Source: Alistipes muris (GTDB taxonomy: Bacteria > Bacteroidota > Bacteroidia > Bacteroidales > Rikenellaceae). Taken from it: a DNA stretch of 64,000 nucleotides. Where the stretch lies: assembly GCF_943193205.1 (NCBI RefSeq), contig NZ_CALPDD010000002.1, positions 124,001-188,000 of the forward strand, given 5' to 3'. Shown here piece after piece: positions 1-64,000 of the stretch. The first letter of the stretch is position 1. The number at the start of each line of letters is the position of its first letter. The notes below the pieces were generated by a model, which made no database searches, was not told the origin of the DNA, and saw only the letters and a list, made by a program, of their open reading frames with translations. The translations under genes and the position numbers were made by a program.

Positions 1-51
1 CCACAGGAGTACCGGCGCATCCTCACCGAGCAGGATACGCGCCGCAAATAA
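1..51 (+). CDS. C-terminal end of an unidentified gene (partial)
   Basis: The first 51 bases read PQEYRRILTEQDTRRK followed by TAA, the end of a gene that starts before the window. The stop lies 12 bases ahead of the sensor-kinase start, so the two are probably co-transcribed. The visible 16 residues are charged and give no family signature. Confidence 0.6.
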   Translation, partial: PQEYRRILTEQDTRRK

Positions 52-63
52 CCCCCGGAAGCC

Positions 64-1239
64 ATGAATTTCCGTCGCATGCTCTCGTTCCGCAACCGCG
101 TGGTGGTCATCGTCGTCGGGGTGCTCTTAGGCGCGCTGTCGCTCCTCTACACCAACAACATGGCCACGCGCCTGCGCGAAAAGGAGCAGCACGACGTGGC
201 CTTGTGGGCCCACGCCATGGAGCGGGTGAACCGCGATGCGATGGGCGGTGCCATGGCCGACCCGCTCGTGGCCGACATCATGTCGACCAACAACAACATC
301 CCGTTCATCATCACCAACGAGAATCTGGAGGTCATCACCTCGCACCTGATTCCCGACCGCATCATCGACCACCCCGACCTGCTGCGCCGCCGCATCGACG
401 ACTTCACCGAGGAGAATCCGCCGCGGCCCGTGCGGTTCTGGTGGCCCGACGAACACTACCACATCATTTTCTACGGCAAGTCCCGACTGCTCAAGTCGCT
501 CTATTGGTTCCCCTACGTGCAGATTCTCGTCGTCACGGTCTTCATCCTGCTGGGCTTCATCGCTTTCCGGTCGACCAAGCACGACGAGCAGAACCGCGTG
601 TGGATCGGGCTGGCCAAGGAGACCGCCCACCAGCTGGGCACCCCCACCTCGTCGCTCTTAGGCTGGATCGAGTACCTCCGCTCGCAGCCCGTCGACCAAT
701 CGGCCGTCGACGAGATGAACAAGGACCTCACCCACCTGATGAAGATTGTCGACCGCTTCTCGAAAATCGGCTCCGAAACGCCCCTCACCCCGGCCAACAT
801 CAACGAAACGGTCGGCGAATCGGTCATGTACTTCCGCAAGCGCATCCCCCGCAACGTCACGCTCGGCTACAACGGCCTGGCCATCGCTCCCGTGCAGGCC
901 AACATCAACACGGCGCTTTTCGAGTGGGTGGTCGAGAACCTGATGAAGAATTCGCTCGACGCCTTGCAAGGCCACGGTTCCATCGACGTGCACATTTCGG
1001 CCGACGAGCACCACGTCATGATCGACGTCCGCGACACGGGCAAGGGCATCCCCAAAGGCAACTGGAAGCGGATTTTCGAGCCCGGGTTCACCACCAAGAC
1101 CCGAGGCTGGGGGCTGGGGCTTTCGCTCTCGCGCCGCATCGTCGAGGAGTACCACCAGGGGCGCATCGCCGTCGTCGACTCCGAACCGGGTAAGGGCACC
1201 ACCATCCGCATCACGCTCAAACGCATCTTCGAGGCATGA
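64..1239 (+). CDS. Two-TM sensor histidine kinase
   Basis: Inner-membrane histidine kinase of 391 residues. Transmembrane segments are seen at about 12-30 and 150-168, bracketing a periplasmic region of roughly 115 residues with no domain I recognise. There is no clear HAMP; the helix after TM2 leads directly into the phospho-acceptor region AHQLGTPTSS with His189. The ATPase domain follows: N-box around ENLMKNSLDA (291-300), G1 DTGKGIP (324-330), and G2 GWGLGLS (348-354). The H-box form HQLGTPxSS is one I associate with Bacteroidota kinases. No response regulator is visible next to it, so the partner may lie upstream of the window or elsewhere. The stop overlaps the next start in ATGA, implying an operon with the DUF4271 gene. 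Signal sensed: unknown. Confidence 0.9.
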   Translation: MNFRRMLSFRNRVVVIVVGVLLGALSLLYTNNMATRLREKEQHDVALWAHAMERVNRDAMGGAMADPLVADIMSTNNNIPFIITNENLEVITSHLIPDRIIDHPDLLRRRIDDFTEENPPRPVRFWWPDEHYHIIFYGKSRLLKSLYWFPYVQILVVTVFILLGFIAFRSTKHDEQNRVWIGLAKETAHQLGTPTSSLLGWIEYLRSQPVDQSAVDEMNKDLTHLMKIVDRFSKIGSETPLTPANINETVGESVMYFRKRIPRNVTLGYNGLAIAPVQANINTALFEWVVENLMKNSLDALQGHGSIDVHISADEHHVMIDVRDTGKGIPKGNWKRIFEPGFTTKTRGWGLGLSLSRRIVEEYHQGRIAVVDSEPGKGTTIRITLKRIFEA

Positions 1240-2264
1240 TTTCAGCACAGACCCAGACCGATACCTCACTGACCCCGCAGCCCGCCCGCACAGCCTTGTC
1301 CGGCCCGTCGAACCGTCCGGAGATCGATTCGCTGCCGGGTCCGTCCAACGATTCGCCGGCACACACCCTCGTCCGCGATTCGCTCGGCCAGCCGGATGCC
1401 GATTCCTTGGCTTCGATCCCTTTCGGCGCCGATTCGCTGCTGTCCGCCGATTCGCTTTTCATGGCCGGAACCGCTGTGCCGGATTCGCTGGCCGCCGAAC
1501 CCGCCCCGCTCTATCGGCCCGCCACAGCCAAGGAAGTCTTCGGGAGCTACTCCATTGCCGCCGCTCCCGCGCCGGCATTCCACAGCGAACCCGTCCGGCC
1601 GCTCACCGGAAACCCCGTCTTCGAGGGGCTTGTGCTGCTGCTCGCCGCCGCCTATGCCATGCTCCTCTACCGCCACATCGGCGACATCCGGCTGCTGCTC
1701 TACCGCGTCTCGCACGACCGCGCTTCGAGCGAACGGCTCATGGAAGACCCCGGCGGCAACACCCTCACGCGGTTTCTCAAGATCTCGGGAATCATCGGAC
1801 TGCTGTTCATCGGCATAGCCGCGGCCCGCTACGCCGAGACGTTCATCGCCCCGGCGATGCTTCCGCCGCTGCCCCCGCCGGCCGTGGCAGGCGTCAGCCT
1901 GCTGTTCGCCGCACTCTGGGCCCTTGTCGCCACCTACCAGTCGGTCGTGCTGCGGACCGTCACGACCGTCACGCTGAGCCGCCCGTTCATGAGCCAGCTG
2001 TGGCTGCTCAAACGCACCTACTTCGCGCTGGCGACCGTCGTCGCCACCCCGCCCCTGCTGCTTTTCGCCCTCTGTCCGCCGCAGAGCGGACGGCTGTGGC
2101 TGGCCCTCACGCTCGTCGAATCGGCCGTTACGGCAGTCTTATACGTCAGAGAGACCCTCCACCTGTTTATTTCAAAAAAAATTCCGATTTTGCATTGGTT
2201 TTTGTACCTTTGCGCCGTGGAAATCTTCCCTTTCAGCCTGTTGGCGCTGATCGCGGTACGATAG
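1236..2264 (+). CDS. DUF4271 family integral membrane protein
   Basis: A 342-residue protein. Residues 1-110 form a Pro/Ser/Asp-rich, low-complexity leader with repeated DSL motifs. After this come about six hydrophobic segments, beginning near residue 125 and ending at the C-terminus. The C-terminal LYLCAVEIFPFSLL matches the conserved end of DUF4271 proteins as I know them. Function is unknown. It starts in a 4-base ATGA overlap with the kinase and lies 35 bases ahead of hemD, an order (DUF4271, hemD, rnpA, yidD) that I associate with Bacteroidota. The last 100 bases are unusually A/T-rich compared with the rest and contain a -7 promoter element, so this part of the gene probably also drives hemD. 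Confidence 0.85.
   Translation: MISAQTQTDTSLTPQPARTALSGPSNRPEIDSLPGPSNDSPAHTLVRDSLGQPDADSLASIPFGADSLLSADSLFMAGTAVPDSLAAEPAPLYRPATAKEVFGSYSIAAAPAPAFHSEPVRPLTGNPVFEGLVLLLAAAYAMLLYRHIGDIRLLLYRVSHDRASSERLMEDPGGNTLTRFLKISGIIGLLFIGIAAARYAETFIAPAMLPPLPPPAVAGVSLLFAALWALVATYQSVVLRTVTTVTLSRPFMSQLWLLKRTYFALATVVATPPLLLFALCPPQSGRLWLALTLVESAVTAVLYVRETLHLFISKKIPILHWFLYLCAVEIFPFSLLALIAVR
2205..2212 (+). promoter_or_regulatory. -7 element TACCTTTG inside the DUF4271 gene
   Basis: TACCTTTG matches TAnnTTTG and lies in the most A/T-rich stretch of the region (2165-2212). It is inside codons for LYLCA. No TTTG is found at the ideal 19-21 base distance; the nearest, at 2189-2192, is too close. It would give a transcript starting about 80 bases before hemD. 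Confidence 0.45.
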
Positions 2265-2299
2265 TCCCCGAAGCACAACCGTAAAAAGAAGGTCCCCAG

Positions 2300-3160
2300 T
2301 TGAAAATCAGCAGCGTATTGGTTTCGCAGCCGAAACCGGCCATCCTCGAGAAATCGCCTTTCCACGAACTCTCCCGCAAGTATGGAATCGCAGTCGGTTA
2401 CCAACCGTTCATCCGCGTCGTAGGCGTTTCGCTGAAGGAGTTCCGCGCCCAGCGGGTCGAGATACTCACCCATACGGCCGTCATCTTCACGTCGCGCACC
2501 ACCGTCGACAGCTTCTTCCACATCTGCGAGGAGGCCCGCATCACGGTGCCCGAGACCATGAAATACATCTGTCAGACCGAGGCCGTGGCGCTCTATCTGC
2601 AGAAATACATCGTCTACCGCAAGCGCAAGATTTCGTTTGCCGACGGTTCGTTCACTTCGCTCATCGAGTTGATTATCAAGCATAAGGAGGAGAAATTCCT
2701 GCTGGCTCTGAGCGAGCCCCACAAGCCCGAGCTGCCCGACGCGCTGTCGAAGCTCAAGCTGGCCGTCGACCCGGTGATTCTGGCCCGGACCGTCGCCGCC
2801 GACCTCGATGCCCTCCGGCCGGAAGAGTACGGGCTGCTGGCGCTCTATTCCCCTTCGGACGTCACGACGCTCGTCGAGAAGTTCGGTACCGAGGAGGTGC
2901 CCCCTGTGGCGGTCTTCGGCGAGGGAACGCTGCGCGCGGCCGTCGACGCCGGACTGCGAGTCGTAGCCAGCGCGCCGACCCCCGAAGCCCCGTCGATGGT
3001 CAAGGCCGTCGACCTGCTGCTCTCCAAGCTCGGACGCGGCGAGGAGGCCGAACCCGTCGACCTGCCCACCGACACCCACAAGGAGGAGTTCCTGCGCACC
3101 CAGCAGCACAAGCTCGCCAAGAGCCGCACCCGCCGCACCCCGGCCGAAAGCCGCAAATAA
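2300..3160 (+). CDS. hemD: Uroporphyrinogen-III synthase
   Basis: A 286-residue HemD-family protein. It would cyclise hydroxymethylbilane to uroporphyrinogen III with inversion of ring D, in the cytoplasm, on the tetrapyrrole (haem/sirohaem) pathway. The two-lobed family is poorly conserved; recognisable parts are VIFTSRTTVDSFF (early lobe) and LLALYSPSDVTTLVEKF (late lobe, with the usual S/T-S pattern). The start is TTG at 2300: an ATG in frame is not available before conserved sequence, and MKISSVLVSQPKP is the expected N-terminus. The Arg/Lys-rich tail after residue 250 (KSRTRRTPAESRK) is an extension beyond the fold. No other haem genes are nearby. It is followed after 11 bases by rnpA. 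Confidence 0.85.
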   Translation: MKISSVLVSQPKPAILEKSPFHELSRKYGIAVGYQPFIRVVGVSLKEFRAQRVEILTHTAVIFTSRTTVDSFFHICEEARITVPETMKYICQTEAVALYLQKYIVYRKRKISFADGSFTSLIELIIKHKEEKFLLALSEPHKPELPDALSKLKLAVDPVILARTVAADLDALRPEEYGLLALYSPSDVTTLVEKFGTEEVPPVAVFGEGTLRAAVDAGLRVVASAPTPEAPSMVKAVDLLLSKLGRGEEAEPVDLPTDTHKEEFLRTQQHKLAKSRTRRTPAESRK

Positions 3161-3171
3161 CCCCGCACCCC

Positions 3172-3543
3172 ATGCCCGACCGTTCGCTACCCCGCACTGA
3201 GCGGCTCCGTTCGCTCGGAGCCGTGCGGCGTCTGTTCGAGAGCGGCCACGGCGGATTCGTCTTTCCGTTCCGCTACGTGTGGTATGCCGAAGCCGATGCG
3301 GCCGACACCACGGAAGTGCTCTTTTCCGTGCCCAAGAAGTTCCACAAACGGGCCAACAAACGCAACCTCCTGCGCCGCCGGACCAAGGAAGCCTATCGCC
3401 TGCAAAAGGAGATTCTCGCCCGGAGCGGCCGCGGCACGAATCTCGACATCGCACTTATCTACTCGTCCAAGGAGGTCCTGCCCTACAAACACATCGAACA
3501 TGCCGTCCGACGGATTCTGGAAGCGGTTGCCGGGCGCCTGTAA
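3172..3543 (+). CDS. rnpA: Ribonuclease P protein component
   Basis: A 123-residue basic protein that binds the RNase P RNA and helps it cleave the 5 prime leader of pre-tRNAs. The family signature is present: [18 protein letters not shown], the RNR motif region that contacts the catalytic RNA. Length is normal. It starts 11 bases after hemD and its 3 prime end overlaps yidD by 44 bases, the usual rnpA-yidD pairing. In many bacteria this pair sits beside rpmH and the origin; here it follows hemD instead. Confidence 0.95.
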
Positions 3544-3760
3544 GCGGTTGCTTGCGTGGCCGCTCATCGGGCTGGTGAGGTTCTACCAACTCTGCATTTC
3601 GCCGCTCACCCCTCCGTCGTGCCGCTTCGTCCCCACCTGCTCGCAATACGCGCTGGAAGCCCTGCGCAAGTACGGACCTCTCAAAGGGGGCTGGCTCACC
3701 CTGCGGCGGCTCGCCCGCTGCCACCCGTGGGGCGGAAGCGGCTACGACCCGGTACCGTAA
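3500..3760 (+). CDS. yidD: Membrane protein insertion efficiency factor YidD
   Basis: An 86-residue protein with the YidD core: [15 protein letters not shown], then [13 protein letters not shown] and a C-terminal [13 protein letters not shown]. The conserved cysteines of this family (C-PTCS-Y and CHP) are all present. It assists YidC in inserting inner-membrane proteins and acts at the cytoplasmic face through an N-terminal amphipathic helix. The start at 3500 ([10 protein letters not shown]) lies inside the end of rnpA in another frame, giving a 44-base overlap and implying translational coupling. Earlier in-frame ATGs would extend it far into rnpA and are unlikely. Confidence 0.92.
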
Positions 3761-3805
3761 GCATATTTATCGGAAGCGCGTTCGCCCGCAGACTTTTCGG
3801 GACGG

Positions 3806-4687
3806 TCATTCGCAGCGGCCGCTGCAATGTTCGGAGACGGTCTCGCATTCGAGCGTGGCGTGGACGACCCCCGCTTCGGCAAGCAGTTCCTTGAGCTTGG
3901 GTTTCACGCACACCATCATGCAGGGGTCCGACAGCACGACATGGGCCGTCAGCGCCGCTTCGGTCGTGCTGATGGCCCAAACATGGATATGATGGACCGC
4001 CAGCACCCCTTCGACGCCCTTCATGCACCGCTCCAGCCCCGCCACGTCGATGCCCGCAGGCACGCCGTCGAGCGCAAGGCGCAGGCTGTCGCGCAGCAGC
4101 GACCAGACCGAACCGATGATGGCAGCCGCCACGACCAAACCCACAATAGGGTCGACGATGGTCCACCCGGTATGCAGAATCACCACGCCGGAAACCACAA
4201 CCCCCACCGACACCAGTGCGTCGGCAATCATGTGCAGATAGGCCCCCTTGACGTTCAGGTCGCGCTTGCGGTCTTTCATGAAAAGCCACGCCGTGAAGCC
4301 GTTCACCAGCACGCCGATACCCGCCGTCCAGGCGATGACCCCGCCGGGGATAGGCGTGGGGTGAATCATCCGGTTGATGCTCTCGGCGATGATGACCCCC
4401 ACGGCGATCAGCAGAATCAGCGAATTGAACAGCGAAATCAGCACCGTGCTTTTCTTGTATCCGTAAGTATAGCGCGGTTTGGGCCCGACCTGCGCCAGCC
4501 GGAACGCCAACATGGCCAGCAGCAGGCTCGCCACGTCCGAAAGATTGTGTCCCGCATCGGACAACAGCCCCATCGACCCGTACCACAGCCCCGCGCAGAA
4601 CTCCACGGCCACGAACAGCACGTTCAGTCCGATGCCTATCAGAAAGGCGCGGTTGAGCGACGAGACAGGATGGTGCCGATGCTTCAT
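3806..4687 (-). CDS. Cation diffusion facilitator exporter (CzcD/ZitB type)
   Basis: A 293-residue inner-membrane metal exporter with six hydrophobic segments. TM2 carries HNLSD (HxxxD) and TM5 carries HMIAD (HxxxD); an HxxxD/HxxxD metal site is the pattern linked to zinc preference, so zinc (perhaps cobalt or cadmium) efflux is inferred. The N-terminus is His-rich (MKHRHHP) and the C-terminal cytoplasmic domain has HHIHVWAIS, typical of the family's regulatory domain. Its start overlaps the stop of the hemerythrin/LuxR gene (ATGA), so both are one transcript from the promoter at 5637-5668. The C-terminus ends HCSGRCE. The gene converges on yidD with 45 bases between and no clear terminator hairpin. 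Confidence 0.92.
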   Translation of the reverse strand: MKHRHHPVSSLNRAFLIGIGLNVLFVAVEFCAGLWYGSMGLLSDAGHNLSDVASLLLAMLAFRLAQVGPKPRYTYGYKKSTVLISLFNSLILLIAVGVIIAESINRMIHPTPIPGGVIAWTAGIGVLVNGFTAWLFMKDRKRDLNVKGAYLHMIADALVSVGVVVSGVVILHTGWTIVDPIVGLVVAAAIIGSVWSLLRDSLRLALDGVPAGIDVAGLERCMKGVEGVLAVHHIHVWAISTTEAALTAHVVLSDPCMMVCVKPKLKELLAEAGVVHATLECETVSEHCSGRCE

Positions 4688-5619
4688 GCGGAGGTATCGC
4701 TAATGGAATCCTTGATTTCGGAGAGTTCGACCAGTTTGTTGACAATGGCGTAGATCGTGAGACCCGCCGCCGAATGGATCTGCAATTTCGATGCAATATT
4801 GCGCCGGTGGGTGATGACCGTGTGGGTCGAAATGCAGAGGCAGTCGGCTATCTCCTTGTTGGTAAGCCCCTTGACCACGCAGACGATGATTTCGCGTTCG
4901 CGGGCGCTCAGCGGTTCCTGCCGCGCTTCGCCGGGGCCGTCAGCCGCAAGCCGTTCGACGGCCGGGATGAAAAGTTCGTTTTCGACGGCGTTGTGCGACG
5001 CCAGTTCCTCCTCGCAGGTGAAAATGTCGTAGAGCACGCCGTTCAGTTCGTTCGTACCGCCCGAGGGGTAGTATTTGATGATGATGTTCTTGAGTTCGTG
5101 CAGCCGCGCTTCGACCTGGTCGTGCTGACGGCGGAATACGTCTATCGAGTAATCGGCCTTTTTCTCCCCCGCGAGCAGCGCTTCGACATAGGGAAACACC
5201 GACTTCTCCTCGTAGGCCATGTGGCGGTCGACCTCGGCGGCATATTCGTCGAAATAGCGCATGATGGCGAACGACACGTCGCTCAGACTGCAATCGACCG
5301 CGCCTATCAACTTGCGCCGGATGGCGGGCAACCGGAAGCCGAGGAAATAGCTGTGTGAATTGTGCAGATAGCTGAGCAGCGACCGCACCGCCACCGCGCC
5401 CGAGAGCTCCACGCCGCCGCTGCGGTTGACCGACATGCCCACCACCGCCAGAAAGGTTTCGGTGTCGACCTTGTTTTCGGCGCACACCTCGGCGATGGTC
5501 TTGTCGCCGAAGCCCAGCGCAATGCCGAAACGGCTCATCACCTGCAACACCGGATAGCGGTCGCACACCAGGTCGCACATCCGCATGTCCGAAGAATAGC
5601 CCGAACTGTACATAAGCAT
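4684..5619 (-). CDS. ScdA_N-hemerythrin-LuxR HTH fusion regulator
   Basis: A 311-residue protein with three parts. Residues about 8-65 resemble the ScdA/RIC N-terminal helical domain (MCDLVCDRYPVLQVMSRFGI and a later TFLAVV). Residues about 85-225 look like a hemerythrin four-helix bundle, with HSYF, HMAYEE, HDQVEARL and HNAVENE supplying the His/Glu ligands of a di-iron site. Residues about 235-300 are a LuxR-type helix-turn-helix (LSAREREIIVCVVKGLTNKE then ISTHTVITHRRNIASKL). ScdA/RIC repairs iron-sulphur clusters damaged by NO or oxidants, so a di-iron-dependent transcription factor sensing NO, O2 or iron is a reasonable inference. There is no receiver domain. It is translationally coupled to the CDF exporter, the only obvious local target. 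Confidence 0.85.
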   Translation of the reverse strand: MLMYSSGYSSDMRMCDLVCDRYPVLQVMSRFGIALGFGDKTIAEVCAENKVDTETFLAVVGMSVNRSGGVELSGAVAVRSLLSYLHNSHSYFLGFRLPAIRRKLIGAVDCSLSDVSFAIMRYFDEYAAEVDRHMAYEEKSVFPYVEALLAGEKKADYSIDVFRRQHDQVEARLHELKNIIIKYYPSGGTNELNGVLYDIFTCEEELASHNAVENELFIPAVERLAADGPGEARQEPLSAREREIIVCVVKGLTNKEIADCLCISTHTVITHRRNIASKLQIHSAAGLTIYAIVNKLVELSEIKDSISDTSA

Positions 5620-5636
5620 CTATTTTTCTGCGGGTT

Positions 5637-5668
5637 CAAAGTTAGCGATTCCCCCGCGGCCCGGCAAT
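5637..5668 (-). promoter_or_regulatory. Promoter of the LuxR-CDF operon
   Basis: On the minus strand, ATTG (5665-5668) is followed after exactly 20 bases by TAACTTTG (5637-5644). The -7 box is a perfect TAnnTTTG and the -33 box has 3 of 4 bases. Transcription would start about 5630, some 10 bases before the LuxR start at 5619. Confidence 0.7.
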
Positions 5669-5713
5669 ACCTAAAAAAGGGGATGCGGCTTCACAAGGGC
5701 GGCCCTCCGGGCG

Positions 5714-7546
5714 TCAGCGGCGGCCGATGTCGACGTAGGTGGTTTGGAGCAGGGTCCGCCCCGTCTCCTCCAGCCGTGGGTCCGACCCCGGAGCCGCCTG
5801 CCCCGTCGCAGCGTCGTAGAGCGCCCGGCCCGAAGCGTCGACCACGCCGAAACCATCGTTGAACGTGTAGTAGGCGAACTTCGGAAGCGCCGGGTCGAAA
5901 ATATCCTTGCTGTAATCGAAATCGTCGTGCGGCACCCCCAACTGCCCCAGCAGCGTGGCGCAGAGGTCTATCTGCGACGCGTATTCCTCCACCGTGCGGG
6001 GAGGGGTCGCAAGCGCCCCGCCGGTCCATATCATCGGTATCCGGTGACGCAAGGGTTCGTTGTAGGCCAGCGACGGCGGATAGGCCACGCTGTGGTCGGC
6101 CACCAACACCACCAGCAGATCGTCCCACGCGGGCGAGGCTTTCCAGCGTTCGATCATCCGCCCCACGCACTCGTCCGCAAAAGCCGTCGCATTGAACATC
6201 CGGTCGCCGAACTTCGCATAGGGCACGTCGAACGGCGGGTGACTGCTCAGCGTCAGCAGCCCGGCCAGGAAAGGTTCCCCCTCGGCGCTCCAGCGGACGA
6301 CCTGCTCGCCGAACCATTCGCACATGACCCGGTCGTCGTAGCCCCAGTCGGCCGGGGGCGTGTCGAAGTCGAAATCTTTCTGCCAGAAAAGCTGCTGCCA
6401 GCCCGTTGCATACATGTACGACGCCTGGTCGGTGAAATTGAGGTCGCCGCCATAGACGAAGCGCGTGCGGTAGCCCTCGCGTCCGAGCGAGCGGGCCATC
6501 GAGGGCAGGCTGCGGCTTTTGCCGGGCAGTTTCATGACAGAAATGCGCGTCTGCGCCGGAAATCCGCTCAATATGGCCACTTCGCCGCGGTCGGTCCGGA
6601 ACGAGTTGGCGAAAAAGTTCTCGAACCAAATACCCTGCTCCTTGAGCCGCTGCATGCAAGGCATGACCGGTTCGCCCTCAGTCTCGGCATCCATGACGGT
6701 CCGGCCGAAACTTTCGAGGATAATCACCGCCACATTGGGCCGCGCGGTCCGCAGCAGCCGCTCCGCAGGCTGCGTGCCGGGGCGGTTTCCGCGGACGGCA
6801 TCGAATTTCTGCGCCCGGGTGCGTTCGTCGAAAAAGGGATATTCCGCGGCATAGTCGGTCTGTTCGCCCAGCGTCGAGAGGAACGAGAAAACCGGATTGA
6901 TCGCCGCATGGTTGAGCAGCATTTCGGAGCTGAAACAGACTTTCGAGACGTTGGCCACCGAAGCGCCCAGCCCGCCGCGAATCGCCAGGAAATCCAGCCC
7001 TGCCAGCAGCAGCACGCCCGCACTCCACGGCAAAGCCGCCCGCCACCGGAGCGGTTCCCCGTCGAAAAGCCGGACTACCCGCGAGTAGGCCCACCCCATC
7101 GCCGCCGCATAGAGCGCAAACAGCAGGGTCTGCCGCACGCCGAGCCAGAAATCGACGCTGGCCATCGCTTCGCGGGGGTCGGCAAGGTAGATAAGAATCG
7201 TGCCGTCGACCCGGAATCCCCAATGTTCATAGAGCGCCAGGTCCACGGCGAAGATAGCCGCCACAACGACCGAAACCGCAATGAAATAGCCCGTCAGCAG
7301 CCAGCGCATCGGCCGCTCCGGCAGCCGGACCCACAGCGACAGCAGCACGACAAGCACGGGCAGCGCCGTCACATAGCCTGCCACGGTCATATCGAGCGCA
7401 AGGCCATGCCGCACCACCTGCCACCAGTCGGCGGCCGTGAATCCCCGCCCCACGGCATACCACGCCAGGAACACGGGCTTCTGCACGGCCAGCAGCAGCA
7501 CCGTCGCCGCGAAAACGGCCAGAAGAAAGGCCAGCTTATGTTTCAT
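5714..7546 (-). CDS. LTA synthase-family membrane sulfatase (phosphoglycerol or phosphoethanolamine transferase-like)
   Basis: A 610-residue protein with five hydrophobic segments in residues 1-190 and an alkaline-phosphatase-fold catalytic domain from about 270. Metal/catalytic motifs: ILESFGR (Glu278), NSFRTDRGE (Thr318, the expected nucleophile), YGGDLNFTDQ, and VADHS. Length and order match LtaS-like sulfatases. Bacteroidota have no lipoteichoic acid, so the real reaction is probably transfer of a phospho-headgroup from a phospholipid to an envelope glycan or lipid on the periplasmic side; the acceptor cannot be read from sequence. Its ATG follows the upp stop codon with no gap, so it is the third gene of hflX-upp-sulfatase. 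Confidence 0.87.
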   Translation of the reverse strand: MKHKLAFLLAVFAATVLLLAVQKPVFLAWYAVGRGFTAADWWQVVRHGLALDMTVAGYVTALPVLVVLLSLWVRLPERPMRWLLTGYFIAVSVVVAAIFAVDLALYEHWGFRVDGTILIYLADPREAMASVDFWLGVRQTLLFALYAAAMGWAYSRVVRLFDGEPLRWRAALPWSAGVLLLAGLDFLAIRGGLGASVANVSKVCFSSEMLLNHAAINPVFSFLSTLGEQTDYAAEYPFFDERTRAQKFDAVRGNRPGTQPAERLLRTARPNVAVIILESFGRTVMDAETEGEPVMPCMQRLKEQGIWFENFFANSFRTDRGEVAILSGFPAQTRISVMKLPGKSRSLPSMARSLGREGYRTRFVYGGDLNFTDQASYMYATGWQQLFWQKDFDFDTPPADWGYDDRVMCEWFGEQVVRWSAEGEPFLAGLLTLSSHPPFDVPYAKFGDRMFNATAFADECVGRMIERWKASPAWDDLLVVLVADHSVAYPPSLAYNEPLRHRIPMIWTGGALATPPRTVEEYASQIDLCATLLGQLGVPHDDFDYSKDIFDPALPKFAYYTFNDGFGVVDASGRALYDAATGQAAPGSDPRLEETGRTLLQTTYVDIGRR

Positions 7547-8227
7547 TTAGATTTTCTCCCCGTAGGCCAGGTCGCCCGCGTCGCCGATGCCGGGCACGAT
7601 GTACGAACGCGAGGTCAGCTCCTCGTCGACCGCCGCCACCCACACGGTGGTCGTCTGCCGGGGCATGTTCTTCATCACGTAGTCCACACCCTGCTCGCTG
7701 GCTATGACCGACGCCACATGCGTATGGGCCGGAGTGCCGCCCCGCTCGCACAGCGCGTTGTAGGCCAGCACGAGCGACGAACCCGTAGCCAGCATGGGGT
7801 CGACCAGCAGCAGCGTTTTGCCCTCCAGGTCGCCGCACGAAATGTATTCGACCTTCACCGTGAACTTCCCGTCCTTGGTGCTCTTGCGGTAGGCCGAGAC
7901 GAACGCGTTCTGCGCGTCGTCGAAATAATTGAGGAAACCCTGGTGGAACGGCAGCCCGGCACGCAGGATGGTGGCGATGACAATCCGGTCGTCGATCTGC
8001 TGCACGACGGCTTCGCCCAGCGGCGTTTCGACCGTCCGGGGCGTGTAGTTCAGTTCCTTCGAGAGTTCGTAGGCCGTGATTTCGCCGATGCGCTCCATGT
8101 TGCGGCGGAAACGCATCGAATCGGTCTGCACCTCTCTGTCGCGAATCTGGGCGATGAACTTGTTGAGCACGGTGTTCTGCTGGCTGAGGATATGCAACTC
8201 CATGATAGCTTGAGGTTTGGTTGTCAA
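7547..8227 (-). CDS. upp: Uracil phosphoribosyltransferase
   Basis: Converts uracil and PRPP to UMP (pyrimidine salvage, cytoplasm). The PRPP loop LVDPMLATGSS lies at 141-151 and the C-terminal uracil-binding region is VPGIGDAGDLAYGEK. Two starts are possible: 8227 (MTTKPQAIMELH, 226 residues), which gives a 4-base overlap with hflX, or 8203 (MELHIL, 218 residues), closer to the usual family length of about 208-216. The hflX overlap slightly favours the upstream start for coupling; the downstream one fits family length better. Confidence 0.95.
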   Translation of the reverse strand: MTTKPQAIMELHILSQQNTVLNKFIAQIRDREVQTDSMRFRRNMERIGEITAYELSKELNYTPRTVETPLGEAVVQQIDDRIVIATILRAGLPFHQGFLNYFDDAQNAFVSAYRKSTKDGKFTVKVEYISCGDLEGKTLLLVDPMLATGSSLVLAYNALCERGGTPAHTHVASVIASEQGVDYVMKNMPRQTTTVWVAAVDEELTSRSYIVPGIGDAGDLAYGEKI

Positions 8228-9435
8228 TAGAGGAAATTGTTGAACGGATAGCGTCCGGCGTGGATTTCGCGCACCATGCCGTAGAGGTCGGTGCGGAACT
8301 TCTCGAGGTTGGTCTTCGCGAGCGCCGACAGGAAGATGCAGGGCGATTCGGTCTGCGCCATCCAGCTGCGGCGCAGGTCGTCGAGCGAGAGGTTTTCGCG
8401 CGTCGCGGGGGTCAGGTCGTCCTCCTCTTTCTTAATATAGGTGTAGGCGTCGATTTTGTTGAAGACCATGTAGACCGGCTTGTCGCCCGCGCCTATCTCC
8501 TGCAAGGTCTGCTTCACTACGGCTATCTGCTCCTCGAACTGCGGATGCGAAATGTCGACCACATGGACCAGCAGGTCGGCCTCGCGCACCTCGTCGAGGG
8601 TCGACTTGAACGATTCGATCAGCTCGGTCGGCAGCTTGCGGATGAATCCCACCGTATCCGAAAGCAGGAACGGCAGGTTGTCGAACACCACCTTGCGCAC
8701 CGTCGTGTCGAGGGTGGCGAACAACTTGTTTTCGGCGAAGACCTCGCTTTTGGCGATGAGGTTCATCAGCGTCGATTTGCCCACGTTCGTATAGCCCACC
8801 AGCGCCACCCGCACCAGCTGCCCGCGGTTCGAGCGCTGCACGGCCATCTGACGGTCTATTTTCTTCAGGTCTTCCTTCAGCTTGGCGATGCGGCTGCGGA
8901 TGATTCGGCGGTCGGTCTCGATTTCGCGTTCGCCCGCACCGCCGCGCGTACCCGTGCCGCCGCGCTGGCGTTCGAGGTGGGTCCACAGACCCGACAGCCG
9001 GGGCAGCATGTATTCGTAGTTGGCCAGCTGCACCTGCGTCTTGGCATAGGCCGTCTGGGCCCGCGACATGAAGATGTCCAGAATCAGACGCGTGCGGTCG
9101 AGGATGCGGCAGGGCATCGCCTTTTCGATGTTGCGGGTCTGCGACGGCGTGAGTTCGTCGTCGAAAATCGCCACGTCGATTTCGTTCTCCCGGCAATAGT
9201 CGGCTATCTCCTCCAGCTTGCCCGGCCCCACATAGATGCGCGACGAGGGCTGCGGCAGCCGCTGCGTGAAGCGGCGCACCGAACGGATGTCGGCCGTTTC
9301 GGCCAGGAATTCCAGCTCGTCGAGGAATTCCTCGGCCTGGCGGGGTTCCTGGTTATCACGGACCACAGCCACCAGCACGGCGCGTTCGCACTCGTGCGGC
9401 GCGGGAGCGGATAGGGTATTTCTGTTCTCTTCCAA
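8224..9435 (-). CDS. hflX: Ribosome-associated GTPase HflX
   Basis: A 403-residue HflX. N-terminal domain to about 130 with IYVGPGKLEEI and IFDDELTPSQTRNIEKA; a helical linker with the Gly-rich loop RQRGGTGTRGGAGE; then the G domain with G1 GYTNVGKST (214-222), DTVGFIRKLP (G3 region), and NKID (G4). HflX binds the 50S E-site region and splits stalled ribosomes during stress. The RGG-type loop and the LERQRGG motif are family features. First gene of the hflX-upp-sulfatase operon; no good promoter box was found upstream, only a weak CTATTTG on the minus strand around 9450. Confidence 0.96.
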   Translation of the reverse strand: MEENRNTLSAPAPHECERAVLVAVVRDNQEPRQAEEFLDELEFLAETADIRSVRRFTQRLPQPSSRIYVGPGKLEEIADYCRENEIDVAIFDDELTPSQTRNIEKAMPCRILDRTRLILDIFMSRAQTAYAKTQVQLANYEYMLPRLSGLWTHLERQRGGTGTRGGAGEREIETDRRIIRSRIAKLKEDLKKIDRQMAVQRSNRGQLVRVALVGYTNVGKSTLMNLIAKSEVFAENKLFATLDTTVRKVVFDNLPFLLSDTVGFIRKLPTELIESFKSTLDEVREADLLVHVVDISHPQFEEQIAVVKQTLQEIGAGDKPVYMVFNKIDAYTYIKKEEDDLTPATRENLSLDDLRRSWMAQTESPCIFLSALAKTNLEKFRTDLYGMVREIHAGRYPFNNFLY

Positions 9436-9604
9436 GTTTTTTTCGTCAAATAGTTTTTCCGGCCATGCCGACAGATTTTTCTCCGGCCGGGCCGATGCGC
9501 GGTTCAGCAGGCAAACTCCGTGCTATCTCCGGACGCGGCAGGGCTTCTCCTCCAATCGGCCGAAGCAGCCCGGGCCTCCTCCGCCCCGTCCCGGCAACCC
9601 ATCA

Positions 9605-9640
9605 TAAACAAGGGTATCCGCCCGGAAGCAAGATACCCTC
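9605..9640 (-). terminator. Probable terminator after tonB
   Basis: GGGTATC (9612-9618) and GATACCC (9632-9638) can pair as a 7-bp stem with a 13-base loop, followed on the minus strand by a weak T-rich run (TTGTTTAT). It lies 23 bases past the tonB stop. The rest of 9436-9660 shows no open frame worth naming. Confidence 0.55.
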
Positions 9641-9660
9641 GATATATCGGATGCCGCGTC

Positions 9661-10344
9661 TTAGTTCTGCATGCGGAAGTCGACCGGCAGGGTGTACTTG
9701 ATGCGCACCACCTGGTTGCGCTGTTTGCCGGGGCTCCACTTGGGCGACTTGCTCAGCACGCGGATGGCCTCCTCCGAAAGCGAACGGTCGGGGGTCATCA
9801 GCACCTGGATGTTGGTCAGACGGCCGTCCTTCTCGATGACGAACGACAGCACCACGCGGCCCGAAATGCCGTTCTCCAACGCAATCTGCGGGAAGCGCAC
9901 ATTGTCCTGCACCCACTTGCGGAACGTATTGAGGTCGCCGCCCTGGAACGAAGGCATCGTCTCGGCCGTGAGGAACGGCTGGTCGTCTTCGATGATCTCC
10001 TCCTTGACTTCCACCTGCTGCAGCACCTCGGTGTCCTCGTCGAACTCCGCGAAGTTGATGTCCGTGGCAATCTTGGTCTCGTTGGTCACCACCTGCAGCA
10101 AGTCGGCGATCACCTTCACCTCCACCTTCTTGGGAGGTTCGGGCGGCTTCTGATCCTGGCGCGTGATTTCGACGATCTGCTCGTCGACGGGACCGTAGTT
10201 CAGATCGACTTGCTCGATACGGTGTTCTTTCGGCGTATAGGCGAAAGCCGCGATGACCAGCGCCAGCGCGACGATCAGACCGATTTCGAGCAGAAGACCC
10301 CGCTTGTTCTGGAGGTCTGCCTTGGGCGATTTCTTGATTTCCAT
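9661..10344 (-). CDS. TonB-family energy transducer
   Basis: A 227-residue protein with an N-terminal cytoplasmic stub, one TM segment at about 19-38, a short Pro/Lys stretch (QKPPEPPKKVEVK), and a C-terminal TonB domain starting near 135 (FQGGDLNTFRKWVQDNVRFP and later SGRVVLSFVIEKDG). It spans the periplasm and would couple the ExbB/ExbD proton-motive complex to outer-membrane TonB-dependent receptors. No exbBD or receptor genes lie beside it. The gene is monocistronic in appearance: its own -7 box on one side and a hairpin on the other. Confidence 0.93.
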   Translation of the reverse strand: MEIKKSPKADLQNKRGLLLEIGLIVALALVIAAFAYTPKEHRIEQVDLNYGPVDEQIVEITRQDQKPPEPPKKVEVKVIADLLQVVTNETKIATDINFAEFDEDTEVLQQVEVKEEIIEDDQPFLTAETMPSFQGGDLNTFRKWVQDNVRFPQIALENGISGRVVLSFVIEKDGRLTNIQVLMTPDRSLSEEAIRVLSKSPKWSPGKQRNQVVRIKYTLPVDFRMQN

Positions 10345-10404
10345 CTATTGATTCTTTTTAATCGTTTCAGGTCGGCGGCACGCGCGGGGCGTACACTTGC
10401 ACCA

Positions 10405-10412
10405 CAAATATA
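10405..10412 (-). promoter_or_regulatory. -7 element TATATTTG for tonB
   Basis: A perfect TAnnTTTG on the minus strand, 60 bases before the tonB start. No TTTG is present at 19-21 bases upstream. Confidence 0.5.
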
Positions 10413-10466
10413 TACATAAAATTCCGAAATCGTGCGGCCCGGGGCAAAAAATCTTCAACTTTTGCC

Positions 10467-10474
10467 TATTTTTG
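10467..10474 (+). promoter_or_regulatory. -7 element TATTTTTG for rlmN
   Basis: TATTTTTG matches TAnnTTTG and lies 30 bases before the ATG at 10505. It argues for the 10505 start over the in-frame ATG at 10397, which would be upstream of the transcript. The divergent tonB element lies 55 bases away. Confidence 0.5.
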
Positions 10475-10504
10475 TCTGCGGAAAACCCTCTTACGAGCCG
10501 CACC

Positions 10505-11539
10505 ATGGCAGACACCGAACCCCTCTACGGGCGCACGCCCGACGAACTGGCCGCGCTGTGCCGCGAGTTGGGCATGCCGCGATTCGCCGCCGGGCAGCTG
10601 GCGCGGTGGCTCTACGTGCGGCATACCGAAGACCCGCTGTCCATGAGCGACATAGCCGCCGCACACCGGGCCGCGCTGGCCGAACGGTTCCGGCCCGTGC
10701 TCAGCGCTCCGGTCCGGGTCAGCGAATCGGCCGACGGAACCAAGAAATACCTGTTCCGGACCCTCCGGAACAGCTTCATCGAATCGGCCTATATCCCCGA
10801 CGGCGACCGGGCCACGCTGTGCGTCTCCTCGCAGGCAGGCTGCCGCATGGGCTGCCGCTTCTGCGCCACCGGGCGGCAGGGGCTGCAACATTCGCTCTCC
10901 GCGCCCGAAATCCTCAACCAAATCGTCTCGCTGCCCGAACGCGAACGGCTGACCAACCTGGTCTTCATGGGGATGGGCGAACCGCTCGACAACACCGGCA
11001 ATGTCCTGCGGGCGCTCGAAATCATCACGGCGCCGTGGGGTTTCGGCTGGTCGCCGACCCGCGTCACGGTCTCCACGGCGGGCGTCGTACCCGAGCTGCG
11101 CCGGTTCCTCGACAGCACCAAGGTCCACCTTGCCGTGAGCCTGCACAACCCTTTCGCCGAAGAACGTACAGCTATCATGCCGGTCGAGCGGGCGTGGCCC
11201 ATCGCCGAGGTGGCGGCCATCCTGCGCGACTACGACTTCACCCACCAGCGGCGGGTCTCGTTCGAGTATATCGTCATGGAGGGGCTCAACGATTCGCCGC
11301 GCCACATCCGCGAGTTGTGCCGCCTGCTGGACGGCATCAAGTGCCGCATCAACCTCATCCGCTTCCACAAGATACCCGGCTCGCCCTACTTCTCGCCCGA
11401 CGACGCGGGGATGGTCCGCTTCCGCGACGCCCTGACCGCCCGCGGCATCCAGACCACTATCCGTGCTTCGCGCGGCGAAGACATCCAGGCCGCCTGCGGC
11501 CTGCTGAGCACTTCGGAGAAAGTGAAAAGTGAGAAGTGA
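10505..11539 (+). CDS. rlmN: Dual-specificity RNA methyltransferase RlmN
   Basis: Radical-SAM enzyme making 2-methyladenosine at A2503 of 23S rRNA and A37 of some tRNAs. From the start at 10505 the protein has 344 residues; the cluster-binding motif CRMGCRFC gives Cys113, Cys117 and Cys120, and GMGEPLDN is the family glycine motif. The late C-terminal cysteine lies in QAACGLL. The last residues, VKSEK and the TGA, are encoded by the seven-base repeat array that starts at 11522, so the C-terminus has been rewritten by the repeat. Confidence 0.95.
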   Translation: MADTEPLYGRTPDELAALCRELGMPRFAAGQLARWLYVRHTEDPLSMSDIAAAHRAALAERFRPVLSAPVRVSESADGTKKYLFRTLRNSFIESAYIPDGDRATLCVSSQAGCRMGCRFCATGRQGLQHSLSAPEILNQIVSLPERERLTNLVFMGMGEPLDNTGNVLRALEIITAPWGFGWSPTRVTVSTAGVVPELRRFLDSTKVHLAVSLHNPFAEERTAIMPVERAWPIAEVAAILRDYDFTHQRRVSFEYIVMEGLNDSPRHIRELCRLLDGIKCRINLIRFHKIPGSPYFSPDDAGMVRFRDALTARGIQTTIRASRGEDIQAACGLLSTSEKVKSEK

Positions 11540-11637
11540 AAGGTGAAAAGTCAAGCCCTCAAAAGAGAGATTAAGCATATAGGTAAAACGTTTTAGCAGC
11601 TACTTTTCACCTTGCAACTTTAACCTTTCACTTTATA
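11522..11637 (+). repeat. Heptad-flanked repeat element, copy A
   Basis: Left arm: four in-phase heptads GTGAAAA, GTGAGAA, GTGAAAG, GTGAAAA (11522-11549). Core: TCAAGCCCTC...GAGAGATTAA (11551-11573), then the palindrome TAAAACGTTTTA at 11584-11595. Right arm: five heptads CTTTTCA, CCTTGCA, ACTTTAA, CCTTTCA, CTTTATA (11603-11637). The arms are inverted relative to each other. Same architecture as the copies at 12150-12238 and 12863-13014. Confidence 0.8.
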
Positions 11638-11683
11638 AATTGGGTTCGGAATTTGCAGCCGAAGCCGCCAAACAACCGACAAC

Positions 11684-12088
11684 ATGAAAAAATGGATTCT
11701 ACTTTTGGCTGTGACGCTCGCAGCGGGCGCCGCGCAGGCACAGGTCCGGTTCGAGACCGCATCGACCGACGCCGTTCGTGAAATGGCCGTCAAGCAGGGC
11801 AAACTGGTCTTCATCGACCTTTACGCCTCGTGGTGTCCGCCCTGCCGGATGATGGAACGGCACGTATTTTCGCGCAAGGACGTGGGCGACTTCATGAGCC
11901 AGCGCTTCGTCGCGGCGAAATACGACACCGACAAACCGACGGGCAAGGAGCTGCTGAAACGCTACGGCAACGGCGCCATTCCGCTTTACCTGATTTTCGA
12001 CACGAAAGGCGAACTGCTGGGCCGCATCCAGGGCGCGTCGTCGCCCGAAGAATTCATGGACAGCGTGCGGAAAATTTTGAAAAGGTGA
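11684..12088 (+). CDS. Secreted thioredoxin-fold protein
   Basis: A 134-residue protein: signal peptide 1-20, then a thioredoxin domain of the DUF255/thioredoxin_7-like type with the active site WCPPC (Cys51 and Cys54) and the cis-proline region GAIPLYLIF. It probably acts in the periplasm as a disulphide reductase; substrate unknown. Its start follows the repeat element by about 46 bases. The last codons (AAAATTTTGAAAAGGTGA) resemble the heptad units seen elsewhere, but less clearly than in rlmN. It converges on rsmG. Confidence 0.88.
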   Translation: MKKWILLLAVTLAAGAAQAQVRFETASTDAVREMAVKQGKLVFIDLYASWCPPCRMMERHVFSRKDVGDFMSQRFVAAKYDTDKPTGKELLKRYGNGAIPLYLIFDTKGELLGRIQGASSPEEFMDSVRKILKR

Positions 12089-12090
12089 AC

Positions 12091-12149
12091 TTTGCGAGTA
12101 TGCGAGGGCAGAGACTGCTTGCAGGCTATGCCGAGCAAGAGCAAAGTCA
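12091..12149. repeat. Imperfect hairpin sharing a 25-base match with 37608-37632
   Basis: CTTTGC (12093-12098) can pair with GCAAAG (12141-12146). Inside is the sequence GAGACTGCTTGCAGGCTATG, repeated exactly at about 37611-37630, with flanking bases also conserved to 25 in total. It contains the small palindromic hairpin CTGC-TT-GCAG. It may serve as a terminator between the convergent trx and rsmG genes. Confidence 0.6.
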
Positions 12150-12238
12150 AGGCCCCGCAGGGGAATTAAAAGTGCTTGCTAAAACGTTTTAATCAGCAAC
12201 ACACCTTGCACTTTTAACTTATCACTTTTCACCTATCT
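12150..12238. repeat. Heptad-flanked repeat element, copy B
   Basis: Core hairpin CCCC-GCA-GGGG followed by AATTAAAA, then TAAAACGTTTTA at 12180-12191, then five heptads CCTTGCA, CTTTTAA, CTTATCA, CTTTTCA, CCTATCT (12204-12238). Compared with copy C the hairpin is CCCC/GGGG instead of CCCTC/GAGGG, so pairing is kept while bases differ. The right arm runs into the rsmG stop codon (TAG read on the minus strand). Confidence 0.75.
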
Positions 12239-12853
12239 TGAAGTGTAGACCACCTTTTTGGTCTCGAAGAACTCCTCGTCGAAGAACTGCGGGATGTCGT
12301 AGAGGGTCCACCGCCTGCCGGTGAGAGCCAGCTCCTCGGCCAACTCCCCGCCTTTGAGGTAGAGAATTCCATTGGGCAGCGTACCGCGCTGCCCTTTTTC
12401 GATTTTGTTCCACACCCACCCGACGAACTCGGGCATGGCGGTGACGGCCCGCGAAACGACGTAATCGAACCGCTCGGCCAGCGTCTCGACCCGCGCGCAA
12501 CGGGGCGTCAGGTTCTTCAGCCCCAACCCGTCGGCGACGCCCTCGACGACCGTAATCTTCTTGCGGATGGAATCGGCCGCCGTGAAGTGCACGTCGGGAA
12601 AAAGAATCGCCAGCGGCACCGACGGAAAACCGCCGCCGCATCCGACGTCGAGCACCCGGGCGCCCGGCGCGAATACGCACACCTTGGCGATGGCCAGCGA
12701 ATGGAGCACGTGGCGCAGATAAAGCTGATCGAAGTCCTTGCGCGAGACGACGTTGATTTTCGCGTTCCAGTCGGCGTAGAGGTCCCACAGCGCAGCGAAC
12801 TGCTGTCGCTGCCCGTCGGTAAGGTCGGGGAAATATTTAAGGATAAGGTCCAT
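12233..12853 (-). CDS. rsmG: 16S rRNA (guanine527-N7)-methyltransferase
   Basis: A 206-residue RsmG: SAM-binding motif LDVGCGGGFPSVPLA (about 68-82), the N-terminal helix WNAKINVVSRKD and ISxAV-like VVSRAVTAM. It methylates N7 of G527 in the 530 loop of 16S rRNA; loss gives low-level streptomycin resistance in other bacteria. Length is normal. The stop codon TAG and its surroundings are part of the heptad array of copy B. Upstream of the ATG lies the GGTGAGA array of copy C, only 9 bases from the start. Confidence 0.95.
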   Translation of the reverse strand: MDLILKYFPDLTDGQRQQFAALWDLYADWNAKINVVSRKDFDQLYLRHVLHSLAIAKVCVFAPGARVLDVGCGGGFPSVPLAILFPDVHFTAADSIRKKITVVEGVADGLGLKNLTPRCARVETLAERFDYVVSRAVTAMPEFVGWVWNKIEKGQRGTLPNGILYLKGGELAEELALTGRRWTLYDIPQFFDEEFFETKKVVYTSR

Positions 12854-12862
12854 AGTCGAAAA

Positions 12863-13014
12863 GGTGAGAGGTGAGAGGTGAGAGGTGAGAGGTGAGAGGT
12901 GAGAGGTGAGAGGTGAAAAATCAAGCCCTCGAAGAGGGATTAAAAGTGAGAGGTGAAAAACACGCAGTTAAAACGTTTTAACAAACACTTTCGCCTTGCA
13001 TTTTCAATTTTCAC
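12863..13014. repeat. Heptad-flanked repeat element, copy C, with seven perfect GGTGAGA units
   Basis: Left arm: seven exact copies of GGTGAGA (12863-12911) plus GGTGAAA. Core: TCAAG then CCCTC-GAA-GAGGG hairpin (12926-12938) and ATTAAAA, a second short heptad run (GTGAGAG, GTGAAAA), then TTAAAACGTTTTAA (12968-12981). Right arm: CCTTGCA, TTTTCAA, TTTTCAC (12994-13014). It separates rsmG from rluD and supplies the rluD stop codon. The perfect unit copies suggest recent expansion by slippage. Confidence 0.85.
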
Positions 13015-14074
13015 TCTGTTTATAGCTGTCCCACTTGGCGAGCAGGGCGCGGAAATCGGCGGGCAAATCGCTCTCGAACTTCAGCTCGCGGTGCGTGGCG
13101 GGGTGCTCGAACCCGAGCGACTGGGCATGGAGCGCATGGCGCGGCATCAAGGCGAAACAATTCTCGACGAACTGCCTGTACTTGGCGAACGTGGTGCCCT
13201 TGAGGATGCGGTCGCCGCCGTAGCGCTCGTCGTTGAACAGCGGATGACCCTGCCACGCCATGTGGACGCGAATCTGGTGGGTACGGCCCGTTTCGAGACG
13301 GCATTCGACGAGCGTGACGTAGTTATAACGTTTCAGCACGCGCCAATGGGTCACGGCATGCTTGCCGTCGGAACCGTCCTCGAAGACGTACATTTTCTGC
13401 CGCTCGCGCGGACTGCGGCCGATGTTGCCCGTGATAGTCCCCTCGTCCTCGGCGAAATCGCCCCACACGAGGGCGACATAGCGGCGATAAATCGTGTGGT
13501 CGAAAAACTGCTTGGCCAACCGTGCGTGGGCCTGCTCGTTCTTGGCGATGACCAACAGTCCCGAAGTGTTCTTGTCGATGCGGTGGACCAACCCGGCGCG
13601 CATCTCGCCGCTGTCGGCGATGGCGGTGCCGCGCAGATGCCACGCCAAAGCGTTGACGAGCGTACCCGACCAATTGCCCACGCCGGGATGGACGACCATG
13701 CCGGCCGGCTTGTCGACCAACAGCAAGTCGTCGTCCTCGTAGGGAATTTCGAGCGGAATCTCCTCGGGGTGGATTTCGTTGTCGCGCCGCGGATAAGGCA
13801 GCACGATCTGCACGCGGTCCGAAGGCTTGACCTTGTAGCTCGACTTGGCCGGCTTGCCGTTGACCAGGATGTTGCCGCTGTCGGCCGCCGCCTGGATGCG
13901 GTTGCGCGAACAATGCTCCATACGCGCCACGAGGAACTTGTCGAGCCGCAGGAGGGTCTGCCCCTTGTCGGCCACGACCGCGAAATGCTCGTAGAGCCCC
14001 TGCTGCTCGCTGTCGTCCTCGCAGAGCGAGGGGTCGTCGAGCAACTCGTCGTCGATGTAGGAAGCGTCGGCCAT
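13004..14074 (-). CDS. rluD: RluA-family 23S rRNA pseudouridine synthase (RluD type)
   Basis: A 356-residue RluD-like enzyme. S4 RNA-binding domain at about 41-92 (LRLDKFLVARM, GNILVNGKPAKSSYKV), catalytic motif GLVHRIDKNTSG with Asp167, and the C-terminal GRTHQIRVHM. It isomerises uridines in 23S rRNA helix 69. An acidic N-terminal extension of about 30 residues (DDELLDDPSLCEDD) precedes the S4 domain. The start at 14074 shares one base with the PASTA gene stop (TGATG). The last residues SEN and the TGA are encoded by the heptad array of copy C. Confidence 0.94.
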   Translation of the reverse strand: MADASYIDDELLDDPSLCEDDSEQQGLYEHFAVVADKGQTLLRLDKFLVARMEHCSRNRIQAAADSGNILVNGKPAKSSYKVKPSDRVQIVLPYPRRDNEIHPEEIPLEIPYEDDDLLLVDKPAGMVVHPGVGNWSGTLVNALAWHLRGTAIADSGEMRAGLVHRIDKNTSGLLVIAKNEQAHARLAKQFFDHTIYRRYVALVWGDFAEDEGTITGNIGRSPRERQKMYVFEDGSDGKHAVTHWRVLKRYNYVTLVECRLETGRTHQIRVHMAWQGHPLFNDERYGGDRILKGTTFAKYRQFVENCFALMPRHALHAQSLGFEHPATHRELKFESDLPADFRALLAKWDSYKQSEN

Positions 14075-15009
14075 CAGTCGAAAAATCCGTTGCTGTCGCG
14101 GGCGGCGGAGGGCTGCCCGGCATTCCCGCGCTCGGCCGCCGCCTTCTCCTCGGCGATGCGCTGGCGCTCCATGAACGCCTCGGCGGCCTGCTCCTCGGCA
14201 TCGCGGAGCCGCGCGGTGACTTTCTGCCCGTCGAGCGTCAGCTGCAAGTCGACCTTGGCCCCGAGCACCACGTGGCGCTCGGCCTTGGGACTCTGCATGT
14301 AGACGTGGGCGTCCTTCTGGTTGAGCAGATTGATGCCGTCGTCGAAAGCGACCTTGCCGACGTTGAGCCCCAACTCCCACAAACGGCTTTTGGCATCGCG
14401 GAGCGAAAGGCCGATGATCTGCGGCACGACGGTGACGTTATGCCCCGGCTGGACGCCGACGTAGAGCGTCACGCCCGAACCCATTTCGGCCTCGACACGC
14501 GTGGTCTCGGTGATGCGCTGGCGCCCGAAATACTCGTCGAGGACGTAATTGGTCGCCATGTCGGGACGATAGATGAGCTGCGCGATTTCGAGCCCGGCGA
14601 TTTCGAGCATGTTCTTGGCCTGCCGCAACGAACGGTCGGCCACGAAAGGCACGGGCACCATCTTCTGACGGAACGAATTGATCGTGATGTAGACCGTGCG
14701 GCCGGGCTTGACCTCGACACCCCCCTTGGGAAGCTGATCGAGGACGATGCCCCCCTCGTAGGCGGGCACGAACAACGAATCGTTGATTTGCAGCTTGAGG
14801 TCGTGGCGGCGGGCCAGGCGCTGCGCTTCGAGCAGCTGGACGCCCGAGAAATCGGGCACCGTGCGGCGCGAACCGTGGCGCGTGCCGATCTGCATGACGA
14901 CATGGGCAATGACAGCCATGGCGAGGATGATGGCCGCGATGAGCAACAAATTGTAGGCCAGCGGAAAGTTGCGCTGGAAACGGCGGCGGAACGAAGCGGA
15001 ATTCTCCAT
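14074..15009 (-). CDS. Membrane-anchored PASTA-domain protein
   Basis: A 311-residue protein: a cytoplasmic N-terminus, one TM segment at about 17-40, then three PASTA-like repeats between about 47 and 260 (TVPDFSGVQLLEAQRLA, then VPFVADRSLRQAKNMLEIAG, then VPQIIGLSLRDAKSRLWELG), and an Ala/Glu-rich helical tail. PASTA domains bind uncrosslinked peptidoglycan, so a periplasmic wall-sensing or scaffold role is likely; there is no kinase or transpeptidase domain. Start at 15009 (MENSASFRRRF) is 10 bases after the LptF/G stop. It is coupled to rluD. Confidence 0.88.
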   Translation of the reverse strand: MENSASFRRRFQRNFPLAYNLLLIAAIILAMAVIAHVVMQIGTRHGSRRTVPDFSGVQLLEAQRLARRHDLKLQINDSLFVPAYEGGIVLDQLPKGGVEVKPGRTVYITINSFRQKMVPVPFVADRSLRQAKNMLEIAGLEIAQLIYRPDMATNYVLDEYFGRQRITETTRVEAEMGSGVTLYVGVQPGHNVTVVPQIIGLSLRDAKSRLWELGLNVGKVAFDDGINLLNQKDAHVYMQSPKAERHVVLGAKVDLQLTLDGQKVTARLRDAEEQAAEAFMERQRIAEEKAAAERGNAGQPSAARDSNGFFD

Positions 15010-15019
15010 GGATTCGGGA

Positions 15020-16123
15020 CTATTTCGGGGCCTTCCTGTAAAGGTAGACCGCAATGAACAGATAGATGATGTTGGGCAGCCAGACGGCGAGCCACGGCGG
15101 CAGCGAACCGCTCTTGGCGAACTCTTCGAAGAAACGGTTGAAGAGGATGTACGAAAAACAAAGCCCGGTGCCGATGCCGATGTGGAGCCCGGTGCCGCCG
15201 CGGACCTTGCGCGAGGAGAGGGAAACACCGATGAGGGTGAGGATGAACGTCGACAACGGATAAGCGTAGCGGGCGTGGCGCTCGACCTCGATGATGTTGA
15301 TTTCGTCGGAACCCTTGGCCCGCTGCTGGGCGAGGAAGCGGTTGAGCTCGGTAATGTTCATGGTCTGGATAAGGTCGCTGACGCGGCCCAGCTCGGTGAC
15401 CTCCAAATTGATGAGAGTGTCGAGGTTGCGGTACTGCCCGAACGTCTCGACGCCTGAGGAATCGAACTCGCGGCGGGTATAACGCGGAGCGGTCCAACGC
15501 TTGGTCTCGGGATCGAACTTGGTGTCGGAAGCCTCGAGCGAACGGACGATGGACCCGTCCTTGTAATGCTCCAACGCGAAGAAAGACGCCTGGTGCGCGG
15601 CGTCGCGGTAACCACGTATATAAGCGAACGTACCGGGCTCGATCTGCCTGTAGATATGGAGGTCGTACTGGGTATGCTGCTTGCGCTTGATATACTGCGC
15701 CTCGAAAGCGACGATCTTGCGCTGCGAAAGGGGAATCAACCACAGATTGAGCAGGAGCGACAGCCCGCCGATAATCAACGCCCCGAGGAAATAAGGCCAC
15801 ATGAGCCGCCGGAACGACATGCCGCCCGAAAGCATGGCGACGATTTCGGTCTGGTAAGCCATCTTGGAAGTGAAGAAGATGCAGGCGATGAAAGTGAACA
15901 GACCGGAGAACTGGTTGATGAAAAAGGGGATGAAGTTGAGGTAATAATCGAAGATGACCTTGCGCAGCGGCGCGTGGAGCTCGGTGAAGTCGTCGACCTT
16001 CTCGACATAATCGAAGAGCACCACGACGACGATAATCATGGCGATGGCGAAGAAATAAGTAGCGAGGAACTTCCCCAATATGTAACGGTCGAGAATCCGG
16101 TAACCCGGGAAACGGAACTTCAT
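15020..16123 (-). CDS. LptF/LptG-family permease
   Basis: A 367-residue YjgP/YjgQ-family protein: two N-terminal TM helices plus four later ones around a periplasmic beta-rich region at about 125-270. The motif SGGMSFRRLMWPYF after TM2 is the coupling-helix region that contacts the LptB ATPase. It is part of the ABC complex that pulls LPS from the inner membrane to the Lpt bridge. Whether it is LptF or LptG cannot be told; a second copy would be elsewhere. It begins 5 bases after tgt, so tgt-lpt-PASTA-rluD is one operon. Confidence 0.9.
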   Translation of the reverse strand: MKFRFPGYRILDRYILGKFLATYFFAIAMIIVVVVLFDYVEKVDDFTELHAPLRKVIFDYYLNFIPFFINQFSGLFTFIACIFFTSKMAYQTEIVAMLSGGMSFRRLMWPYFLGALIIGGLSLLLNLWLIPLSQRKIVAFEAQYIKRKQHTQYDLHIYRQIEPGTFAYIRGYRDAAHQASFFALEHYKDGSIVRSLEASDTKFDPETKRWTAPRYTRREFDSSGVETFGQYRNLDTLINLEVTELGRVSDLIQTMNITELNRFLAQQRAKGSDEINIIEVERHARYAYPLSTFILTLIGVSLSSRKVRGGTGLHIGIGTGLCFSYILFNRFFEEFAKSGSLPPWLAVWLPNIIYLFIAVYLYRKAPK

Positions 16124-16128
16124 AACCT

Positions 16129-17259
16129 TTACAGTCTGCGTTGGAGTTTGGGAACCATAGCCTCTTTCCACTCGCGGAAATCCCCGGCGATGATATGCTG
16201 GCGGGCCATGCCGACGAGCCGGAGGTAGAAGGCGATGTTGTGCAGCGACGCGATTTCGGCCGCGAGCATCTCGCCGCAGACGCAGAGGTGGTGGAGGTAG
16301 GCCTTGGAATAAAGCGTATCGACGAAAGCCGTGCCCTCGGGGTCGACGGGCGAAAAATCGGCCTCCCACTTCTTGTTGCGGATGTTGATGATACCCTCGG
16401 CGGTGAACAACTGGCCGTTGCGGCCGTTGCGCGTAGGCATGACGCAATCGAACATGTCGACGCCGCGGGCGATGCCCTCGAGGATGTTGACGGGAGTGCC
16501 GACGCCCATGAGGTAACGCGGCCGGTCCTGCGGAAGGATGGCATTGACGACCTCGATCATCTCGTACATGGTCTCGGTAGGCTCGCCGACGGCCAACCCG
16601 CCGATGGCGTACCCGTCGGCGTTGTACTGCCTGACATTCTCGGCGGCCCGGGCCCGGAGGTCGGGATAGGTACACCCCTGCACGATGGGGAAAAGCGCCT
16701 GGTAATGCCCGTACTTGGGGGCGGTCTGCGCGTAACGGTCGAAGCAACGGTCGAGCCACCGCTCGGTGAGGTCGAGCGAACGGGCGGCATACTCGCGGGG
16801 AGCGTCGCCGGGCGGGCACTCGTCGAACGCCATCATGATGTCGGCGCCGATGGAACGCTCGGTGTCGATGACGCTCTCGGGAGTGAACAGATGCCGGGAC
16901 CCGTCGATATGCGACCGGAAGTGGCACCCCTCCTCCTTGAGCTTACGGCATGCGGCGAGCGAAAAGACCTGGAACCCGCCGCTGTCGGTGAGCATGGGTC
17001 CCTCCCAGGTGGAGAAACGGTGGACGCCCCCGGCCTGCTCGATGATGGGCATGCCGGGCCGGAGGTAAAGATGGTAGGTATTGGCGAGAATGATCTGCGC
17101 CTTGGCCTCGTCGCGGACGTCGCGGTGGAAAAGCCCCTTGACCGTGGCGGCCGTGCCGACGGGCATGAAGATGGGCGTGCGGATGACCCCGTGGTCGGTG
17201 CGCAGCACCCCGGCGCGGGCCTGCGAAGCAGGGTCCCTGTATTCGAGCGTGAAATCCAT
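16129..17259 (-). CDS. tgt: Queuine/preQ1 tRNA-ribosyltransferase, zinc-site variant
   Basis: A 376-residue Tgt that exchanges guanine 34 for preQ1 in GUN-anticodon tRNAs. Catalytic features: DSGGFQVFSL (Asp acid/base), GGLAVGEP (base pocket), and FDCVMPTRNGRNGQLF (nucleophile Asp loop). In the enzyme from E. coli a CxCxxC zinc motif comes just before AYLHHL; here the matching stretch is EGTAFVDTLYSKAYLHHL with no cysteines, though CVC follows it. The start at 17259 (MDFTLEYRD) is preferred to upstream ATGs at 17265 and 17277 because it begins at the conserved fold and sits best after the -7 box at 17275-17282. First gene of a four-gene operon. Confidence 0.93.
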   Translation of the reverse strand: MDFTLEYRDPASQARAGVLRTDHGVIRTPIFMPVGTAATVKGLFHRDVRDEAKAQIILANTYHLYLRPGMPIIEQAGGVHRFSTWEGPMLTDSGGFQVFSLAACRKLKEEGCHFRSHIDGSRHLFTPESVIDTERSIGADIMMAFDECPPGDAPREYAARSLDLTERWLDRCFDRYAQTAPKYGHYQALFPIVQGCTYPDLRARAAENVRQYNADGYAIGGLAVGEPTETMYEMIEVVNAILPQDRPRYLMGVGTPVNILEGIARGVDMFDCVMPTRNGRNGQLFTAEGIINIRNKKWEADFSPVDPEGTAFVDTLYSKAYLHHLCVCGEMLAAEIASLHNIAFYLRLVGMARQHIIAGDFREWKEAMVPKLQRRL

Positions 17260-17274
17260 GTTCATAGTACCGTG

Positions 17275-17282
17275 CAAAAATA
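17275..17282 (-). promoter_or_regulatory. -7 element TATTTTTG for the tgt operon
   Basis: A perfect TAnnTTTG on the minus strand, 15 bases before the tgt start at 17259. The divergent glycosyltransferase promoter is next to it, with the AATTNTG array between the two. Confidence 0.55.
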
Positions 17283-17290
17283 GAGAAAAT

Positions 17291-17326
17291 AATTGTGAAT
17301 TATGAATTTTTGAATTCTGAATTGTT
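17291..17326 (+). repeat. AATTNTG heptad array between divergent promoters
   Basis: AATTGTG, AATTATG, AATTTTTG (one base longer), AATTCTG and AATTGTT in phase. The third unit creates the TTTG used as a -33 box. The array is very A/T-rich against its surroundings. Confidence 0.75.
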
Positions 17327-17337
17327 TTGTACCTTTG
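17309..17337 (+). promoter_or_regulatory. Promoter of the glycosyltransferase-sigma-YgiQ operon
   Basis: TTTG (17309-17312), 17-base spacer, TACCTTTG (17330-17337). The spacer is shorter than the 19-21 usually seen. The start site would be near 17344, which rules out the ATG at 17327 and supports 17354. Confidence 0.65.
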
Positions 17338-17353
17338 CGCATATTTCGGTCCT

Positions 17354-18520
17354 ATGCAATTTTTGGAATCCTTGGCACATACGTTCCTGGCCTCCTACGG
17401 CTGGGAAGGCACGGCGCTGGCGGGCATCCTGCTGGTGCTGCTGGGCGTACAGCTCCACTACTATATTTTCGTCTACGGACGCATCCCCAACTACAAGAAC
17501 AACCGCCGCGAAGAAGTGCTCGACGCCGACCCCCCGGTATCGGTCATCCTGCCGCTCTTCTCGGAAGACTACGGATTCGTGGAGGAACGCCTGCCGCTGA
17601 TACTGGCCCAGAGCTACTCGAAATTCGAGGTGGTGATCATCTACGTAGGCGCCGACACGGACTTCTACGAAGACCTCACGCGGCTGAAACAATCGTTCCC
17701 GCAAATCACGACGACGAAAATCCATCTGAACCCTCGCTTCCCCATCTCGCGCAAGATGGCGCTGAACGTAGGCATCAAATCGGCCCACTATGAACACCTG
17801 ATTTTCACCTCGACCGACACGTGCCCGCAGACCGACCGCTGGCTGTCGCTGATGGCCAAGGGCTTCACGCGCGGCGAAATCGTGGTGGGCTACTGCGGCG
17901 TGGAACACACCAAGGGACTGAAGAACTACCTGATGCGCACGTGGCGCATGATGCACGCCACGGAATGGCTGGCCCGGGCCGTGCGGCGCCGCCCCTACCG
18001 GGGGATGCTCCAGAACTTCGGGTTCACCAAGACGCTCTATTTCGACAACAACGGCTTCAACCACCTCAACATGAACATCGGCGAAGACGACCTGTTCCTG
18101 CAACAAGTCATGACGCGCGACAATGTGAGCGTCATCCTGTCGCCGCGGGCCACGCTGCGCGAAAGGATGTGGGGCGGACTGGGCTGGGGACTGAGCCAGC
18201 TGCGCTACTTCGGCTCGGCGTTCCGCTTCTACCCGCGGGGCGCACGCAACTATGTCCAATGGGAGATAGGCTCGCGCCTGCTGTTCTTCGCGGCGGCGGC
18301 GTGCGCGATAGCAGTGATGCCCATCGAATACAAGATAGCGGCGGCGGCGCTGGTGCTGCTGCGCTACATAACGGTGGTGCTGGAAGTACGCCGCATAGCC
18401 AACCGGCTGGGCGAAACGGGAATCGCCTGGCTCTACTTCCTCTATGACGTGCTGAGCATACCGGGCGCGATACTGCTGAGCCTGCTGACCATGCGCAAGG
18501 ACAAACGCGTATGGAGATAG
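17354..18520 (+). CDS. Membrane glycosyltransferase, family 2
   Basis: A 388-residue protein. TM near 16-34, then a GT-A domain with the opening PPVSVILPLFSED, a nucleotide-sugar region FTSTDTCPQTDRWL, and the acceptor-side IGEDDLFLQQVM followed by LGWGLSQLRYF (a QxxRW-like position). Two or three TM segments close the protein (about 290-375). This layout fits a processive or lipid-linked glycosyltransferase at the inner membrane; donor and acceptor are unknown. The start is 17354 because the promoter leaves no room for an earlier one. It overlaps the sigma-factor gene by 10 bases. Confidence 0.88.
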   Translation: MQFLESLAHTFLASYGWEGTALAGILLVLLGVQLHYYIFVYGRIPNYKNNRREEVLDADPPVSVILPLFSEDYGFVEERLPLILAQSYSKFEVVIIYVGADTDFYEDLTRLKQSFPQITTTKIHLNPRFPISRKMALNVGIKSAHYEHLIFTSTDTCPQTDRWLSLMAKGFTRGEIVVGYCGVEHTKGLKNYLMRTWRMMHATEWLARAVRRRPYRGMLQNFGFTKTLYFDNNGFNHLNMNIGEDDLFLQQVMTRDNVSVILSPRATLRERMWGGLGWGLSQLRYFGSAFRFYPRGARNYVQWEIGSRLLFFAAAACAIAVMPIEYKIAAAALVLLRYITVVLEVRRIANRLGETGIAWLYFLYDVLSIPGAILLSLLTMRKDKRVWR

Positions 18521-19071
18521 CCGACTATATCGTAGCCGACGACCGCCGGCTGGTGGCGCTGGTACTCGACGGCGACGATGCGGCATTTGAATACCTTTTC
18601 GACCGCTACCACGAATCGATCCGCCGCCTGTTCGTCCAACGCATGGGCGGAGCCAACGACGTGGACGACCTGCTGCAAGAGACCTTCATCAAGGTATTCA
18701 TCAACCTGCACCGCTACAGCGACAACTACACCTTCGGACAATGGGTCTACACCATAGCCCGCAACACCTTCATCGACTACATGCGCCGCCGGCAGGACGA
18801 CCTGCCCATAGACGAACGCTTCGCGGCCCCGGCGTCGAACGCCCCGACCCCCGAAGAGAGCGTCATCAACCTACAGCAGCGCACCCAAATCGAACACTAT
18901 CTGAACCGGCTGGCACCCCGCTATCGCGGACTGATCGTCATGCGCTTCTTCGAGGAATACTCCTACGAAGAAATCGCGGCCAAGCTGAAACTGCCGCTTG
19001 GAACGGTCAAGACCCAGATACACCGCGCCCGCGAACAGATGTGCCGCCTGATAACCAACGGAGAAGAATAG
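18511..19071 (+). CDS. ECF RNA polymerase sigma factor
   Basis: A 186-residue sigma-70-family protein: region 2 at about 22-95 (FEYLFDRYHESIRRLF, then DDLLQETFIKVFINLHRY) and region 4 at about 128-182 (LAPRYRGLIVMRFFEEYSYE, then LPLGTVKTQIHRAREQM). It directs RNA polymerase to a subset of promoters. No anti-sigma factor (FecR-like or zinc-binding) is next to it, so control may be transcriptional or the partner may be unlinked. Coupled by a 10-base overlap to the glycosyltransferase and followed one base later by the ygiQ gene. Confidence 0.93.
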   Translation: MEIADYIVADDRRLVALVLDGDDAAFEYLFDRYHESIRRLFVQRMGGANDVDDLLQETFIKVFINLHRYSDNYTFGQWVYTIARNTFIDYMRRRQDDLPIDERFAAPASNAPTPEESVINLQQRTQIEHYLNRLAPRYRGLIVMRFFEEYSYEEIAAKLKLPLGTVKTQIHRAREQMCRLITNGEE

Positions 19072-19072
19072 G

Positions 19073-20779
19073 ATGTTTCTGCCGACGACCATCAAGGAGA
19101 TGCGCGCCCGAGGCTGGGACCAGGCGGATGTCATCCTTTTCACGGGCGACGCGTACATCGACCACCCGGCCTTCGGAGCGGCGGTAATCGGACGCCTGCT
19201 GGAAGCGGAGGGCTGCCGGGTAGCCATCGTCCCGCAGCCCAACTGGCGCGACGACCTGCGCGACTTCACGAAACTGGGCGCGCCGCGGCTCTTTTTCGGC
19301 GTGACGGCGGGAGCGATGGACTCGATGGTCAACCACTACACGGCCAACCTGCGCCTGCGCCACGACGACGCCTACACGCCGGGCGGCAAGGCGGGATTCC
19401 GGCCGGACTACGCGGTGACGGTCTACACGCGGATACTCAAGCGACTGTACCCCCATGTACCGGTGGTGGCGGGCGGCATCGAAGCGTCGCTGCGGCGGCT
19501 GACCCACTACGACTACTGGACCGACGCGCTGAAACCCTCGGTGCTGGCCGAGTCGGGCGCCGACCTGCTGATATACGGGATGGGCGAGGGGGTCGTCCAA
19601 CAAGTGGCCAAGGCGATGCGCAACGGCTACAACGCCAAGCTGCTGCGCAAAATCCGGCAGGTGGCGTTCCTGGCCGACGAAAACTACGTATCGCGGCTCG
19701 ACCCGGCGACGACGATACGGCTGCACAGCTACGAAGACTGCCTGCGCGACAAACGGGCGTTCGGCGAAAACTTCACGGTCGAAGAAACCCAAAGCAACCT
19801 GCTGGAACCGGACGCGACGCTGGTGGAACGCGTGGGCGACCGCTATGTAGTGGTGACGCCGCCCAACGCGACGCTGACGACCGAAGAACTCGACCGCTCG
19901 TTCGACCTGCCCTACGAACGCGCACCCCACCCGCGCTACGACGGCAAAGGAGCGATTCCGGCGTGGGAGATGATCAAATACTCGGTCAACATCCACCGCG
20001 GCTGCTTCGGGGGCTGCTCGTTCTGCACGATTTCGGCCCACCAAGGCAAATTCATCCACTCGCGGAGCGAACGCTCGATACTGGCGGAAGTGGAACGCAT
20101 TGCGAAGATGCCGGGCTTCAAAGGCTATCTGTCCGACGTAGGCGCCCCCTCGGCCAACATGTACCGCATGGGCGGCCGCGACCGGGAACTGTGCCGCAAA
20201 TGCCGCCGGGCGTCGTGCCTGCACCCGACGAAATGCCCCAACCTGGACAACGACCACACGCCGCTGCTGGAACTATATGCCAAGATACGCGCGGTGAAGG
20301 GAATCAAGAAAGCCTTTATCGGGAGCGGCATCCGCTACGACCTGTTCGACGGCTCGCCCTATTTGGAAACGGTGCTGAAACACCACACCTCGGGCCGGCT
20401 GAAAGTAGCGCCCGAACACACGGAAGACGCGGTGCTGAAGCTGATGCGCAAACCGCCGTTCGCGATGTTCGAGCGGCTGAACGCCGACTTCCGGCGCATC
20501 TGCCGCGACGAACGGCTGCCCTACCAGCTGATTCCCTACTTCATCTCGTCGCACCCGGGCTGCACCGAACGCGACATGCGCTCGCTGGCGCAAAAGGTGC
20601 TGGGCAGCCTGCACTTCACGCTGGAACAGGTGCAGGACCTGACGCCGACGCCGATGACCCTTTCGTCGGTGATGTTCTACACGGGAGAGAACCCCTACAC
20701 GCACGAAAAAGTCTACGTCGCCCGCTCGCAGGAGGAGAAACGCAGACAGAAAAGCTACTTCTTCAAGGGGAAAGGTTAA
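19073..20779 (+). CDS. ygiQ: YgiQ-family radical SAM protein (UPF0313)
   Basis: A 568-residue protein. N-terminal cobalamin-binding-like region (DVILFTGDAYIDHP, ASLRRLTHYDYW), then the radical SAM motif RGCFGGCSFCTISAHQGK near 312-330, followed by a Cys-rich part (CRKCRRASCLHPTKCPNL) that may hold a second iron-sulphur site, and the TIM-barrel end. It is shorter than the E. coli protein (about 739), lacking C-terminal sequence. The substrate of this family is not known to me. Its TAA and the stop codon of the convergent porin gene overlap in the same four bases. Confidence 0.92.
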   Translation: MFLPTTIKEMRARGWDQADVILFTGDAYIDHPAFGAAVIGRLLEAEGCRVAIVPQPNWRDDLRDFTKLGAPRLFFGVTAGAMDSMVNHYTANLRLRHDDAYTPGGKAGFRPDYAVTVYTRILKRLYPHVPVVAGGIEASLRRLTHYDYWTDALKPSVLAESGADLLIYGMGEGVVQQVAKAMRNGYNAKLLRKIRQVAFLADENYVSRLDPATTIRLHSYEDCLRDKRAFGENFTVEETQSNLLEPDATLVERVGDRYVVVTPPNATLTTEELDRSFDLPYERAPHPRYDGKGAIPAWEMIKYSVNIHRGCFGGCSFCTISAHQGKFIHSRSERSILAEVERIAKMPGFKGYLSDVGAPSANMYRMGGRDRELCRKCRRASCLHPTKCPNLDNDHTPLLELYAKIRAVKGIKKAFIGSGIRYDLFDGSPYLETVLKHHTSGRLKVAPEHTEDAVLKLMRKPPFAMFERLNADFRRICRDERLPYQLIPYFISSHPGCTERDMRSLAQKVLGSLHFTLEQVQDLTPTPMTLSSVMFYTGENPYTHEKVYVARSQEEKRRQKSYFFKGKG

Positions 20780-21819
20780 AAAATTCCGGTGAACAACACC
20801 GTAGCGACGTGGCGGCCGGAAATGTCGTAAAAACGGCCGTAATCCTCGTAGGTATAATTGAACTGGCACCGCAGATATTTGACCGGCGACCAAAGAAGCC
20901 CGGCCGTATAATTGTTCTGCCGGGTGGAGGAACGCCGGGCGCAGTCGAGGACGAAAGAATCGAACCGCGCGGTGAGGGTCAGATTGCGCGGCGCCCGCCA
21001 ACCGGCCATGGCATACCAACCGCCGCTGTCGAACGGACCCTCGGAAGAACCGGTCGTGCCGCCGAACCACTCGCCCCGGACGACGAAAGGGCCCCGGTCG
21101 TAACACACCCCGGCGCCGTAACGCTCGCGCAGGAAATGCGAGGACCCGTACTCGCCCCGATAATAAGAACCCGACACCACGAACCCGGCCAAAGGCTGAA
21201 CAATCAACCGCGCGACGAAATCCTTGGACTTGTTGCGGTCGCGGGTATTGATACCCTCGCCGTTGAACACGGCCAAATCGTAACGGACGACGCTGTAACC
21301 GTTGCGCTGAAAAAATCCGCCGGAACACGCAGCCCCGATGTCGCGGCCCGAAGCGGCAAGCCCGCAGACCTCGTCGAAAGCCATCAGCCTGCTCAGAGCG
21401 AGCGGGTAGTCGATGAACTCGAACGCGGAGACGCCGTACTCGGTATTTTCGAGCGAAAAGGGAATCTTGAACTGCCCGGCCCGGAGCCCGAACTGCGGAA
21501 ACGGCCTGTACTGCAAATAAGCGTCGACCAGACGCGGCTTGGCGAACTCGAACTGAATCTTGTAGTCGAACTTGGGAACGATGTCGCCTGTGAGGCTGAG
21601 CCGCGCCCGCTTGACGAAGAACTCCGAAGAAGTGTCGGAATACTGGTAACCCGCCTGCAAGAAACCCGAAATCTTGGGCAGATGCGCGCGAATCTTATCC
21701 CATGTCGCAGGGGTTTCGACGGCATCGGACTGCGCGGCAGGCAGCTCCCGGGAAGGCCCGTTGGCCGATAAACCGCCGCACAACAGCAGACAGAAAAAGG
21801 TCAGCAAAGGTTTCTTCAT
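20776..21819 (-). CDS. OprO/OprP-like outer-membrane porin
   Basis: A 347-residue protein: signal peptide 1-19, an N-terminal linker with a conserved LPKISGFLQAGYQY, then alternating amphipathic strands typical of a phosphate-selective porin-type barrel (KRARLSLTGDIVPKFDYKIQ, LRAGQFKIPFSLE) and a C-terminal aromatic end (VATVLFTGIF). It forms a trimeric outer-membrane pore in related proteins; anion or polyphosphate specificity is not readable. Start at 21819 (MKKPLLTFFCL) is required by the signal peptide; an upstream ATG at 21897 would add an unlikely leader. Confidence 0.86.
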   Translation of the reverse strand: MKKPLLTFFCLLLCGGLSANGPSRELPAAQSDAVETPATWDKIRAHLPKISGFLQAGYQYSDTSSEFFVKRARLSLTGDIVPKFDYKIQFEFAKPRLVDAYLQYRPFPQFGLRAGQFKIPFSLENTEYGVSAFEFIDYPLALSRLMAFDEVCGLAASGRDIGAACSGGFFQRNGYSVVRYDLAVFNGEGINTRDRNKSKDFVARLIVQPLAGFVVSGSYYRGEYGSSHFLRERYGAGVCYDRGPFVVRGEWFGGTTGSSEGPFDSGGWYAMAGWRAPRNLTLTARFDSFVLDCARRSSTRQNNYTAGLLWSPVKYLRCQFNYTYEDYGRFYDISGRHVATVLFTGIF

Positions 21820-21906
21820 CGCACGAAAGGGTTGAGGAACCGCAACGGCAAAGCCGCGACGGAGGAACAAGATACGAAAAAACGCGGCAAAACCCAACCC
21901 GGAGCC

Positions 21907-22632
21907 CTAAAAAACCTCGCGCAGAATCCGCACCGACTGGACGGCGCTGACGGCGTCGAGGTGGTAACCGAAATAAACCAGCATGGCGTTGAGGAACTCG
22001 ACGCGCTGGGTGCGGTTGAGCCCGATAGCGTCCAACTCACGCACGTCGCACGCCATCAAATCGCGGAGGATACGGGCGCACTCGCGGGTCATGCACTCGG
22101 TATGGGCGGGCTGCACGGGGGTGAAAAGCCCCTCGCGGATGTCGAACCACGCCCCGGGCATATACTCGTTGCCGGGGCAGAAGCCGAGGAAACGGCTCAG
22201 CCCGGCCAAAAACCAAAGGTGGAAATTGGCGACCCCCTCCTGCATGGCGTCGAGCGCCCCGACCGACCCCCACACGAAATCGAACAGCGCCTCGTTGGGC
22301 TCGCTCTCGCGGACGAGCCGGTAGAGAACCTCGGCCATGAAGAGCGCCATGGTCGACTTGCGCACCTCGAACGGCAGGCTCTGCAACGAAAACGCGGTCC
22401 GCACCTCGCGGAAACGGTGCATCTGCTGGCGCGACGATTCGAGCCCCTCGAACTCGACGGGGAACATGGGCTGGAAAAGGGCCAGCTTGGACCCGCGGCC
22501 GGAACGGCTGCGGACCCCCTGCACCATGTAGCTGCGCCGCCCGCCGACGTCGGTCAAAAGGTAGGCGACCATCGACGAATCGCCGTATTTGAGCGTGTGG
22601 AGAACGACCCCGCGCCCCTTGTAAGTTTTCAC
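21907..22632 (-). CDS. recO: DNA repair protein RecO
   Basis: A 241-residue RecO: OB-fold start YKGRGVVLHTLKYGDSS and GVRSRSGRGSKLALFQPM, then a helical domain (FHLWFLAGLSRFLGF). It loads RecA onto SSB-coated gaps with RecR. No zinc cysteines. I choose GTG at 22632, which overlaps the prmA stop in GTGA; the ATG at 22656 would add eight residues encoded inside prmA. Second gene of a prmA-recO unit. Confidence 0.92.
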   Translation of the reverse strand: MKTYKGRGVVLHTLKYGDSSMVAYLLTDVGGRRSYMVQGVRSRSGRGSKLALFQPMFPVEFEGLESSRQQMHRFREVRTAFSLQSLPFEVRKSTMALFMAEVLYRLVRESEPNEALFDFVWGSVGALDAMQEGVANFHLWFLAGLSRFLGFCPGNEYMPGAWFDIREGLFTPVQPAHTECMTRECARILRDLMACDVRELDAIGLNRTQRVEFLNAMLVYFGYHLDAVSAVQSVRILREVF

Positions 22633-23453
22633 TTGCGCACGTGGACCATCATCCACCCGTCGCGCGAAGCCGAAGCGACGAACGCCAACCCCTCGGCCTG
22701 CGCAGCCTCGACGACCGCGGGCACGTCGGCTTCGAGAAAACCGCTCATGAGAAGGTCGCCGCCGGGAAGAAGCGCAGCGGCATAGGCGTGCATGTCGCGC
22801 AACAAGATATTGCGGTTGATATTGGCGAGGATGAAACCGTAGGTACGCCCTGCGATATGTGCGACGTCGCCCAACATAGGCTCAACACAGGCTTCGACGC
22901 CATTGGCAGCGATATTCTCGCGGCAATTGGCATCGGCCCACTCGTCGATGTCGACGGCGTCGACATGCACCGCACCGCACTTGGCGGCGACGATGGAAAG
23001 GACCCCGGTACCGCTGCCCATGTCGAGCCCGCGACGCCCGGCGACGCCCAAATCGAGAACTCCGCGGGCCATCAGCCAAGTAGTGGCATGCTGCCCGGTG
23101 CCGAACGACATTTTAGGCATGACGATGATTTCGGGCTCGCCCTCGGGGGCGGGCTCGTGGAAAGGCGCGCGGATGCGCAGGCGCCCCTCGATGTCGGAAG
23201 CGGGGAAATTCTGCTCCCAAAGGGCGTTCCAATTCTGCGCCTCGATGGAGATGTAACGCCCGGGAACGCCGTAACGGGCGAGCAAAGCGTCGACCTCGGT
23301 CTTGCAATCGGCCAACCGCTCCTGCGGGATGTAAGCCTTCAAGACGTCGGAACCGCTCTCGAAACTCTCGAACGGGAACTCGGCCAACTCGGCGACGAGA
23401 ATCTCGGCCTGCGCCCCGTCGGCGACGGGAATATTCAATGCGACGAAATCCAT
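22629..23453 (-). CDS. prmA: Ribosomal protein L11 methyltransferase
   Basis: A 274-residue PrmA: N-terminal substrate domain with FVALNIPVADGAQAEILVAE and the linker around 85-100, then a Rossmann methyltransferase with MSFGTGQHATT, LDMGSGTGVLSIVAAK, and FILANINRNIL. It trimethylates lysines and the N-terminus of L11. Size matches the family. It overlaps recO by 4 bases and lies 38 bases after the TlpA-like gene stop. Confidence 0.93.
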   Translation of the reverse strand: MDFVALNIPVADGAQAEILVAELAEFPFESFESGSDVLKAYIPQERLADCKTEVDALLARYGVPGRYISIEAQNWNALWEQNFPASDIEGRLRIRAPFHEPAPEGEPEIIVMPKMSFGTGQHATTWLMARGVLDLGVAGRRGLDMGSGTGVLSIVAAKCGAVHVDAVDIDEWADANCRENIAANGVEACVEPMLGDVAHIAGRTYGFILANINRNILLRDMHAYAAALLPGGDLLMSGFLEADVPAVVEAAQAEGLAFVASASRDGWMMVHVRK

Positions 23454-23491
23454 AGGAAGTATATTCGGTTTTCTATAAGTTCCGGAACGGA

Positions 23492-24247
23492 CTAACGGAG
23501 CGACCGGATCTTCTCTTTCAAGGCGTCGCGCTGAACCGGCGAGGTGCCATACTCAACCTGTGCGACGATGCCCTCCTTGTCGATGACGACGGTGAGGGGA
23601 TAACCGTTCGGCCCGACGAACTTGCGGAACTGCGTGTCGCCGACGAGAGCGATCCAATTGAACCCCTGCTCTTCGAGCACGGGCCGGGCGCGTCCGGCGT
23701 CCTCGTAAGTCGACGAAAAGAACATCACGTCGGGCATCTCGTCCTTCCAACGGGACAACTCCGGCATCTCGGCCCGGCAAGGTCCGCAGCCGGTGAACCA
23801 CAAATTGAGCACCATGACCTTCCCGGCGACGTCGGCGCCGGTCCAGGTTCGGCCGTCGATGTCGGTGGCGGAGAAGTCGGGAAACCGGCTCCCCTCCTCC
23901 AACAAGGTTTTGCGGACGAAAGAGAGCGAAGCACCCTTGCCCTGGGCTTTCGCCTCGTCGTACTGCGCCAAAAGCAATCGGCCCTCGGGAATCTGCCCGG
24001 CCGGGACCGCATACTGCAAGGCGGCGTCGGGCAACGGCTCGGAGAGCTCGAAACCCACGGCCGACGTTCCGGAAGGAGTGGTCAGCATGTACATTTTGGT
24101 TATCTTATCTGCCGCGACAGGCATCTCGTGAAAGAAACGACCCTCGACGACGATGATTTTCCGGGGCCGGGAAGCCGGCTGGGCATTCACGGAAGCGACA
24201 GACAACAAGAACGCGCAAAGGGCAAAGAAAAAGCGAACGGAAGTCAT
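23492..24247 (-). CDS. TlpA-like thiol-disulphide oxidoreductase
   Basis: A 251-residue exported protein: signal peptide 1-22, a preceding region (about 23-115) that ends where typical Bacteroidota TlpA proteins carry a DUF4369-like domain, then AhpC/TSA-type thioredoxin fold with the active site CGPC in LWFTGCGPCRAEMPEL and a cis-Pro in GYPLTVVID. Probably keeps periplasmic cysteines reduced, for example in cytochrome c maturation or outer-membrane assembly. Start at 24247 places MTSVRFFFAL as the signal start. A near-consensus TATCTTTA lies upstream on the minus strand. Confidence 0.88.
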   Translation of the reverse strand: MTSVRFFFALCAFLLSVASVNAQPASRPRKIIVVEGRFFHEMPVAADKITKMYMLTTPSGTSAVGFELSEPLPDAALQYAVPAGQIPEGRLLLAQYDEAKAQGKGASLSFVRKTLLEEGSRFPDFSATDIDGRTWTGADVAGKVMVLNLWFTGCGPCRAEMPELSRWKDEMPDVMFFSSTYEDAGRARPVLEEQGFNWIALVGDTQFRKFVGPNGYPLTVVIDKEGIVAQVEYGTSPVQRDALKEKIRSLR

Positions 24248-24464
24248 GGCTGCTGAATATAATGATTGGACACGGTAAAGATAGGGATTTTTGCTCAAAC
24301 GGCCGCGATTTTCCTTACGAATCGGACGCAACGGCCCCGGGCCGCGGCCGCATGAATGGATCGTGCGAACCTAAAAAATACGACAGAGGAAATATCACAT
24401 TATGTAAAATTTCGTAACTTCGCCGGAAGCAACCCATCGGGCAAACCCCGAAAACCGCACAGCG

Positions 24465-25397
24465 ATGGCCGAAAACACGAAAAAATGGGAGGAAGCGGGA
24501 CGCCGCTACCGCACCTACATCAAACTGGAAAAACGCCTTGCGGCGAACACCGTAGAATCGTACATGAGCGACCTGCGCCACTTCGCCCACTACATCCTGC
24601 GCCAATGGGACGTGGGACCGCGCAAGGTGGAACGCGAAATGATCGAACGCTACCTGGGCCTGCTCTACGAACGCGGAAGCCGCAAGACGTCGCAGGCCCG
24701 CAGCCTGAGCGGCATCCGGAGCTTCTTCAACTTCCTGCTGCTGGAAGAAAAAATCGAGACCTCGCCGGCGGAATTCATCACGACGCCCAAATTCGGCCGC
24801 CAACTGCCGGACGTACTGACGACCGAAGAAATCGACCGCATCATAGCGGCCATCGACCCGACGACCCCCAAGGGCCGCCGCGACGGCGCGATGCTGGAAG
24901 TGCTCTACTCGTGCGGCCTGCGCGCCTCGGAACTGACGGCCCTGCGCATGTCGGACCTCTTTTTCGGCGAAGGCTACATCCGTGTAATCGGCAAAGGAGA
25001 CAAACAGCGGCTGGTACCGGTGAGCGCGACGGCCCGCCAGAAAATCCGCCGCTGGCTGGAAGACCGCGGCGACCTCTACGACAAAAACAAGCAAGAAGAC
25101 GCCGTATTTCTGAACAACCGGGGCGGGAAGCTGACGCGCGTGATGGTCTTCACGATCATCAAACAAGCGGCCCGGCGGGCGGGCATCGACAAACGCATAA
25201 GCCCCCACACCTTCCGCCACTCGTTTGCGACGCATCTGCTGGAAGGGGGCGCGAGTATCCGCCAGGTGCAGGAGATGCTGGGCCACGAAAGCATTCTGAC
25301 GACGGAGATATACACCCATCTGGACCGTGAACACCTGCGCCGCACCGTAGAAGAACATCTGCCGAACTTCAACGGCGGGGAAAGCGAGAAATCATAA
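24465..25397 (+). CDS. xerD: Tyrosine recombinase XerD
   Basis: A 310-residue tyrosine recombinase. N-terminal SAM-like domain (YIKLEKRLAANTVESY), catalytic residues Arg153 (GLRASEL), Lys177 (GKGDKQRLVPV), His248 and Arg251 (PHTFRHSFATHLLEGGA), His274 (LGHESILTTEIY) and Tyr283. This is the host XerD/XerC type that resolves chromosome dimers at dif, not a phage integrase: no arm-binding domain and sequence close to XerD. No XerC or dif is seen here. It converges on the next gene with a 6-base overlap. Confidence 0.92.
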   Translation: MAENTKKWEEAGRRYRTYIKLEKRLAANTVESYMSDLRHFAHYILRQWDVGPRKVEREMIERYLGLLYERGSRKTSQARSLSGIRSFFNFLLLEEKIETSPAEFITTPKFGRQLPDVLTTEEIDRIIAAIDPTTPKGRRDGAMLEVLYSCGLRASELTALRMSDLFFGEGYIRVIGKGDKQRLVPVSATARQKIRRWLEDRGDLYDKNKQEDAVFLNNRGGKLTRVMVFTIIKQAARRAGIDKRISPHTFRHSFATHLLEGGASIRQVQEMLGHESILTTEIYTHLDREHLRRTVEEHLPNFNGGESEKS

Positions 25398-25736
25398 GCG
25401 CTCGATACGAGTAAAGGCTGTCGGCTGCAAAGAATCGTAATCCAATCCGGAAATCAAGACCAAAACCCCGCGGCCGGGCGTGACGACGGAGGGCAGCCAC
25501 TCGTCGAGCGGACGGGCAGGCTCGACGCAGAACCGCTCGAAGACGGCGCGGAAATCCACGGGGAAATCGGGGACGAGGACCCCGGCCCGGAACTCGACGA
25601 ACGCCAACCGGTCGGGCTCGGGACACGACGCGACGGAACGGACGGAACCGTCGCCCGCCAACCCGACGAGCGGATGACGGACCCACCCCTGCGGCGTCCA
25701 AAGCAGATTAGAGGCTATCTTTCGGAGCTGCGGCAC
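25392..25736 (-). CDS. Small protein resembling the composite domain of an amidohydrolase without its barrel
   Basis: A 114-residue protein I do not recognise with certainty. The N-terminus (LRKIASNLLWTPQGWVRHPL) and FRAGVLVPDFPVDFR look like the opening of metal-dependent amidohydrolases, where VPGFVNAHCHLE is usual, and the end LISGLDYDSLQPTAFTRIERL resembles their C-terminal strand. The metal-binding His residues and whole TIM barrel are absent. It could be a decayed or repurposed fragment, or the resemblance may be accidental. It overlaps xerD by 6 bases (convergent) and the DUF4296 gene by 29 bases, and has normal codon use for the region. Confidence 0.6.
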   Translation of the reverse strand: MPQLRKIASNLLWTPQGWVRHPLVGLAGDGSVRSVASCPEPDRLAFVEFRAGVLVPDFPVDFRAVFERFCVEPARPLDEWLPSVVTPGRGVLVLISGLDYDSLQPTAFTRIERL

Positions 25737-26541
25737 GGAAAAACTCGTCGGCGAAGATACGGATGCCCAACTGCTGCTCGTAGAGCTGTCCGACGGCGAC
25801 GCGCACGGGGGGCGTATGGGTGACGCGGAAATCGCGCGCGGTGAACGACGGCCGCAACGGCTTGTTGGGGAAAGTCAACAAATGGATGCACAGCCGCCTA
25901 TGGGCGGAATCGACCGTGAACTTACGCGACAGGGTCGCCTCGCTGAGCCGCCGCAAACTGACGGTATAGGTCTGGACGCGGCTGCTGTCGGACCTTTCGA
26001 GCCACATCTGACTACGAAGCCCCCTTGTATTGAGGTCGAGCGAATCGACGAGGTACTTCAACCGCACCTCGTACTCGCCGGGAACGACGTCGAACGAAAA
26101 ACTGACCCGCGCGGTATCGGCGAGCGACCGCACGCGAAGCAGCGAATCGGCCCGGAGCGTCCGACGGGCCGAACGCAGGGCGATGTTGTCGATGGTATCG
26201 AGCACCGCGACCTCGCGGCTGAAGAACTTGCCCTCGGATTCGAGCAGGTCGATGGCCTGCTCGACGACATCGCCCAGGCGGGCGCTCTTGCGCTTGGAAA
26301 AATTACCGATGGTATAATGGACGTCCTGCGTGGTATAACCGTAACGGGCGAAGATGGGCTCGTAGACGTTGAGCGAATCGTGCGCGAGGTTGCGGGGCCC
26401 GAGGTAGGCATTGGCGAGGAACGCATCGTGGAAAATCAAGGCCAACTCATCGTCGGGAATGATTTTATGATGGGAACACGAGACGCTGCCGACGGCACAC
26501 GCCACACAAAGGAAGAAACGGAAGAAGAATTTCATACTCAC
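25708..26541 (-). CDS. DUF4296 lipoprotein
   Basis: A 277-residue predicted lipoprotein: signal with lipobox SVSCS near residue 22, then IIPDDELALIFHDAFLANAY and YGYTTQDVHYTIGNFSKRK, the DUF4296 pattern. The domain is followed by about 150 residues of unclassified beta-rich sequence. It starts inside the end of the LolC/E-like permease (4-base overlap), suggesting a role in the outer membrane connected to lipoprotein transport, which is inference. Confidence 0.86.
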   Translation of the reverse strand: MSMKFFFRFFLCVACAVGSVSCSHHKIIPDDELALIFHDAFLANAYLGPRNLAHDSLNVYEPIFARYGYTTQDVHYTIGNFSKRKSARLGDVVEQAIDLLESEGKFFSREVAVLDTIDNIALRSARRTLRADSLLRVRSLADTARVSFSFDVVPGEYEVRLKYLVDSLDLNTRGLRSQMWLERSDSSRVQTYTVSLRRLSEATLSRKFTVDSAHRRLCIHLLTFPNKPLRPSFTARDFRVTHTPPVRVAVGQLYEQQLGIRIFADEFFRAAAPKDSL

Positions 26542-27743
26542 GAAGTCTTAACGATCATACTGCGGACGGTGATATTGCACAACAAAAACGCCACGGCGGA
26601 AAACGAAGCCGCGACGGCCAACAAATCGGCGAAACGGAACTCGACGGGGTAACTTTTGGTGAGGAAACTGTCGGCGGGAATCTCGATGAAACCGAAATGC
26701 TGCTGGAGCAACGTCAGCCCGACACCGACCGACAAGCCGCACAAAGCCCCGGCCCCGCAGATGAAGAACCCCTCGGCCCGGAAAATCCGCCGTATTGCCG
26801 CGCGGTCGGCCCCGAGAGCGGCGAGGGTACGGATGTCGCTGCGCTTGTCGACGATGAGCATGGCCAACGCCCCGACGACGGAAAACGACGCGACGACGAG
26901 AACCAACAAAGCGATGAAGAAGACGCCCCACTTCTCGTAAGTCATGATACGGTAGAACGAAGCCCGCATCTGAAAACGGGTTCGCACCTGGAACCGCTCG
27001 CCGACGGCCCGGGCGACGGCGGCCCGGGTTCTGTCGGCATCGGCCCCGGACGCCAACCGCACGGCGAGGGCCGAAACGCGCCCGGGATGCGAAAAAAGCT
27101 CCTGAGCGAACGGCAGCGAAGCGAGGACGTAAGAACGCTCGCTATCGAGGTCGACGGTGAAGACCCCACCGACGGGAAGGGTCCGCCGAGTGAAATTCTG
27201 CACGGGGAGCAACGACGAAAAAGAACCCCGCCGGACGGCGTACAAACCGACGTCGGCATCGGCCAACGACCGGATACCGAGCATGTAAGCCATCGACTGC
27301 CCGACGACGAGCCGCTGAAGGTCGCCGAGGCGCACCTCGGGCGCCCCGACGGTGACGGCGTCGCGCAAAGGCAAGACCAGACCGTAACGGTCGTCGACGC
27401 CGCGGACGAGGGCCGTAGCCTGCCGCCCGTCACGCTCCAACAAAACGCTCTGCTCCAAAAAAAACGACCACGCCCCGACGCCGGGAACGCGGGCGAGCGC
27501 CGCAGTGTCGAGGTCGGAGACGGCGAACGTCTGACCCTCGGAAGGCGTGAGGGTGAGATCGGCGTCGAAAGCCGAACAATTCTGCCGGACGAGCCGCTCG
27601 AACCCGTTGAAGACGGACAAGAGGATGACCATCGCGGCGACGGGAACGGCGACCGCGACGACGCTCAAGGAAGAAATCAACCGGACGACCGACTGCGAAG
27701 CGGGCGCGAAGAAATAACGGCGGGCGAAGAAAAAGGGAAACAT
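26538..27743 (-). CDS. LolC/LolE-like ABC permease (FtsX family)
   Basis: A 401-residue protein: TM1 at about 22-45 preceded by FFFARRYFF, a periplasmic MacB-like domain of about 210 residues, and three TM helices with FtsX motifs (VSFSVVGALAMLIVDKRSDI-type after residue 280, then AALGADRAAIRRIFRAEGFF). It would extract lipoproteins from the inner membrane with a separate ATPase, or act in another MacB-type export; no ATPase gene is adjacent. Start at 27743 (MFPFFFARRYF) matches family starts; the further upstream ATG at 27836 lies just after rbfA. Confidence 0.86.
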   Translation of the reverse strand: MFPFFFARRYFFAPASQSVVRLISSLSVVAVAVPVAAMVILLSVFNGFERLVRQNCSAFDADLTLTPSEGQTFAVSDLDTAALARVPGVGAWSFFLEQSVLLERDGRQATALVRGVDDRYGLVLPLRDAVTVGAPEVRLGDLQRLVVGQSMAYMLGIRSLADADVGLYAVRRGSFSSLLPVQNFTRRTLPVGGVFTVDLDSERSYVLASLPFAQELFSHPGRVSALAVRLASGADADRTRAAVARAVGERFQVRTRFQMRASFYRIMTYEKWGVFFIALLVLVVASFSVVGALAMLIVDKRSDIRTLAALGADRAAIRRIFRAEGFFICGAGALCGLSVGVGLTLLQQHFGFIEIPADSFLTKSYPVEFRFADLLAVAASFSAVAFLLCNITVRSMIVKTS

Positions 27744-27836
27744 GCCGGAACGAAAAATTGAAAACCGCCGCACCGTCCACGCTGGGCCGATTCGACAAGC
27801 CTGCGGGCAGGGAACTGCGCGATTTCCGATTTTCAA

Positions 27837-28175
27837 CTATTTTTTCAACGCCTGGTCGATGTGCTCGATGTACTCGAGCGAATCGTCGAGGAAGAACTGG
27901 ATTTCGGGAACGCTCTTGAGCTGGTTGCGGATGCGCTGCCCGAGGGCGCGGCGGATGAACCAACCGTTCTGCTCCAACGCCCCCATGAGCTCCTGGCTAC
28001 GGTCGAAAGGGAAGACGCTGATATAAATTTTGGCATAACCGAAATCGGGCGAGACGCGCACGGCGGTGACGGTGACCAAAAGCCCCCGGACGATGGCGGC
28101 ACCCTCCTTCTGGAAGATGTCAGCGACGTCCTTCTGAATCTGCTTGGCGATTTTCTGCTGACGGGTATTTTCCAT
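27837..28175 (-). CDS. rbfA: Ribosome-binding factor A
   Basis: A 112-residue RbfA with the KH-like fold: QKIAKQIQKDVADIFQKEG, VTVTAVRVSPDFGYAKIYIS, and LGQRIRNQLKSVPEIQFFLDDS. It binds the 30S neck for 16S maturation and cold adaptation. The AxG kink is represented by SVPE. It sits 10 bases after the beta-barrel gene stop. The 93 bases before the permease start hold no gene. Confidence 0.94.
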   Translation of the reverse strand: MENTRQQKIAKQIQKDVADIFQKEGAAIVRGLLVTVTAVRVSPDFGYAKIYISVFPFDRSQELMGALEQNGWFIRRALGQRIRNQLKSVPEIQFFLDDSLEYIEHIDQALKK

Positions 28176-28185
28176 GATTCGATGA

Positions 28186-28995
28186 TTACAGACCGTATTT
28201 GAACACTTCGCGGTTCTTTTCGCGCTTGGGCCGGGGCTTCCACGCGCGGAAACCCTCCTTGTTGAACCGGTAACTCAGACCGACGCTGATATGGAGGTCG
28301 TCGAGCGGCGACCGCAGGGGAGTGGCCCAAAAGGGATTCTCGGAACCGTCGGTGGCGTTGTCGGCATACCGGGTGCGATTGCGCACGATGTCGGAGAAAC
28401 CGAAATAATAACGCACGCGGAAATTGAGCTCGAACCGCCTGATGAGCACCGCGACACCGCCGCCGCCCGCGAGCCCGTAGCCCCACCGGTTGTCGCGCGC
28501 GGTATGGAACCGGTAGGAACCGCGCCAATCGTCGGCACCCCGCTCACGGGCCCACTCGTTCTCGTAGGAAGAAGAGAAGTTGTAGGAAAAAGTGGCGGCC
28601 GCTTCGAGGTAGACGCGCAGGCGGTTGCGCAACATGTAGAAATGGGGCTGCCAGACGACAGGCAACATCACGGAATTGATGCGTCGCGTATAATAAAGGT
28701 AATCGGCCTTGTCGTCGACCGCCGATGCGTTGGGCGCAAAGGAAAAACCCTGCTGGATGAACTCCAGGTCGACACCGAACCCGCCGACGAAACGCTGCGT
28801 CCCGTAATAACGCCACGTGAGGCCGCCGCTGTACATGCCCCAAAGGACGCGCGACTCCTGCTTGGGCTCGAACCGCCCGTTGGCCATGCCGTAACCGGCG
28901 ACGAACCCGAGCGTATGCTGCGCGGCGGCACCCTGCCACCCGACAAGCGCAGCCGCGAGACCCAAAAACGCAAGGATATGTTTACTTCTTCTCAT
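28186..28995 (-). CDS. Outer-membrane beta-barrel protein (PorT-like size class)
   Basis: A 269-residue protein: signal peptide 1-26 (ending GAAAQ), then repeated amphipathic strands (LGFVAGYGMANGRFEP, VGGFGVDLEFIQQGFSF, VYLEAAATFSYNFSSSYE, LHISVGLSYRFNKEGF), aromatic at strand ends. The family is not certain. It is next to the Ig-like lipoprotein gene with 8 bases between, so the two may be assembled or work together. The basic tail KPRPKREKNREVF comes after the last strand. Confidence 0.75.
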   Translation of the reverse strand: MRRSKHILAFLGLAAALVGWQGAAAQHTLGFVAGYGMANGRFEPKQESRVLWGMYSGGLTWRYYGTQRFVGGFGVDLEFIQQGFSFAPNASAVDDKADYLYYTRRINSVMLPVVWQPHFYMLRNRLRVYLEAAATFSYNFSSSYENEWARERGADDWRGSYRFHTARDNRWGYGLAGGGGVAVLIRRFELNFRVRYYFGFSDIVRNRTRYADNATDGSENPFWATPLRSPLDDLHISVGLSYRFNKEGFRAWKPRPKREKNREVFKYGL

Positions 28996-29003
28996 ACGCA
29001 CCG

Positions 29004-31061
29004 CTATCTCATACCTTGAAACATACCGGCGTTCCGACCGCCGAAACCACCCATACTGCCCATACCGCCCTGGAAAGCGCCGCTCTGCGACCCGGAGACG
29101 TCGTTCCGCTGAGGACCCTCCTTGGCGCGCTTCTCCTCCTCGCGGCGCAGGCGCTGCAACTCGCGCTCGTCCAAGAGCCGCGAGAGCGACTGCATGGTGA
29201 CGGGAGCAAAAATACGGGGCATGTCCATCGTGAACTCGATGTCCCAGTTGGCCTTGGTAGCGAAAGTCTCCCCGCCCTGCTCGTCGACGAACATTTCGGC
29301 CCGCTCGGGCTGCCGGCGCGCCACGACGTCGCCCGAATCCCACTTGCCGTTGCCGTTCAAATCCTCGATGACACGGAACTTGATTTCGCCGGGCGAGACG
29401 TAATTGAACCGCACGGGCCCGGAAACGACCCCGCGCCTTTCCTGCTTGAGCGACCCGCTGCCGTCGAGCAACTGGACGATATACTGCATCCCCTCGCGGC
29501 CGCGGACGTCGATTTTGACGGTGGCGAACTTCTCGGGGTCGAGGACGGTATATTTACCCACGATGGAATCGTTGGTGAACCCGGCGACGTCGGTGATGGC
29601 TCCGGCGGGAATGGTGAGGGTGTACTGCCCCTCGGGCTTCCAGGGAGCCCGCACGTACCACCGCCGCAGGAGCGCCGTATCGCGGACGAACCGCACGGGA
29701 ACGTCCTCGACGGACTTGTCGGCCTTGAGGAGGGTCAACAACATGGCGGCCGAATCGAGCCGGGCGAGGGGATAATCGAAATCGACGGTGAGGTGGTTTT
29801 CGGGATTGATTTCGCCGTTGAGCGGGAGCTTGAAAGCAAAGGGACTGGGCTTCCTGGGCTCGGTCCACTCCTCGCCTGCCTCCTCGGCCCTGCGCCGCTC
29901 GCGTTCGAGCTTCTCGCGCTCGCGCTGCTGCTCCTTGGTCTCGATGAACCGCCACGAGAGCTTCAACGGCTCGGTGACCCGCCGGAGCACGTTGACGGAA
30001 TCGTGCTTGAAATAAGTGACCGACCCACGGAGGGTATCGGGCAACTGGGCCGAAGGCACGGTGAACCAAAGAGCGAGCGTATCGCGCCCGACGGTCTGCG
30101 GGTCGACGATGAACCCGCCCTCGGGGATGCTGTCGAACCGGATGCTGTCGATCTGCGGATGAGGAGCCGAGAAGTAAAGCAGCGCCTTGTGCTGGAACGG
30201 CCGCTCGGACTGCGCGAGCACCTGGCGGCGGAAAGCCCGGTCGGTGAACATGCGCAGATACAACTGAGGCTCGGCGGAGACGTAATGACGCAACGAATCG
30301 TACCACATGGCGAAGTCGGGCAACGCGGCAGGATTGTAAGTCCCGTCGAGGAAACCGACCTGGTCGGAACCGGGCTCATAGAGTTGATTGTCGTTCTTGT
30401 CCTGCACGGCGTAGACCCTGTAAGGAACAGGCTTGAGGTTCTGAGCGATGAAGATGCCGTTGTTCTCAGCGCGCGCGATGACGGCAGGCTTGTACTTGAA
30501 AATAGTGGAATCGTACTCGGCGATGTCCTCGACCGAATCGGCCGGGAAGAACCAGATGAAAGTCTTCGAGACGGAATCGGCCTTGTAGGCGTCGGCCGTA
30601 TAACCGGAGAGAATCATGGAATCGATCTCGGGCCCGGTGGAGAAGACGTAACGCATGGAATGGAGCGGGTTGCCCTCGTTGTTGTCGCGCAGGGCACTGC
30701 CGAAATTAAGGGCATAGGTGGTATTGGGCAGGAGCGTATCGCGCAACTGGATGACGATGCCGCGGCCCCGCAAGGTGACGGTGGGCTTCTTCTTCATCTG
30801 CGGCGACGTGAAGAACTCCTTCTGCTGGTCCTTGAGCTGCACGAACTCGTCGAACTCGATGTAAATCTTACCATGCCCGACGAGCGGACGGTCGGTGGAG
30901 AAGTTGTCGGGCGTCATGTTGACGATGACGGGGGGCAGCGTATCGCGGGGCCCGCCCGTGGGGATCATCATGCTGGCGCACCGGCTGAAGAAAGCCGACG
31001 CGAAGAAAAGCACCACGACGGCGCGCAGAACGGACAACGTATGCGGGAAAGCGGACTTCAT
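29004..31061 (-). CDS. Ig-like-domain lipoprotein with a Gly/Met-rich tail
   Basis: A 685-residue predicted lipoprotein: signal and lipobox FFSRCA at about 22-27, then the conserved MMIPTGGPRDTLPPVIVNMT, where an SbsA-type Ig-like domain begins. Ig-like regions alternate with a DUF-type middle. A highly charged helix REREKLERERRRAEE occurs near 395-410. The C-terminal 60 residues contain RRLREEEKRAKEGPQ-like charge and then a Gly/Met repeat tail (QGGMGSMGGFGGRNAGMFQ). Likely an outer-membrane surface or periplasmic structural protein. It overlaps the two-repeat lipoprotein gene by 4 bases (ATGA). Confidence 0.82.
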   Translation of the reverse strand: MKSAFPHTLSVLRAVVVLFFASAFFSRCASMMIPTGGPRDTLPPVIVNMTPDNFSTDRPLVGHGKIYIEFDEFVQLKDQQKEFFTSPQMKKKPTVTLRGRGIVIQLRDTLLPNTTYALNFGSALRDNNEGNPLHSMRYVFSTGPEIDSMILSGYTADAYKADSVSKTFIWFFPADSVEDIAEYDSTIFKYKPAVIARAENNGIFIAQNLKPVPYRVYAVQDKNDNQLYEPGSDQVGFLDGTYNPAALPDFAMWYDSLRHYVSAEPQLYLRMFTDRAFRRQVLAQSERPFQHKALLYFSAPHPQIDSIRFDSIPEGGFIVDPQTVGRDTLALWFTVPSAQLPDTLRGSVTYFKHDSVNVLRRVTEPLKLSWRFIETKEQQREREKLERERRRAEEAGEEWTEPRKPSPFAFKLPLNGEINPENHLTVDFDYPLARLDSAAMLLTLLKADKSVEDVPVRFVRDTALLRRWYVRAPWKPEGQYTLTIPAGAITDVAGFTNDSIVGKYTVLDPEKFATVKIDVRGREGMQYIVQLLDGSGSLKQERRGVVSGPVRFNYVSPGEIKFRVIEDLNGNGKWDSGDVVARRQPERAEMFVDEQGGETFATKANWDIEFTMDMPRIFAPVTMQSLSRLLDERELQRLRREEEKRAKEGPQRNDVSGSQSGAFQGGMGSMGGFGGRNAGMFQGMR

Positions 31062-32008
31062 CGGAGGGAGGTATCGGGGTTCTGCTCCTCCTGGGGAGCG
31101 TAAAGGTCGCAGACGAAACACCACCCGTCGACCTCGGCGATCCACTGCTTGGTCCACGGCCGGAACAGAAGCGAGAAAGTGGGACTTGCCCCTGCGAGGT
31201 CGACCTCGGCCTTGGTATAGGCGTAGGTGCGGTGGGTACGGTCGACGACGACGATCATGACGGGCGACGCGGTGACCTCCATACTGTAAAGCGTGGAACC
31301 GGAGACGGGATAAGCCGGGAAATCGGGCGAAGTGCGGGTCTGACCGGATGTCTTGGAAGTGAGAATGCCGTTGACGGCATCGTCGTAGGAAGCGATGCGC
31401 CAGGCGGTGGTGTCGGCGGCGTAAGCGTAGATTTTGGGCTGGGAAAGCGGCTCGGGCTGCGCCCCCTCGGCCGACTGCGCCTGGGCGTCGACGAAACACT
31501 CGACCCGGGTGGGGTCGACGTAGAAATCGTTGAAGAAAAGCCAATTGCCCCACTTATAGGAACGCCCGGAACGCCAAGGCTGAAAAATCAACGAGACGGT
31601 GAGCACGGGGAGGTTCTCGCCGATGCGCTGCTGCGTATAGGCGTAGAGCCTGTCGACGGGATCGACGGCGACGACCATCTGCCACTCGCGGTCGAGGGGC
31701 AGGCTGATCCACCCGCCGTCGCCGTAAGGCTGCGACGAAGCGCAGGGCGCGGACTGCTTCACGGCGGGGTCGGCACGCGAAGTGATGACCCCGGCGAGGG
31801 CATCATCGTAGGAAGCGACGGTCCACGCGGCCGTATCGGCGTCGAACGCGAACGCGACGGCCCCGGCGACGGGCTCCCGCACGCGGTCGTCGGAAGTGAC
31901 CTCGCGCAAGGGCTTGAGGACGTAATCGGTGCGGAAAGCGACCTTCTTGAAACAAGAGACCGCCGACAACGCGAGGGCGAAAAAGAATATGCAACTTACT
32001 TTCCGCAT
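31058..32008 (-). CDS. Lipoprotein with two copies of an unrecognised ~120-residue domain
   Basis: A 316-residue predicted lipoprotein; lipobox ALSAVSCF with Cys near 19. Residues about 48-165 and 193-305 are diverged copies of each other: FDADTAAWTVASYDDALAGV against YAADTTAWRIASYDDAVNGI, VVAVDPVDRLYAYTQQ against VVVDRTHRTYAYTKAE, and LIFQPWRSGRSYKWGNWLFF against LLFRPWTKQWIAEVDGWCFV. I recognise no known domain. It overlaps folK by 13 bases and the Ig-like lipoprotein by 4, placing it firmly in the envelope part of this operon. Confidence 0.8.
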   Translation of the reverse strand: MRKVSCIFFFALALSAVSCFKKVAFRTDYVLKPLREVTSDDRVREPVAGAVAFAFDADTAAWTVASYDDALAGVITSRADPAVKQSAPCASSQPYGDGGWISLPLDREWQMVVAVDPVDRLYAYTQQRIGENLPVLTVSLIFQPWRSGRSYKWGNWLFFNDFYVDPTRVECFVDAQAQSAEGAQPEPLSQPKIYAYAADTTAWRIASYDDAVNGILTSKTSGQTRTSPDFPAYPVSGSTLYSMEVTASPVMIVVVDRTHRTYAYTKAEVDLAGASPTFSLLFRPWTKQWIAEVDGWCFVCDLYAPQEEQNPDTSLR

Positions 32009-32508
32009 GGCTGTTCGGATGATTGTGCACGCAGGGCATCGAGCATCTGGGCGACGGTGAGCCCCAAAACGGGATGCCTGCGTCCGCGCATGATTTCGCA
32101 GAGGGGCACGAGCGCGAACTCCCGCTCGGCGAGCCGGGGATGGGGCACCGTGAGCCGCTCGCTGCGGATGACGGCGTCGTCGTAAAAGAGGATGTCGATG
32201 TCGATGGGCCGCGACACGTAGGCAGCCCCGGTACGCGCCTTTTCGAGGGTCTCGGCGGCGCGGTTGCGCCCCAACTCGCACTCGATGCGCTGCACGGCGT
32301 CGAGCACCTCCTCGGGCGCGAGGTCGGTGGAAACCTCGAGCGCCTGATTGGAAAAACGGTTGCCGGAGAACCCCCACGGCTCGCTCTCGTAACGATGCGA
32401 ACACCGCAGGACGGCCCCGACGCGGTCGTTGACGAGCTGCTGCGCCGACTGAAGGGTACGCTTGACGTCCCCGGTATTGCCGCCTGCAAGAAGAACCACA
32501 CGTGCCAT
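31996..32508 (-). CDS. folK: 2-amino-4-hydroxy-6-hydroxymethyldihydropteridine pyrophosphokinase
   Basis: A 170-residue HPPK on the folate pathway. Conserved residues: LLAGGNTGD (usual GSNxGD, changed here), SEPWGF, FSNQALEVSTDL, RWGPRxIDLD-like SRPIDIDILFYDD, and LTVPHPRLAEREFALVPL. It transfers pyrophosphate from ATP to the pterin. Length is normal. It begins 3 bases after holB and overlaps the next gene by 13 bases. Confidence 0.93.
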   Translation of the reverse strand: MARVVLLAGGNTGDVKRTLQSAQQLVNDRVGAVLRCSHRYESEPWGFSGNRFSNQALEVSTDLAPEEVLDAVQRIECELGRNRAAETLEKARTGAAYVSRPIDIDILFYDDAVIRSERLTVPHPRLAEREFALVPLCEIMRGRRHPVLGLTVAQMLDALRAQSSEQPCGK

Positions 32509-32511
32509 AAA

Positions 32512-33657
32512 CTACAAATGCTTGATGAGTTTGCTCACCGCGAGGGCGAAATGGGTGAAGACGATGGTCGGGTTGCCGTTCTGCGACAACTGCGCCGAAG
32601 CGCTCTCGATCTGGGCGATGAGCGGCTCGATGTTGCGCGAATCGACGAACGGCGCGAACTTGGAACAGAACGCCAGCTCCTCGCCCCAAAGGTAACCGAC
32701 CTCGGGAATGGCGGCGTGGAGCATGAAACTTTCGCGCAGGAGCCGTGCGGCGTCGAGCAGGAAAGCCCGCTGCTGCTCGCGCGAGAACTGGGCGGCCTCC
32801 TCGGCCCAGGCGACGAGTTCGAGGTGCTTGTCGTTGTAACTCAAACGCATCAGCGAACAGAAAAGCCCGAAATTCTCGTGACGCAGAGCGTCGTTCTCCC
32901 CGGCGGCCAAGTGCTGCAACTCCAACAGACTGCCCCCGGCGAGCCGGGCCATACTGCGCGCCTGGACGGGGTCGGTGACGCCGCTGTCGAAGGCGGCGCG
33001 CTCCAAAACCGCGGGCGCGATACGCGGCACAGCGACCTCCTGCGTACGCGAGAGGATGGTGGGCAGCAAACGGTCGGGCCGCTCGGAAACAAGGATGAAG
33101 AGCGTGCGCTCCCAAGGCTCTTCGAGAATCTTGAGAATCTTGTTGGCGGCCTCCTCGTTCATAGCCTCGGGCAACCACACGAGCATGACCTTATAATCGG
33201 CCTCGAAACTCTTGAAAGAGAGCTTGCGGATGATTTCGTCGGCCTCGCGGGCGGAAATCATCCCCTTGAGCGTCTTGCCGAGGTCGAGCCTGTCGTACCA
33301 ATCCTGCGGCGAAACGTACCCGCGGCGCTCGGCGAACAACTCGCGGAAACGGGGCAGAAACTCGTCGCTCAACATGACCTCGCCGGACTTCTTGCCCTGC
33401 TTGTTGACGGGAAAAACCAGATGGAAGTCGGGGTGGGCCAAAGCGGCGATCTGCCTGCAATCGGGACACTCGCCGCACGAATCGCCGTCGTGGCGATGGC
33501 GGCAGCAAAGATACTGCACGTAAGCGACGGCCAACGCCAACGACCCGGCCCCGGCGGCCCCCGTAAACAACTGGGCATGGCTGACCCGCCCGGTATCGAC
33601 CGAACGCGCCAAATGCCGCTTGAGCTCCTCCTGCCCTATGATGTCGGCGAAACGCAC
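32512..33657 (-). CDS. holB: DNA polymerase III delta-prime subunit
   Basis: A 381-residue clamp-loader subunit. N-terminal IIGQEELKRHLARSVDTGR and HAQLF; the P-loop is degenerate (GAAGAGSL, no lysine), as expected for the non-ATP-binding delta-prime stator. A zinc module is present (CC at 51-52, Cys61, Cys64, Cys67). KILEEPWERTLFILVSER and SRTQ are family motifs. It starts 9 bases after the flippase stop. The promoter of this run is probably that of the flippase at 35155-35162. Confidence 0.9.
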   Translation of the reverse strand: MRFADIIGQEELKRHLARSVDTGRVSHAQLFTGAAGAGSLALAVAYVQYLCCRHRHDGDSCGECPDCRQIAALAHPDFHLVFPVNKQGKKSGEVMLSDEFLPRFRELFAERRGYVSPQDWYDRLDLGKTLKGMISAREADEIIRKLSFKSFEADYKVMLVWLPEAMNEEAANKILKILEEPWERTLFILVSERPDRLLPTILSRTQEVAVPRIAPAVLERAAFDSGVTDPVQARSMARLAGGSLLELQHLAAGENDALRHENFGLFCSLMRLSYNDKHLELVAWAEEAAQFSREQQRAFLLDAARLLRESFMLHAAIPEVGYLWGEELAFCSKFAPFVDSRNIEPLIAQIESASAQLSQNGNPTIVFTHFALAVSKLIKHL

Positions 33658-33666
33658 CTTTCTGTT

Positions 33667-35136
33667 CTACTTTTTTCTGAGCGCGGCCCGCACCAACGCC
33701 CCGACGTCGATATGCTCGCGCCGGACGAGGTAGGCCGAATAGCCCGCAAACAACACTATATTGAACGCATAACCCGCAAACATATTGCCGATGCGGGCCG
33801 CGAACGATTCGGCGACGAAGAAGACGCCCAAAGCGACGACGACGAACTCGCCGATACGCCCCCACTCGTAAGGAGTGGGAAAGAAACGCCTGTTGAGCCA
33901 CCAACTGACGGCGACCATGACCGACTCGCTGGCGAGCCGGGCCCAGGCGGCCCCGAAATAACCCCACAAGGGGATGAACCAAAAACCGAACAGGAGCATG
34001 GCGGCCAAACCGGACCCGGTGACGACGATGGCGAGCGGAGTACGCTCCTCGCGCTTGTACCAGAACGAAAGGTTGAGCCACACCCCCGTGAGAACGTTGG
34101 CGCCGAGCACGACGGGCAGGATATGGATGCCCTCGCGGAAATCGCGCCCGACAATCAAGGCGAAGAAATCGCGGAACAAGGCGATGCCCAGAAAGATGAG
34201 CATCGACGCCATGACGTAGTACTTGAGCGCCGCGGCGTTCATCCGCACGAAATCGGACTTCCGGAAATTGGAGAGGAAGAACGGCTCGGCGGCGAGGCGG
34301 TACATCTGGTAAAAGAGCATCATGACGACGGCGATTTTGGTGATGGCGCCGTAGACCCCCAGCTGGGCCATCGCCCCGGCGGGAACCAGATATTTGATCA
34401 ACTGACGGTCGATGAACTCGTTGGCCGTACCTGCGAGCCCGCCTATCAAGAGCGGCAGGGAATAGGCGAAGATGACGGCCAGCAACGCCCAATCGACGCG
34501 CGGCACGGTCCGGTCGACGGTGGAGAGGATGACGCACCATGTGGCGACGCTGGCGGCGAGGTTGGCGACGAAGACCCACCCGACCCCGAACTCGGACGCA
34601 AAGAGCCCGGCGGCCCCGAACGCAAACGCGAGAGCGACATTCAACACGACGTTCAACGCCTTGATGCCGACGAACGTAAGCGACCGCCCCTGCTCGCGGA
34701 GCCGCGAAAAGGGAATGCAGGCCCACACGTCGAAAAGGATGATGGCCCCGACCCAGACGACATACTCGGGATGGGCGGCGTAGGCCTCGCCCATGACGCG
34801 GGAAAGGGAACCGCGGAACCCGACGACGAACACGAAAAAGACGAGCGCGGCGAGCGACGTGATGCCCCATGTGGTGGCGAACAAACGCCGTTTGGCCGCG
34901 ATGACATCGCTCCCGGCCTGGTCGGCCTTGGCGGAGAAACGGAAATAGCTGGACTCCATCCCCATGGTCAGCAGCGTGAGCGCCAGGGGGATGAGGGCAT
35001 AGACATCGGTGACGATACCGTAGGTCTCCTGCCCGAAAATACGGGTATAGTAAGGCGTGAGCAGATAGCTCAGAAACCGCACCACGATGGTGCTGATGCC
35101 GTAGACGGCCGTCTGTTTCGCCAGTTTTTCGAGCAT
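33667..35136 (-). CDS. Polysaccharide/lipid flippase of the MOP superfamily
   Basis: A 489-residue integral membrane protein with about 14 hydrophobic segments, beginning LAKQTAVYGISTIVVRFLSY and YYTRIFGQETYGIV, the Wzx/MATE-like pattern of lipopolysaccharide flippases. It would flip an undecaprenyl-linked glycan across the inner membrane; the sugar is unknown because no glycan cluster is attached. First gene of a run of nine co-directional, closely spaced genes (flippase, holB, folK, two lipoproteins, OMP, rbfA, permease, DUF4296) with few gaps, transcribed from the repeat-associated promoter just upstream. Confidence 0.86.
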   Translation of the reverse strand: MLEKLAKQTAVYGISTIVVRFLSYLLTPYYTRIFGQETYGIVTDVYALIPLALTLLTMGMESSYFRFSAKADQAGSDVIAAKRRLFATTWGITSLAALVFFVFVVGFRGSLSRVMGEAYAAHPEYVVWVGAIILFDVWACIPFSRLREQGRSLTFVGIKALNVVLNVALAFAFGAAGLFASEFGVGWVFVANLAASVATWCVILSTVDRTVPRVDWALLAVIFAYSLPLLIGGLAGTANEFIDRQLIKYLVPAGAMAQLGVYGAITKIAVVMMLFYQMYRLAAEPFFLSNFRKSDFVRMNAAALKYYVMASMLIFLGIALFRDFFALIVGRDFREGIHILPVVLGANVLTGVWLNLSFWYKREERTPLAIVVTGSGLAAMLLFGFWFIPLWGYFGAAWARLASESVMVAVSWWLNRRFFPTPYEWGRIGEFVVVALGVFFVAESFAARIGNMFAGYAFNIVLFAGYSAYLVRREHIDVGALVRAALRKK

Positions 35137-35154
35137 GGAAAAAGGTTAACTTGG

Positions 35155-35162
35155 CAAAGATA
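35155..35162 (-). promoter_or_regulatory. -7 element TATCTTTG for the flippase operon
   Basis: A perfect TAnnTTTG on the minus strand, 18 bases before the flippase ATG; a CTTG lies 20 bases upstream of it. The box is the outer edge of hairpin repeat 1, and its decayed copy TATCTTTA occurs in repeat 3 (35295-35302). Confidence 0.6.
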
Positions 35163-35357
35163 CGAATAAGCGAGAGCAAAAGCAAGTTCACTTGCATTTT
35201 GCCGAGCATGAGTATCTTCGGCGAAGCCAAAGTGCGCAAGTCGAACGCAATGCCAAATTTATTTGAGCATTGCTGAGACGAAGCCTATCTTCTGTAAAGA
35301 TACGAATAAGCCGAATACAAAACCAAACTTGTTTGGATTTTGTTGAGGCGAAGTATC
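35157..35357. repeat. Three tandem hairpin repeats with compensatory stems
   Basis: Repeats 1 and 3 share an outer frame, AAAGATACGAATAAGC at 35157 and 35297 closing with GTATCTTC at 35212 and 35353. The inner stems differ in sequence but still pair: GCAAAAGCAAGT with ACTTGC-A-TTTTGC (35176-35202) and ACAAAACCAAAC with GTTTGG-A-TTTTGT (35317-35343). A middle repeat without the outer frame pairs GCAATGCCAAAT with ATTTGAGCATTGC (35247-35273). This fills much of the 371-base gap 35137-35507; no gene is seen in it. Confidence 0.8.
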
Positions 35358-35374
35358 TTCAGGTGGCAACGACT

Positions 35375-35446
35375 TGTCATGTTGAGCGATAGCGCAACAT
35401 CTGTGCAGTCAAACGATATGGATTCTTCGCTGTACTCAGAATGACA
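35375..35446. repeat. REP-like dispersed repeat, copy 1
   Basis: Begins TGTCATGTTGAGCG and ends CTCAGAATGACA, terminal inverted repeats over 72 bases, with GGATTCTTCGCT inside. Related copies lie at 37568-37732 and 42123-42182. This TGTCATTCTGAGCGAAG-type element is widespread in bacterial genomes as I recall. Confidence 0.75.
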
Positions 35447-35472
35447 AAGGAAAACGCACGAAACGGCAAAAA

Positions 35473-35507
35473 CCTTTCGCTTTTCTCTTTTCACCCTTCA
35501 CTTTGAC
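35473..35507. repeat. Heptad array at the 3 prime end of corA
   Basis: CCTTTCG, CTTTTCT, CTTTTCA, CCCTTCA, CTTTGAC, in phase and ending exactly at the corA stop codon (35508-35510). Confidence 0.7.
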
Positions 35508-36491
35508 TTACAGCCACTTCTTGTAACGGAAATACCAGATGGTAAGTCCCGAACAAAAGATCATGAGCCCGATGGCGAAGAGGTAACCCACGGGAACGAC
35601 CCACCCGTTAGGCAGCGTGAGGTGCCAGTCGAGCTCGGGCATGTACTTGAAATTCATGCCGTAAATCGAAGCGATGAGCGTAGCGGGCAGGAAGATGACG
35701 GCGGCCACGGAGAAAATCTTGACGATTTCGTTCTGCTCGATGTTGATGAGACCCAACGCGGCGTCCTGGATGTAGTCGAGACGCTGGAACGAAAAATCGG
35801 CGTGGTTGATAAGCGAATTGACGTCCTTGATCATCAACTGCAACCGGGGATAGATGTCGTTGGGGAAACGCTCGGAACGCAGGATGCCCGAGAGGACGCG
35901 CTGACGGTCGAAGATATTCTCGCGCAACGACATGGTACTCTCCTGCAAGGCGCTGATGCGGTGCAGCACCTCCTTGTCGATGGTATCCTCGGAATTGATG
36001 GCCTTGGAAAGCGAAGCGACCTGCTTGGAAACGAGCTCGACCATGTCGGCGTCGAAGTCGATGCGCACCTCCAGCAACGAAATGAAGAGGTGGTAACCCG
36101 TCGGATAACTCCGGTAATTCATCTGCAAACGCTTCTCGGTCTCGCGGAACGTGCGCGACTCGGCCCCGCGGACAGAGACGAGGACCCCCTCGTTGGAGAT
36201 GATGAACGAAACGGGCTCAACGACGAACGAATCGCCCGTAGGCACGAAGAAATTGGAGTTGGAGACGATGGCGTTCTCGCTCTCGGAATACTTGGAAGTC
36301 GATTCGATCTCCTCGACCTGCTGCTTGGTCTGGAGACTGATCTCCATGAAGTTCTCGACGGCCTTCTGCTCCTTGATGGTGGGAAGCAACATGTCGATCC
36401 ACAGGATGTCGTCGTAGCCGAGCTCGTCGAAGAGCCGGGTGTCGGCATTGCGGATGATTTTGTTATACTGCTTGAGGTAGATGGTAATCAT
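35508..36491 (-). CDS. corA: CorA-type magnesium/cobalt channel
   Basis: A 327-residue CorA: a large cytoplasmic N-terminal alpha/beta domain, a long pore helix (about 240-275) and two C-terminal TM helices. The selectivity signature YGMNF places GMN at 278-280; the periplasmic loop is KYMPELDWHLTLP and the C-terminus is basic (YKKWL). It takes up Mg2+ down the membrane potential and closes when Mg2+ is high. The gene has its own promoter 375 bases upstream, leaving an exceptionally long leader (36492-36860). Confidence 0.95.
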   Translation of the reverse strand: MITIYLKQYNKIIRNADTRLFDELGYDDILWIDMLLPTIKEQKAVENFMEISLQTKQQVEEIESTSKYSESENAIVSNSNFFVPTGDSFVVEPVSFIISNEGVLVSVRGAESRTFRETEKRLQMNYRSYPTGYHLFISLLEVRIDFDADMVELVSKQVASLSKAINSEDTIDKEVLHRISALQESTMSLRENIFDRQRVLSGILRSERFPNDIYPRLQLMIKDVNSLINHADFSFQRLDYIQDAALGLINIEQNEIVKIFSVAAVIFLPATLIASIYGMNFKYMPELDWHLTLPNGWVVPVGYLFAIGLMIFCSGLTIWYFRYKKWL

Positions 36492-36860
36492 GAAAAGGGC
36501 TCTCTGAAAGGTTGTGGAATCCGTGGGCGAAGAGAGGCGGGCATCCGGCCCGCAAAGCTCTTCAGCCGGGATTGGCCCTCGGAGCCACCTTCAGCCCCCG
36601 GTCCCAGCACGCGAGAAGCGCCTGCCGCCGCTGCCGTCCGAACAACGTGTCCCGACGCTGCGGCGCGCAAGAACCCGGCCGCGCGAACGGAAGCGCGGAA
36701 AAACAACGGACGAAAAGGAGGGGGAGGGACAACGGTCGGGCGGCACGCAGGCTACCTGCATGCTGTGCGCCGCAAAGCGCCGGCATTGTGCCGGAACACG
36801 ACGCAAAGGCTATACGCGGAACTATGACCATCGTCCATAAGGGATAAACAGCGTTGGTTA
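36492..36860 (-). ncRNA. Long GC-rich structured leader of corA (candidate)
   Basis: A stretch of 369 bases between the corA start and its probable promoter, with no good open frame on the sense strand. Read on the minus strand it contains several strong local hairpins, for example GGCACAATGCC (near 36780-36800), GCGCTTTGCGGCGC just below it, and GCAGGTAGCCTGC near 36750. It does not match any RNA family I can name, including the M-box pattern I know. A cis-acting Mg2+ or stress sensor is the inference. Confidence 0.35.
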
Positions 36861-36866
36861 ATGCGA

Positions 36867-36874
36867 CAAAGTTA
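36867..36874 (-). promoter_or_regulatory. -7 element TAACTTTG for corA
   Basis: A perfect TAnnTTTG on the minus strand inside an A/T-rich patch (36860-36915) that also has TATACAAAA twice. TTTTG lies 24 bases upstream, a little long. Confidence 0.5.
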
Positions 36875-36926
36875 TACAAAAATCGGTAGCTTTTTATACA
36901 AAACCGTCAAAAAAACCGCCCGAAAA

Positions 36927-36959
36927 CTTGACAAAGGGGGTATCGCCGTTATATATTTG
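36927..36959 (+). promoter_or_regulatory. Strong promoter with no clear gene behind it
   Basis: CTTGACA (from 36927), 21-base spacer from CTTG, then TATATTTG (36952-36959), the best promoter in the window. Transcription would start near 36966 and run rightward into 825 bases without a convincing gene, then the phage cassette. Confidence 0.65.
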
Positions 36960-36997
36960 CACCGCGGTTCCGACACAGCCCCGGGCCCGGGGACGAA

Positions 36998-37083
36998 TTA
37001 TCCACACACACGAAAGATTGGTTCTCAATCCGTTGGCCGCAATCATCAACACTTATTGACATTCTGTCGCCAGGTTATCGACA
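36998..37083 (+). other. Cluster of DnaA-box-like sites
   Basis: TTATCCACA (36998-37006) is an exact DnaA box. TTATTGACA (37053-37061) and TTATCGACA (37075-37083) differ at one or two positions, and TTGTCCACA lies further right at 37261-37269. Next to an A/T-rich patch and divergent promoters. It could be an origin, a DnaA-titration or DnaA-regulated promoter site, or chance. Confidence 0.35.
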
Positions 37084-37567
37084 CACGCTGCCTGCCGTTG
37101 CCGCTTCTCCGGACCGCCATGCCGGACCTGCAAATTCCTGCTCTTTTCTGCTCTTTCGCAATGCAGCCGGTGCGCAAATCGGCGACCCTACTTGCAGCCA
37201 TTCGGCGGCGCGTCTGAGGTTCTTGTCTGCAATCTTGTATCTGCGGTCTTATAGTCGGTCTTGTCCACAACCTTATTTGCGACCCTGCCGCGCCCTGTCT
37301 GTGTCCGACAAAAGACAGAACGGGACGCTTCGTACCCCTGAATTCGCCGAAAAAGTCCTGCTAAGGCATAATCGAACCTGTTCTTAAACCAAGCATTGCG
37401 CCACAAAGCGGCAGACCAGCCGCATTCCCAAACGGCAAAAGCGCCGCCCTTTTTTCACCTTGAACCCCTTTTCGAGGGCTTGACATGTCGGCGCGATGAA
37501 CGCGGAGCCCGGCTCGCACTTGGAGCGCGACCGCCCCAGCCGGGCCTGCGAGTGGTTGCGGCGGCAT

Positions 37568-37732
37568 ATGTCATTCTGAACGAAGTGAACCGACGAACGA
37601 AGCATGTGCAGAGACTGCTTGCAGGCTATGCCATGCAAGGAGGAGGTCAACAAGCGCAGCGCAAGTTAAGAATCTATTTTATAGAAAAGCAGATTCTTCG
37701 TCAAGGCTTCGCCTTTCCTCAGAATGACAAGG
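37568..37732. repeat. REP-like dispersed repeat, copy 2, split by an insert
   Basis: Left end TGTCATTCTGAACGAAG (from 37568), right end AGATTCTTCG...CTCAGAATGACA (ending 37732). Between them is the 25-base sequence shared with 12105-12130 and unrelated bases, so the element is about twice the length of the other copies. Confidence 0.65.
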
Positions 37733-37746
37733 CGACTACAGTTGAC

Positions 37747-37788
37747 CTTCTCACCTTTCACTTTCTACTTTTCACTTTTCACCTTAAA
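37747..37788. repeat. Heptad array before the first cassette gene
   Basis: CTTCTCA, CCTTTCA, CTTTCTA, CTTTTCA, CTTTTCA, CCTTAAA, six units in phase, ending two bases before the ATG at 37791. Confidence 0.75.
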
Positions 37789-37790
37789 AC

Positions 37791-38765
37791 ATGCTATCCT
37801 TCACCACCCAACCCGCAGACTGCGTGCCTGCGGGACAACGAGCCGAATACCGTCTTACGTGCGACCCGGCGCAGACGGCCGACATCCGGATAACGGATTC
37901 GCAGACGGACGAGCTGCTGGGCACCAAACGTTTCGTCGACGTAGCGGAAGCCGTGTTCGATGCCGCGCCCATAGTCCGGCGGCACATCGCGTTCGCCCCC
38001 GAATCCGGCACCGCCACGGGGTTCATCGCGAACACCGACCGGATACGCAGCGTAAAGGTCGCCGCCGCACCGACCGACGCCCCCGCCCAAGCGGTCGTCT
38101 CCTCCGCCAGCGTGTACTACGCCGCCACCGAAGCTGCACCGATTCCGTCGCTGCTGACTGCCATGCCGCTCCAGCGGCTGCTCGCGCCCGGCGAACAAGA
38201 CGAAATCACGCTGCTGAAATACGGTCTGCTGCGGATGACCGTCATGGCCAAGGGACCCGCCGGAGAACGGACGCAGAACTACACCAGCACCTCCACGCCC
38301 ATCCACCTGTTCCGGCTCTGCGCCGACGATTTCCCCGACGCTGAACAGCTCACCCTCGATTTCGCCGGGATCGGAACGATAGTCTACACGACAGCGCCGA
38401 AACCCCACGATGCCTGCCGCCTTGCCTGGCGAAGCCGCGTCGGGTCGCTGGAACACTACACCTTCCCCACCGAAGTCTGCGCCACGGTCGAAGCGTCGAA
38501 AACCCGGATATGCGGTCCCGACGGATATTCGACGACGGCCAGCACGGAAAAACGCCGCACCCGTCTCCGCTCGGCCTACGAAACGCGCACCGCGGCCGAA
38601 GCGCTGGCGGAAATCGTCGCTTCACCGCAGGTGTGGCGGGTGGCGGGCGGGCGCTACGAACCCGTCGACGTAGTGACCGACACGGCCGTGCTCCAGCGCC
38701 AGGGGGTGCTGAACATGCTGGAAATCGAAATCCGCCCCTGCAAAACCGACCGGCCATGGAGATGA
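37791..38765 (+). CDS. Phage tail-associated protein (tentative)
   Basis: A 324-residue protein with no firm family. It starts MLSFTTQPADCVPAGQRAEY and looks beta-rich; RLAWRSRVGSLEHYTFPTEV resembles a motif (W-x-G-x-x-x-YTF) that I associate with tail proteins in Bacteroidota phages. The next gene begins inside its stop codon. Its place at the head of a cassette of phage head and tail genes is the main evidence. No signal peptide. The heptad array ends directly before its start. Confidence 0.5.
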   Translation: MLSFTTQPADCVPAGQRAEYRLTCDPAQTADIRITDSQTDELLGTKRFVDVAEAVFDAAPIVRRHIAFAPESGTATGFIANTDRIRSVKVAAAPTDAPAQAVVSSASVYYAATEAAPIPSLLTAMPLQRLLAPGEQDEITLLKYGLLRMTVMAKGPAGERTQNYTSTSTPIHLFRLCADDFPDAEQLTLDFAGIGTIVYTTAPKPHDACRLAWRSRVGSLEHYTFPTEVCATVEASKTRICGPDGYSTTASTEKRRTRLRSAYETRTAAEALAEIVASPQVWRVAGGRYEPVDVVTDTAVLQRQGVLNMLEIEIRPCKTDRPWR

Positions 38766-41128
38766 CGGTGCAACTCCGCATAGACGGTCGGCCCTGCGAC
38801 CTCGGGCCGGGACCCTGCGCCGTACCGGGCTATTCGGCCGCCCGGACGAGCGACCCGGACGCCTGCCGCGAAGGCCGCAGGATGCAGCTCGCCATTCCGC
38901 CCACCCCGCGCAACCGCACCCTGCTGGGCGACCCTCGCGACCCGCACACGGGGAGCCGCTTCAATGCCGCCCTGCACACGGCGACGATAACGGCCGAAGA
39001 CGCCGTGCTGCTGGAAGGCACGGTCCGCCTGCTGGCGGCATCGGACGAAGCGTTCACCCTCGAAATCCGCGACGGCGGAGCGGGCTGGGCGGAACGGGCG
39101 GCGCGGCGGATGTTCAACACGCTGGGAATCGACTACCTCAACCCGCTTTCGGCCGAGACGGTCCGCCGAAGCTGGACCGACGACGCGCCCGTCAAGTTCT
39201 TTCCCATCCACCGCGACGAATACCCGCAGCTCAACAACCCGCAGGACCTGCTCCCGGCCGAACGGCTGCTGACGGTCGACGACTACCACCCGTTTCTCCA
39301 CGTCGTCACCCTCGTGGAGCGGATGTTCGAGGAAGCGGGCTACCGGATCGAAAGCGCCTTTTTCGCCACGCCGTTCTTCCGGTCGCTCTACATGAGCGGC
39401 GCCTACCCCTCGCGCGACACCTCCGCCGCCACGGCCCGGATGGGTTTCTTCGCCCGGCGGCTGGCCCCGGCGACCGCCACGGCGAGCCCGGCCGGAATGG
39501 TCTACGCCGACCCCAAGGCGTCGGTCAACACGGTGGGCAACATCGTCGACACGGCCACGCCCCAGACGACCGACGCCGACGGCGAAGCGATTCCCGAACT
39601 CTGCAACAACGGCGGCTCGTTCGGCCTGACGAACGGAATGATCCGCTTCACCCCGCCGACGCAGGTGAGCGCCGGGTTCGAGTACTACCTCAAGTACACC
39701 ACCGACCACCGGATAGCAAGCCGCACGCAGCTCCGGGGATTCGACACGGTGTACCTGGGGCCGGGGTCGCGGCTGAACTTCACGCTGGCCAACCGCTACG
39801 AAGACCGCCGCCCGGCGATGCGGGCCAATTACGCCTACCGCATCGTAGTCTTCGGCCACACCGCGGGCAGCCAATACCGGCTGACCTGCACCCTCGACGG
39901 CGTCGCCGGAGCGGCATGGACCACCTTTTCGGGCCGCTCGGCACGGGTTGCGAGCCCGGTATCGGGGAATCCGGCGAACCCCGTTCTGTGGGTCATGCGC
40001 GACGGGCTGTGGACCCGCTACGCGGAAGACTGGGCGCTTTACGACGGCAACGTGGAGGAGACGGGGCAGACGACCGTCGAACTGCGGGTCCGCACAGCCG
40101 CGGAACTCGTCTCGCCTGCATCGCCCAAGTATTTCTACGCCATCAACTTCTCGGGCGCCGAGGCGGGCATGGCACTGACCCTCCACAAGGAATGCTCGCT
40201 GCGGCCCTGCTTCCTTTCGAGCCCGGGCTACGGGTCGGTGCTGCGCTTCGCCGACGTCGCCCAGCACCGCATCCGCCAATCGGAACTGCTCGAAGCGCTG
40301 GCCCACCTGTTCAACCTGCGGTTCTACACCGAGGAAGCCACCCGGCGGGTCTTCATCGAACCTGCCGACGGCTTCTACGGAAGCGGTCCCGAAGCCGACT
40401 GGCGCACCAAAACCGATTTCTCGCAGCCCGTGGTACTCGAAGAAATCGCGCCGCAGATCCACGAAGTGCGCACGTGGTGCTACCAGGAGGGCGACGGAGC
40501 CGTGAAACGCTACGAAAGCGACGCCGACACCGCATTCGGAGCGTGGAGCGTCCGCACCGACAGCTGCGCGGCCAAGCAGGGCGAACGGACCGAACGCAAC
40601 CCGCTGTTCGGCCCCACGCTCAACAGCACGGGACACTACCGCAACGCCCCGGCGGCGCAGCTGATGCAGGTGGGCGACCGCGACGATGCCGCGCAGGACG
40701 GCACCAACTTCACGCCCCGCATCGTGCGCTACATGGGGATGCACCCGCTGCCCGACGGCCAGCGGTGGGGCTACCCGCTCCACGCGGCGGAATATCCGCT
40801 GGCAGCGTTCCACTTTGCGGGCGACGCCACCGGCGAACCATTCACACTCTGCTTCGAGGACCGAGACGGCGCGCAGGGACTGCACCGCTACTACGACCGC
40901 CAGACGACGCAGGAAGCGACCCGCCAACGGATCAGCCTCTCGCTGCGGCTGGCGCCCGACGAATTCGCGGCGCTCCTGGCTCCGGGAACGGGCGCACCGG
41001 ACATCCGGTCGGTCTTCCTGCTCGACACGGGCGGCGACACGGTCCGGGCGACGCTCCACGCCGTCGGCGACTACGACCCCGCCGCAGGCTCGGTCCGCTG
41101 TACGTTCACCCGCCTGCCGGAAGACTGA
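38756..41128 (+). CDS. Large phage tail-tip/baseplate-like protein
   Basis: About 790 residues (start at 38756, MEMTVQLRI; or 38762, MTVQLRI, which overlaps the previous stop as ATGA). The opening has a pattern seen in tail-hub proteins of Bacteroidota phages: an early strand LRIDGRPCDLG, then IPPTPRNRTLLGDPRDPHTG and FNAALHTATITAEDAVLLEGTV-like strands. Later, ELLEALAHLFNLRFYTEEAT followed by VFIEPADGFYG matches the FNL...IEP..DFY motif of such proteins. No enzymatic motif is seen. It is the largest gene of the cassette and has host-like codon use. Confidence 0.6.
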   Translation: MEMTVQLRIDGRPCDLGPGPCAVPGYSAARTSDPDACREGRRMQLAIPPTPRNRTLLGDPRDPHTGSRFNAALHTATITAEDAVLLEGTVRLLAASDEAFTLEIRDGGAGWAERAARRMFNTLGIDYLNPLSAETVRRSWTDDAPVKFFPIHRDEYPQLNNPQDLLPAERLLTVDDYHPFLHVVTLVERMFEEAGYRIESAFFATPFFRSLYMSGAYPSRDTSAATARMGFFARRLAPATATASPAGMVYADPKASVNTVGNIVDTATPQTTDADGEAIPELCNNGGSFGLTNGMIRFTPPTQVSAGFEYYLKYTTDHRIASRTQLRGFDTVYLGPGSRLNFTLANRYEDRRPAMRANYAYRIVVFGHTAGSQYRLTCTLDGVAGAAWTTFSGRSARVASPVSGNPANPVLWVMRDGLWTRYAEDWALYDGNVEETGQTTVELRVRTAAELVSPASPKYFYAINFSGAEAGMALTLHKECSLRPCFLSSPGYGSVLRFADVAQHRIRQSELLEALAHLFNLRFYTEEATRRVFIEPADGFYGSGPEADWRTKTDFSQPVVLEEIAPQIHEVRTWCYQEGDGAVKRYESDADTAFGAWSVRTDSCAAKQGERTERNPLFGPTLNSTGHYRNAPAAQLMQVGDRDDAAQDGTNFTPRIVRYMGMHPLPDGQRWGYPLHAAEYPLAAFHFAGDATGEPFTLCFEDRDGAQGLHRYYDRQTTQEATRQRISLSLRLAPDEFAALLAPGTGAPDIRSVFLLDTGGDTVRATLHAVGDYDPAAGSVRCTFTRLPED

Positions 41129-41158
41129 AAACAAACCCTTTACAAAACCTCAAAAAAA

Positions 41159-42031
41159 ATGGACTTTCAAATTCGCAACGCCTCCGATGCCTGCCACATC
41201 GACATCGAGGGGACGATCGGAGTGCCCGAAGAATGGCAGTTCGACCAACCGCAGCAGCGTGTGGCCACCTACGAAAAATTCCGCGACGCCGTGCAGCGCA
41301 TCGCCGAAATCGACGCCCCGGAAGTGGTGGTCAACATCCGCTCGACGGGCGGCGACGTCAACGACGCACTGCTGATTCATGACGCTTTGCGCCAACTCCC
41401 GGGCCGCGTCACGACCCGCTGCTACGGCTACACCGCCTCGGCCGCCACCATCATCGCGCAGGCCGCCAGCGAGGGCCGCCGCGAAATTTCGGCCAACGCC
41501 CTCTACCTGATCCACACCTCCATCTGCGCCACCGAGGGCAATGCGGCGGAACTGAGCGGCAAACTTGACCTGCTTCGCCAGACCGACCGCCGGCTGGCCG
41601 AAATCTATGCCGCCCGCTCGGGACGCACCGCAGAGGAGTTCGAGACGCTGATGGCCGAGAACAACGGCAGCGGCCGCTGGCTCTCGCCCGAAGAGACGGT
41701 TGCGGCGGGGCTGGCCGACACGATTGTGGGCGCAGAAGAAAAACCGGCCGAACAAAAGCCCAAGAACGCTGTGCGCGGCTGGGAAAAACTCCTCACCCAC
41801 TTAGGAATCCGCACCCCCGCCCCGCCGCAGCTGCCCAAGGACCGCAATGTCCTGCATTTCGACGACGACCACGCCGCCGCCCAACGCCGCTCGGAAGTCG
41901 CAGCCGAAGAAGCGTTCCTCCATGCCGGACCCACCCGGGTCCTGCCCTGCGACGACCCCGGCTATGCCGAAGCCGTCCGGTCGGCCAACCAACGGGCCTA
42001 CGACGCCGACGCACGCCAGTTCCGGAAATAG
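41159..42031 (+). CDS. ClpP-like phage head maturation protease
   Basis: A 290-residue protein; residues 1-190 have the ClpP/SppA crotonase-like fold: NIRSTGGDVNDALLIHDAL, the Ser nucleophile Ser94 in GYTASAATI, His119 in LYLIHTSI. The remaining 100 residues (KNAVRGWEKLL onward) are unlike ClpP and could be a scaffold or capsid-targeting part. Phages with this type cleave scaffold and capsid proteins; here it lies directly before the capsid gene, as usual for head genes. It is not the housekeeping ClpP: sequence, neighbours and C-terminus differ. Confidence 0.8.
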   Translation: MDFQIRNASDACHIDIEGTIGVPEEWQFDQPQQRVATYEKFRDAVQRIAEIDAPEVVVNIRSTGGDVNDALLIHDALRQLPGRVTTRCYGYTASAATIIAQAASEGRREISANALYLIHTSICATEGNAAELSGKLDLLRQTDRRLAEIYAARSGRTAEEFETLMAENNGSGRWLSPEETVAAGLADTIVGAEEKPAEQKPKNAVRGWEKLLTHLGIRTPAPPQLPKDRNVLHFDDDHAAAQRRSEVAAEEAFLHAGPTRVLPCDDPGYAEAVRSANQRAYDADARQFRK

Positions 42032-42038
42032 CGACGAA

Positions 42039-42115
42039 AATTCACAATTCACAATTCACAATTCACAATTCACAATTCACAATTCACAATTCACAATTCA
42101 CAATTCACAATTCAC
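42039..42115 (+). repeat. Eleven perfect AATTCAC repeats
   Basis: Eleven exact tandem copies of a 7-base unit, the purest array in the window, 7 bases after the protease stop. On the other strand the unit reads GTGAATT, the same class as the AATTRTG arrays. Confidence 0.95.
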
Positions 42116-42122
42116 AAAAAAA

Positions 42123-42182
42123 GTCATGTTGAACGCAATTAAACATCTGTAAAACAGATTCTTCACTTCGTTCAGAATGACA
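42123..42182. repeat. REP-like dispersed repeat, copy 3
   Basis: GTCATGTTGAACG at the left and TTCAGAATGAC at the right, inverted, with CATCTGT and ACAGATTCTTC forming an inner stem. It lies between two heptad arrays, inside the phage cassette. Confidence 0.8.
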
Positions 42183-42217
42183 ATTTTTAATTCCTAATTT
42201 TTCATTTTTAATTACAA
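42183..42217 (+). repeat. A/T-rich heptad array before the capsid gene
   Basis: ATTTTTA, ATTCCTA, ATTTTTC, ATTTTTA, ATTACAA in phase, ending 6 bases before the capsid ATG. Confidence 0.7.
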
Positions 42218-42223
42218 CAAGCC

Positions 42224-43201
42224 ATGAGTTTCTTGGAAAACGCCAAACAGTACACCGGTGCCGACCTCGACACCATCTTCTTCCGACCCTTTCTGACCGG
42301 GCCCTCGGCCCAGGAACTGGGCGTGCGGGTGCTCTACAACATGCCCGTCCCCACCACCGTCCAACTTTGGGACGGACGGCTCAACATCCTTCAGAAACAC
42401 ACCGGAAAAGGCTGGACCGGGGGCGCCGCCGCCACCAAATACCAGAAGACCATCTCCCTGAACCGCGTCAAGGCCGAACTGGGCTTCTCGGCCTCCGACT
42501 ACTTCTCGCTGGTCTACGAGAAAATCGCCACGGGCCCCGACGTCAACATGGACGACCTGACGGGCACCCAACTCGAACAGGCCGAGACCGAATTGTTCCG
42601 GCAAGCCGTCGCCGAGAGCATCCGCGCCACGATGTGGGTGGGCGACATCGAAGCGACGAAAGGCTACAACACTTTCGATGGATTCCTCAAGACCGTCAAC
42701 GACTGCATGGTTGCCGAATCGTTCTACACCCTGCCCTACCAGCAGGCGAGCCTCAACGCACCCGACGGCGTCATCGAGATTTTCGACGCCCTGTGGAAGA
42801 ACGCCGACACACGCCTGCAAGACGGCAAAGCCGAGGGGCAACTTGCGTTCTTCGTCACCTCGGACCTCTATTTCCTCTACGAGAAGTATCTCGACACCAA
42901 AGGCACCGACGCGGCCTACATCGACTCGATGAACGGGCGCCAGACCCTCGCCTACCACGGCATCCCGGTTGTCGACGTGCGGCTGGGCAACTACCTCCCG
43001 GAGACCTCGTTCCACCAGTCGTTCTGCCTGCTGACCGACCGCCGCAACCTGGTGCTGGCGGTCAACACGGCCGACTTCCCGGGCAACGAAGTCCGCATGT
43101 GGTACAACCCCGACGAAATGGAAAACCGCCAGCGCGCCCTCTTCATGGCCGGCTGCGACGTGCTCGACGAAACCCTGCTCGCCTATGCCTACCGCGAATA
43201 A
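42224..43201 (+). CDS. Phage major capsid protein (probable)
   Basis: A 325-residue protein. FLENAKQYTGADLDTIFFRP at the start, LNRVKAELGFSASDYFSLVY, and a C-terminal MENRQRALFMAGCDVLDETL before AYAYRE are typical of a capsid-like subunit: the end fits the P-domain strand where HK97-fold proteins close. No protease cleavage region is obvious at the N-terminus. It lies after the head protease and before the portal gene. The assignment rests mainly on position and shape; sequence identity to a known capsid was not checked. Confidence 0.6.
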   Translation: MSFLENAKQYTGADLDTIFFRPFLTGPSAQELGVRVLYNMPVPTTVQLWDGRLNILQKHTGKGWTGGAAATKYQKTISLNRVKAELGFSASDYFSLVYEKIATGPDVNMDDLTGTQLEQAETELFRQAVAESIRATMWVGDIEATKGYNTFDGFLKTVNDCMVAESFYTLPYQQASLNAPDGVIEIFDALWKNADTRLQDGKAEGQLAFFVTSDLYFLYEKYLDTKGTDAAYIDSMNGRQTLAYHGIPVVDVRLGNYLPETSFHQSFCLLTDRRNLVLAVNTADFPGNEVRMWYNPDEMENRQRALFMAGCDVLDETLLAYAYRE

Positions 43202-43265
43202 ACGCCGCGCCCGCAGAGACCGTAAAGCGCTTCTGCGGGCGCTTTCTCCCCAAAACACCCCTGCC

Positions 43266-44492
43266 ATGGAACGCAAAAACCCCAAAATCGCCCTCGGCGT
43301 CACTGCCCGCACCGACCCCTACGCCACGCTTGGCGCCGCGACGGTCCGCAGCGACAAGTTCTGGCGCTGGGGCGACGACAATCTTTTCCCCAGCGCGCTG
43401 GCGCTGATGGCCCGCCGCTCGAACACCCACCGCCGCATCATCAACGACAAGGCCGACTACATTTCGGGCAAAGGCTTCGTCTGCGACGAGACGGCACAGC
43501 CCCGGCTCCGGGCGTTCGCCGACCGTGTCAATCCGCTGGGCGAAAGCCTGCGGCAGGTGCTCAACAAACTGGCTTTCGACAAGGCGCTTTTCGGCAACGC
43601 CTTTCTGGAAATGGTGACCGACGCGCAGCACTCCTTTCTGGCGCTCTACCACCAGGACGCCACCCGCTGCCGCATCGCCCGCGACGAACGGCACATCCTC
43701 CTGCACCACGACTGGGCGGCCTTCAAACCCGGCGAAGCGCAGACGCTGCCCCTCTACCCCGCATTCGAGGAGCAGGCCGACGGCACCGTGCGATCGCTGA
43801 TCCACTACAAGGACTACGAACCCATGTACACCCACTACGGCGTACCGCCCTACATAGCCGGATTCGGAGCCTCGGCCATCGCCTACAAGACCGACCGCTG
43901 GAACATTTCGCGCCTGGACAACTCGTTCCAGCTCTCGGGCGTCCTGCTGCTCGATTCGGCGGTCGACAACGAAGCCGAAGCCGAACGCATCACGCGGCTG
44001 GCCGAGGAGAAGTTCGCCGGCAACCCCGGGCAGGTCATGTTCGTCATCCGCGACGGCGGCGACGAAAAGGACCATTCGCAGTTCATCCCCATCTCCTCGC
44101 AGAACGAGGGCGACTGGCAGGCGCTCCACGCACAGGCCGTCGGCGACATCGTGGTGGCCCACTCGTGGTTCCGGACCCTGAGCGGGCTCGACTACGCCGG
44201 AGGCTTCAGCGCCGAACGCATCCTCCACGAATACGAAGTGGCGCTCAACACGGTGATTCTCGGCGAGCAGGCCGAACTGATGGAACCCATCCGCGAAGCG
44301 CTCCGCACCGTGGCGGGGCTCGACGCCTCGTCGCTGCAAATCGTCAACCGCCCGCCCACGCGCTCCAAACCCATCTACATGAAGGTCTGGGAAGCGCGCA
44401 AGGCCGACGGCCTGGACTACGACCCCGACGACGAGCGCCAGCAGGCCTTTCTGTCGGAAATCACGAAGTACAACATCCGAAGCATCGAATAA
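43266..44492 (+). CDS. Phage portal protein
   Basis: A 408-residue portal protein: WRWGDDNLFPSALALMARRS, NTHRRIINDKADYISGKGFV, then KALFGNAFLEMVTD and a C-terminal helical part with ILHEYEVALNTVILGEQAEL. This pattern (residual host-vertex ring with a crown-like end) fits phage portals seen in Bacteroidota. The portal is the DNA gate and docking site for the terminase, which is not present here. Start at 43266 (MERKNPKIA) is chosen over 43185, which would overlap the capsid gene. Confidence 0.8.
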   Translation: MERKNPKIALGVTARTDPYATLGAATVRSDKFWRWGDDNLFPSALALMARRSNTHRRIINDKADYISGKGFVCDETAQPRLRAFADRVNPLGESLRQVLNKLAFDKALFGNAFLEMVTDAQHSFLALYHQDATRCRIARDERHILLHHDWAAFKPGEAQTLPLYPAFEEQADGTVRSLIHYKDYEPMYTHYGVPPYIAGFGASAIAYKTDRWNISRLDNSFQLSGVLLLDSAVDNEAEAERITRLAEEKFAGNPGQVMFVIRDGGDEKDHSQFIPISSQNEGDWQALHAQAVGDIVVAHSWFRTLSGLDYAGGFSAERILHEYEVALNTVILGEQAELMEPIREALRTVAGLDASSLQIVNRPPTRSKPIYMKVWEARKADGLDYDPDDERQQAFLSEITKYNIRSIE

Positions 44493-44965
44493 TGAAGACA
44501 CTGATAACTCCGGCGCAGGTGCTCGCAACGGCGTTCGGCGACGGCGAAACCCTCCCGCCCTCGACCGTCGCCGCTGCCGACATCGCCGCCGCCGAAGCCC
44601 GCTGGATCGTCCCGGCCATCGGCCGCAGGCTCCACGAAAAACTGCTGATCGGGGGCTACTCCGACTTCCGCAACGAGTATCTCGCAGCCCCCACGGCTTT
44701 CTACACCCGCGCCCTGCTGCAACCCCGGCTCGACGTGAGAACCGACCGCAACGGCACAATGACCCCCGAATCCGCCTACGGAAAACCTGCCGACGAAGAA
44801 GCCCGGCGCAAACTGCGGCGGCATCTGCTCCTGCAAGCCCGCACCCTGCTCGACCGTGCCGTCGCCTACCTCGACGAACGCCCGGCCCTCTTTCCCGAAT
44901 ACGAACCCGGCGCCAACCCAGCCGCCCGCGGCTCCGTCTGCGGCGGCATCGTACTGCTCCGCTAA
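44492..44965 (+). CDS. DUF6712 head-tail connector-like protein
   Basis: A 157-residue helical protein beginning MKTLITPAQVLATAFGDGE and IVPAIGRRLHEKLLIGGY, the DUF6712 pattern, a gp6-like connector in phage contexts. It shares one base with the portal stop (TAATG). Expected to join the portal to the tail. Confidence 0.75.
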   Translation: MKTLITPAQVLATAFGDGETLPPSTVAAADIAAAEARWIVPAIGRRLHEKLLIGGYSDFRNEYLAAPTAFYTRALLQPRLDVRTDRNGTMTPESAYGKPADEEARRKLRRHLLLQARTLLDRAVAYLDERPALFPEYEPGANPAARGSVCGGIVLLR

Positions 44966-44981
44966 AAAACAATCTTAACTT

Positions 44982-45386
44982 ATGGCAAGAGGTCTGAACA
45001 ACCGCAATCCCGGCAACATCCGCCAGTCGAAAGGCCGCTACAAAGGCGAGGTCCGACCCTCGCGCGACCCGGCGTTCAAACAATTCGAGACCATGGCATG
45101 GGGCTACCGGGCGATTTTCGTGCTGCTCCACACCTACCGCACACGCCACGGACTGCGTACCATCGCCGCAATGATCGCCCGCTGGGCCCCGCCCTCGGAA
45201 AACAAAACCGAACTTTACATCCGCACCGTCTCCTGCCGAAGCGGAATCCCTGCCGACCGGCCGCTCGACACCCGCGACCGTCGCACCATGATTCCCATTG
45301 CGGCAGCCATTTCGTTCGTCGAGAACGGCACGGCCGCCGACATGCACGACGTCGAAAAAGGGTGGGAGCTGTTTGCCGATTCATAA
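44982..45386 (+). CDS. P5-like virion peptidoglycan hydrolase
   Basis: A 134-residue protein of the structural protein P5 family: RGLNNRNPGNIRQSKGRYKG, FKQFETMAWGYRAIFVLLHT, and IARWAPPSENKT. These proteins have a lysozyme-like fold and are found in phage virions or in host copies in many Bacteroidota. There is no signal peptide. Its last codon and TAA lie in an ATTCATA heptad array. Confidence 0.8.
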   Translation: MARGLNNRNPGNIRQSKGRYKGEVRPSRDPAFKQFETMAWGYRAIFVLLHTYRTRHGLRTIAAMIARWAPPSENKTELYIRTVSCRSGIPADRPLDTRDRRTMIPIAAAISFVENGTAADMHDVEKGWELFADS

Positions 45387-45420
45387 TTCATAATTCATAA
45401 TTCATAATTCACAATTCATA
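45379..45420 (+). repeat. ATTCATA heptad array at the end of the cassette
   Basis: ATTCATA four times, ATTCACA, ATTCATA, in phase. It starts in the final codons of the P5-like gene and provides its stop codon. The rest of 45421-45528 shows no gene. Confidence 0.85.
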
Positions 45421-45528
45421 GTTAGCGGAACCAACCGGACACAGCTAACAAAAAGAATTTCCGCACACGAACAACTACAATCCGCCTAAGTTGAGACCCT
45501 CAAAATAACCACTCTACAAGGATTCGCC

Positions 45529-45556
45529 AATTATGAATTGTGAATTTTGAATTATG
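45529..45556 (+). repeat. AATTRTG heptad array upstream of rplY
   Basis: AATTATG, AATTGTG, AATTTTG, AATTATG. The third unit contains the TTTG used as the -33 box. Confidence 0.8.
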
Positions 45557-45577
45557 AATATTTTCTTCGTATCTTTG
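45546..45577 (+). promoter_or_regulatory. rplY-pth promoter
   Basis: TTTG (45546-45549), 20-base spacer, TATCTTTG (45570-45577): a full consensus match. Start site about 45584, leaving a leader of about 78 bases that includes a GC-rich stretch (GCGGTCCGCGAGGCCGC, 45604-45620). Confidence 0.8.
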
Positions 45578-45661
45578 CCCCGCAAACAGGCGGAAATGGG
45601 ATGCGGTCCGCGAGGCCGCGTTGAGAACCGCCGGTGGTAACATCAAAACATTCAAAAACCA

Positions 45662-46237
45662 ATGAAAACCATTGCTGTAAAAGCTGCGAAGCGTGCCGAT
45701 TTCGGCAAGAAGGCCGCCAAGGCGGTGCGTCGCGAGGGGCTGATTCCCTGCGTATTGTGCGGTAACGGCGAGACCGTGTCGTTCTCGGTCGACCCCCGCG
45801 ACATCAAACCCCTGATCTACACCCCCAACTCCTACATCGTCGAATTCGACTTCGACGGCAAGACCGAAAAGGCCGTGCTGCGCGAGGCTCAGTTCCACCC
45901 CGTCCGCGAGGAGATTCTGCACCTCGATTTCTACCGCATCGCCGACGGCAAGCCCGTGTCGATCGCCATTCCGGTGCGTCTGACCGGTAACGCCGAAGGC
46001 GTGAAGGTCGGCGGTAAGCTGGCCCTCTCGGCCCGCAAGTTGACCGTGAGCGCTCTGGTGGAGAACCTGCCCGACGAGATCGTAGTGGACGTAACGCCGC
46101 TGGGCGTCGGCAAGACCATCTTCGTGGGCGACCTGAAGATGGAGAACATCAAGTTCGTGACCCCCGCCACGACGGCCGTATGCGCCGTGCGCGTAACCCG
46201 TGCTTCGCGCGGTGCCGCGGCTGCCGAAGGCAAATAA
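45662..46237 (+). CDS. rplY: 50S ribosomal protein L25 (Ctc type)
   Basis: A 191-residue L25/Ctc protein: the N-terminal 5S rRNA-binding domain (KAAKRADFGKKAAKAVRREG, LIPCVLCGN) plus a second beta domain after about 95 (LEVENLPDEIVVDVTPLGV-like), the longer form common in Bacteroidota. It binds loop E of 5S rRNA in the 50S subunit. A 12-base gap separates it from pth, the usual pairing. Confidence 0.95.
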   Translation: MKTIAVKAAKRADFGKKAAKAVRREGLIPCVLCGNGETVSFSVDPRDIKPLIYTPNSYIVEFDFDGKTEKAVLREAQFHPVREEILHLDFYRIADGKPVSIAIPVRLTGNAEGVKVGGKLALSARKLTVSALVENLPDEIVVDVTPLGVGKTIFVGDLKMENIKFVTPATTAVCAVRVTRASRGAAAAEGK

Positions 46238-46249
46238 CCGCGCTGAGGC

Positions 46250-46813
46250 ATGAAATACCTTATTGTTGGGCTGGGCAACATCGGCGCCGAATATGCCGAC
46301 ACCCGCCACAACATCGGTTTCAAAGTGTTGGACGCTCTCGCCGGAGCGTCCAACACGCTTTTTACCACGGCCCGCTACGGCGACGTGGCCGAACTGAAGC
46401 ACAAGGGCCGCACCCTGGTGCTGCTCAAGCCCTCGACCTACATGAATCTGTCGGGCAAGGCAGTGCGCTACTGGCTCGACGCCGAGAAGATTCCGCGCGA
46501 AAACCTGCTGATCATCTCGGACGACATCGCCCTGCCGTTCGGGACGCTGCGCATCCGGCAGCGGGGAAGCGCCGGCGGCCACAACGGGCTGAAAAACATC
46601 GCCGAGCTGCTGGGCAGCGAGGATTTCGCACGGATGCGGTTCGGCGTGGGCGGCGACTTCCCGCGCGGCCATCAGGTCGACTACGTGCTGGGCGAATGGA
46701 CGGCCGAGGAACGCGAAGCGCTGCCCGAACGGCTCAAGGTCTTCGGCGACGCCGTTCTTTCGTTCGCCACGATCGGTGTAGAACGGACCATGAACTTCTT
46801 CAACAAGAAGTAG
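46250..46813 (+). CDS. pth: Peptidyl-tRNA hydrolase
   Basis: A 187-residue Pth that frees tRNA from dropped-off peptidyl-tRNA. LIVGLGNIGAEYADTRHNIGF with Asn10 and His20, KPSTYMNLSGKAV, ISDDIALPFG with the catalytic Asp, and GSAGGHNGLKNI. Normal length. Ends the rplY-pth operon, with the strong terminator at 46869-46909. Confidence 0.96.
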   Translation: MKYLIVGLGNIGAEYADTRHNIGFKVLDALAGASNTLFTTARYGDVAELKHKGRTLVLLKPSTYMNLSGKAVRYWLDAEKIPRENLLIISDDIALPFGTLRIRQRGSAGGHNGLKNIAELLGSEDFARMRFGVGGDFPRGHQVDYVLGEWTAEEREALPERLKVFGDAVLSFATIGVERTMNFFNKK

Positions 46814-46868
46814 GCGAGCGGCAACAAGCCCCTGCGGTACCGTACCGGCGGGAATCCTCCATCTACTG

Positions 46869-46909
46869 AAAACCCGCTGCATGACGCAAACACTCATGCA
46901 GCGGGTTTT
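46869..46909. terminator. Bidirectional terminator with a perfect 16-bp stem
   Basis: AAAACCCGCTGCATGA (46869-46884), 9-base loop, TCATGCAGCGGGTTTT (46894-46909). A and T runs flank the stem so it can act on both strands, between pth and the convergent MATE pseudogene. Confidence 0.95.
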
Positions 46910-46941
46910 TCCATACGTGCCGCTCAAAGAAAATTCCGTTC

Positions 46942-48028
46942 TCAACTTCTCCGCCGCCAATAGGCCCCGAGCGCCAGCAGGGTGAGCCCCTCCGACAAAG
47001 GCATGGCCAACCAAATACCCGCGACCCCGAACCACCGGGGCAGCAACACGAAACACGGCACAAGAAACACGCATCCGCGCAAAAGAGCGAAAAACGTTGC
47101 CGGACGCACCCGTTCGAGACTCTGGTAATAACCGATGACCGCGAGGTTGACGACGAAGCAGACGAATCCGGCGGCGAAGAGCGGAAACCCCTCGACGGCG
47201 AGCCGGGCCGCCGCCGTCTCCAACGGCAGAAACAGCCCGACCAGCAGCTGCGGACACCCCACGAAAGCCAGCGCGACCGCCCCGCCGCAAAAAACAGCCG
47301 TGGCAAGGGCGACACGCTGTACCGCGGCAACCCGGTCGAGACGGGCGGCTCCGAAGTTGAAGCTGACGATCGGCTGGGCCGACTGGGCCACAGCATTGCC
47401 TATCATGAAAACGAACGGCGCATAGTAGCAGGCTATGCCGAACGCCCCCACACCGTCGTCGCCCAAGTAGTGCATGAAGACCAGATTGCCGGTGAACATC
47501 AGCACGGCCATCGTCGCCTCGCCCAACATGGCCGACGCCCCGATGCGGCACTGGTAACCAATGTTACGCAAGGTGAGACGCAGGCTTTTGCGGCTGGCTT
47601 TGAGAGGATAAAACCGCAATGTCCGAGCCCGACGGAAAAGATAGACCCCGACGATTATGCCTCCTATGGCTACGGCCAGGGTCGACGCGAGCGCCGCTCC
47701 GAAGACGCCCCACCCCAACGGAAAGACGAAGAACCAGTCGAGCACGACGTTGACCAATGCCGAAACGACGCTGCACCACATGGCCAGACGGGGTGCGCCG
47801 TCCAGACGCAACGACCGAACAGCCGGCTCCGACCATCAGTCCGAAGCCTGTGAAGATCATCAGCAGCGGAATGCAGATGTTGATGGCGGCGATGCCGTCG
47901 CTGCCGACCCCATGGCCGACAAAAATGCCGTCGGCGACCGTGACGGCCGAGATACTGAGCATACCCAGCAATGTGGGAACGAAAAATTTGCGGAACAGGC
48001 GGCCTACATGTTCCGTCCCGAGGTCCAA
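46942..48028 (-). pseudogene. MATE-family efflux transporter, broken by one internal deletion
   Basis: The minus strand starts well: MDLGTEHVGRLFRKFFVPTL and VADGIFVGHGVGSDG (48028 to about 47805), then shifts frame. A second frame from about 47811 to 46942 continues with RLDGAPRLAMWCSVVSALVN to the normal C-terminus. Together they give about 365 residues; MATE proteins usually have about 440-450, so about 80 residues (around TM3 and TM4) are missing. The joint reads GTTGCG then TCTGGACGGCG: VVAS on one side and RLDG on the other. A single deletion of about 240 bases would explain both the loss and the frameshift. An exporter cannot work without these helices. Confidence 0.85.
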
Positions 48029-48079
48029 TGCGTTCTTTCCATAAACCGAAATTGCTGTTATTCACCGGCGGACACAAAA

Positions 48080-48127
48080 AAGGCCGGACAAGCGTCGTGG
48101 TTTTACCCAGTCATCTTATCCGGCCTT
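48080..48127 (-). terminator. Hairpin terminator or attenuator in front of the MATE gene
   Basis: On the minus strand AAGGCCGGATAAG (48127-48115) pairs with CTTGTCCGGCCTT (48092-48080), 13 bp with one G-U, loop of 22 bases, then TTTTT. It lies about 40 bases after the start site of the promoter at 48175-48206 and 50 bases before the MATE start, so it could terminate in the leader. Confidence 0.75.
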
Positions 48128-48174
48128 ATAGCGACCCTCCGATGAGGATTACAAAACTCCTTTATATTTCAGCG

Positions 48175-48206
48175 CAAAGATAGCAAATATTTCCTGCCTG
48201 GCCAAA
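48175..48206 (-). promoter_or_regulatory. Promoter of the MATE transcript
   Basis: On the minus strand TTTG (48206-48203), 20-base spacer, TATCTTTG (48182-48175): full consensus. It begins 2 bases after the hslR-like stop. Confidence 0.8.
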
Positions 48207-48208
48207 CG

Positions 48209-48604
48209 CTACTCCTCCTCGTCCACGAATATCCCGTCCATGAGCGAATCGAGCTCCCGGCGCTCCTTTTTGGTGGGGCGTCCGGTGCCGCGGTCGCGGA
48301 AGACGAAGATGGTTTCGCGGGGCACGTTGAGTTTGTCCAGCTCCTCCTGCGGAGTAGTGTTAAGACAATAATCGGGCACGTTCTTGGCGGGCTGACGGCT
48401 CGAAACGAGGTCGAGTACCTTGTAGGAATAAGTCACCTGCTGGCGCTTCACCTCGATGCGGTCGCCGACTTTCACCTCGCGCGACGGCTTGGCGTAGGCC
48501 CCGTTGACGGTCACTTTGTTCGTGCGCACGGCATCCGCCGCATCGCTGCGGGTCTTGAAAATCCGCACGGCCCACAGGTATTTGTCCAGTCGAATATCGT
48601 CCAC
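48209..48604 (-). CDS. S4-domain RNA-binding protein (Hsp15 type)
   Basis: A 131-residue protein with an S4 domain at about 4-65: IRLDKYLWAVRIFKTRSDAA, NKVTVNGAYAKPSREVKVGD. HslR/Hsp15 recognises 50S subunits that carry nascent chains after dissociation. C-terminal part is RDRGTGRPTKKERRELDSLM, a basic/acidic helix. Its start is 81 bases after ftsW, across the inverted heptad arrays. Confidence 0.88.
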   Translation of the reverse strand: MDDIRLDKYLWAVRIFKTRSDAADAVRTNKVTVNGAYAKPSREVKVGDRIEVKRQQVTYSYKVLDLVSSRQPAKNVPDYCLNTTPQEELDKLNVPRETIFVFRDRGTGRPTKKERRELDSLMDGIFVDEEE

Positions 48605-48614
48605 TTTTCGGAAA

Positions 48615-48695
48615 GCTAAAGGTTAAGAATGAAAGGTGAAAAGTATTTTCGGGCGCCGCACTTTTTACCTTTCACATTTCAATTTTCACTTCTCG
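48615..48695. repeat. Inverted heptad arrays between ftsW and the hslR-like gene
   Basis: Left arm GCTAAAG, GTTAAGA, ATGAAAG, GTGAAAA (48615-48642); right arm CTTTTTA, CCTTTCA, CATTTCA, ATTTTCA, CTTCTCG (48661-48695). The arms can form an imperfect hairpin around a GC-rich 18-base middle. The right arm contains the ftsW stop codon. No TAAAACGTTTTA core. Confidence 0.85.
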
Positions 48696-49942
48696 TAAAT
48701 CGTTTCTCCCTTGGGCGTGTCGTGCGACTGCTCCTCGTTCTGACGGCTGACGCTGAGAATCATCCCCAGGGCGATGGAGGTGAAGAGCACCGACGACCCG
48801 CCGCGCGAAATCAGCGGCAGCGTCTGCCCCGTTTCGGGAATCAGATTGACCGTGACCATGATATGCAGCAGCGCCTGACACGTTATCTGCAACGCCAGTC
48901 CCAAGACCAGCAGCCCCGGAAAAGCCGTGCCGCAACGGCGGAAAATCTCGATGGCCCGGAAGAAAATCCACAGGTAGAGCATCAGCACCGCCACGGCCAG
49001 CAGCAGCCCGTATTCCTCCACGAAAAAGGCATAGGCATAGTCGCTCTCGGGGTGGATCATTTCGACCCGCATGGCGCTCTGACCGGCTCCCTCGCCGAGA
49101 ATCCCGCCGTTGTGGATGGCGATCATCGAGCGTTCGGTGTCGGTCAGTTCTTCGATGGGTTTCTCGGTCTGCGTGTGGGTCCACAGATTCGCCCACGTCG
49201 AAAAGCGCCCTTCGGCCGTCGCACCGCGGCCCCAGCTGAACAGCATGGACAGCACCACCACCACCAACGCCCAGACAACCAGTTTCATCAGCTCGCGGAA
49301 CCGCACGCGGCCGATAAGCATCATGACCCACGAAGCCATGAAGACCAACAGCGCCGACGAGAAATGGGCTGGGAAGATGACCAGGCACGACACCAGCATA
49401 GGCACCAGGATAGGCCATGTCCCGTCGCGCCAGATGCGCCGCTGCTCGCGCGAGGAACGCCACGTCCAGAACTTCCACGAGGGCACGATGCGGATTTTGT
49501 CTATCTTCGACTGACGCGCCGCCAGCTGCCGCGCGAGAAAAAGCACCGTCGCCACCTTGAGCGCTTCCGAAGGCTGGAACAGAAACGACCCGATGGGAAT
49601 CCAGCGCGCCGCGCCGTTGGCCGACACGCCGAAGAAATAGACCCCCAGCGTCAGCAGCACCGAGAGATAATAGACCGGAGCCGCCAGGTAATGGTAAATC
49701 CGGCTGTTGATTTTCTGCACGGCCAGCATGACGAACATGCAGCCGCCCAGGATGAACAGCTGCTGCCGCAGAAAATGGGCCGTCGTGCGGGCCGTATGGG
49801 CGTCGTAGGCCATCTTGGCGGTCGACGAATAGACCACCAGCACCGAAATCACCGCCAGCGTCGCCACGATGATCCACAGCACCCGGTCGCCCGTGAAAAG
49901 GCGGAACTTGGGTCCCTCGGCCGTATCGGAGAAATTTTTCAT
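48686..49942 (-). CDS. ftsW: Septal peptidoglycan polymerase FtsW
   Basis: A 418-residue SEDS glycosyltransferase with about 10 TM helices: LFTGDRVLWIIVATLAVIS, FQPSEALKVATVLFLARQL, AIHNGGILGEGAGQSAMRVE, LIPETGQTLPLISRGGSSVL. Works with the PBP FtsI at the septum. The conserved Asp of SEDS polymerases lies in the extracellular loop ending in HPESDYAYAF. Start 49942 overlaps the murD stop (ATGA). The C-terminus ends YEK from the heptad-bearing sequence. In most bacteria murG and murC would follow; here the cluster ends. Confidence 0.95.
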   Translation of the reverse strand: MKNFSDTAEGPKFRLFTGDRVLWIIVATLAVISVLVVYSSTAKMAYDAHTARTTAHFLRQQLFILGGCMFVMLAVQKINSRIYHYLAAPVYYLSVLLTLGVYFFGVSANGAARWIPIGSFLFQPSEALKVATVLFLARQLAARQSKIDKIRIVPSWKFWTWRSSREQRRIWRDGTWPILVPMLVSCLVIFPAHFSSALLVFMASWVMMLIGRVRFRELMKLVVWALVVVVLSMLFSWGRGATAEGRFSTWANLWTHTQTEKPIEELTDTERSMIAIHNGGILGEGAGQSAMRVEMIHPESDYAYAFFVEEYGLLLAVAVLMLYLWIFFRAIEIFRRCGTAFPGLLVLGLALQITCQALLHIMVTVNLIPETGQTLPLISRGGSSVLFTSIALGMILSVSRQNEEQSHDTPKGETIYEK

Positions 49943-51291
49943 TCGCAGTTTTCCAGCACCCACTTCTTGAAGAGCTCGCCGCGGTTTTCATAGTTTTTGA
50001 AGAGGTCGAACGACGCGCAGGCGGGCGACAGCAGCACCGCATCGCCGGGCCGGGCCGCAGCCTTGGCCGCCCTCATCGCCGCATCGAGCGAACCGGTGGA
50101 GACCACCTCGGGCACCACGCCGGAGAATTCGCCCACCAGCTTGGCGTTGTCCAGCCCCATGCAGACCAGCGTATGGACCTTTTCGCGGGCGAACCGCTTG
50201 AGCGGCTCGTAGTCGTTGCCCTTGTCCGTACCCCCGGCAATCCACACCACGGGCCGTTTCATGCTCTCCAGCGCATACCACACCGAATCGACGTTCGTAG
50301 CCTTGGAATCGTTGATCCACAGCACCCCGTTCTTCTCGGCCACGGGTTCGAGCCGATGTTCGACAGGCGCGAAATCATAGAGCGCCTTGCGGATTTTGGC
50401 CGGAGCCACCCCCGCGGCAAGGGTCGCCAGCGCCGCGGCCATCGCGTTGTAGGCGTTGTGAAGCCCGGCAATCCGCATCTTGTTCATGTCGATTTCGACC
50501 GACGCCTTGCCTGCCGTGGCCGTGAACTTGCCGTCGCACAGAAACGCATCGCCGGCACCGCTCGCCACGGCGTTCCGCGCCGCAAAAGGCAGCTGCCGCA
50601 CCCGCAGGTCGTATTTCGGAAGCTGCTGCCAGATGACCTCGTCGTCGCCCGAATAGACGAACCAGTCGCGCGAAGTCTGGTTCTGCGTGATACGCATCTT
50701 GGAATCGGCGTAGTTCTGGAAACAATGGTCGTAGCGGTCGAGGTGGTCGGGCGTGATGTTCATCAGCACCCCGATGTGGGCGCGGAAGCGATACATGCCG
50801 TCGAGCTGGAACGAACTGAGCTCCAGCACATACCAGTCGTAACTGCCCGTAGCCACCGAGTAGGCGAAACTCTCGCCGATGTTGCCGCCGAGGGCCACGT
50901 TCAGCCCGGCGTCGCGCATAATCTTGTAGATCAGCGACGTGGTGGTCGTCTTGCCGTTCGAGCCCGTGATGCAGATGCACTTCGCACGCCCCATGTAGCG
51001 GCCCGCGAACTCGATTTCGGAGACGACGGGAATCCCCGCCTCGCGGATTTTCCGCACGATGGGCGCCGTCTCGGGGATGCCCGGCGACTTGACCACCTCC
51101 GTGGCGGCGAGGATGCGCTCCTCGCTGTGGCCGCCCTCCTCGTAGGGAACGCCCCACTCATCGAGCTTCTGCCGGTAGCGTTCAGCAATGCGGCCGCTGT
51201 CGGAGAGAAAGACCCCGAACCCCTGTTTTTTGGCAAGAATCGCCGAGCCGTAGCCGCTGATTCCGCCGCCCAATACGACGATGTTTTTCAT
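49939..51291 (-). CDS. murD: UDP-N-acetylmuramoylalanine-D-glutamate ligase
   Basis: A 450-residue MurD: N-terminal UDP-binding domain (VVLGGGISGYGSAILAKKQG), ATP P-loop ITGSNGKTTTTSL near 113-122, and central NITPDHLDRYD, later DSKATNVDSVWYAL. It adds D-Glu to UDP-MurNAc-L-Ala in the cytoplasm. Order is as in the canonical dcw cluster. Confidence 0.97.
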   Translation of the reverse strand: MKNIVVLGGGISGYGSAILAKKQGFGVFLSDSGRIAERYRQKLDEWGVPYEEGGHSEERILAATEVVKSPGIPETAPIVRKIREAGIPVVSEIEFAGRYMGRAKCICITGSNGKTTTTSLIYKIMRDAGLNVALGGNIGESFAYSVATGSYDWYVLELSSFQLDGMYRFRAHIGVLMNITPDHLDRYDHCFQNYADSKMRITQNQTSRDWFVYSGDDEVIWQQLPKYDLRVRQLPFAARNAVASGAGDAFLCDGKFTATAGKASVEIDMNKMRIAGLHNAYNAMAAALATLAAGVAPAKIRKALYDFAPVEHRLEPVAEKNGVLWINDSKATNVDSVWYALESMKRPVVWIAGGTDKGNDYEPLKRFAREKVHTLVCMGLDNAKLVGEFSGVVPEVVSTGSLDAAMRAAKAAARPGDAVLLSPACASFDLFKNYENRGELFKKWVLENCE

Positions 51292-51293
51292 TG

Positions 51294-52538
51294 CTATCTG
51301 ATTTTCAGCGTCACCAGCGTGATGGCGGCCAGCAGCAGCGAGATGATCCAGAAGCGGATGGCTATCTTGGTCTCGAACTGGCCTTTCATCTGGTAGTGGT
51401 GGTGGATGGGCGACATGAGCAGGATGCGCCTCCCCTCGCCGTACTTACGCTTCGTATACTTGAAATAGCTCACCTGGAGCATCACCGAACAGCTCTCCAC
51501 GAGGAAGATTCCGCACAGCAGCGGCAGCAGCAGCTCCTTGCGGATGCACAGCGCGAAGACCGCAATGATGCCGCCGATGGAGAGCGAACCCGTGTCGCCC
51601 ATGAAAATCTGCGCCGGGAACGAATTGTACCACAGAAAACCCATCAGCGCACCGACCATCGCCGCCGCGAAGACCACCAGCTCGCCGCTGTCGGGGATAT
51701 ACATGATGTTGAGATAGTCGGCATAGACGATATGGCCCGAAAGGTAGGCCAGCACCGCCAGCACCACCACGATAGGCACCGAAACCCCGGTCACCAGCCC
51801 GTCGAGCCCGTCCGTGAGGTTCGCGCCGTTCGACACGGCCGTCACGACCAGAATGGCCACCAACACGTAGAGCATCCACGTAGCCACGTCGCGGCCCCCG
51901 GTCATCCAGCCGTAGTCGAACTCGTTGTTCTTGATGAAGGGGATGGTCGTTTTGGTGGTCTTGGTGCTCTCGGAGCTGAGCAGCAGGTGCTGCTGGATAC
52001 TCTGTTCGACCGAACCGTCGGTGTTGACGTAGACCGTCTCCACGGGCTGGGTCACCTTTTCACGCACCACGATGTCGGGCGACAGCCACATGGTCGTGCC
52101 CACGATGATGCCCAAGCCCACCTGGCCCACGATTTTGAAGCGGCCCTTGAGCCCCTCCTTGCGGTGGCGGAAGACCTTGATGTAATCGTCCAGCCCGCCG
52201 ATAAGGCCCAGCCACACGGTCGAAACCAGCAGCAGCTGGATGTAGATGTTGTCCAGCCGTCCGAACAGCAGCGTCGGCACCAGGATCGCCAGCAGGATGA
52301 TGACCCCGCCCATCGTCGGCGTACCGCGCTTCTGGAGCTGGCCCTCCAGTCCCAGGTCGCGGATTTCCTCGCCGATTTGCTTGCGGCGCAGGAAGTCGAT
52401 GATCGAACGGCCGAAGATAATGGCTATCAGCAGCGACAGGATGATGGCCGCCGCCGAGCGGAACGAAATGTACTGGAACATACCCGAGCCGGGTATGTTG
52501 TGCATACGGTCAAGATAACGGAATAGGCTGTAAAACAT
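51294..52538 (-). CDS. mraY: Phospho-MurNAc-pentapeptide transferase
   Basis: A 414-residue MraY: about 10 TM helices, the catalytic Asp pairs in [14 protein letters not shown] and [25 protein letters not shown] and the C-terminal [17 protein letters not shown]. It makes lipid I at the inner membrane. A periplasmic insertion of about 70 residues (near 185-245) is characteristic of the longer Bacteroidota form. Two bases separate it from murD and two from murE. Confidence 0.96.
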
Positions 52539-52540
52539 GC

Positions 52541-54001
52541 TTATTTTGAGTTTTCATTCAACATATCCAGCGCCTTGCGGACCTGCTCCCGGTCGTCGAA
52601 ATGGTGCTTCGTATCGCCGATAATCTGGTAGTCCTCGTGGCCTTTGCCCGCGATGAGCAGAATGTCGCCGGGGCGCGCGAGCATCACCGCCGTGCGGATG
52701 GCTTCGGCGCGGTCGACGATGCGCAGGTAGCGCACCGCAGAGCCGAGCCCGGCCGTCATTTCGTCGAGAATGGCTTCGGGCGATTCGTGGCGCGGGTTGT
52801 CCGAGGTGAAAATCGCCGTCGAGGCATATTTCACCGCGATGGCCGCCATTTCGGGGCGTTTGGTCCGGTCGCGGTTGCCGCCGCAGCCGCAGACGACGAT
52901 CAACTGCTGAGAAGGCGTGCGGATTTCCTCGATGGTGCGGATGACGTTCTCCAGCGCGTCGGGCGTGTGGGCATAGTCCACCACCGCCGTCGTGCCGTTG
53001 GCCGCCCGCACTACCTCGAAACGGCCCGCCACCGAATGCAGTGCGCTCAGCACGCGCAGCACCTCGTCGCGCTCGAAGCCCAGGAGCCGCGCCGCGCCGT
53101 AAACGGCCAGCAGGTTGTAGGCGTTGAACCGCCCCGGAAGCGCCGCCCACACCTCGCAGCCGTCGATGCGGAGCAGCATGCCATCGAGGTGTTGTTCGAT
53201 GATTTTGCACCGGAAATCGGCCATCGAACGCAGCGAATAGGTCGCTGTCCTGGCGGCCGTGTTCTGCACCATGATGCGGCCGTTGCGGTCGTCGATGTTG
53301 GTCAGCGCAAAGGCTTCGGCAGGCAGGGCGTCGAAGAAACGCTGCTTGGCCTTGATATAGGCGGCGAAAGTCTTGTGGTAGTCGAGGTGGTCATGGGTGA
53401 TGTTGGAGAAAAGCCCGCCCGCGAAACGGAGCCCCCGGGTCCGTTCCTGCACGATAGCGTGGGACGAACACTCCATGAAGCAGTATTCGCACCCGGCGTC
53501 GACCATCTCGCGCATCATGGCGTTCAGGCGAATCGTATCGGGGGTCGTGTGGGTCGCTTCGACGGTCCGTTCGTCGATTTTGTAGACCACGGTCGAAATC
53601 AGCCCTGCCTTGTGGCCGAGCGCCCGCACCAGGTCGTAGAGCAGCGTGGCCGTGGTGGTCTTGCCGTTGGTGCCCGTCACCCCCACCAGCTTCAGTTCGC
53701 GGCTCGGATGGCCGTAGAACGCCGCCGCCATGTCGGCCATGGCCCCCGCAGGGTCATCGACCACCGCATAGGCCACTCCGTCGGCGAGACGCTCCGGCAA
53801 CCGGGCGCAAACCACCGCCGCAGCGCCTTGGGCGACCGCCGCGGGGATAAAATCGTGACCGTCGCATTGCGTGCCCGCCACCGCAAAGAAGCAGCTGCCC
53901 GGCCCTGCGCTGCGCGAATCGTAGGTCAGCGCTCCGATTCCGGCGTCGCCGTGCACCTCGCGCACGGGGGTCTCTTCCAGCAATTCGGAAAACAGTTTCA
54001 T
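52541..54001 (-). CDS. murE: UDP-MurNAc-tripeptide ligase MurE (DAP type)
   Basis: A 486-residue Mur[18 protein letters not shown], the P-loop [30 protein letters not shown] and [16 protein letters not shown]. The DNPR motif is the one used to bind meso-diaminopimelate, so the peptidoglycan is DAP-type. It adds DAP to UDP-MurNAc-L-Ala-D-Glu. Three bases before it is the ftsI stop. Confidence 0.96.
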
Positions 54002-54004
54002 CGT

Positions 54005-56266
54005 TTATTGCAATCTTATCTCTATGGTCTTGTAGTTGCCCAGCAGCGTGCCCGGCGCGATGCTCTGCGTCACCACGGCCCCCTGGCCCGAGAAACGCAC
54101 GCTCAGCCCGCAATTCTCCAACAGGAACAGCGCATCCTTGAGCCCCATGCCCCGCACGTCGGGCACGCGGGTGCGTTCGCCGCCGAAGCTGCGGATTCTC
54201 ACCGTGGCCAGGCTGTCGACGCGCGGCCGGCCCCAGCCGTTGCGGACGTCGGAGGTCACGTGGGGCGAAAGGCGTTCGGCCACATGGCGGATTTCCGCGA
54301 TGTCGCCCCCCTTCACCTCCTGCGGATAGCGGCGCGGTCCGGAAGCCGCGGCTTGCAGGCTGCGGCCGCTGCCCCGGTTGTAGATGTAGTCGACCAGCCG
54401 CTTGACCACCGGACCCGCGAGCGGACCGCCGTAGTAGGCCTTGCCCGGCCGGGCCTTGGTCTCGATAGTGGTCAGCACCGTATAGCGCGGATTGTCGGCC
54501 GGGAAAAAGGCGACCATCGACCCCAAGTAATAGCGATCCGACAGACGCCGGGCATCCGTAATCTGGGCCGTGCCCGTCTTGGCCGCCACCTTCAGCCGGG
54601 TCGTATCGCCGAAAAAGGCCTTGGCCGTGCCGTCGGTGCAAACGGCCTGCAAACAGCGGCGCACCTCCTGCAAGGTCCGGTCCGTGCAGACCGAACGGCG
54701 CAGGGTCTGCGTCGCGAAACGCTCCTCCACCCGGTCGCCGCGGCGCAGCTCCTTGACCAGCACGGGCGAAATCATCCGGCCGCCGTTGGCAATGGCGTTG
54801 TAGAACGTAATCATCTGTATGGGCGCCATTTGCACGCGGTATCCGTAGGCCATCTTGACCAGCATGACGCCCGGGTCGGGCACCTTCCAGTCGGTCGTAA
54901 TCATCGGCGGCCGTTCGCCCAGCCGCTCCAGCCCCACGGTCTGCCCCAGCCCGAGCCGGTTGTGCAGGTAGTCGCTGTACTGCTGTTTCTTGCCCGTCGC
55001 GCCGTAGCGGTCCCAGATAGCCTGGGCGAAATAGACGTTCGACGACGCGGCCACGGCCCGGCGGAACCCGATGACATGGTCGCCGCGGTGCGAATCGCAC
55101 ACGTCGTCGGCGTGGCCCACCGTCACGGGCCGGCCGTCGTTGACATCGTAAGTCGTCGTCACAGGCATCCCGGCATCGTCCAGCAGCAGCAGCATCGACG
55201 CCAGCTTGAACGTCGAACCGGGTTCCATACTGCGGCTCAGCGCGTAGTTCTCGCGCTCGGCATAGGTTCCCTCCGAAGTCCGGCCCAGGTTGGCCAGTGC
55301 CAGGATTTCGCCCGTGCGGGTCTCCATCACGATGGTCGTACCCCACTCGGCGCTCTGTTCCTTGAGCTGCCGCCGCAGCGCCTTGTCCGCGGCGTCCTGC
55401 AACTCGATGTCGAGCGTCGTTACCACGTCGAAGCCGTCCTCCGGCTCCACGTGCTCGCCCGCGACACGCCCATAGAAACCCCGCGCGATGCGCTGACGCT
55501 TCGCCTTGCCGTCGCGGCCCGAAAGCTCGGCATGGTAGGAATCCTCGATGCCGTAATTACCCTGGTCGCCCTTCTTGCCGATGGTGCGGCGCGCCAGCTC
55601 GCCCTGCGGATAAATCCGCTCGGCCGTCTCCACAAGGCGGTAGACCACCCCCATGTTCCAGTTCAGAAGCGGATAGGTCTTGAGCGTCTCCCACTCCGAA
55701 TAATCCACGTCGCGGGGGAAAATCTCGACGGGCGTATGGTCGCGCAAGGTGTCGTAGACCTTGTGGCGGATGAACTCCTCGCCCCGCATGCGGTCGGTCA
55801 GCCGGGCGAACCACCCCTCCGAACGGGCATAGAGGGTGTCGCGCGGACGCACCAGCCGATAACGCCGCGCATGCTCTTCGCGGAAAAACTTCCGGTATTC
55901 GGACGCCGGGCGGTCCTTGAAAAAGGCCGCCAGCAATTTGGCCAGCGAATCGCTCTGCTCGCGGAAGGTCTTCAGGGAATCGAGCCCCGGCGAAGCGAAG
56001 TCGAACGCCACCTGGTAACGGAAAATCGACGCGGCGAGCGGGTCGCCGCTGCGGGCCAGGATGCTGCCGCGCTGCGCAGGCACCGTCACCTCGGTGAAGA
56101 TGCGCCCCGCGAGCCGCCGGGCGTTGTAGGCCACTTCGCCGCTGAACATCTGCACCCACACGAGCCGTGCGAACACGATGGCCCCCGCCGCGATGAAAAG
56201 CACATAGAGCACCCTCACACGCAGCAGAATATCGCTTTTTATTCGGGACGGTTCTTCCTTCATCAT
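54005..56266 (-). CDS. ftsI: Septal PBP FtsI with one C-terminal PASTA domain
   Basis: A 753-residue class B PBP: TM at about 17-38, a dimerisation/pedestal domain, and a transpeptidase domain with SMEPGSTFKLAS (Ser nucleophile), SSN in AASSNVYFAQA, and KTGTAQIT. Then a PASTA domain at the end (TRVPDVRGMGLKDALFLLEN to the stop). It crosslinks septal peptidoglycan with FtsW. The start at 56266 overlaps the ftsL stop; MMKEEPS could start at 56263 as well. Confidence 0.95.
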   Translation of the reverse strand: MMKEEPSRIKSDILLRVRVLYVLFIAAGAIVFARLVWVQMFSGEVAYNARRLAGRIFTEVTVPAQRGSILARSGDPLAASIFRYQVAFDFASPGLDSLKTFREQSDSLAKLLAAFFKDRPASEYRKFFREEHARRYRLVRPRDTLYARSEGWFARLTDRMRGEEFIRHKVYDTLRDHTPVEIFPRDVDYSEWETLKTYPLLNWNMGVVYRLVETAERIYPQGELARRTIGKKGDQGNYGIEDSYHAELSGRDGKAKRQRIARGFYGRVAGEHVEPEDGFDVVTTLDIELQDAADKALRRQLKEQSAEWGTTIVMETRTGEILALANLGRTSEGTYAERENYALSRSMEPGSTFKLASMLLLLDDAGMPVTTTYDVNDGRPVTVGHADDVCDSHRGDHVIGFRRAVAASSNVYFAQAIWDRYGATGKKQQYSDYLHNRLGLGQTVGLERLGERPPMITTDWKVPDPGVMLVKMAYGYRVQMAPIQMITFYNAIANGGRMISPVLVKELRRGDRVEERFATQTLRRSVCTDRTLQEVRRCLQAVCTDGTAKAFFGDTTRLKVAAKTGTAQITDARRLSDRYYLGSMVAFFPADNPRYTVLTTIETKARPGKAYYGGPLAGPVVKRLVDYIYNRGSGRSLQAAASGPRRYPQEVKGGDIAEIRHVAERLSPHVTSDVRNGWGRPRVDSLATVRIRSFGGERTRVPDVRGMGLKDALFLLENCGLSVRFSGQGAVVTQSIAPGTLLGNYKTIEIRLQ

Positions 56267-56784
56267 TCTTCGCCGCCGATGGTTTCGCCCGGCGCAGGCG
56301 GATCGTAAAGGGGTATGTTGCGCTGGCGCAGCCGCTCGACGATGGCCGAGTGGGTCGTGGTGCGGAAACGCTCTTCTTCGAGCCTGATGGAGCGTTCGCG
56401 CAGCTTCTGCACCTCGCGTTCGAGTTCGGTATGGCGCATGTCGAGCCGCAGGGCCATGAACATCACGAAGATGCTGGCGAACAACATGACTGCCATGCAA
56501 AGCATGTAGGGATACGACCGCGACACGCCCTCGCGCACCAGAATCGTCCCCGTGAAAAACTGCCGCACGAGGCTCGCCCTGCGGCGGCGCTCCTTGTTTT
56601 CGCGCTCCTCGGCTTCGGCGCGCTCGGCGGCTTCCCGCTCCATGTCGGCACGGATTTCCTCGTCGGCTTCGCCCCGGCCTATGCGCAGCACCTCGCGCCG
56701 CACCCTGCGGGCCAGCTCCTCGTCCTGCCTGCGGCGGGCCTCCTCTTCCGGATTCACCGGGTCGAATTCCGTATCGCGCAACAT
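56263..56784 (-). CDS. ftsL: FtsL-like divisome protein with a long charged N-terminus
   Basis: A 173-residue bitopic protein: residues 1-85 are almost entirely Arg/Glu/Ala-rich helix, one TM at about 92-116 (SRSYPYMLCMAVMLFASIFV), then a short coiled coil (LDMRHTELEREVQKLRERSI) typical of FtsL. Typical FtsL proteins are about 100-120 residues; the extra N-terminal arm could bind something in the cytoplasm. Position between rsmH and ftsI confirms the identity. Confidence 0.85.
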   Translation of the reverse strand: MLRDTEFDPVNPEEEARRRQDEELARRVRREVLRIGRGEADEEIRADMEREAAERAEAEERENKERRRRASLVRQFFTGTILVREGVSRSYPYMLCMAVMLFASIFVMFMALRLDMRHTELEREVQKLRERSIRLEEERFRTTTHSAIVERLRQRNIPLYDPPAPGETIGGEE

Positions 56785-56796
56785 ATCGTTTCGGGG

Positions 56797-57726
56797 TTAC
56801 ATACCTGTTTTTGCAGGCTCCGCCTGCTTCTTCACCGCCGCCCGGAGCTTGGCCGACCGCGACCGCGGATTGCGGGCCAGCTCCTCGGCCGAAGGGGCCA
56901 CGGCCTTGCGGGTCACCGGCTCGAACGGCGTCAGCGCCCGGCCGAAAAAGTCCTTTTCCACCTCGCCCGTGAAATTGCCGCTCCGCATGAAGTTCTTCAC
57001 CAGCCGGTCCTCCAGCGAGTGGTACGAAATGACCACCAGCCGTCCTCCGGGCCGCAGCACCTTGAGGCTTTGCTCCAGCGCCATCTTGAGCGCCTCCATT
57101 TCGCCGTTGACCTCTATGCGCAGTGCCTGGAACAACTTGGTCAGGAACTTCGCTTCGTCCTTTCTGGGGGTGCAGGGCTTCACAGCTTCGACCAGCTGAG
57201 CCGTCGTCTCCAGCGCACCCGCCCCGCGCGCCCGCACGATGCAGTTGGCCGCTTTCCACGGGGTTTCGATTTCGCCCCAGTCGCCCAATATGCGTGTCAG
57301 GTCGTCCGCCGCATAGGTGTTGACCACCGCTGCGGCCGTCAGCCTGCCCCGCTGGTTCATGCGCATGTCCAAGGGAGCTTCGCCGCGGAACGAAAAACCG
57401 CGCTCCACCTCGTCGAAATGGTGCGACGACACCCCCAGATCGGCCAATATGCCTTCGACCTGCTTCACGCCCCGCAGCCGCAGCGCCCCGCGCAGAAACC
57501 GGAAATTGCTCTCCACGAAATGAAAACGCGGGTCGTCGGGCCTGTTGGCATGGGTGTCGCGGTCCTGGTCGAACGCAAAGAGCCGCCCTCCGTCGCCCAG
57601 CTCGGCGAGAATCCGGCGCGAATGACCGCCCCCGCCGAACGTCAGGTCGGCGTAGGTCCCTTGCGGCTCTACGGCAAGCAGTTGCACGGATTCTTCGAGC
57701 AATACCGGGGTGTGGTAAGCGGACAT
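56797..57726 (-). CDS. rsmH: 16S rRNA (cytosine1402-N4)-methyltransferase
   Basis: A 309-residue RsmH (MraW): HTPVLLEESVQLL, TYADLTFGGGGHSRRIL (SAM loop), DLGVSSHHFDEVERGFSF, and ISYHSLEDRLVKNFM. It methylates C1402 of 16S rRNA. It is the first gene of this dcw segment; mraZ, which usually precedes it, is missing. Upstream, only TAACTTTA, a one-mismatch -7 box, was found. Confidence 0.96.
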   Translation of the reverse strand: MSAYHTPVLLEESVQLLAVEPQGTYADLTFGGGGHSRRILAELGDGGRLFAFDQDRDTHANRPDDPRFHFVESNFRFLRGALRLRGVKQVEGILADLGVSSHHFDEVERGFSFRGEAPLDMRMNQRGRLTAAAVVNTYAADDLTRILGDWGEIETPWKAANCIVRARGAGALETTAQLVEAVKPCTPRKDEAKFLTKLFQALRIEVNGEMEALKMALEQSLKVLRPGGRLVVISYHSLEDRLVKNFMRSGNFTGEVEKDFFGRALTPFEPVTRKAVAPSAEELARNPRSRSAKLRAAVKKQAEPAKTGM

Positions 57727-57786
57727 GGGTCAGGCAGCAAAAGTCAATTTGGGTGTAAAGTTAGACAATTTCCAAAAAAGAATATT

Positions 57787-57794
57787 TATATTTG
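57787..57794 (+). promoter_or_regulatory. -7 element TATATTTG for the acyltransferase pair
   Basis: Perfect TAnnTTTG in the A/T-rich divergent region between rsmH and glsA, 100 bases before glsA. No matching -33 box at the usual distance. Confidence 0.45.
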
Positions 57795-57861
57795 GCGATA
57801 ATATTTTCGATTTTCGCCGCCCCGTAAGAAACGCCCGATTGCGTTCGTGCGGAACGATCCG

Positions 57862-57889
57862 CCTTTAACCTTTCACTTTTCACCTCATA
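57862..57889 (+). repeat. Heptad array before the acyltransferase gene
   Basis: CCTTTAA, CCTTTCA, CTTTTCA, CCTCATA in phase, ending 5 bases before the ATG at 57895. Confidence 0.75.
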
Positions 57890-57894
57890 AGGAC

Positions 57895-58728
57895 ATGCCA
57901 CAGATAGACATCGCCAGCGTACTCCGGCAGAAAGCGCCCGGGCTGGCCCGCAGGATTCCGCAGTTCGCAATCGACTGGCTCCGCCGCACTGTCCGCGAAC
58001 GGGAAATCAACCACATTCTGGCCTCCTACTGGGACCTGCCGCCCCAGGAATTCATCCGCGCCTGCTTCCGCGAATGGCAGGTCACCTACTCGGCCATCGG
58101 GCTCGACAAGCTGGACCCCGCCGGACGCTACCTGTTCGTCGCCAACCACCCGTTCGGCGGCATGGACGGGATGATGCTCGCCGACAAGCTCACCGAACGG
58201 TTCGGCGACGCCCGGGTGGTGGTCAACGACCTGCTGATGCACGTGGAACCCCTGCGGCCGCTGTGGATTCCCGTCAACAAGCACGGGTCGCAGAACAGCG
58301 ACTACGCCCGGCGCTTCGACGAAGCGTTCGTCGGCGACCTGCCGGTCCTCACCTTCCCCGCGGGGCTCTGCTCGCGCCGCATCGGGGGCCGCGTCACCGA
58401 CCTCGACTGGAAACCCAACTTCATCAAAAAGGCCGTCGCGTCGCAGCGGGACATCGTGCCTATCTTCGTCGAAGGGCACTTGTCGAACTTCTTCTACCGG
58501 ATTGCGCAGGCACGCAAAGCGCTCGGTATCAAGGCGAACATCGAAATGCTGTGGCTGCCCGACGAAATGTTCTCGCAGTCGGGCCGCCATTTCCGGCTCG
58601 TCGTGGGCGACCCGATTCCCGTCGGGGAACTCCAACGGTTCGGTTCGTTGCGCGAACAGACCGAGGAAGTACGCAGAAAAACCTATTTTTTGGAAAAAAC
58701 GCTCGCCGCACTGCCGGATAAAAGGTAA
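57895..58728 (+). CDS. glsA: PlsC-like O-acyltransferase (GlsA-like)
   Basis: A 277-residue acyltransferase with the NHPFGGMDGMM motif (HxxxxD-like), LLMHVEPLRPLWIPVNKHG, TFPAGLCSRR and FVEGHLSNFFYRI. In Bacteroides, a PlsC-like GlsA and a GNAT-like GlsB together make N-acyloxyacyl-glycine lipids; the gene order here (this gene, then a GNAT acyltransferase) is the same. The reaction is inferred from that pairing. Start at 57895 (MPQIDIASV) follows the heptad array; an ATG at 57847 is upstream and in A/T-rich sequence. Confidence 0.8.
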   Translation: MPQIDIASVLRQKAPGLARRIPQFAIDWLRRTVREREINHILASYWDLPPQEFIRACFREWQVTYSAIGLDKLDPAGRYLFVANHPFGGMDGMMLADKLTERFGDARVVVNDLLMHVEPLRPLWIPVNKHGSQNSDYARRFDEAFVGDLPVLTFPAGLCSRRIGGRVTDLDWKPNFIKKAVASQRDIVPIFVEGHLSNFFYRIAQARKALGIKANIEMLWLPDEMFSQSGRHFRLVVGDPIPVGELQRFGSLREQTEEVRRKTYFLEKTLAALPDKR

Positions 58729-58734
58729 TTTTCC

Positions 58735-58742
58735 TATTTTTG
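58735..58742 (+). promoter_or_regulatory. -7 element TATTTTTG directly before glsB
   Basis: Perfect TAnnTTTG ending 4 bases before the glsB ATG at 58747. If it works, the transcript would start in or at the start codon, giving a leaderless mRNA. Confidence 0.4.
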
Positions 58743-58746
58743 CGCC

Positions 58747-59775
58747 ATGCAAACACTATCCGAACAGCCCATCGCGCCACCCGTGGACCGGGCCCTGCTG
58801 CTGCAGGAGCTGACGCCCGAGCGCAAAATCCGCGATACGAAGAAAGCCGACAACGAAATCTATATTTTCGCCGCAGCCGAATGCCCGGCGCTGATGCGCG
58901 AAATCGGGCGCCTGCGCGAACTGGCGTTCCGCGGTGCCGGGGGCGGCACCGGCTGCGAAGTCGACATCGACGAGGAAGACCTCGCGGGCGACGGCTACTA
59001 CCAGCTTATCGTCTGGGACCCCGCGGCCCAGGAAATCGTGGGCGGCTATCGGTTCATCGTCTGCACCTCCCCGCACCCGCGCCACCTCTCGACCGAACAC
59101 TATTTCCGTTTCAGCGAGAAGTTCCGGCGGCGCTTCCTGCCCCGCACCATCGAACTGGGCCGGTCGTTCGTGCAGCCCGCCTACCAGGCCCGGCAAAACT
59201 CCAAGAGCCTCTATGCGCTGGATAATCTGTGGGACGGTCTCGGAGCGCTCATCGTGCTGAACCCCAAGGCAAAATACCTTTTCGGCAAGGTGACCATGTA
59301 CACCACCTACAAGTCCGTGGCACGCAATGCGCTGATTTGGTTCCTGCGTCACTATTTCCCCGACCGCGACCGGCTGGTCGAGGGCATCCACCCGCTCCAG
59401 CTCGACTTGAACGACCCCTACTACGAACAGTTCTTCACGGGGGAGAACTACCAGGAAAACTACCGGATTCTCATTCAGAAAATCCGCGAATTCAACGAGA
59501 ATATCCCGCCACTCATCAACGCCTACATGAACCTTTCGCCCACCATGCGGGTGTTCGACACGGTTTCCAACCCCGATTTCGGCAACGTCGAGGAGACGGG
59601 CATTCTGATTACCATTCCCGACATCTACACCGAAAAGCGCGAACGCTACACCCGGTGGATCGGCTGGCGGCGCAACCTCAAGGCCCGCCGCGAGGCGTTC
59701 CGCCTGCACCTGATCGACCACATGGAACGCAGGAAAAAGAAAAAGGCCGAAGCAGGATTAAAAATGAAAAATTAA
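58747..59775 (+). CDS. glsB: GNAT-fold N-acyltransferase (GlsB-like)
   Basis: A 342-residue Acetyltransf_5/hemolysin-family protein: LRELAFRGAGGGTG, YYQLIVWDPAAQEIVGGYRF, IELGRSFVQPAYQ and the middle SLYALDNLWDGLGALIVLNP. It would transfer a 3-hydroxyacyl group to an amino acid, the first step of glycine lipid synthesis in Bacteroides. The last residues MKN and the TAA are part of the ATTAAAA heptad array. Its gene follows the PlsC-like gene by 18 bases. Confidence 0.8.
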   Translation: MQTLSEQPIAPPVDRALLLQELTPERKIRDTKKADNEIYIFAAAECPALMREIGRLRELAFRGAGGGTGCEVDIDEEDLAGDGYYQLIVWDPAAQEIVGGYRFIVCTSPHPRHLSTEHYFRFSEKFRRRFLPRTIELGRSFVQPAYQARQNSKSLYALDNLWDGLGALIVLNPKAKYLFGKVTMYTTYKSVARNALIWFLRHYFPDRDRLVEGIHPLQLDLNDPYYEQFFTGENYQENYRILIQKIREFNENIPPLINAYMNLSPTMRVFDTVSNPDFGNVEETGILITIPDIYTEKRERYTRWIGWRRNLKARREAFRLHLIDHMERRKKKKAEAGLKMKN

Positions 59776-59784
59776 AAATTAAAA
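59757..59784 (+). repeat. ATTAAAA heptad array at the end of glsB
   Basis: ATTAAAA, ATGAAAA, ATTAAAA, ATTAAAA in phase, giving the last three glsB codons and the stop. Confidence 0.8.
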
Positions 59785-59797
59785 ATCCATATAAGAC

Positions 59798-59840
59798 GAA
59801 AAGGAGAGAGAGCTCAGGGCCCTTTCTCCTTTCTTTTTCA
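59798..59840. terminator. Terminator between glsB and kdsC
   Basis: AAAGGAGA (59800-59807) pairs with TCTCCTTT (59825-59832) and is followed by CTTTTTC. Loop contains GAGAGCTCAGGGCCC. Located between convergent genes, so it may act on both strands. Confidence 0.75.
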
Positions 59841-59855
59841 AACGGATTTTTAGTT

Positions 59856-60401
59856 TCAGTTCGACGCGGCCAGGCTCGACGGGGTGACGCCCTGCGAATC
59901 GCGGGCCCAGTCGCCCCGGGCGCGCAGCACCTGCTCCACGATGTCGCGCACGGCGCCCGCGCCGCCTGCAAACTGCGACACGTAGCGCGACGCTTCGACC
60001 ACCTCGGGCGCCGCATCGGCCGGGCAGACCGGAATCCCCACTTCGCGCATGCACTCCAGGTCGGGAATGTCGTCGCCCATGTAGATGACGTTCGCCGGGT
60101 CGATTCCCTCGCGGCGGAAATAGTCGCGCAGGGTGGTGATCTTGTCCATGCAGTCGAGGTGGTATTCATTGATTCCCAGCATCTTCAGCCTGTTTTCCAG
60201 CGTCCGGCCCCGGCCGCCCGATATGACGCAGACCCGGTAGCCCATCTTGATGGCATAGGCCAGCGCGTAGCCGTCCTTGGCGTTGTAGCGGCGGATGAAA
60301 TCGCCCTCGGCCGTGGGCACGATGCCCCCGTCGGTCATCACACCGTCCACATCGAAGACGAAGGCTTCGGTGCGGGCTATGTCCTCCTTGAAGTTTCCCA
60401 T
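59856..60401 (-). CDS. kdsC: KdsC-like HAD phosphatase
   Basis: A 181-residue HAD hydrolase: FVFDVDGVMTDGG with Asp17 and Asp19, the Lys in FIRRYNAKDGYALAYA, and VIYMGDDIPDLECMREVG. KdsC removes the phosphate from Kdo-8-phosphate in lipopolysaccharide synthesis; the type is the short tetrameric form. No kdsA/kdsB nearby. Overlaps DUF2520 by 25 bases, a pairing seen in Bacteroidota. Confidence 0.88.
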   Translation of the reverse strand: MGNFKEDIARTEAFVFDVDGVMTDGGIVPTAEGDFIRRYNAKDGYALAYAIKMGYRVCVISGGRGRTLENRLKMLGINEYHLDCMDKITTLRDYFRREGIDPANVIYMGDDIPDLECMREVGIPVCPADAAPEVVEASRYVSQFAGGAGAVRDIVEQVLRARGDWARDSQGVTPSSLAASN

Positions 60402-61150
60402 ATGTGTTGGCTTATTGTCGTGTAAATCGTTCGCAGCAGTTCGTCGTCGAGCATCGCCGCGTGGCGTTCCTGCGTCGCAAGGTCGCCCCGCACGGCCGGA
60501 CCCGTCTGCACGGCGGCGGGCGATGCGGCGTCGAGGGCCTTGGCCGTCGTCTCGGCGATAAGAGGTTTCAGCAGGCCGAAATCCAGCCCTGCGGCCTCCG
60601 TCAGCTCCGCACCCACGGCATACATGTGGTTCACGAAGTTGCAGACGAAGACGGCCGCAAGGTGCAGCCGCGCCCGCCGCGCCGAATCGGCCGCATGGAC
60701 ATGCCGCGTAATCCGCCGGGCGAGCGTCTCCAGTTCGGTTTGCAGCGCAGGCGTCGACGCTTCGATGAAGACCGGCAGGTCCGCAAAGCCGACCCGCCGC
60801 CCGCGCGTGAAAGTCTGAAGCGGATAGAACACGGCCCGCCGCGCGAACTTCGCCGGGAGCGCTTCCAGCGGCACGCACCCCGCCGTATGGGCCACCGCGG
60901 CCCGTTCCGGTATCGGCAGCGCCGCCGCCACTTCGGCCACGGCCCGGTCGCTCACCGCCAGCAGGTAGAGGTCGGCCTCGGCCAGCTCCTCCGGCCGGGT
61001 CGCCCAGCCGCAGCCCGCCAGCCCGGCCACTTCCTGCGCCCGGGCGGCGTTGCGTGCAAAGACCTGCACCAGCCGCAGGCCGCTGCCGGCTATCGCCCGG
61101 GCCAGCGATTCGGCCACATTGCCGCTGCCGATGATTACGATGCTATCCAA
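60377..61150 (-). CDS. Rossmann-like DUF2520 protein
   Basis: A 257-residue protein: NAD(P)-binding start IVIIGSGNVAESLARAIAGS, later AAVAHTAGCVPLEALP and the C-terminal DUF2520 helical part (HLAAVFVCNFVNHMYAVGAE). Related to ProC-like dehydrogenases; reaction unknown. Start codon is TTG at 61150. No Met is available earlier. It follows yihY after 50 bases. Confidence 0.85.
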   Translation of the reverse strand: MDSIVIIGSGNVAESLARAIAGSGLRLVQVFARNAARAQEVAGLAGCGWATRPEELAEADLYLLAVSDRAVAEVAAALPIPERAAVAHTAGCVPLEALPAKFARRAVFYPLQTFTRGRRVGFADLPVFIEASTPALQTELETLARRITRHVHAADSARRARLHLAAVFVCNFVNHMYAVGAELTEAAGLDFGLLKPLIAETTAKALDAASPAAVQTGPAVRGDLATQERHAAMLDDELLRTIYTTISQHIWETSRRT

Positions 61151-61214
61151 TGAAAATCAAGAATTAAAAAATCCGACCGCAGTATTTCTACAAGCAATTT
61201 CTAATTTTTCACCT
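61150..61214. repeat. Heptad arrays flanking a short core between yihY and the DUF2520 gene
   Basis: ATGAAAA, TCAAGAA, TTAAAAA on the left (61150-61170) and GCAATTT, CTAATTT, TTCACCT on the right (61194-61214). The right arm includes the yihY stop codon (TAG on the minus strand). Confidence 0.6.
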
Positions 61215-62532
61215 TGGGTTTTTCGTTCCCCAGCAATTCGACTATCTTCACATTGTCCTTCGATTCGCGGGCACAGCGCTTGAGGTATTCCACTTCGCGG
61301 TCGATGCGCTGCAATTCGGGTGTCGGCGTCGGGACGAAACACTCCTGCCCCGACTGCTCCACGGCTTCGAGAATGCCGTAGACCGTCAGCGAAGCGATGT
61401 CGTGCGCCGGAATGTAGGCCATTTCGCGTTCGTTCTCGGTCATCGGCACCGCCAGCAGCTGCCCGGCCTGCACCAGCTGATAAAGAACATCGTTCACGAT
61501 GCGCGTCGGCAGTTCCAGCCGCTGCCGGATCGTCTCCGCCGGGATCGCTCCGCCATGACTGCGCAGATAGTCCACCACCGTCAGCATGACCGCCAGCAGG
61601 AGCTTGCGGCGCTGGTCATAGCTCACCAGCAGCGATTCGCGCTCCTCGCAGAAACGCGAAATATTCTGATAGGCGAACGACAGTTCGCCACCGAACAGCA
61701 GAATCTCCCACGAGGTCTGCATCCAGATAAGGAACAGCGGCAGCGCCGCGAAACTGCCGTAGATGGCATTGTACGACGTCATCCATCGCTGCACGTACAG
61801 ATAACCCCATTGGAACAGCGCAAAGGCGGTTCCGGCCACGATGCCCGCCATCAGAGCGCTTGAGAGGCGCACCCGGGCGTTGGGAATGACCATGTAGAAG
61901 AAGGTGAACATCCCCCAGATGACCGTCACCGAAGCCAGCCGCGAAAGCAGCGTCCACTGCCAGCCGTCGCCGAAGCCGAGCAGCTGGCGGGCATAGCCGC
62001 CCAGCGCCCCCGCGATGACCCACAGAATCGGCACTATCATGACGATGGCGATGTAGTCGCTCCATTGGCGGGCGATACTGCGTTCGACCTTGACCTCCCA
62101 AATGTTGTTGAAAGCGTTCTCGATCGACCCGAACACCCGTATCACGGCCCAGAACAGCATGACCAGCGCCACGACCGCCACCACACCGCCCTGCGTGCGG
62201 GCCAGCGCCTTTTCGGCGAACGTGACGACGTAGTCGATCATCTCAGGGCTCTGCGGAAAAAGGCCGTAGAGACCCTGCACCAGCCCGTCGGCCAGCCCGA
62301 AGCCCTTGACCACGGCGAAGACCACCGCCAGAATCGGCACCAGCGACATGAGCGTGTAGAAAGTCAGCGCCGCCGAACGCACGATAGTGCCGTGCTCCAA
62401 CAGCCCGCGGGCCGTGTAGAACAGCAGTTTGTACTGCTGGACCAGCCACCGCGCCACCGGACTGCGCCACTCGCTGACGTCGCGCCGGAAAATGGTGTCG
62501 GTGAAATAGGTGATTATCTGCTTGATTTTCAA
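61201..62532 (-). CDS. YihY/BrkB-family membrane protein
   Basis: A 443-residue protein: six TM helices in about 35-290 with LTFYTLMSLVPILAVVFAVV and SFAALPLFLIWMQTSWEILL, followed by a cytoplasmic winged-helix-like C-terminal part (LLAVMLTVVDYLRSHGGAIP) and an acidic/basic tail. The family is called virulence factor BrkB, but its function is not clear. Last codons VKN and TAG are in the heptad array. Confidence 0.88.
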   Translation of the reverse strand: MKIKQIITYFTDTIFRRDVSEWRSPVARWLVQQYKLLFYTARGLLEHGTIVRSAALTFYTLMSLVPILAVVFAVVKGFGLADGLVQGLYGLFPQSPEMIDYVVTFAEKALARTQGGVVAVVALVMLFWAVIRVFGSIENAFNNIWEVKVERSIARQWSDYIAIVMIVPILWVIAGALGGYARQLLGFGDGWQWTLLSRLASVTVIWGMFTFFYMVIPNARVRLSSALMAGIVAGTAFALFQWGYLYVQRWMTSYNAIYGSFAALPLFLIWMQTSWEILLFGGELSFAYQNISRFCEERESLLVSYDQRRKLLLAVMLTVVDYLRSHGGAIPAETIRQRLELPTRIVNDVLYQLVQAGQLLAVPMTENEREMAYIPAHDIASLTVYGILEAVEQSGQECFVPTPTPELQRIDREVEYLKRCARESKDNVKIVELLGNEKPKVKN

Positions 62533-62602
62533 AGTTCCGAATGTTTAGTATCCATGATGCAGGTTTTCCCGCTTCGGCAGCCCCCGCTCCCTACAAAAGT
62601 AG

Positions 62603-63754
62603 TCATTTCAGACGGACCGTCCAAAAGCGGCCGTCGATTTTCGTGAAAGCCAGCCGCACGTCGTCGCCCGGACGCAGCCGCGTGCGGCGCATGATTTCGT
62701 CGGCCGACAGCGGGAAGTCGCGCTTGAGCATCGTCGCACCCCGGCCGCCCAGCTCGCGCCGCAGCCGCCGGGGGTCGTAGGGCTCGACGGCCTCGATTGC
62801 GAATACCTTGCCGAGCACTTCCTCGGGCTTCCGCACCGAGAATCCGAAGCCGTTGTCGCTCCAGATGTCGGCCTTTCCGGCCAGTTGAAGCCGCGCCAGC
62901 CGGGCTTTCTGCAGCGCCGCATCGGGCACCGTCAGCCACGCATAGCGCTGCGGGTCGAACGTTTCAGGAAGCGGCACCGAAGCACCGGGACACGCGGTGA
63001 ATTCGCGGTCCGGATTGCCGAGCGCCGTGGCCGTCACGGCCGGGCCGCTGCCATCGTCGTAGACCAGCACCTCCTTGCATTCGCCCTCCAGCGAGACCAC
63101 TTCCACACGGCTCTGCGGAAAGAGCCGCAAGGCTTCGCCGACGTCGAACAGGGGCGAATTCTTCAGACACAGCCGCCCCGCGACCCGCCGGATTGCAGGC
63201 AGCAAGGCCGGAACCGAAGGCGAACAATCCTCCAGCCGCACCAGCTTGCGGCCCGTCGCCGAACGGCGGTCGGGGTCGGCATAGACCCAATCGAACCGCT
63301 CCTGCGTCCGGGCCAGGTACTCCTCGGCCGGAGCGCAGACGACCTCCACGTTCGCAACGCCCAGCCGCCGGAAATTCTCCTGCGCAATGCGGGCCAGCAC
63401 GGCGTCGCGTTCGAGCGTCACCACCCGGCCGAACCTGCGGCTGAGCGCCAGAGCATCGACCCCCAGCCCGCACGTAAGGTCGAGCACCGCATCGCCCGCG
63501 ATGTTCTTGTGCTCCGCACAGCGTTCGCTCGACGCCTGCTCGAATGCCAGCGGCGGCAGGATGCACTGCGCGGCGGCATACGACGGCAGTTTCCGCGCCG
63601 CGCGTTGCAGATATTTGACCTGCGTGGCGACAATCCGCGTATGGGGCACCCGTGCGTCGAGCGCCACTTCCAGCGGGTCGCGGCCGCGGTTTTCCGCCAC
63701 GGCACGGGTCACCGCACCGCTCACCAGCAGTTCGTATTCCTCGGGGGCAATCAT
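62603..63754 (-). CDS. Class I SAM-dependent methyltransferase with THUMP-like C-terminal domain
   Basis: A 383-residue protein: helical N-terminus (KLPSYAAAQCILPPLAFEQ), SAM motif VLDLTCGLGVDALALSRRFG, DWVYADPDRRS, then a C-terminal THUMP-like domain (GRGATMLKRDFPLSADEIM). The type modifies an RNA in related proteins, but the target is not known to me. Start at 63754 overlaps the next upstream gene's stop in ATGA. The 70 bases after the stop, before yihY, hold no gene. Confidence 0.85.
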   Translation of the reverse strand: MIAPEEYELLVSGAVTRAVAENRGRDPLEVALDARVPHTRIVATQVKYLQRAARKLPSYAAAQCILPPLAFEQASSERCAEHKNIAGDAVLDLTCGLGVDALALSRRFGRVVTLERDAVLARIAQENFRRLGVANVEVVCAPAEEYLARTQERFDWVYADPDRRSATGRKLVRLEDCSPSVPALLPAIRRVAGRLCLKNSPLFDVGEALRLFPQSRVEVVSLEGECKEVLVYDDGSGPAVTATALGNPDREFTACPGASVPLPETFDPQRYAWLTVPDAALQKARLARLQLAGKADIWSDNGFGFSVRKPEEVLGKVFAIEAVEPYDPRRLRRELGGRGATMLKRDFPLSADEIMRRTRLRPGDDVRLAFTKIDGRFWTVRLK

Positions 63755-64000
63755 ACGGGCAAATGTACGCTTTTTTTCGGTTTGCACCACCACGCCGCCG
63801 TCGCACCCGCAAAAAGCAGGTAGCAGACCGCCGTTCCTCCGGCCGACAGCGTATATTCCACCGCTCCGCCCGGCAGCGACGCCACCCCGCGGGCCAGCGC
63901 GTTCAGCGCCCAGGCCGCCGCTTCGCCGACCGCAGGCACTCCCGGCACCAACAGACCCAAAACCCCGCAGCACACCACCACGCCTGCCAGCGGGACGACC
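63751..64000 (-). CDS. C-terminal fragment of a membrane protein, possibly ComEC (partial)
   Basis: The gene continues past the window end. The visible 83 codons have two hydrophobic stretches (VVCCGVLGLLVPGVPAVGEA and SAGGTAVCYLLFAGATAAWW) around LARGVASLPGGAVEYT, then a short basic tail. The pattern (helix, short amphipathic part with SLPGG, helix, end) resembles the end of the ComEC competence domain, but this is weak. Coupled to the methyltransferase (ATGA). Confidence 0.4.
   Translation of the reverse strand, partial: VVPLAGVVVCCGVLGLLVPGVPAVGEAAAWALNALARGVASLPGGAVEYTLSAGGTAVCYLLFAGATAAWWCKPKKSVHLPV

Follow-up and report, generated by a model that had tools for sequence, protein, structure and literature searches.

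Results

Phage-type genes between ordinary chromosomal genes

The window, meaning the whole 64,000-nucleotide stretch of Alistipes muris DNA that was analysed, carries at positions 37791-45386 a cassette of seven intact ORFs, all on the + strand, with corA (CorA) on one side and rplY (L25)/pth on the other. An earlier sequence-only reading had described seven co-directional, intact genes between ordinary chromosomal genes, with GC content and codon use like those of the host; ORFs and family matches confirm the first description and the composition of the cassette the second. The genes and the predicted promoter of the cassette are as follows.

36927-36959, + strand: cassette promoter, CTTGACAAAGGGGGTAT (36927-36943) and TATATTTG (36952-36959)
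37791-38765, + strand: g1, tail-tip protein; 324 aa, all-beta, fast evolving
38756-41128, + strand: g2, tail hub/tip protein; 790 aa, AlphaFold pLDDT 92
41159-42031, + strand: g3, ClpP-like head maturation protease (PF00574, 3.5e-25; phrog_94, 2.2e-38)
42224-43201, + strand: g4, major capsid protein (MCP; phrog_1623, 6e-8)
43266-44492 (longer ORF from 43185), + strand: g5, portal (PF04860, 7.4e-12; phrog_11226, 1.2e-20)
44492-44965, + strand: g6, DUF6712 head-tail connector (PF20459, 8.2e-9), which also follows the portal in phage L260
44982-45386, + strand: g7, endolysin-like (P5-type) hydrolase (phrog_873, 1.2e-44, a phage muramidase/structural domain)

The family match of g4 is weaker than those of the other head genes, and the capsid call is backed by position and by phage relatives. 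The protease Ser, His and Asp of g3 are kept in 21/21 sequences. Family searches (Pfam, PHROG) with g1 and g2 gave no match, and PDB profile searches with g1, g2 and the capsid gave no convincing relative. The AlphaFold model of g1 (pLDDT 95) matched Bacteroidota-phage proteins in BFVD at TM 0.75-0.83; its comparison with the PDB returned generic Ig/FnIII matches only and was set aside. The g2 model matched the Bxb1 tail tip and a Mu gp44/MuSo2-type hub weakly, and the homologue of g2 in phage L260 immediately precedes the tape measure. The protease, capsid, portal, DUF6712 protein and tip homologues, in native phage order, show the derivation from tailed-phage structural genes that is expected of a gene transfer agent (GTA). 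Genes for self-propagation (integrase, recombinase, replication) were found neither at the cassette nor at the terminase locus described below. Genes of relatives were called with a home-made codon-usage finder.

The statement that there is no terminase and no holin is true within the window, but it does not extend further: the terminase TerL lies elsewhere in the same genome, in broken form, and cassettes of sister species do carry a holin. A Phage_holin_4_1 gene is located between g6 and g7 in many of these species (L039, L040, L047 and L049 among them), and both a holin and a transglycosylase are present in cassettes of relatives. No holin was found in the window's genome. Two contigs of this genome, C19 and C20 (L308, L309), consist mostly of N.

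The promoter consists of a block, CTTGACAA(A/G)GGGG..., followed at near-fixed spacing by the Bacteroidetes-type -7 element TATATTTG. Upstream of the cassette, this motif is present in 47/66 Alistipes loci and in seven loci that represent six other genera. Within the window's own genome, 855 kb contain only two look-alikes. The motif is absent from TerL loci and from both related phages. An operator common to the cassette and the TerL locus was therefore ruled out for this motif. At 36500-36880 of the window, conserved noncoding blocks (CAATCCCGGCTGAAGAGG, GGAACTATGACCATC) lie upstream of corA, as in many Alistipes; they are perhaps a leader RNA of the transporter.

Gene order and reduction of the tail

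The position of the tail-tip genes before the head genes had been called unusual, but this is the order native to related phages. In a prophage of Alistipes G152 and in the IMG/VR phage L260 the genes run hub - tape measure - (small gene) - protease - capsid - tube-like - portal - DUF6712, with a tape measure of 734 or 1013 aa (phrog_3336). Because both have it, the tip-before-head arrangement is considered ancestral.

The tape-measure position is empty in the window, where ~30 bp separate g2 and g3, and Alistipes cassettes in general have no tape measure. Genera g9, g13 and g20 have a gene of 96-212 aa at this position, with a motif at its C-terminus that is similar to the end of the G152 tape measure, a homology by motif only. 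The tube-like gene c28, a putative tail tube by position, is kept in several genera, in rumen Alistipes and in G134, and is lost in the window's clade. Searches of 18-25 genomes with PF10145, phrog_3336 and the G152 tape measure gave no cassette-linked match; because the phrog_3336 scan also missed the known G152 tape measure, its negative result carries little weight. No further tail gene was detected by blastp of phage and cassette proteins against 879 kb of the 1949 kb of the window's genome, and named phage genomes gave remote portal matches only.

Several short "viral" contigs in IMG/VR (L248-L255) are chromosomal pieces of the Rikenellaceae cassette and were probably classified as viral in error. 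Other families of the order (L118-L123, in G418 and G406) also have cassettes of protease, capsid, portal and DUF6712 genes, near which a terminase-like gene lies on the opposite strand. No recognised tail genes were found in them, and G418 has two copies beside secreted-type proteins. These are possibly further head-only domesticated elements.

A terminase at a second locus

In genera g8 and g14, TerL (phrog_38, 4e-92) adjoins the cassette. Other genera have a homologous TerL at a separate locus, made up of a divergent XRE/S24 repressor (phrog_4, 2e-33), a small gene and then TerL, and this linkage was seen in ~20 genomes. In g9 and g13 the locus also includes a TerS gene (phrog_309). The small protein encoded between repressor and TerL (L082:10964-11257 and homologues) is conserved in ~15 genomes, measures ~92-97 aa and is without a family match. 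In most genera the cassette and the TerL trio thus lie apart, the dispersal over several host loci that is known from GTAs.

TerL was found in 169/180 Alistipes genomes (68/70 of those of high quality), mostly at full length without stops and at 69-94% identity among the matches listed for the genus; the search found none in G161 and G169. Walker A, the DD of Walker B and two acidic motifs of the nuclease are found unchanged in 24/24 sequences, and the Ser, Lys and Ala-Gly cleavage site of the repressor is kept in 17/18. Portal and TerL distances are correlated (r 0.83), though the loci lie apart.

The sequence-only reading had proposed to look for a terminase elsewhere in the genome. It is present at the second locus, but a deletion has broken it: compared with the close relative G140, TerL of the window's genome (L082, ~9380-9400) lacks 374 bp between 11-bp direct repeats, with the result that the reading frame is shifted and the nuclease domain is incomplete. 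The deletion is seen in one assembly and the relatives are intact. The same reading had raised the possibility of a particle without its own DNA packaging. This is not borne out for the family, whose second locus holds one copy of TerL that has every catalytic motif and is inherited together with the cassette. In the window's genome, however, the disruption of TerL may have partly disabled the system.

Spread and inheritance across the Rikenellaceae

The portal is usually single-copy and was found in 172/180 Alistipes genomes (68/70 of high quality) at ~60-86% identity. Across the family it occurs in 132/150 genomes and 18/22 sampled genera with open frames at 52-86% identity. In the order outside the Rikenellaceae few genomes match the portal, and these matches are weak and prophage-type (25-39% identity). 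The Alistipes cassette occupies one locus adjoining corA, which in the window's clade is upstream of rplY/pth. The variable insertion, integrase or attachment sites and pseudogenes of an ordinary or decayed prophage were not seen; the locus is fixed and the frames are mostly intact.

Comparison with nine congeners (NG86) gave dN/dS values of 0.08-0.37 for the capsid, 0.14-0.24 for the portal, 0.16-0.27 for g7, 0.17-0.34 for the protease, 0.22-0.33 for g2, 0.25-0.42 for g6 and 0.34-0.62 for g1, with dS possibly underestimated at the divergence of these congeners. The dS of the cassette is within the range of its host neighbours corA, rplY and pth. Like the genes of GTAs, those of the cassette are passed on vertically as host genes and maintained by purifying selection. 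Amino-acid distances in 24-25 genomes follow those of RpoB (portal r 0.84, MCP 0.75, TerL 0.73). The number of splits in common with the RpoB tree is 16/22 for MCP, 13/21 for TerL and 12/22 for the portal, with ~0.2 expected by chance. Supported conflicts with the RpoB tree number eight for the portal, six for TerL and none for MCP, and may reflect occasional exchange or tree error.

Losses were also observed. Capsid and portal are gone in G137, and an internal loss in G174 (L165) has taken exactly these two genes, leaving the TerL trio and the other cassette genes in place. Genera g10, g12 and g22 have neither cassette nor TerL. The genomes are drafts, often MAGs, and absence in low-quality ones is weak evidence.

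Conservation and dN/dS across the genus had been proposed as a check, and the cassette proved to be nearly everywhere with dN/dS well below 1. Absence from sister strains, inactivation in relatives or a complete prophage with these genes in normal order would have spoken against domestication. Instead, nearly all sister species have the cassette, it is intact in most of them, and no normal-order complete prophage surrounds it. The view that intact genes point to selection is strongly supported by family-wide inheritance, the fixed locus, dN/dS and the conserved promoter.

Discussion

The data presented here are best explained by an ancient, host-owned, vertically inherited, GTA-like DNA-packaging capsid system that is encoded at two loci and has an ablated tail, to which we assign a probability of roughly 60% from sequence analysis. 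The likeness to a GTA is suggested by genes for head, packaging, tip and lysis functions that are vertically inherited and selected at two loci, with no integrase or replication genes beside them; the tail that would deliver DNA is reduced. A gene-transfer-like particle had been one of the options in the suggestion of a domesticated particle, and domestication is strongly supported while the particle itself is predicted. More tentatively, and at somewhat less than even odds, the gene content may describe a family-wide Bacteroidota GTA with a deleted tail, in which filled heads carry a tip complex only and packaging is controlled from the locus of TerL and the LexA-like repressor.

Under the proposed model, the domestication of a siphovirus-like prophage would date back to an ancestor shared by most Rikenellaceae. 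The locus in the window would be transcribed from its own conserved promoter and would supply head proteins, tail-tip/hub and lysis enzyme(s), and the second locus would supply the packaging ATPase/nuclease TerL (with TerS in some genera) beside a divergent self-cleaving repressor of the LexA/CI type. A stress signal could then lead to loss of the repressor, with SOS control and repressor action on either locus being presumed. Heads would assemble on the portal, TerL would fill them with what are predicted to be chromosomal fragments, and holin and endolysin would release particles for a putative transfer. These particles would have only a tip or a very short tail, because the window's clade has no tube-like gene and the tape measure, after an initial shrinkage, was deleted. 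The tail may have been lost in the sequence of a shrinking tape measure, then its loss, then loss of the tube. In the window's genome the system is probably impaired because of the 374-bp deletion in TerL and because no holin was detected.

Several observations count against the GTA reading. No tape measure was found and the tube-like gene is absent in the window's clade, which leaves delivery to recipients without an evident route. The window's genome has a frameshifted TerL and lacks a holin. Core parts are lost in some congeners (capsid and portal in G137 and G174, TerL in G161 and G169), and several genera are without both loci. The TerL locus does not have the promoter motif of the cassette, and the portal and TerL trees agree only incompletely with RpoB. 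In a faecal VLP study the GTA-like DNA came mainly from Ruminococcaceae and Oscillospiraceae, and no GTA was reported for Rikenellaceae, though these were abundant in total DNA (PMC12946183); this is also counted against a GTA.

Selection that maintains capsid, portal, tip and hub although the tape measure and the tube-like gene are gone would also be expected of a head-type particle domesticated for another job, such as a killing or decoy capsid with a tip or a compartment for storage or secretion. No genes would then be transferred, and TerL would be retained for some other, or dispensable, reason. The window's genome, which has intact structural genes and a broken TerL, would fit this as well. 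However, TerL with all its catalytic residues is among the best conserved parts family-wide, which points to DNA packaging, and we consider this explanation unlikely, though it deserves consideration. Piecemeal losses (the tape measure, the tube-like gene, the holin, TerL in the window's genome, capsid and portal in G137/G174) are what a very old, slowly decaying and functionless prophage remnant would show. This is quite improbable: frames are open family-wide with portals 52-86% identical, dN/dS lies well below 1, and promoter and catalytic residues are conserved. Neutral genes are not expected to stay open across a whole family. Least probable, and very unlikely, is a still mobile element that repeatedly reinfects the family, either a satellite or a defective phage that depends on help from other prophages. 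A related true prophage in the congener G152 and different neighbours of the cassette in different genera are in its favour, but the CorA-L25 locus is fixed in the genus, the cassette is single-copy, trees are largely host-congruent and integrase or attachment-type genes are lacking; the synteny disfavours it.

Alistipes and its relatives rank with the most abundant bacteria of the human gut. In the open-licence literature we found no published GTA for Alistipes, Rikenellaceae or Bacteroidota, so if DNA-filled particles are made, they would be a gene-exchange route of Bacteroidota for which no earlier report was found, in nearly every strain. The cassette is easily overlooked by prophage or virome tools, and pieces of it appear as short "viral" IMG/VR contigs. 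The family-wide series of tail-gene losses amounts to a natural experiment that can reveal how far a domesticated phage is reduced and what it must keep, and it points to the protease, capsid, portal and TerL as the essential parts. Cultured species make direct tests possible.

Comparison with known systems

RcGTA and CcGTA of the Alphaproteobacteria are phage-derived, vertically inherited and host-controlled, with dispersed genes, and the Rikenellaceae system as predicted here resembles them in these same respects. However, RcGTA-type particles are tailed, whereas in the Rikenellaceae system the tape measure is either missing or reduced to 96-212 aa, and many Alistipes have lost the tube-like gene. 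The present system is also distributed in the Rikenellaceae rather than in Alphaproteobacteria, and it is set apart from RcGTA by description. The phages L260 and G152, uncultivated and siphovirus-like phages of Bacteroidota, have the same gene order, and the L260 portal is ~47% identical. They keep a tape measure of 734-1013 aa, whereas the cassette has none and differs further in its fixed locus, single copy and separate TerL.

FpGTA of Faecalibacterium prausnitzii is encoded by two operons and forms ~40-nm particles without visible tails, in which packaged DNA has been shown (PMC12946183). The Rikenellaceae system is like FpGTA in having two chromosomal loci with phage head, packaging, tail-tip and lysis genes that are conserved across a gut genus. 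It differs in that FpGTA has a Firmicute host and is assumed to have a separate origin, which sets it apart by description, and in that TerS/TerL of FpGTA sit with portal and capsid while the Rikenellaceae TerL is at a second locus beside the repressor. Particles and packaged DNA are demonstrated for FpGTA, whereas the Rikenellaceae system is known from its genes. By analogy, FpGTA is the closest precedent for the Rikenellaceae system.
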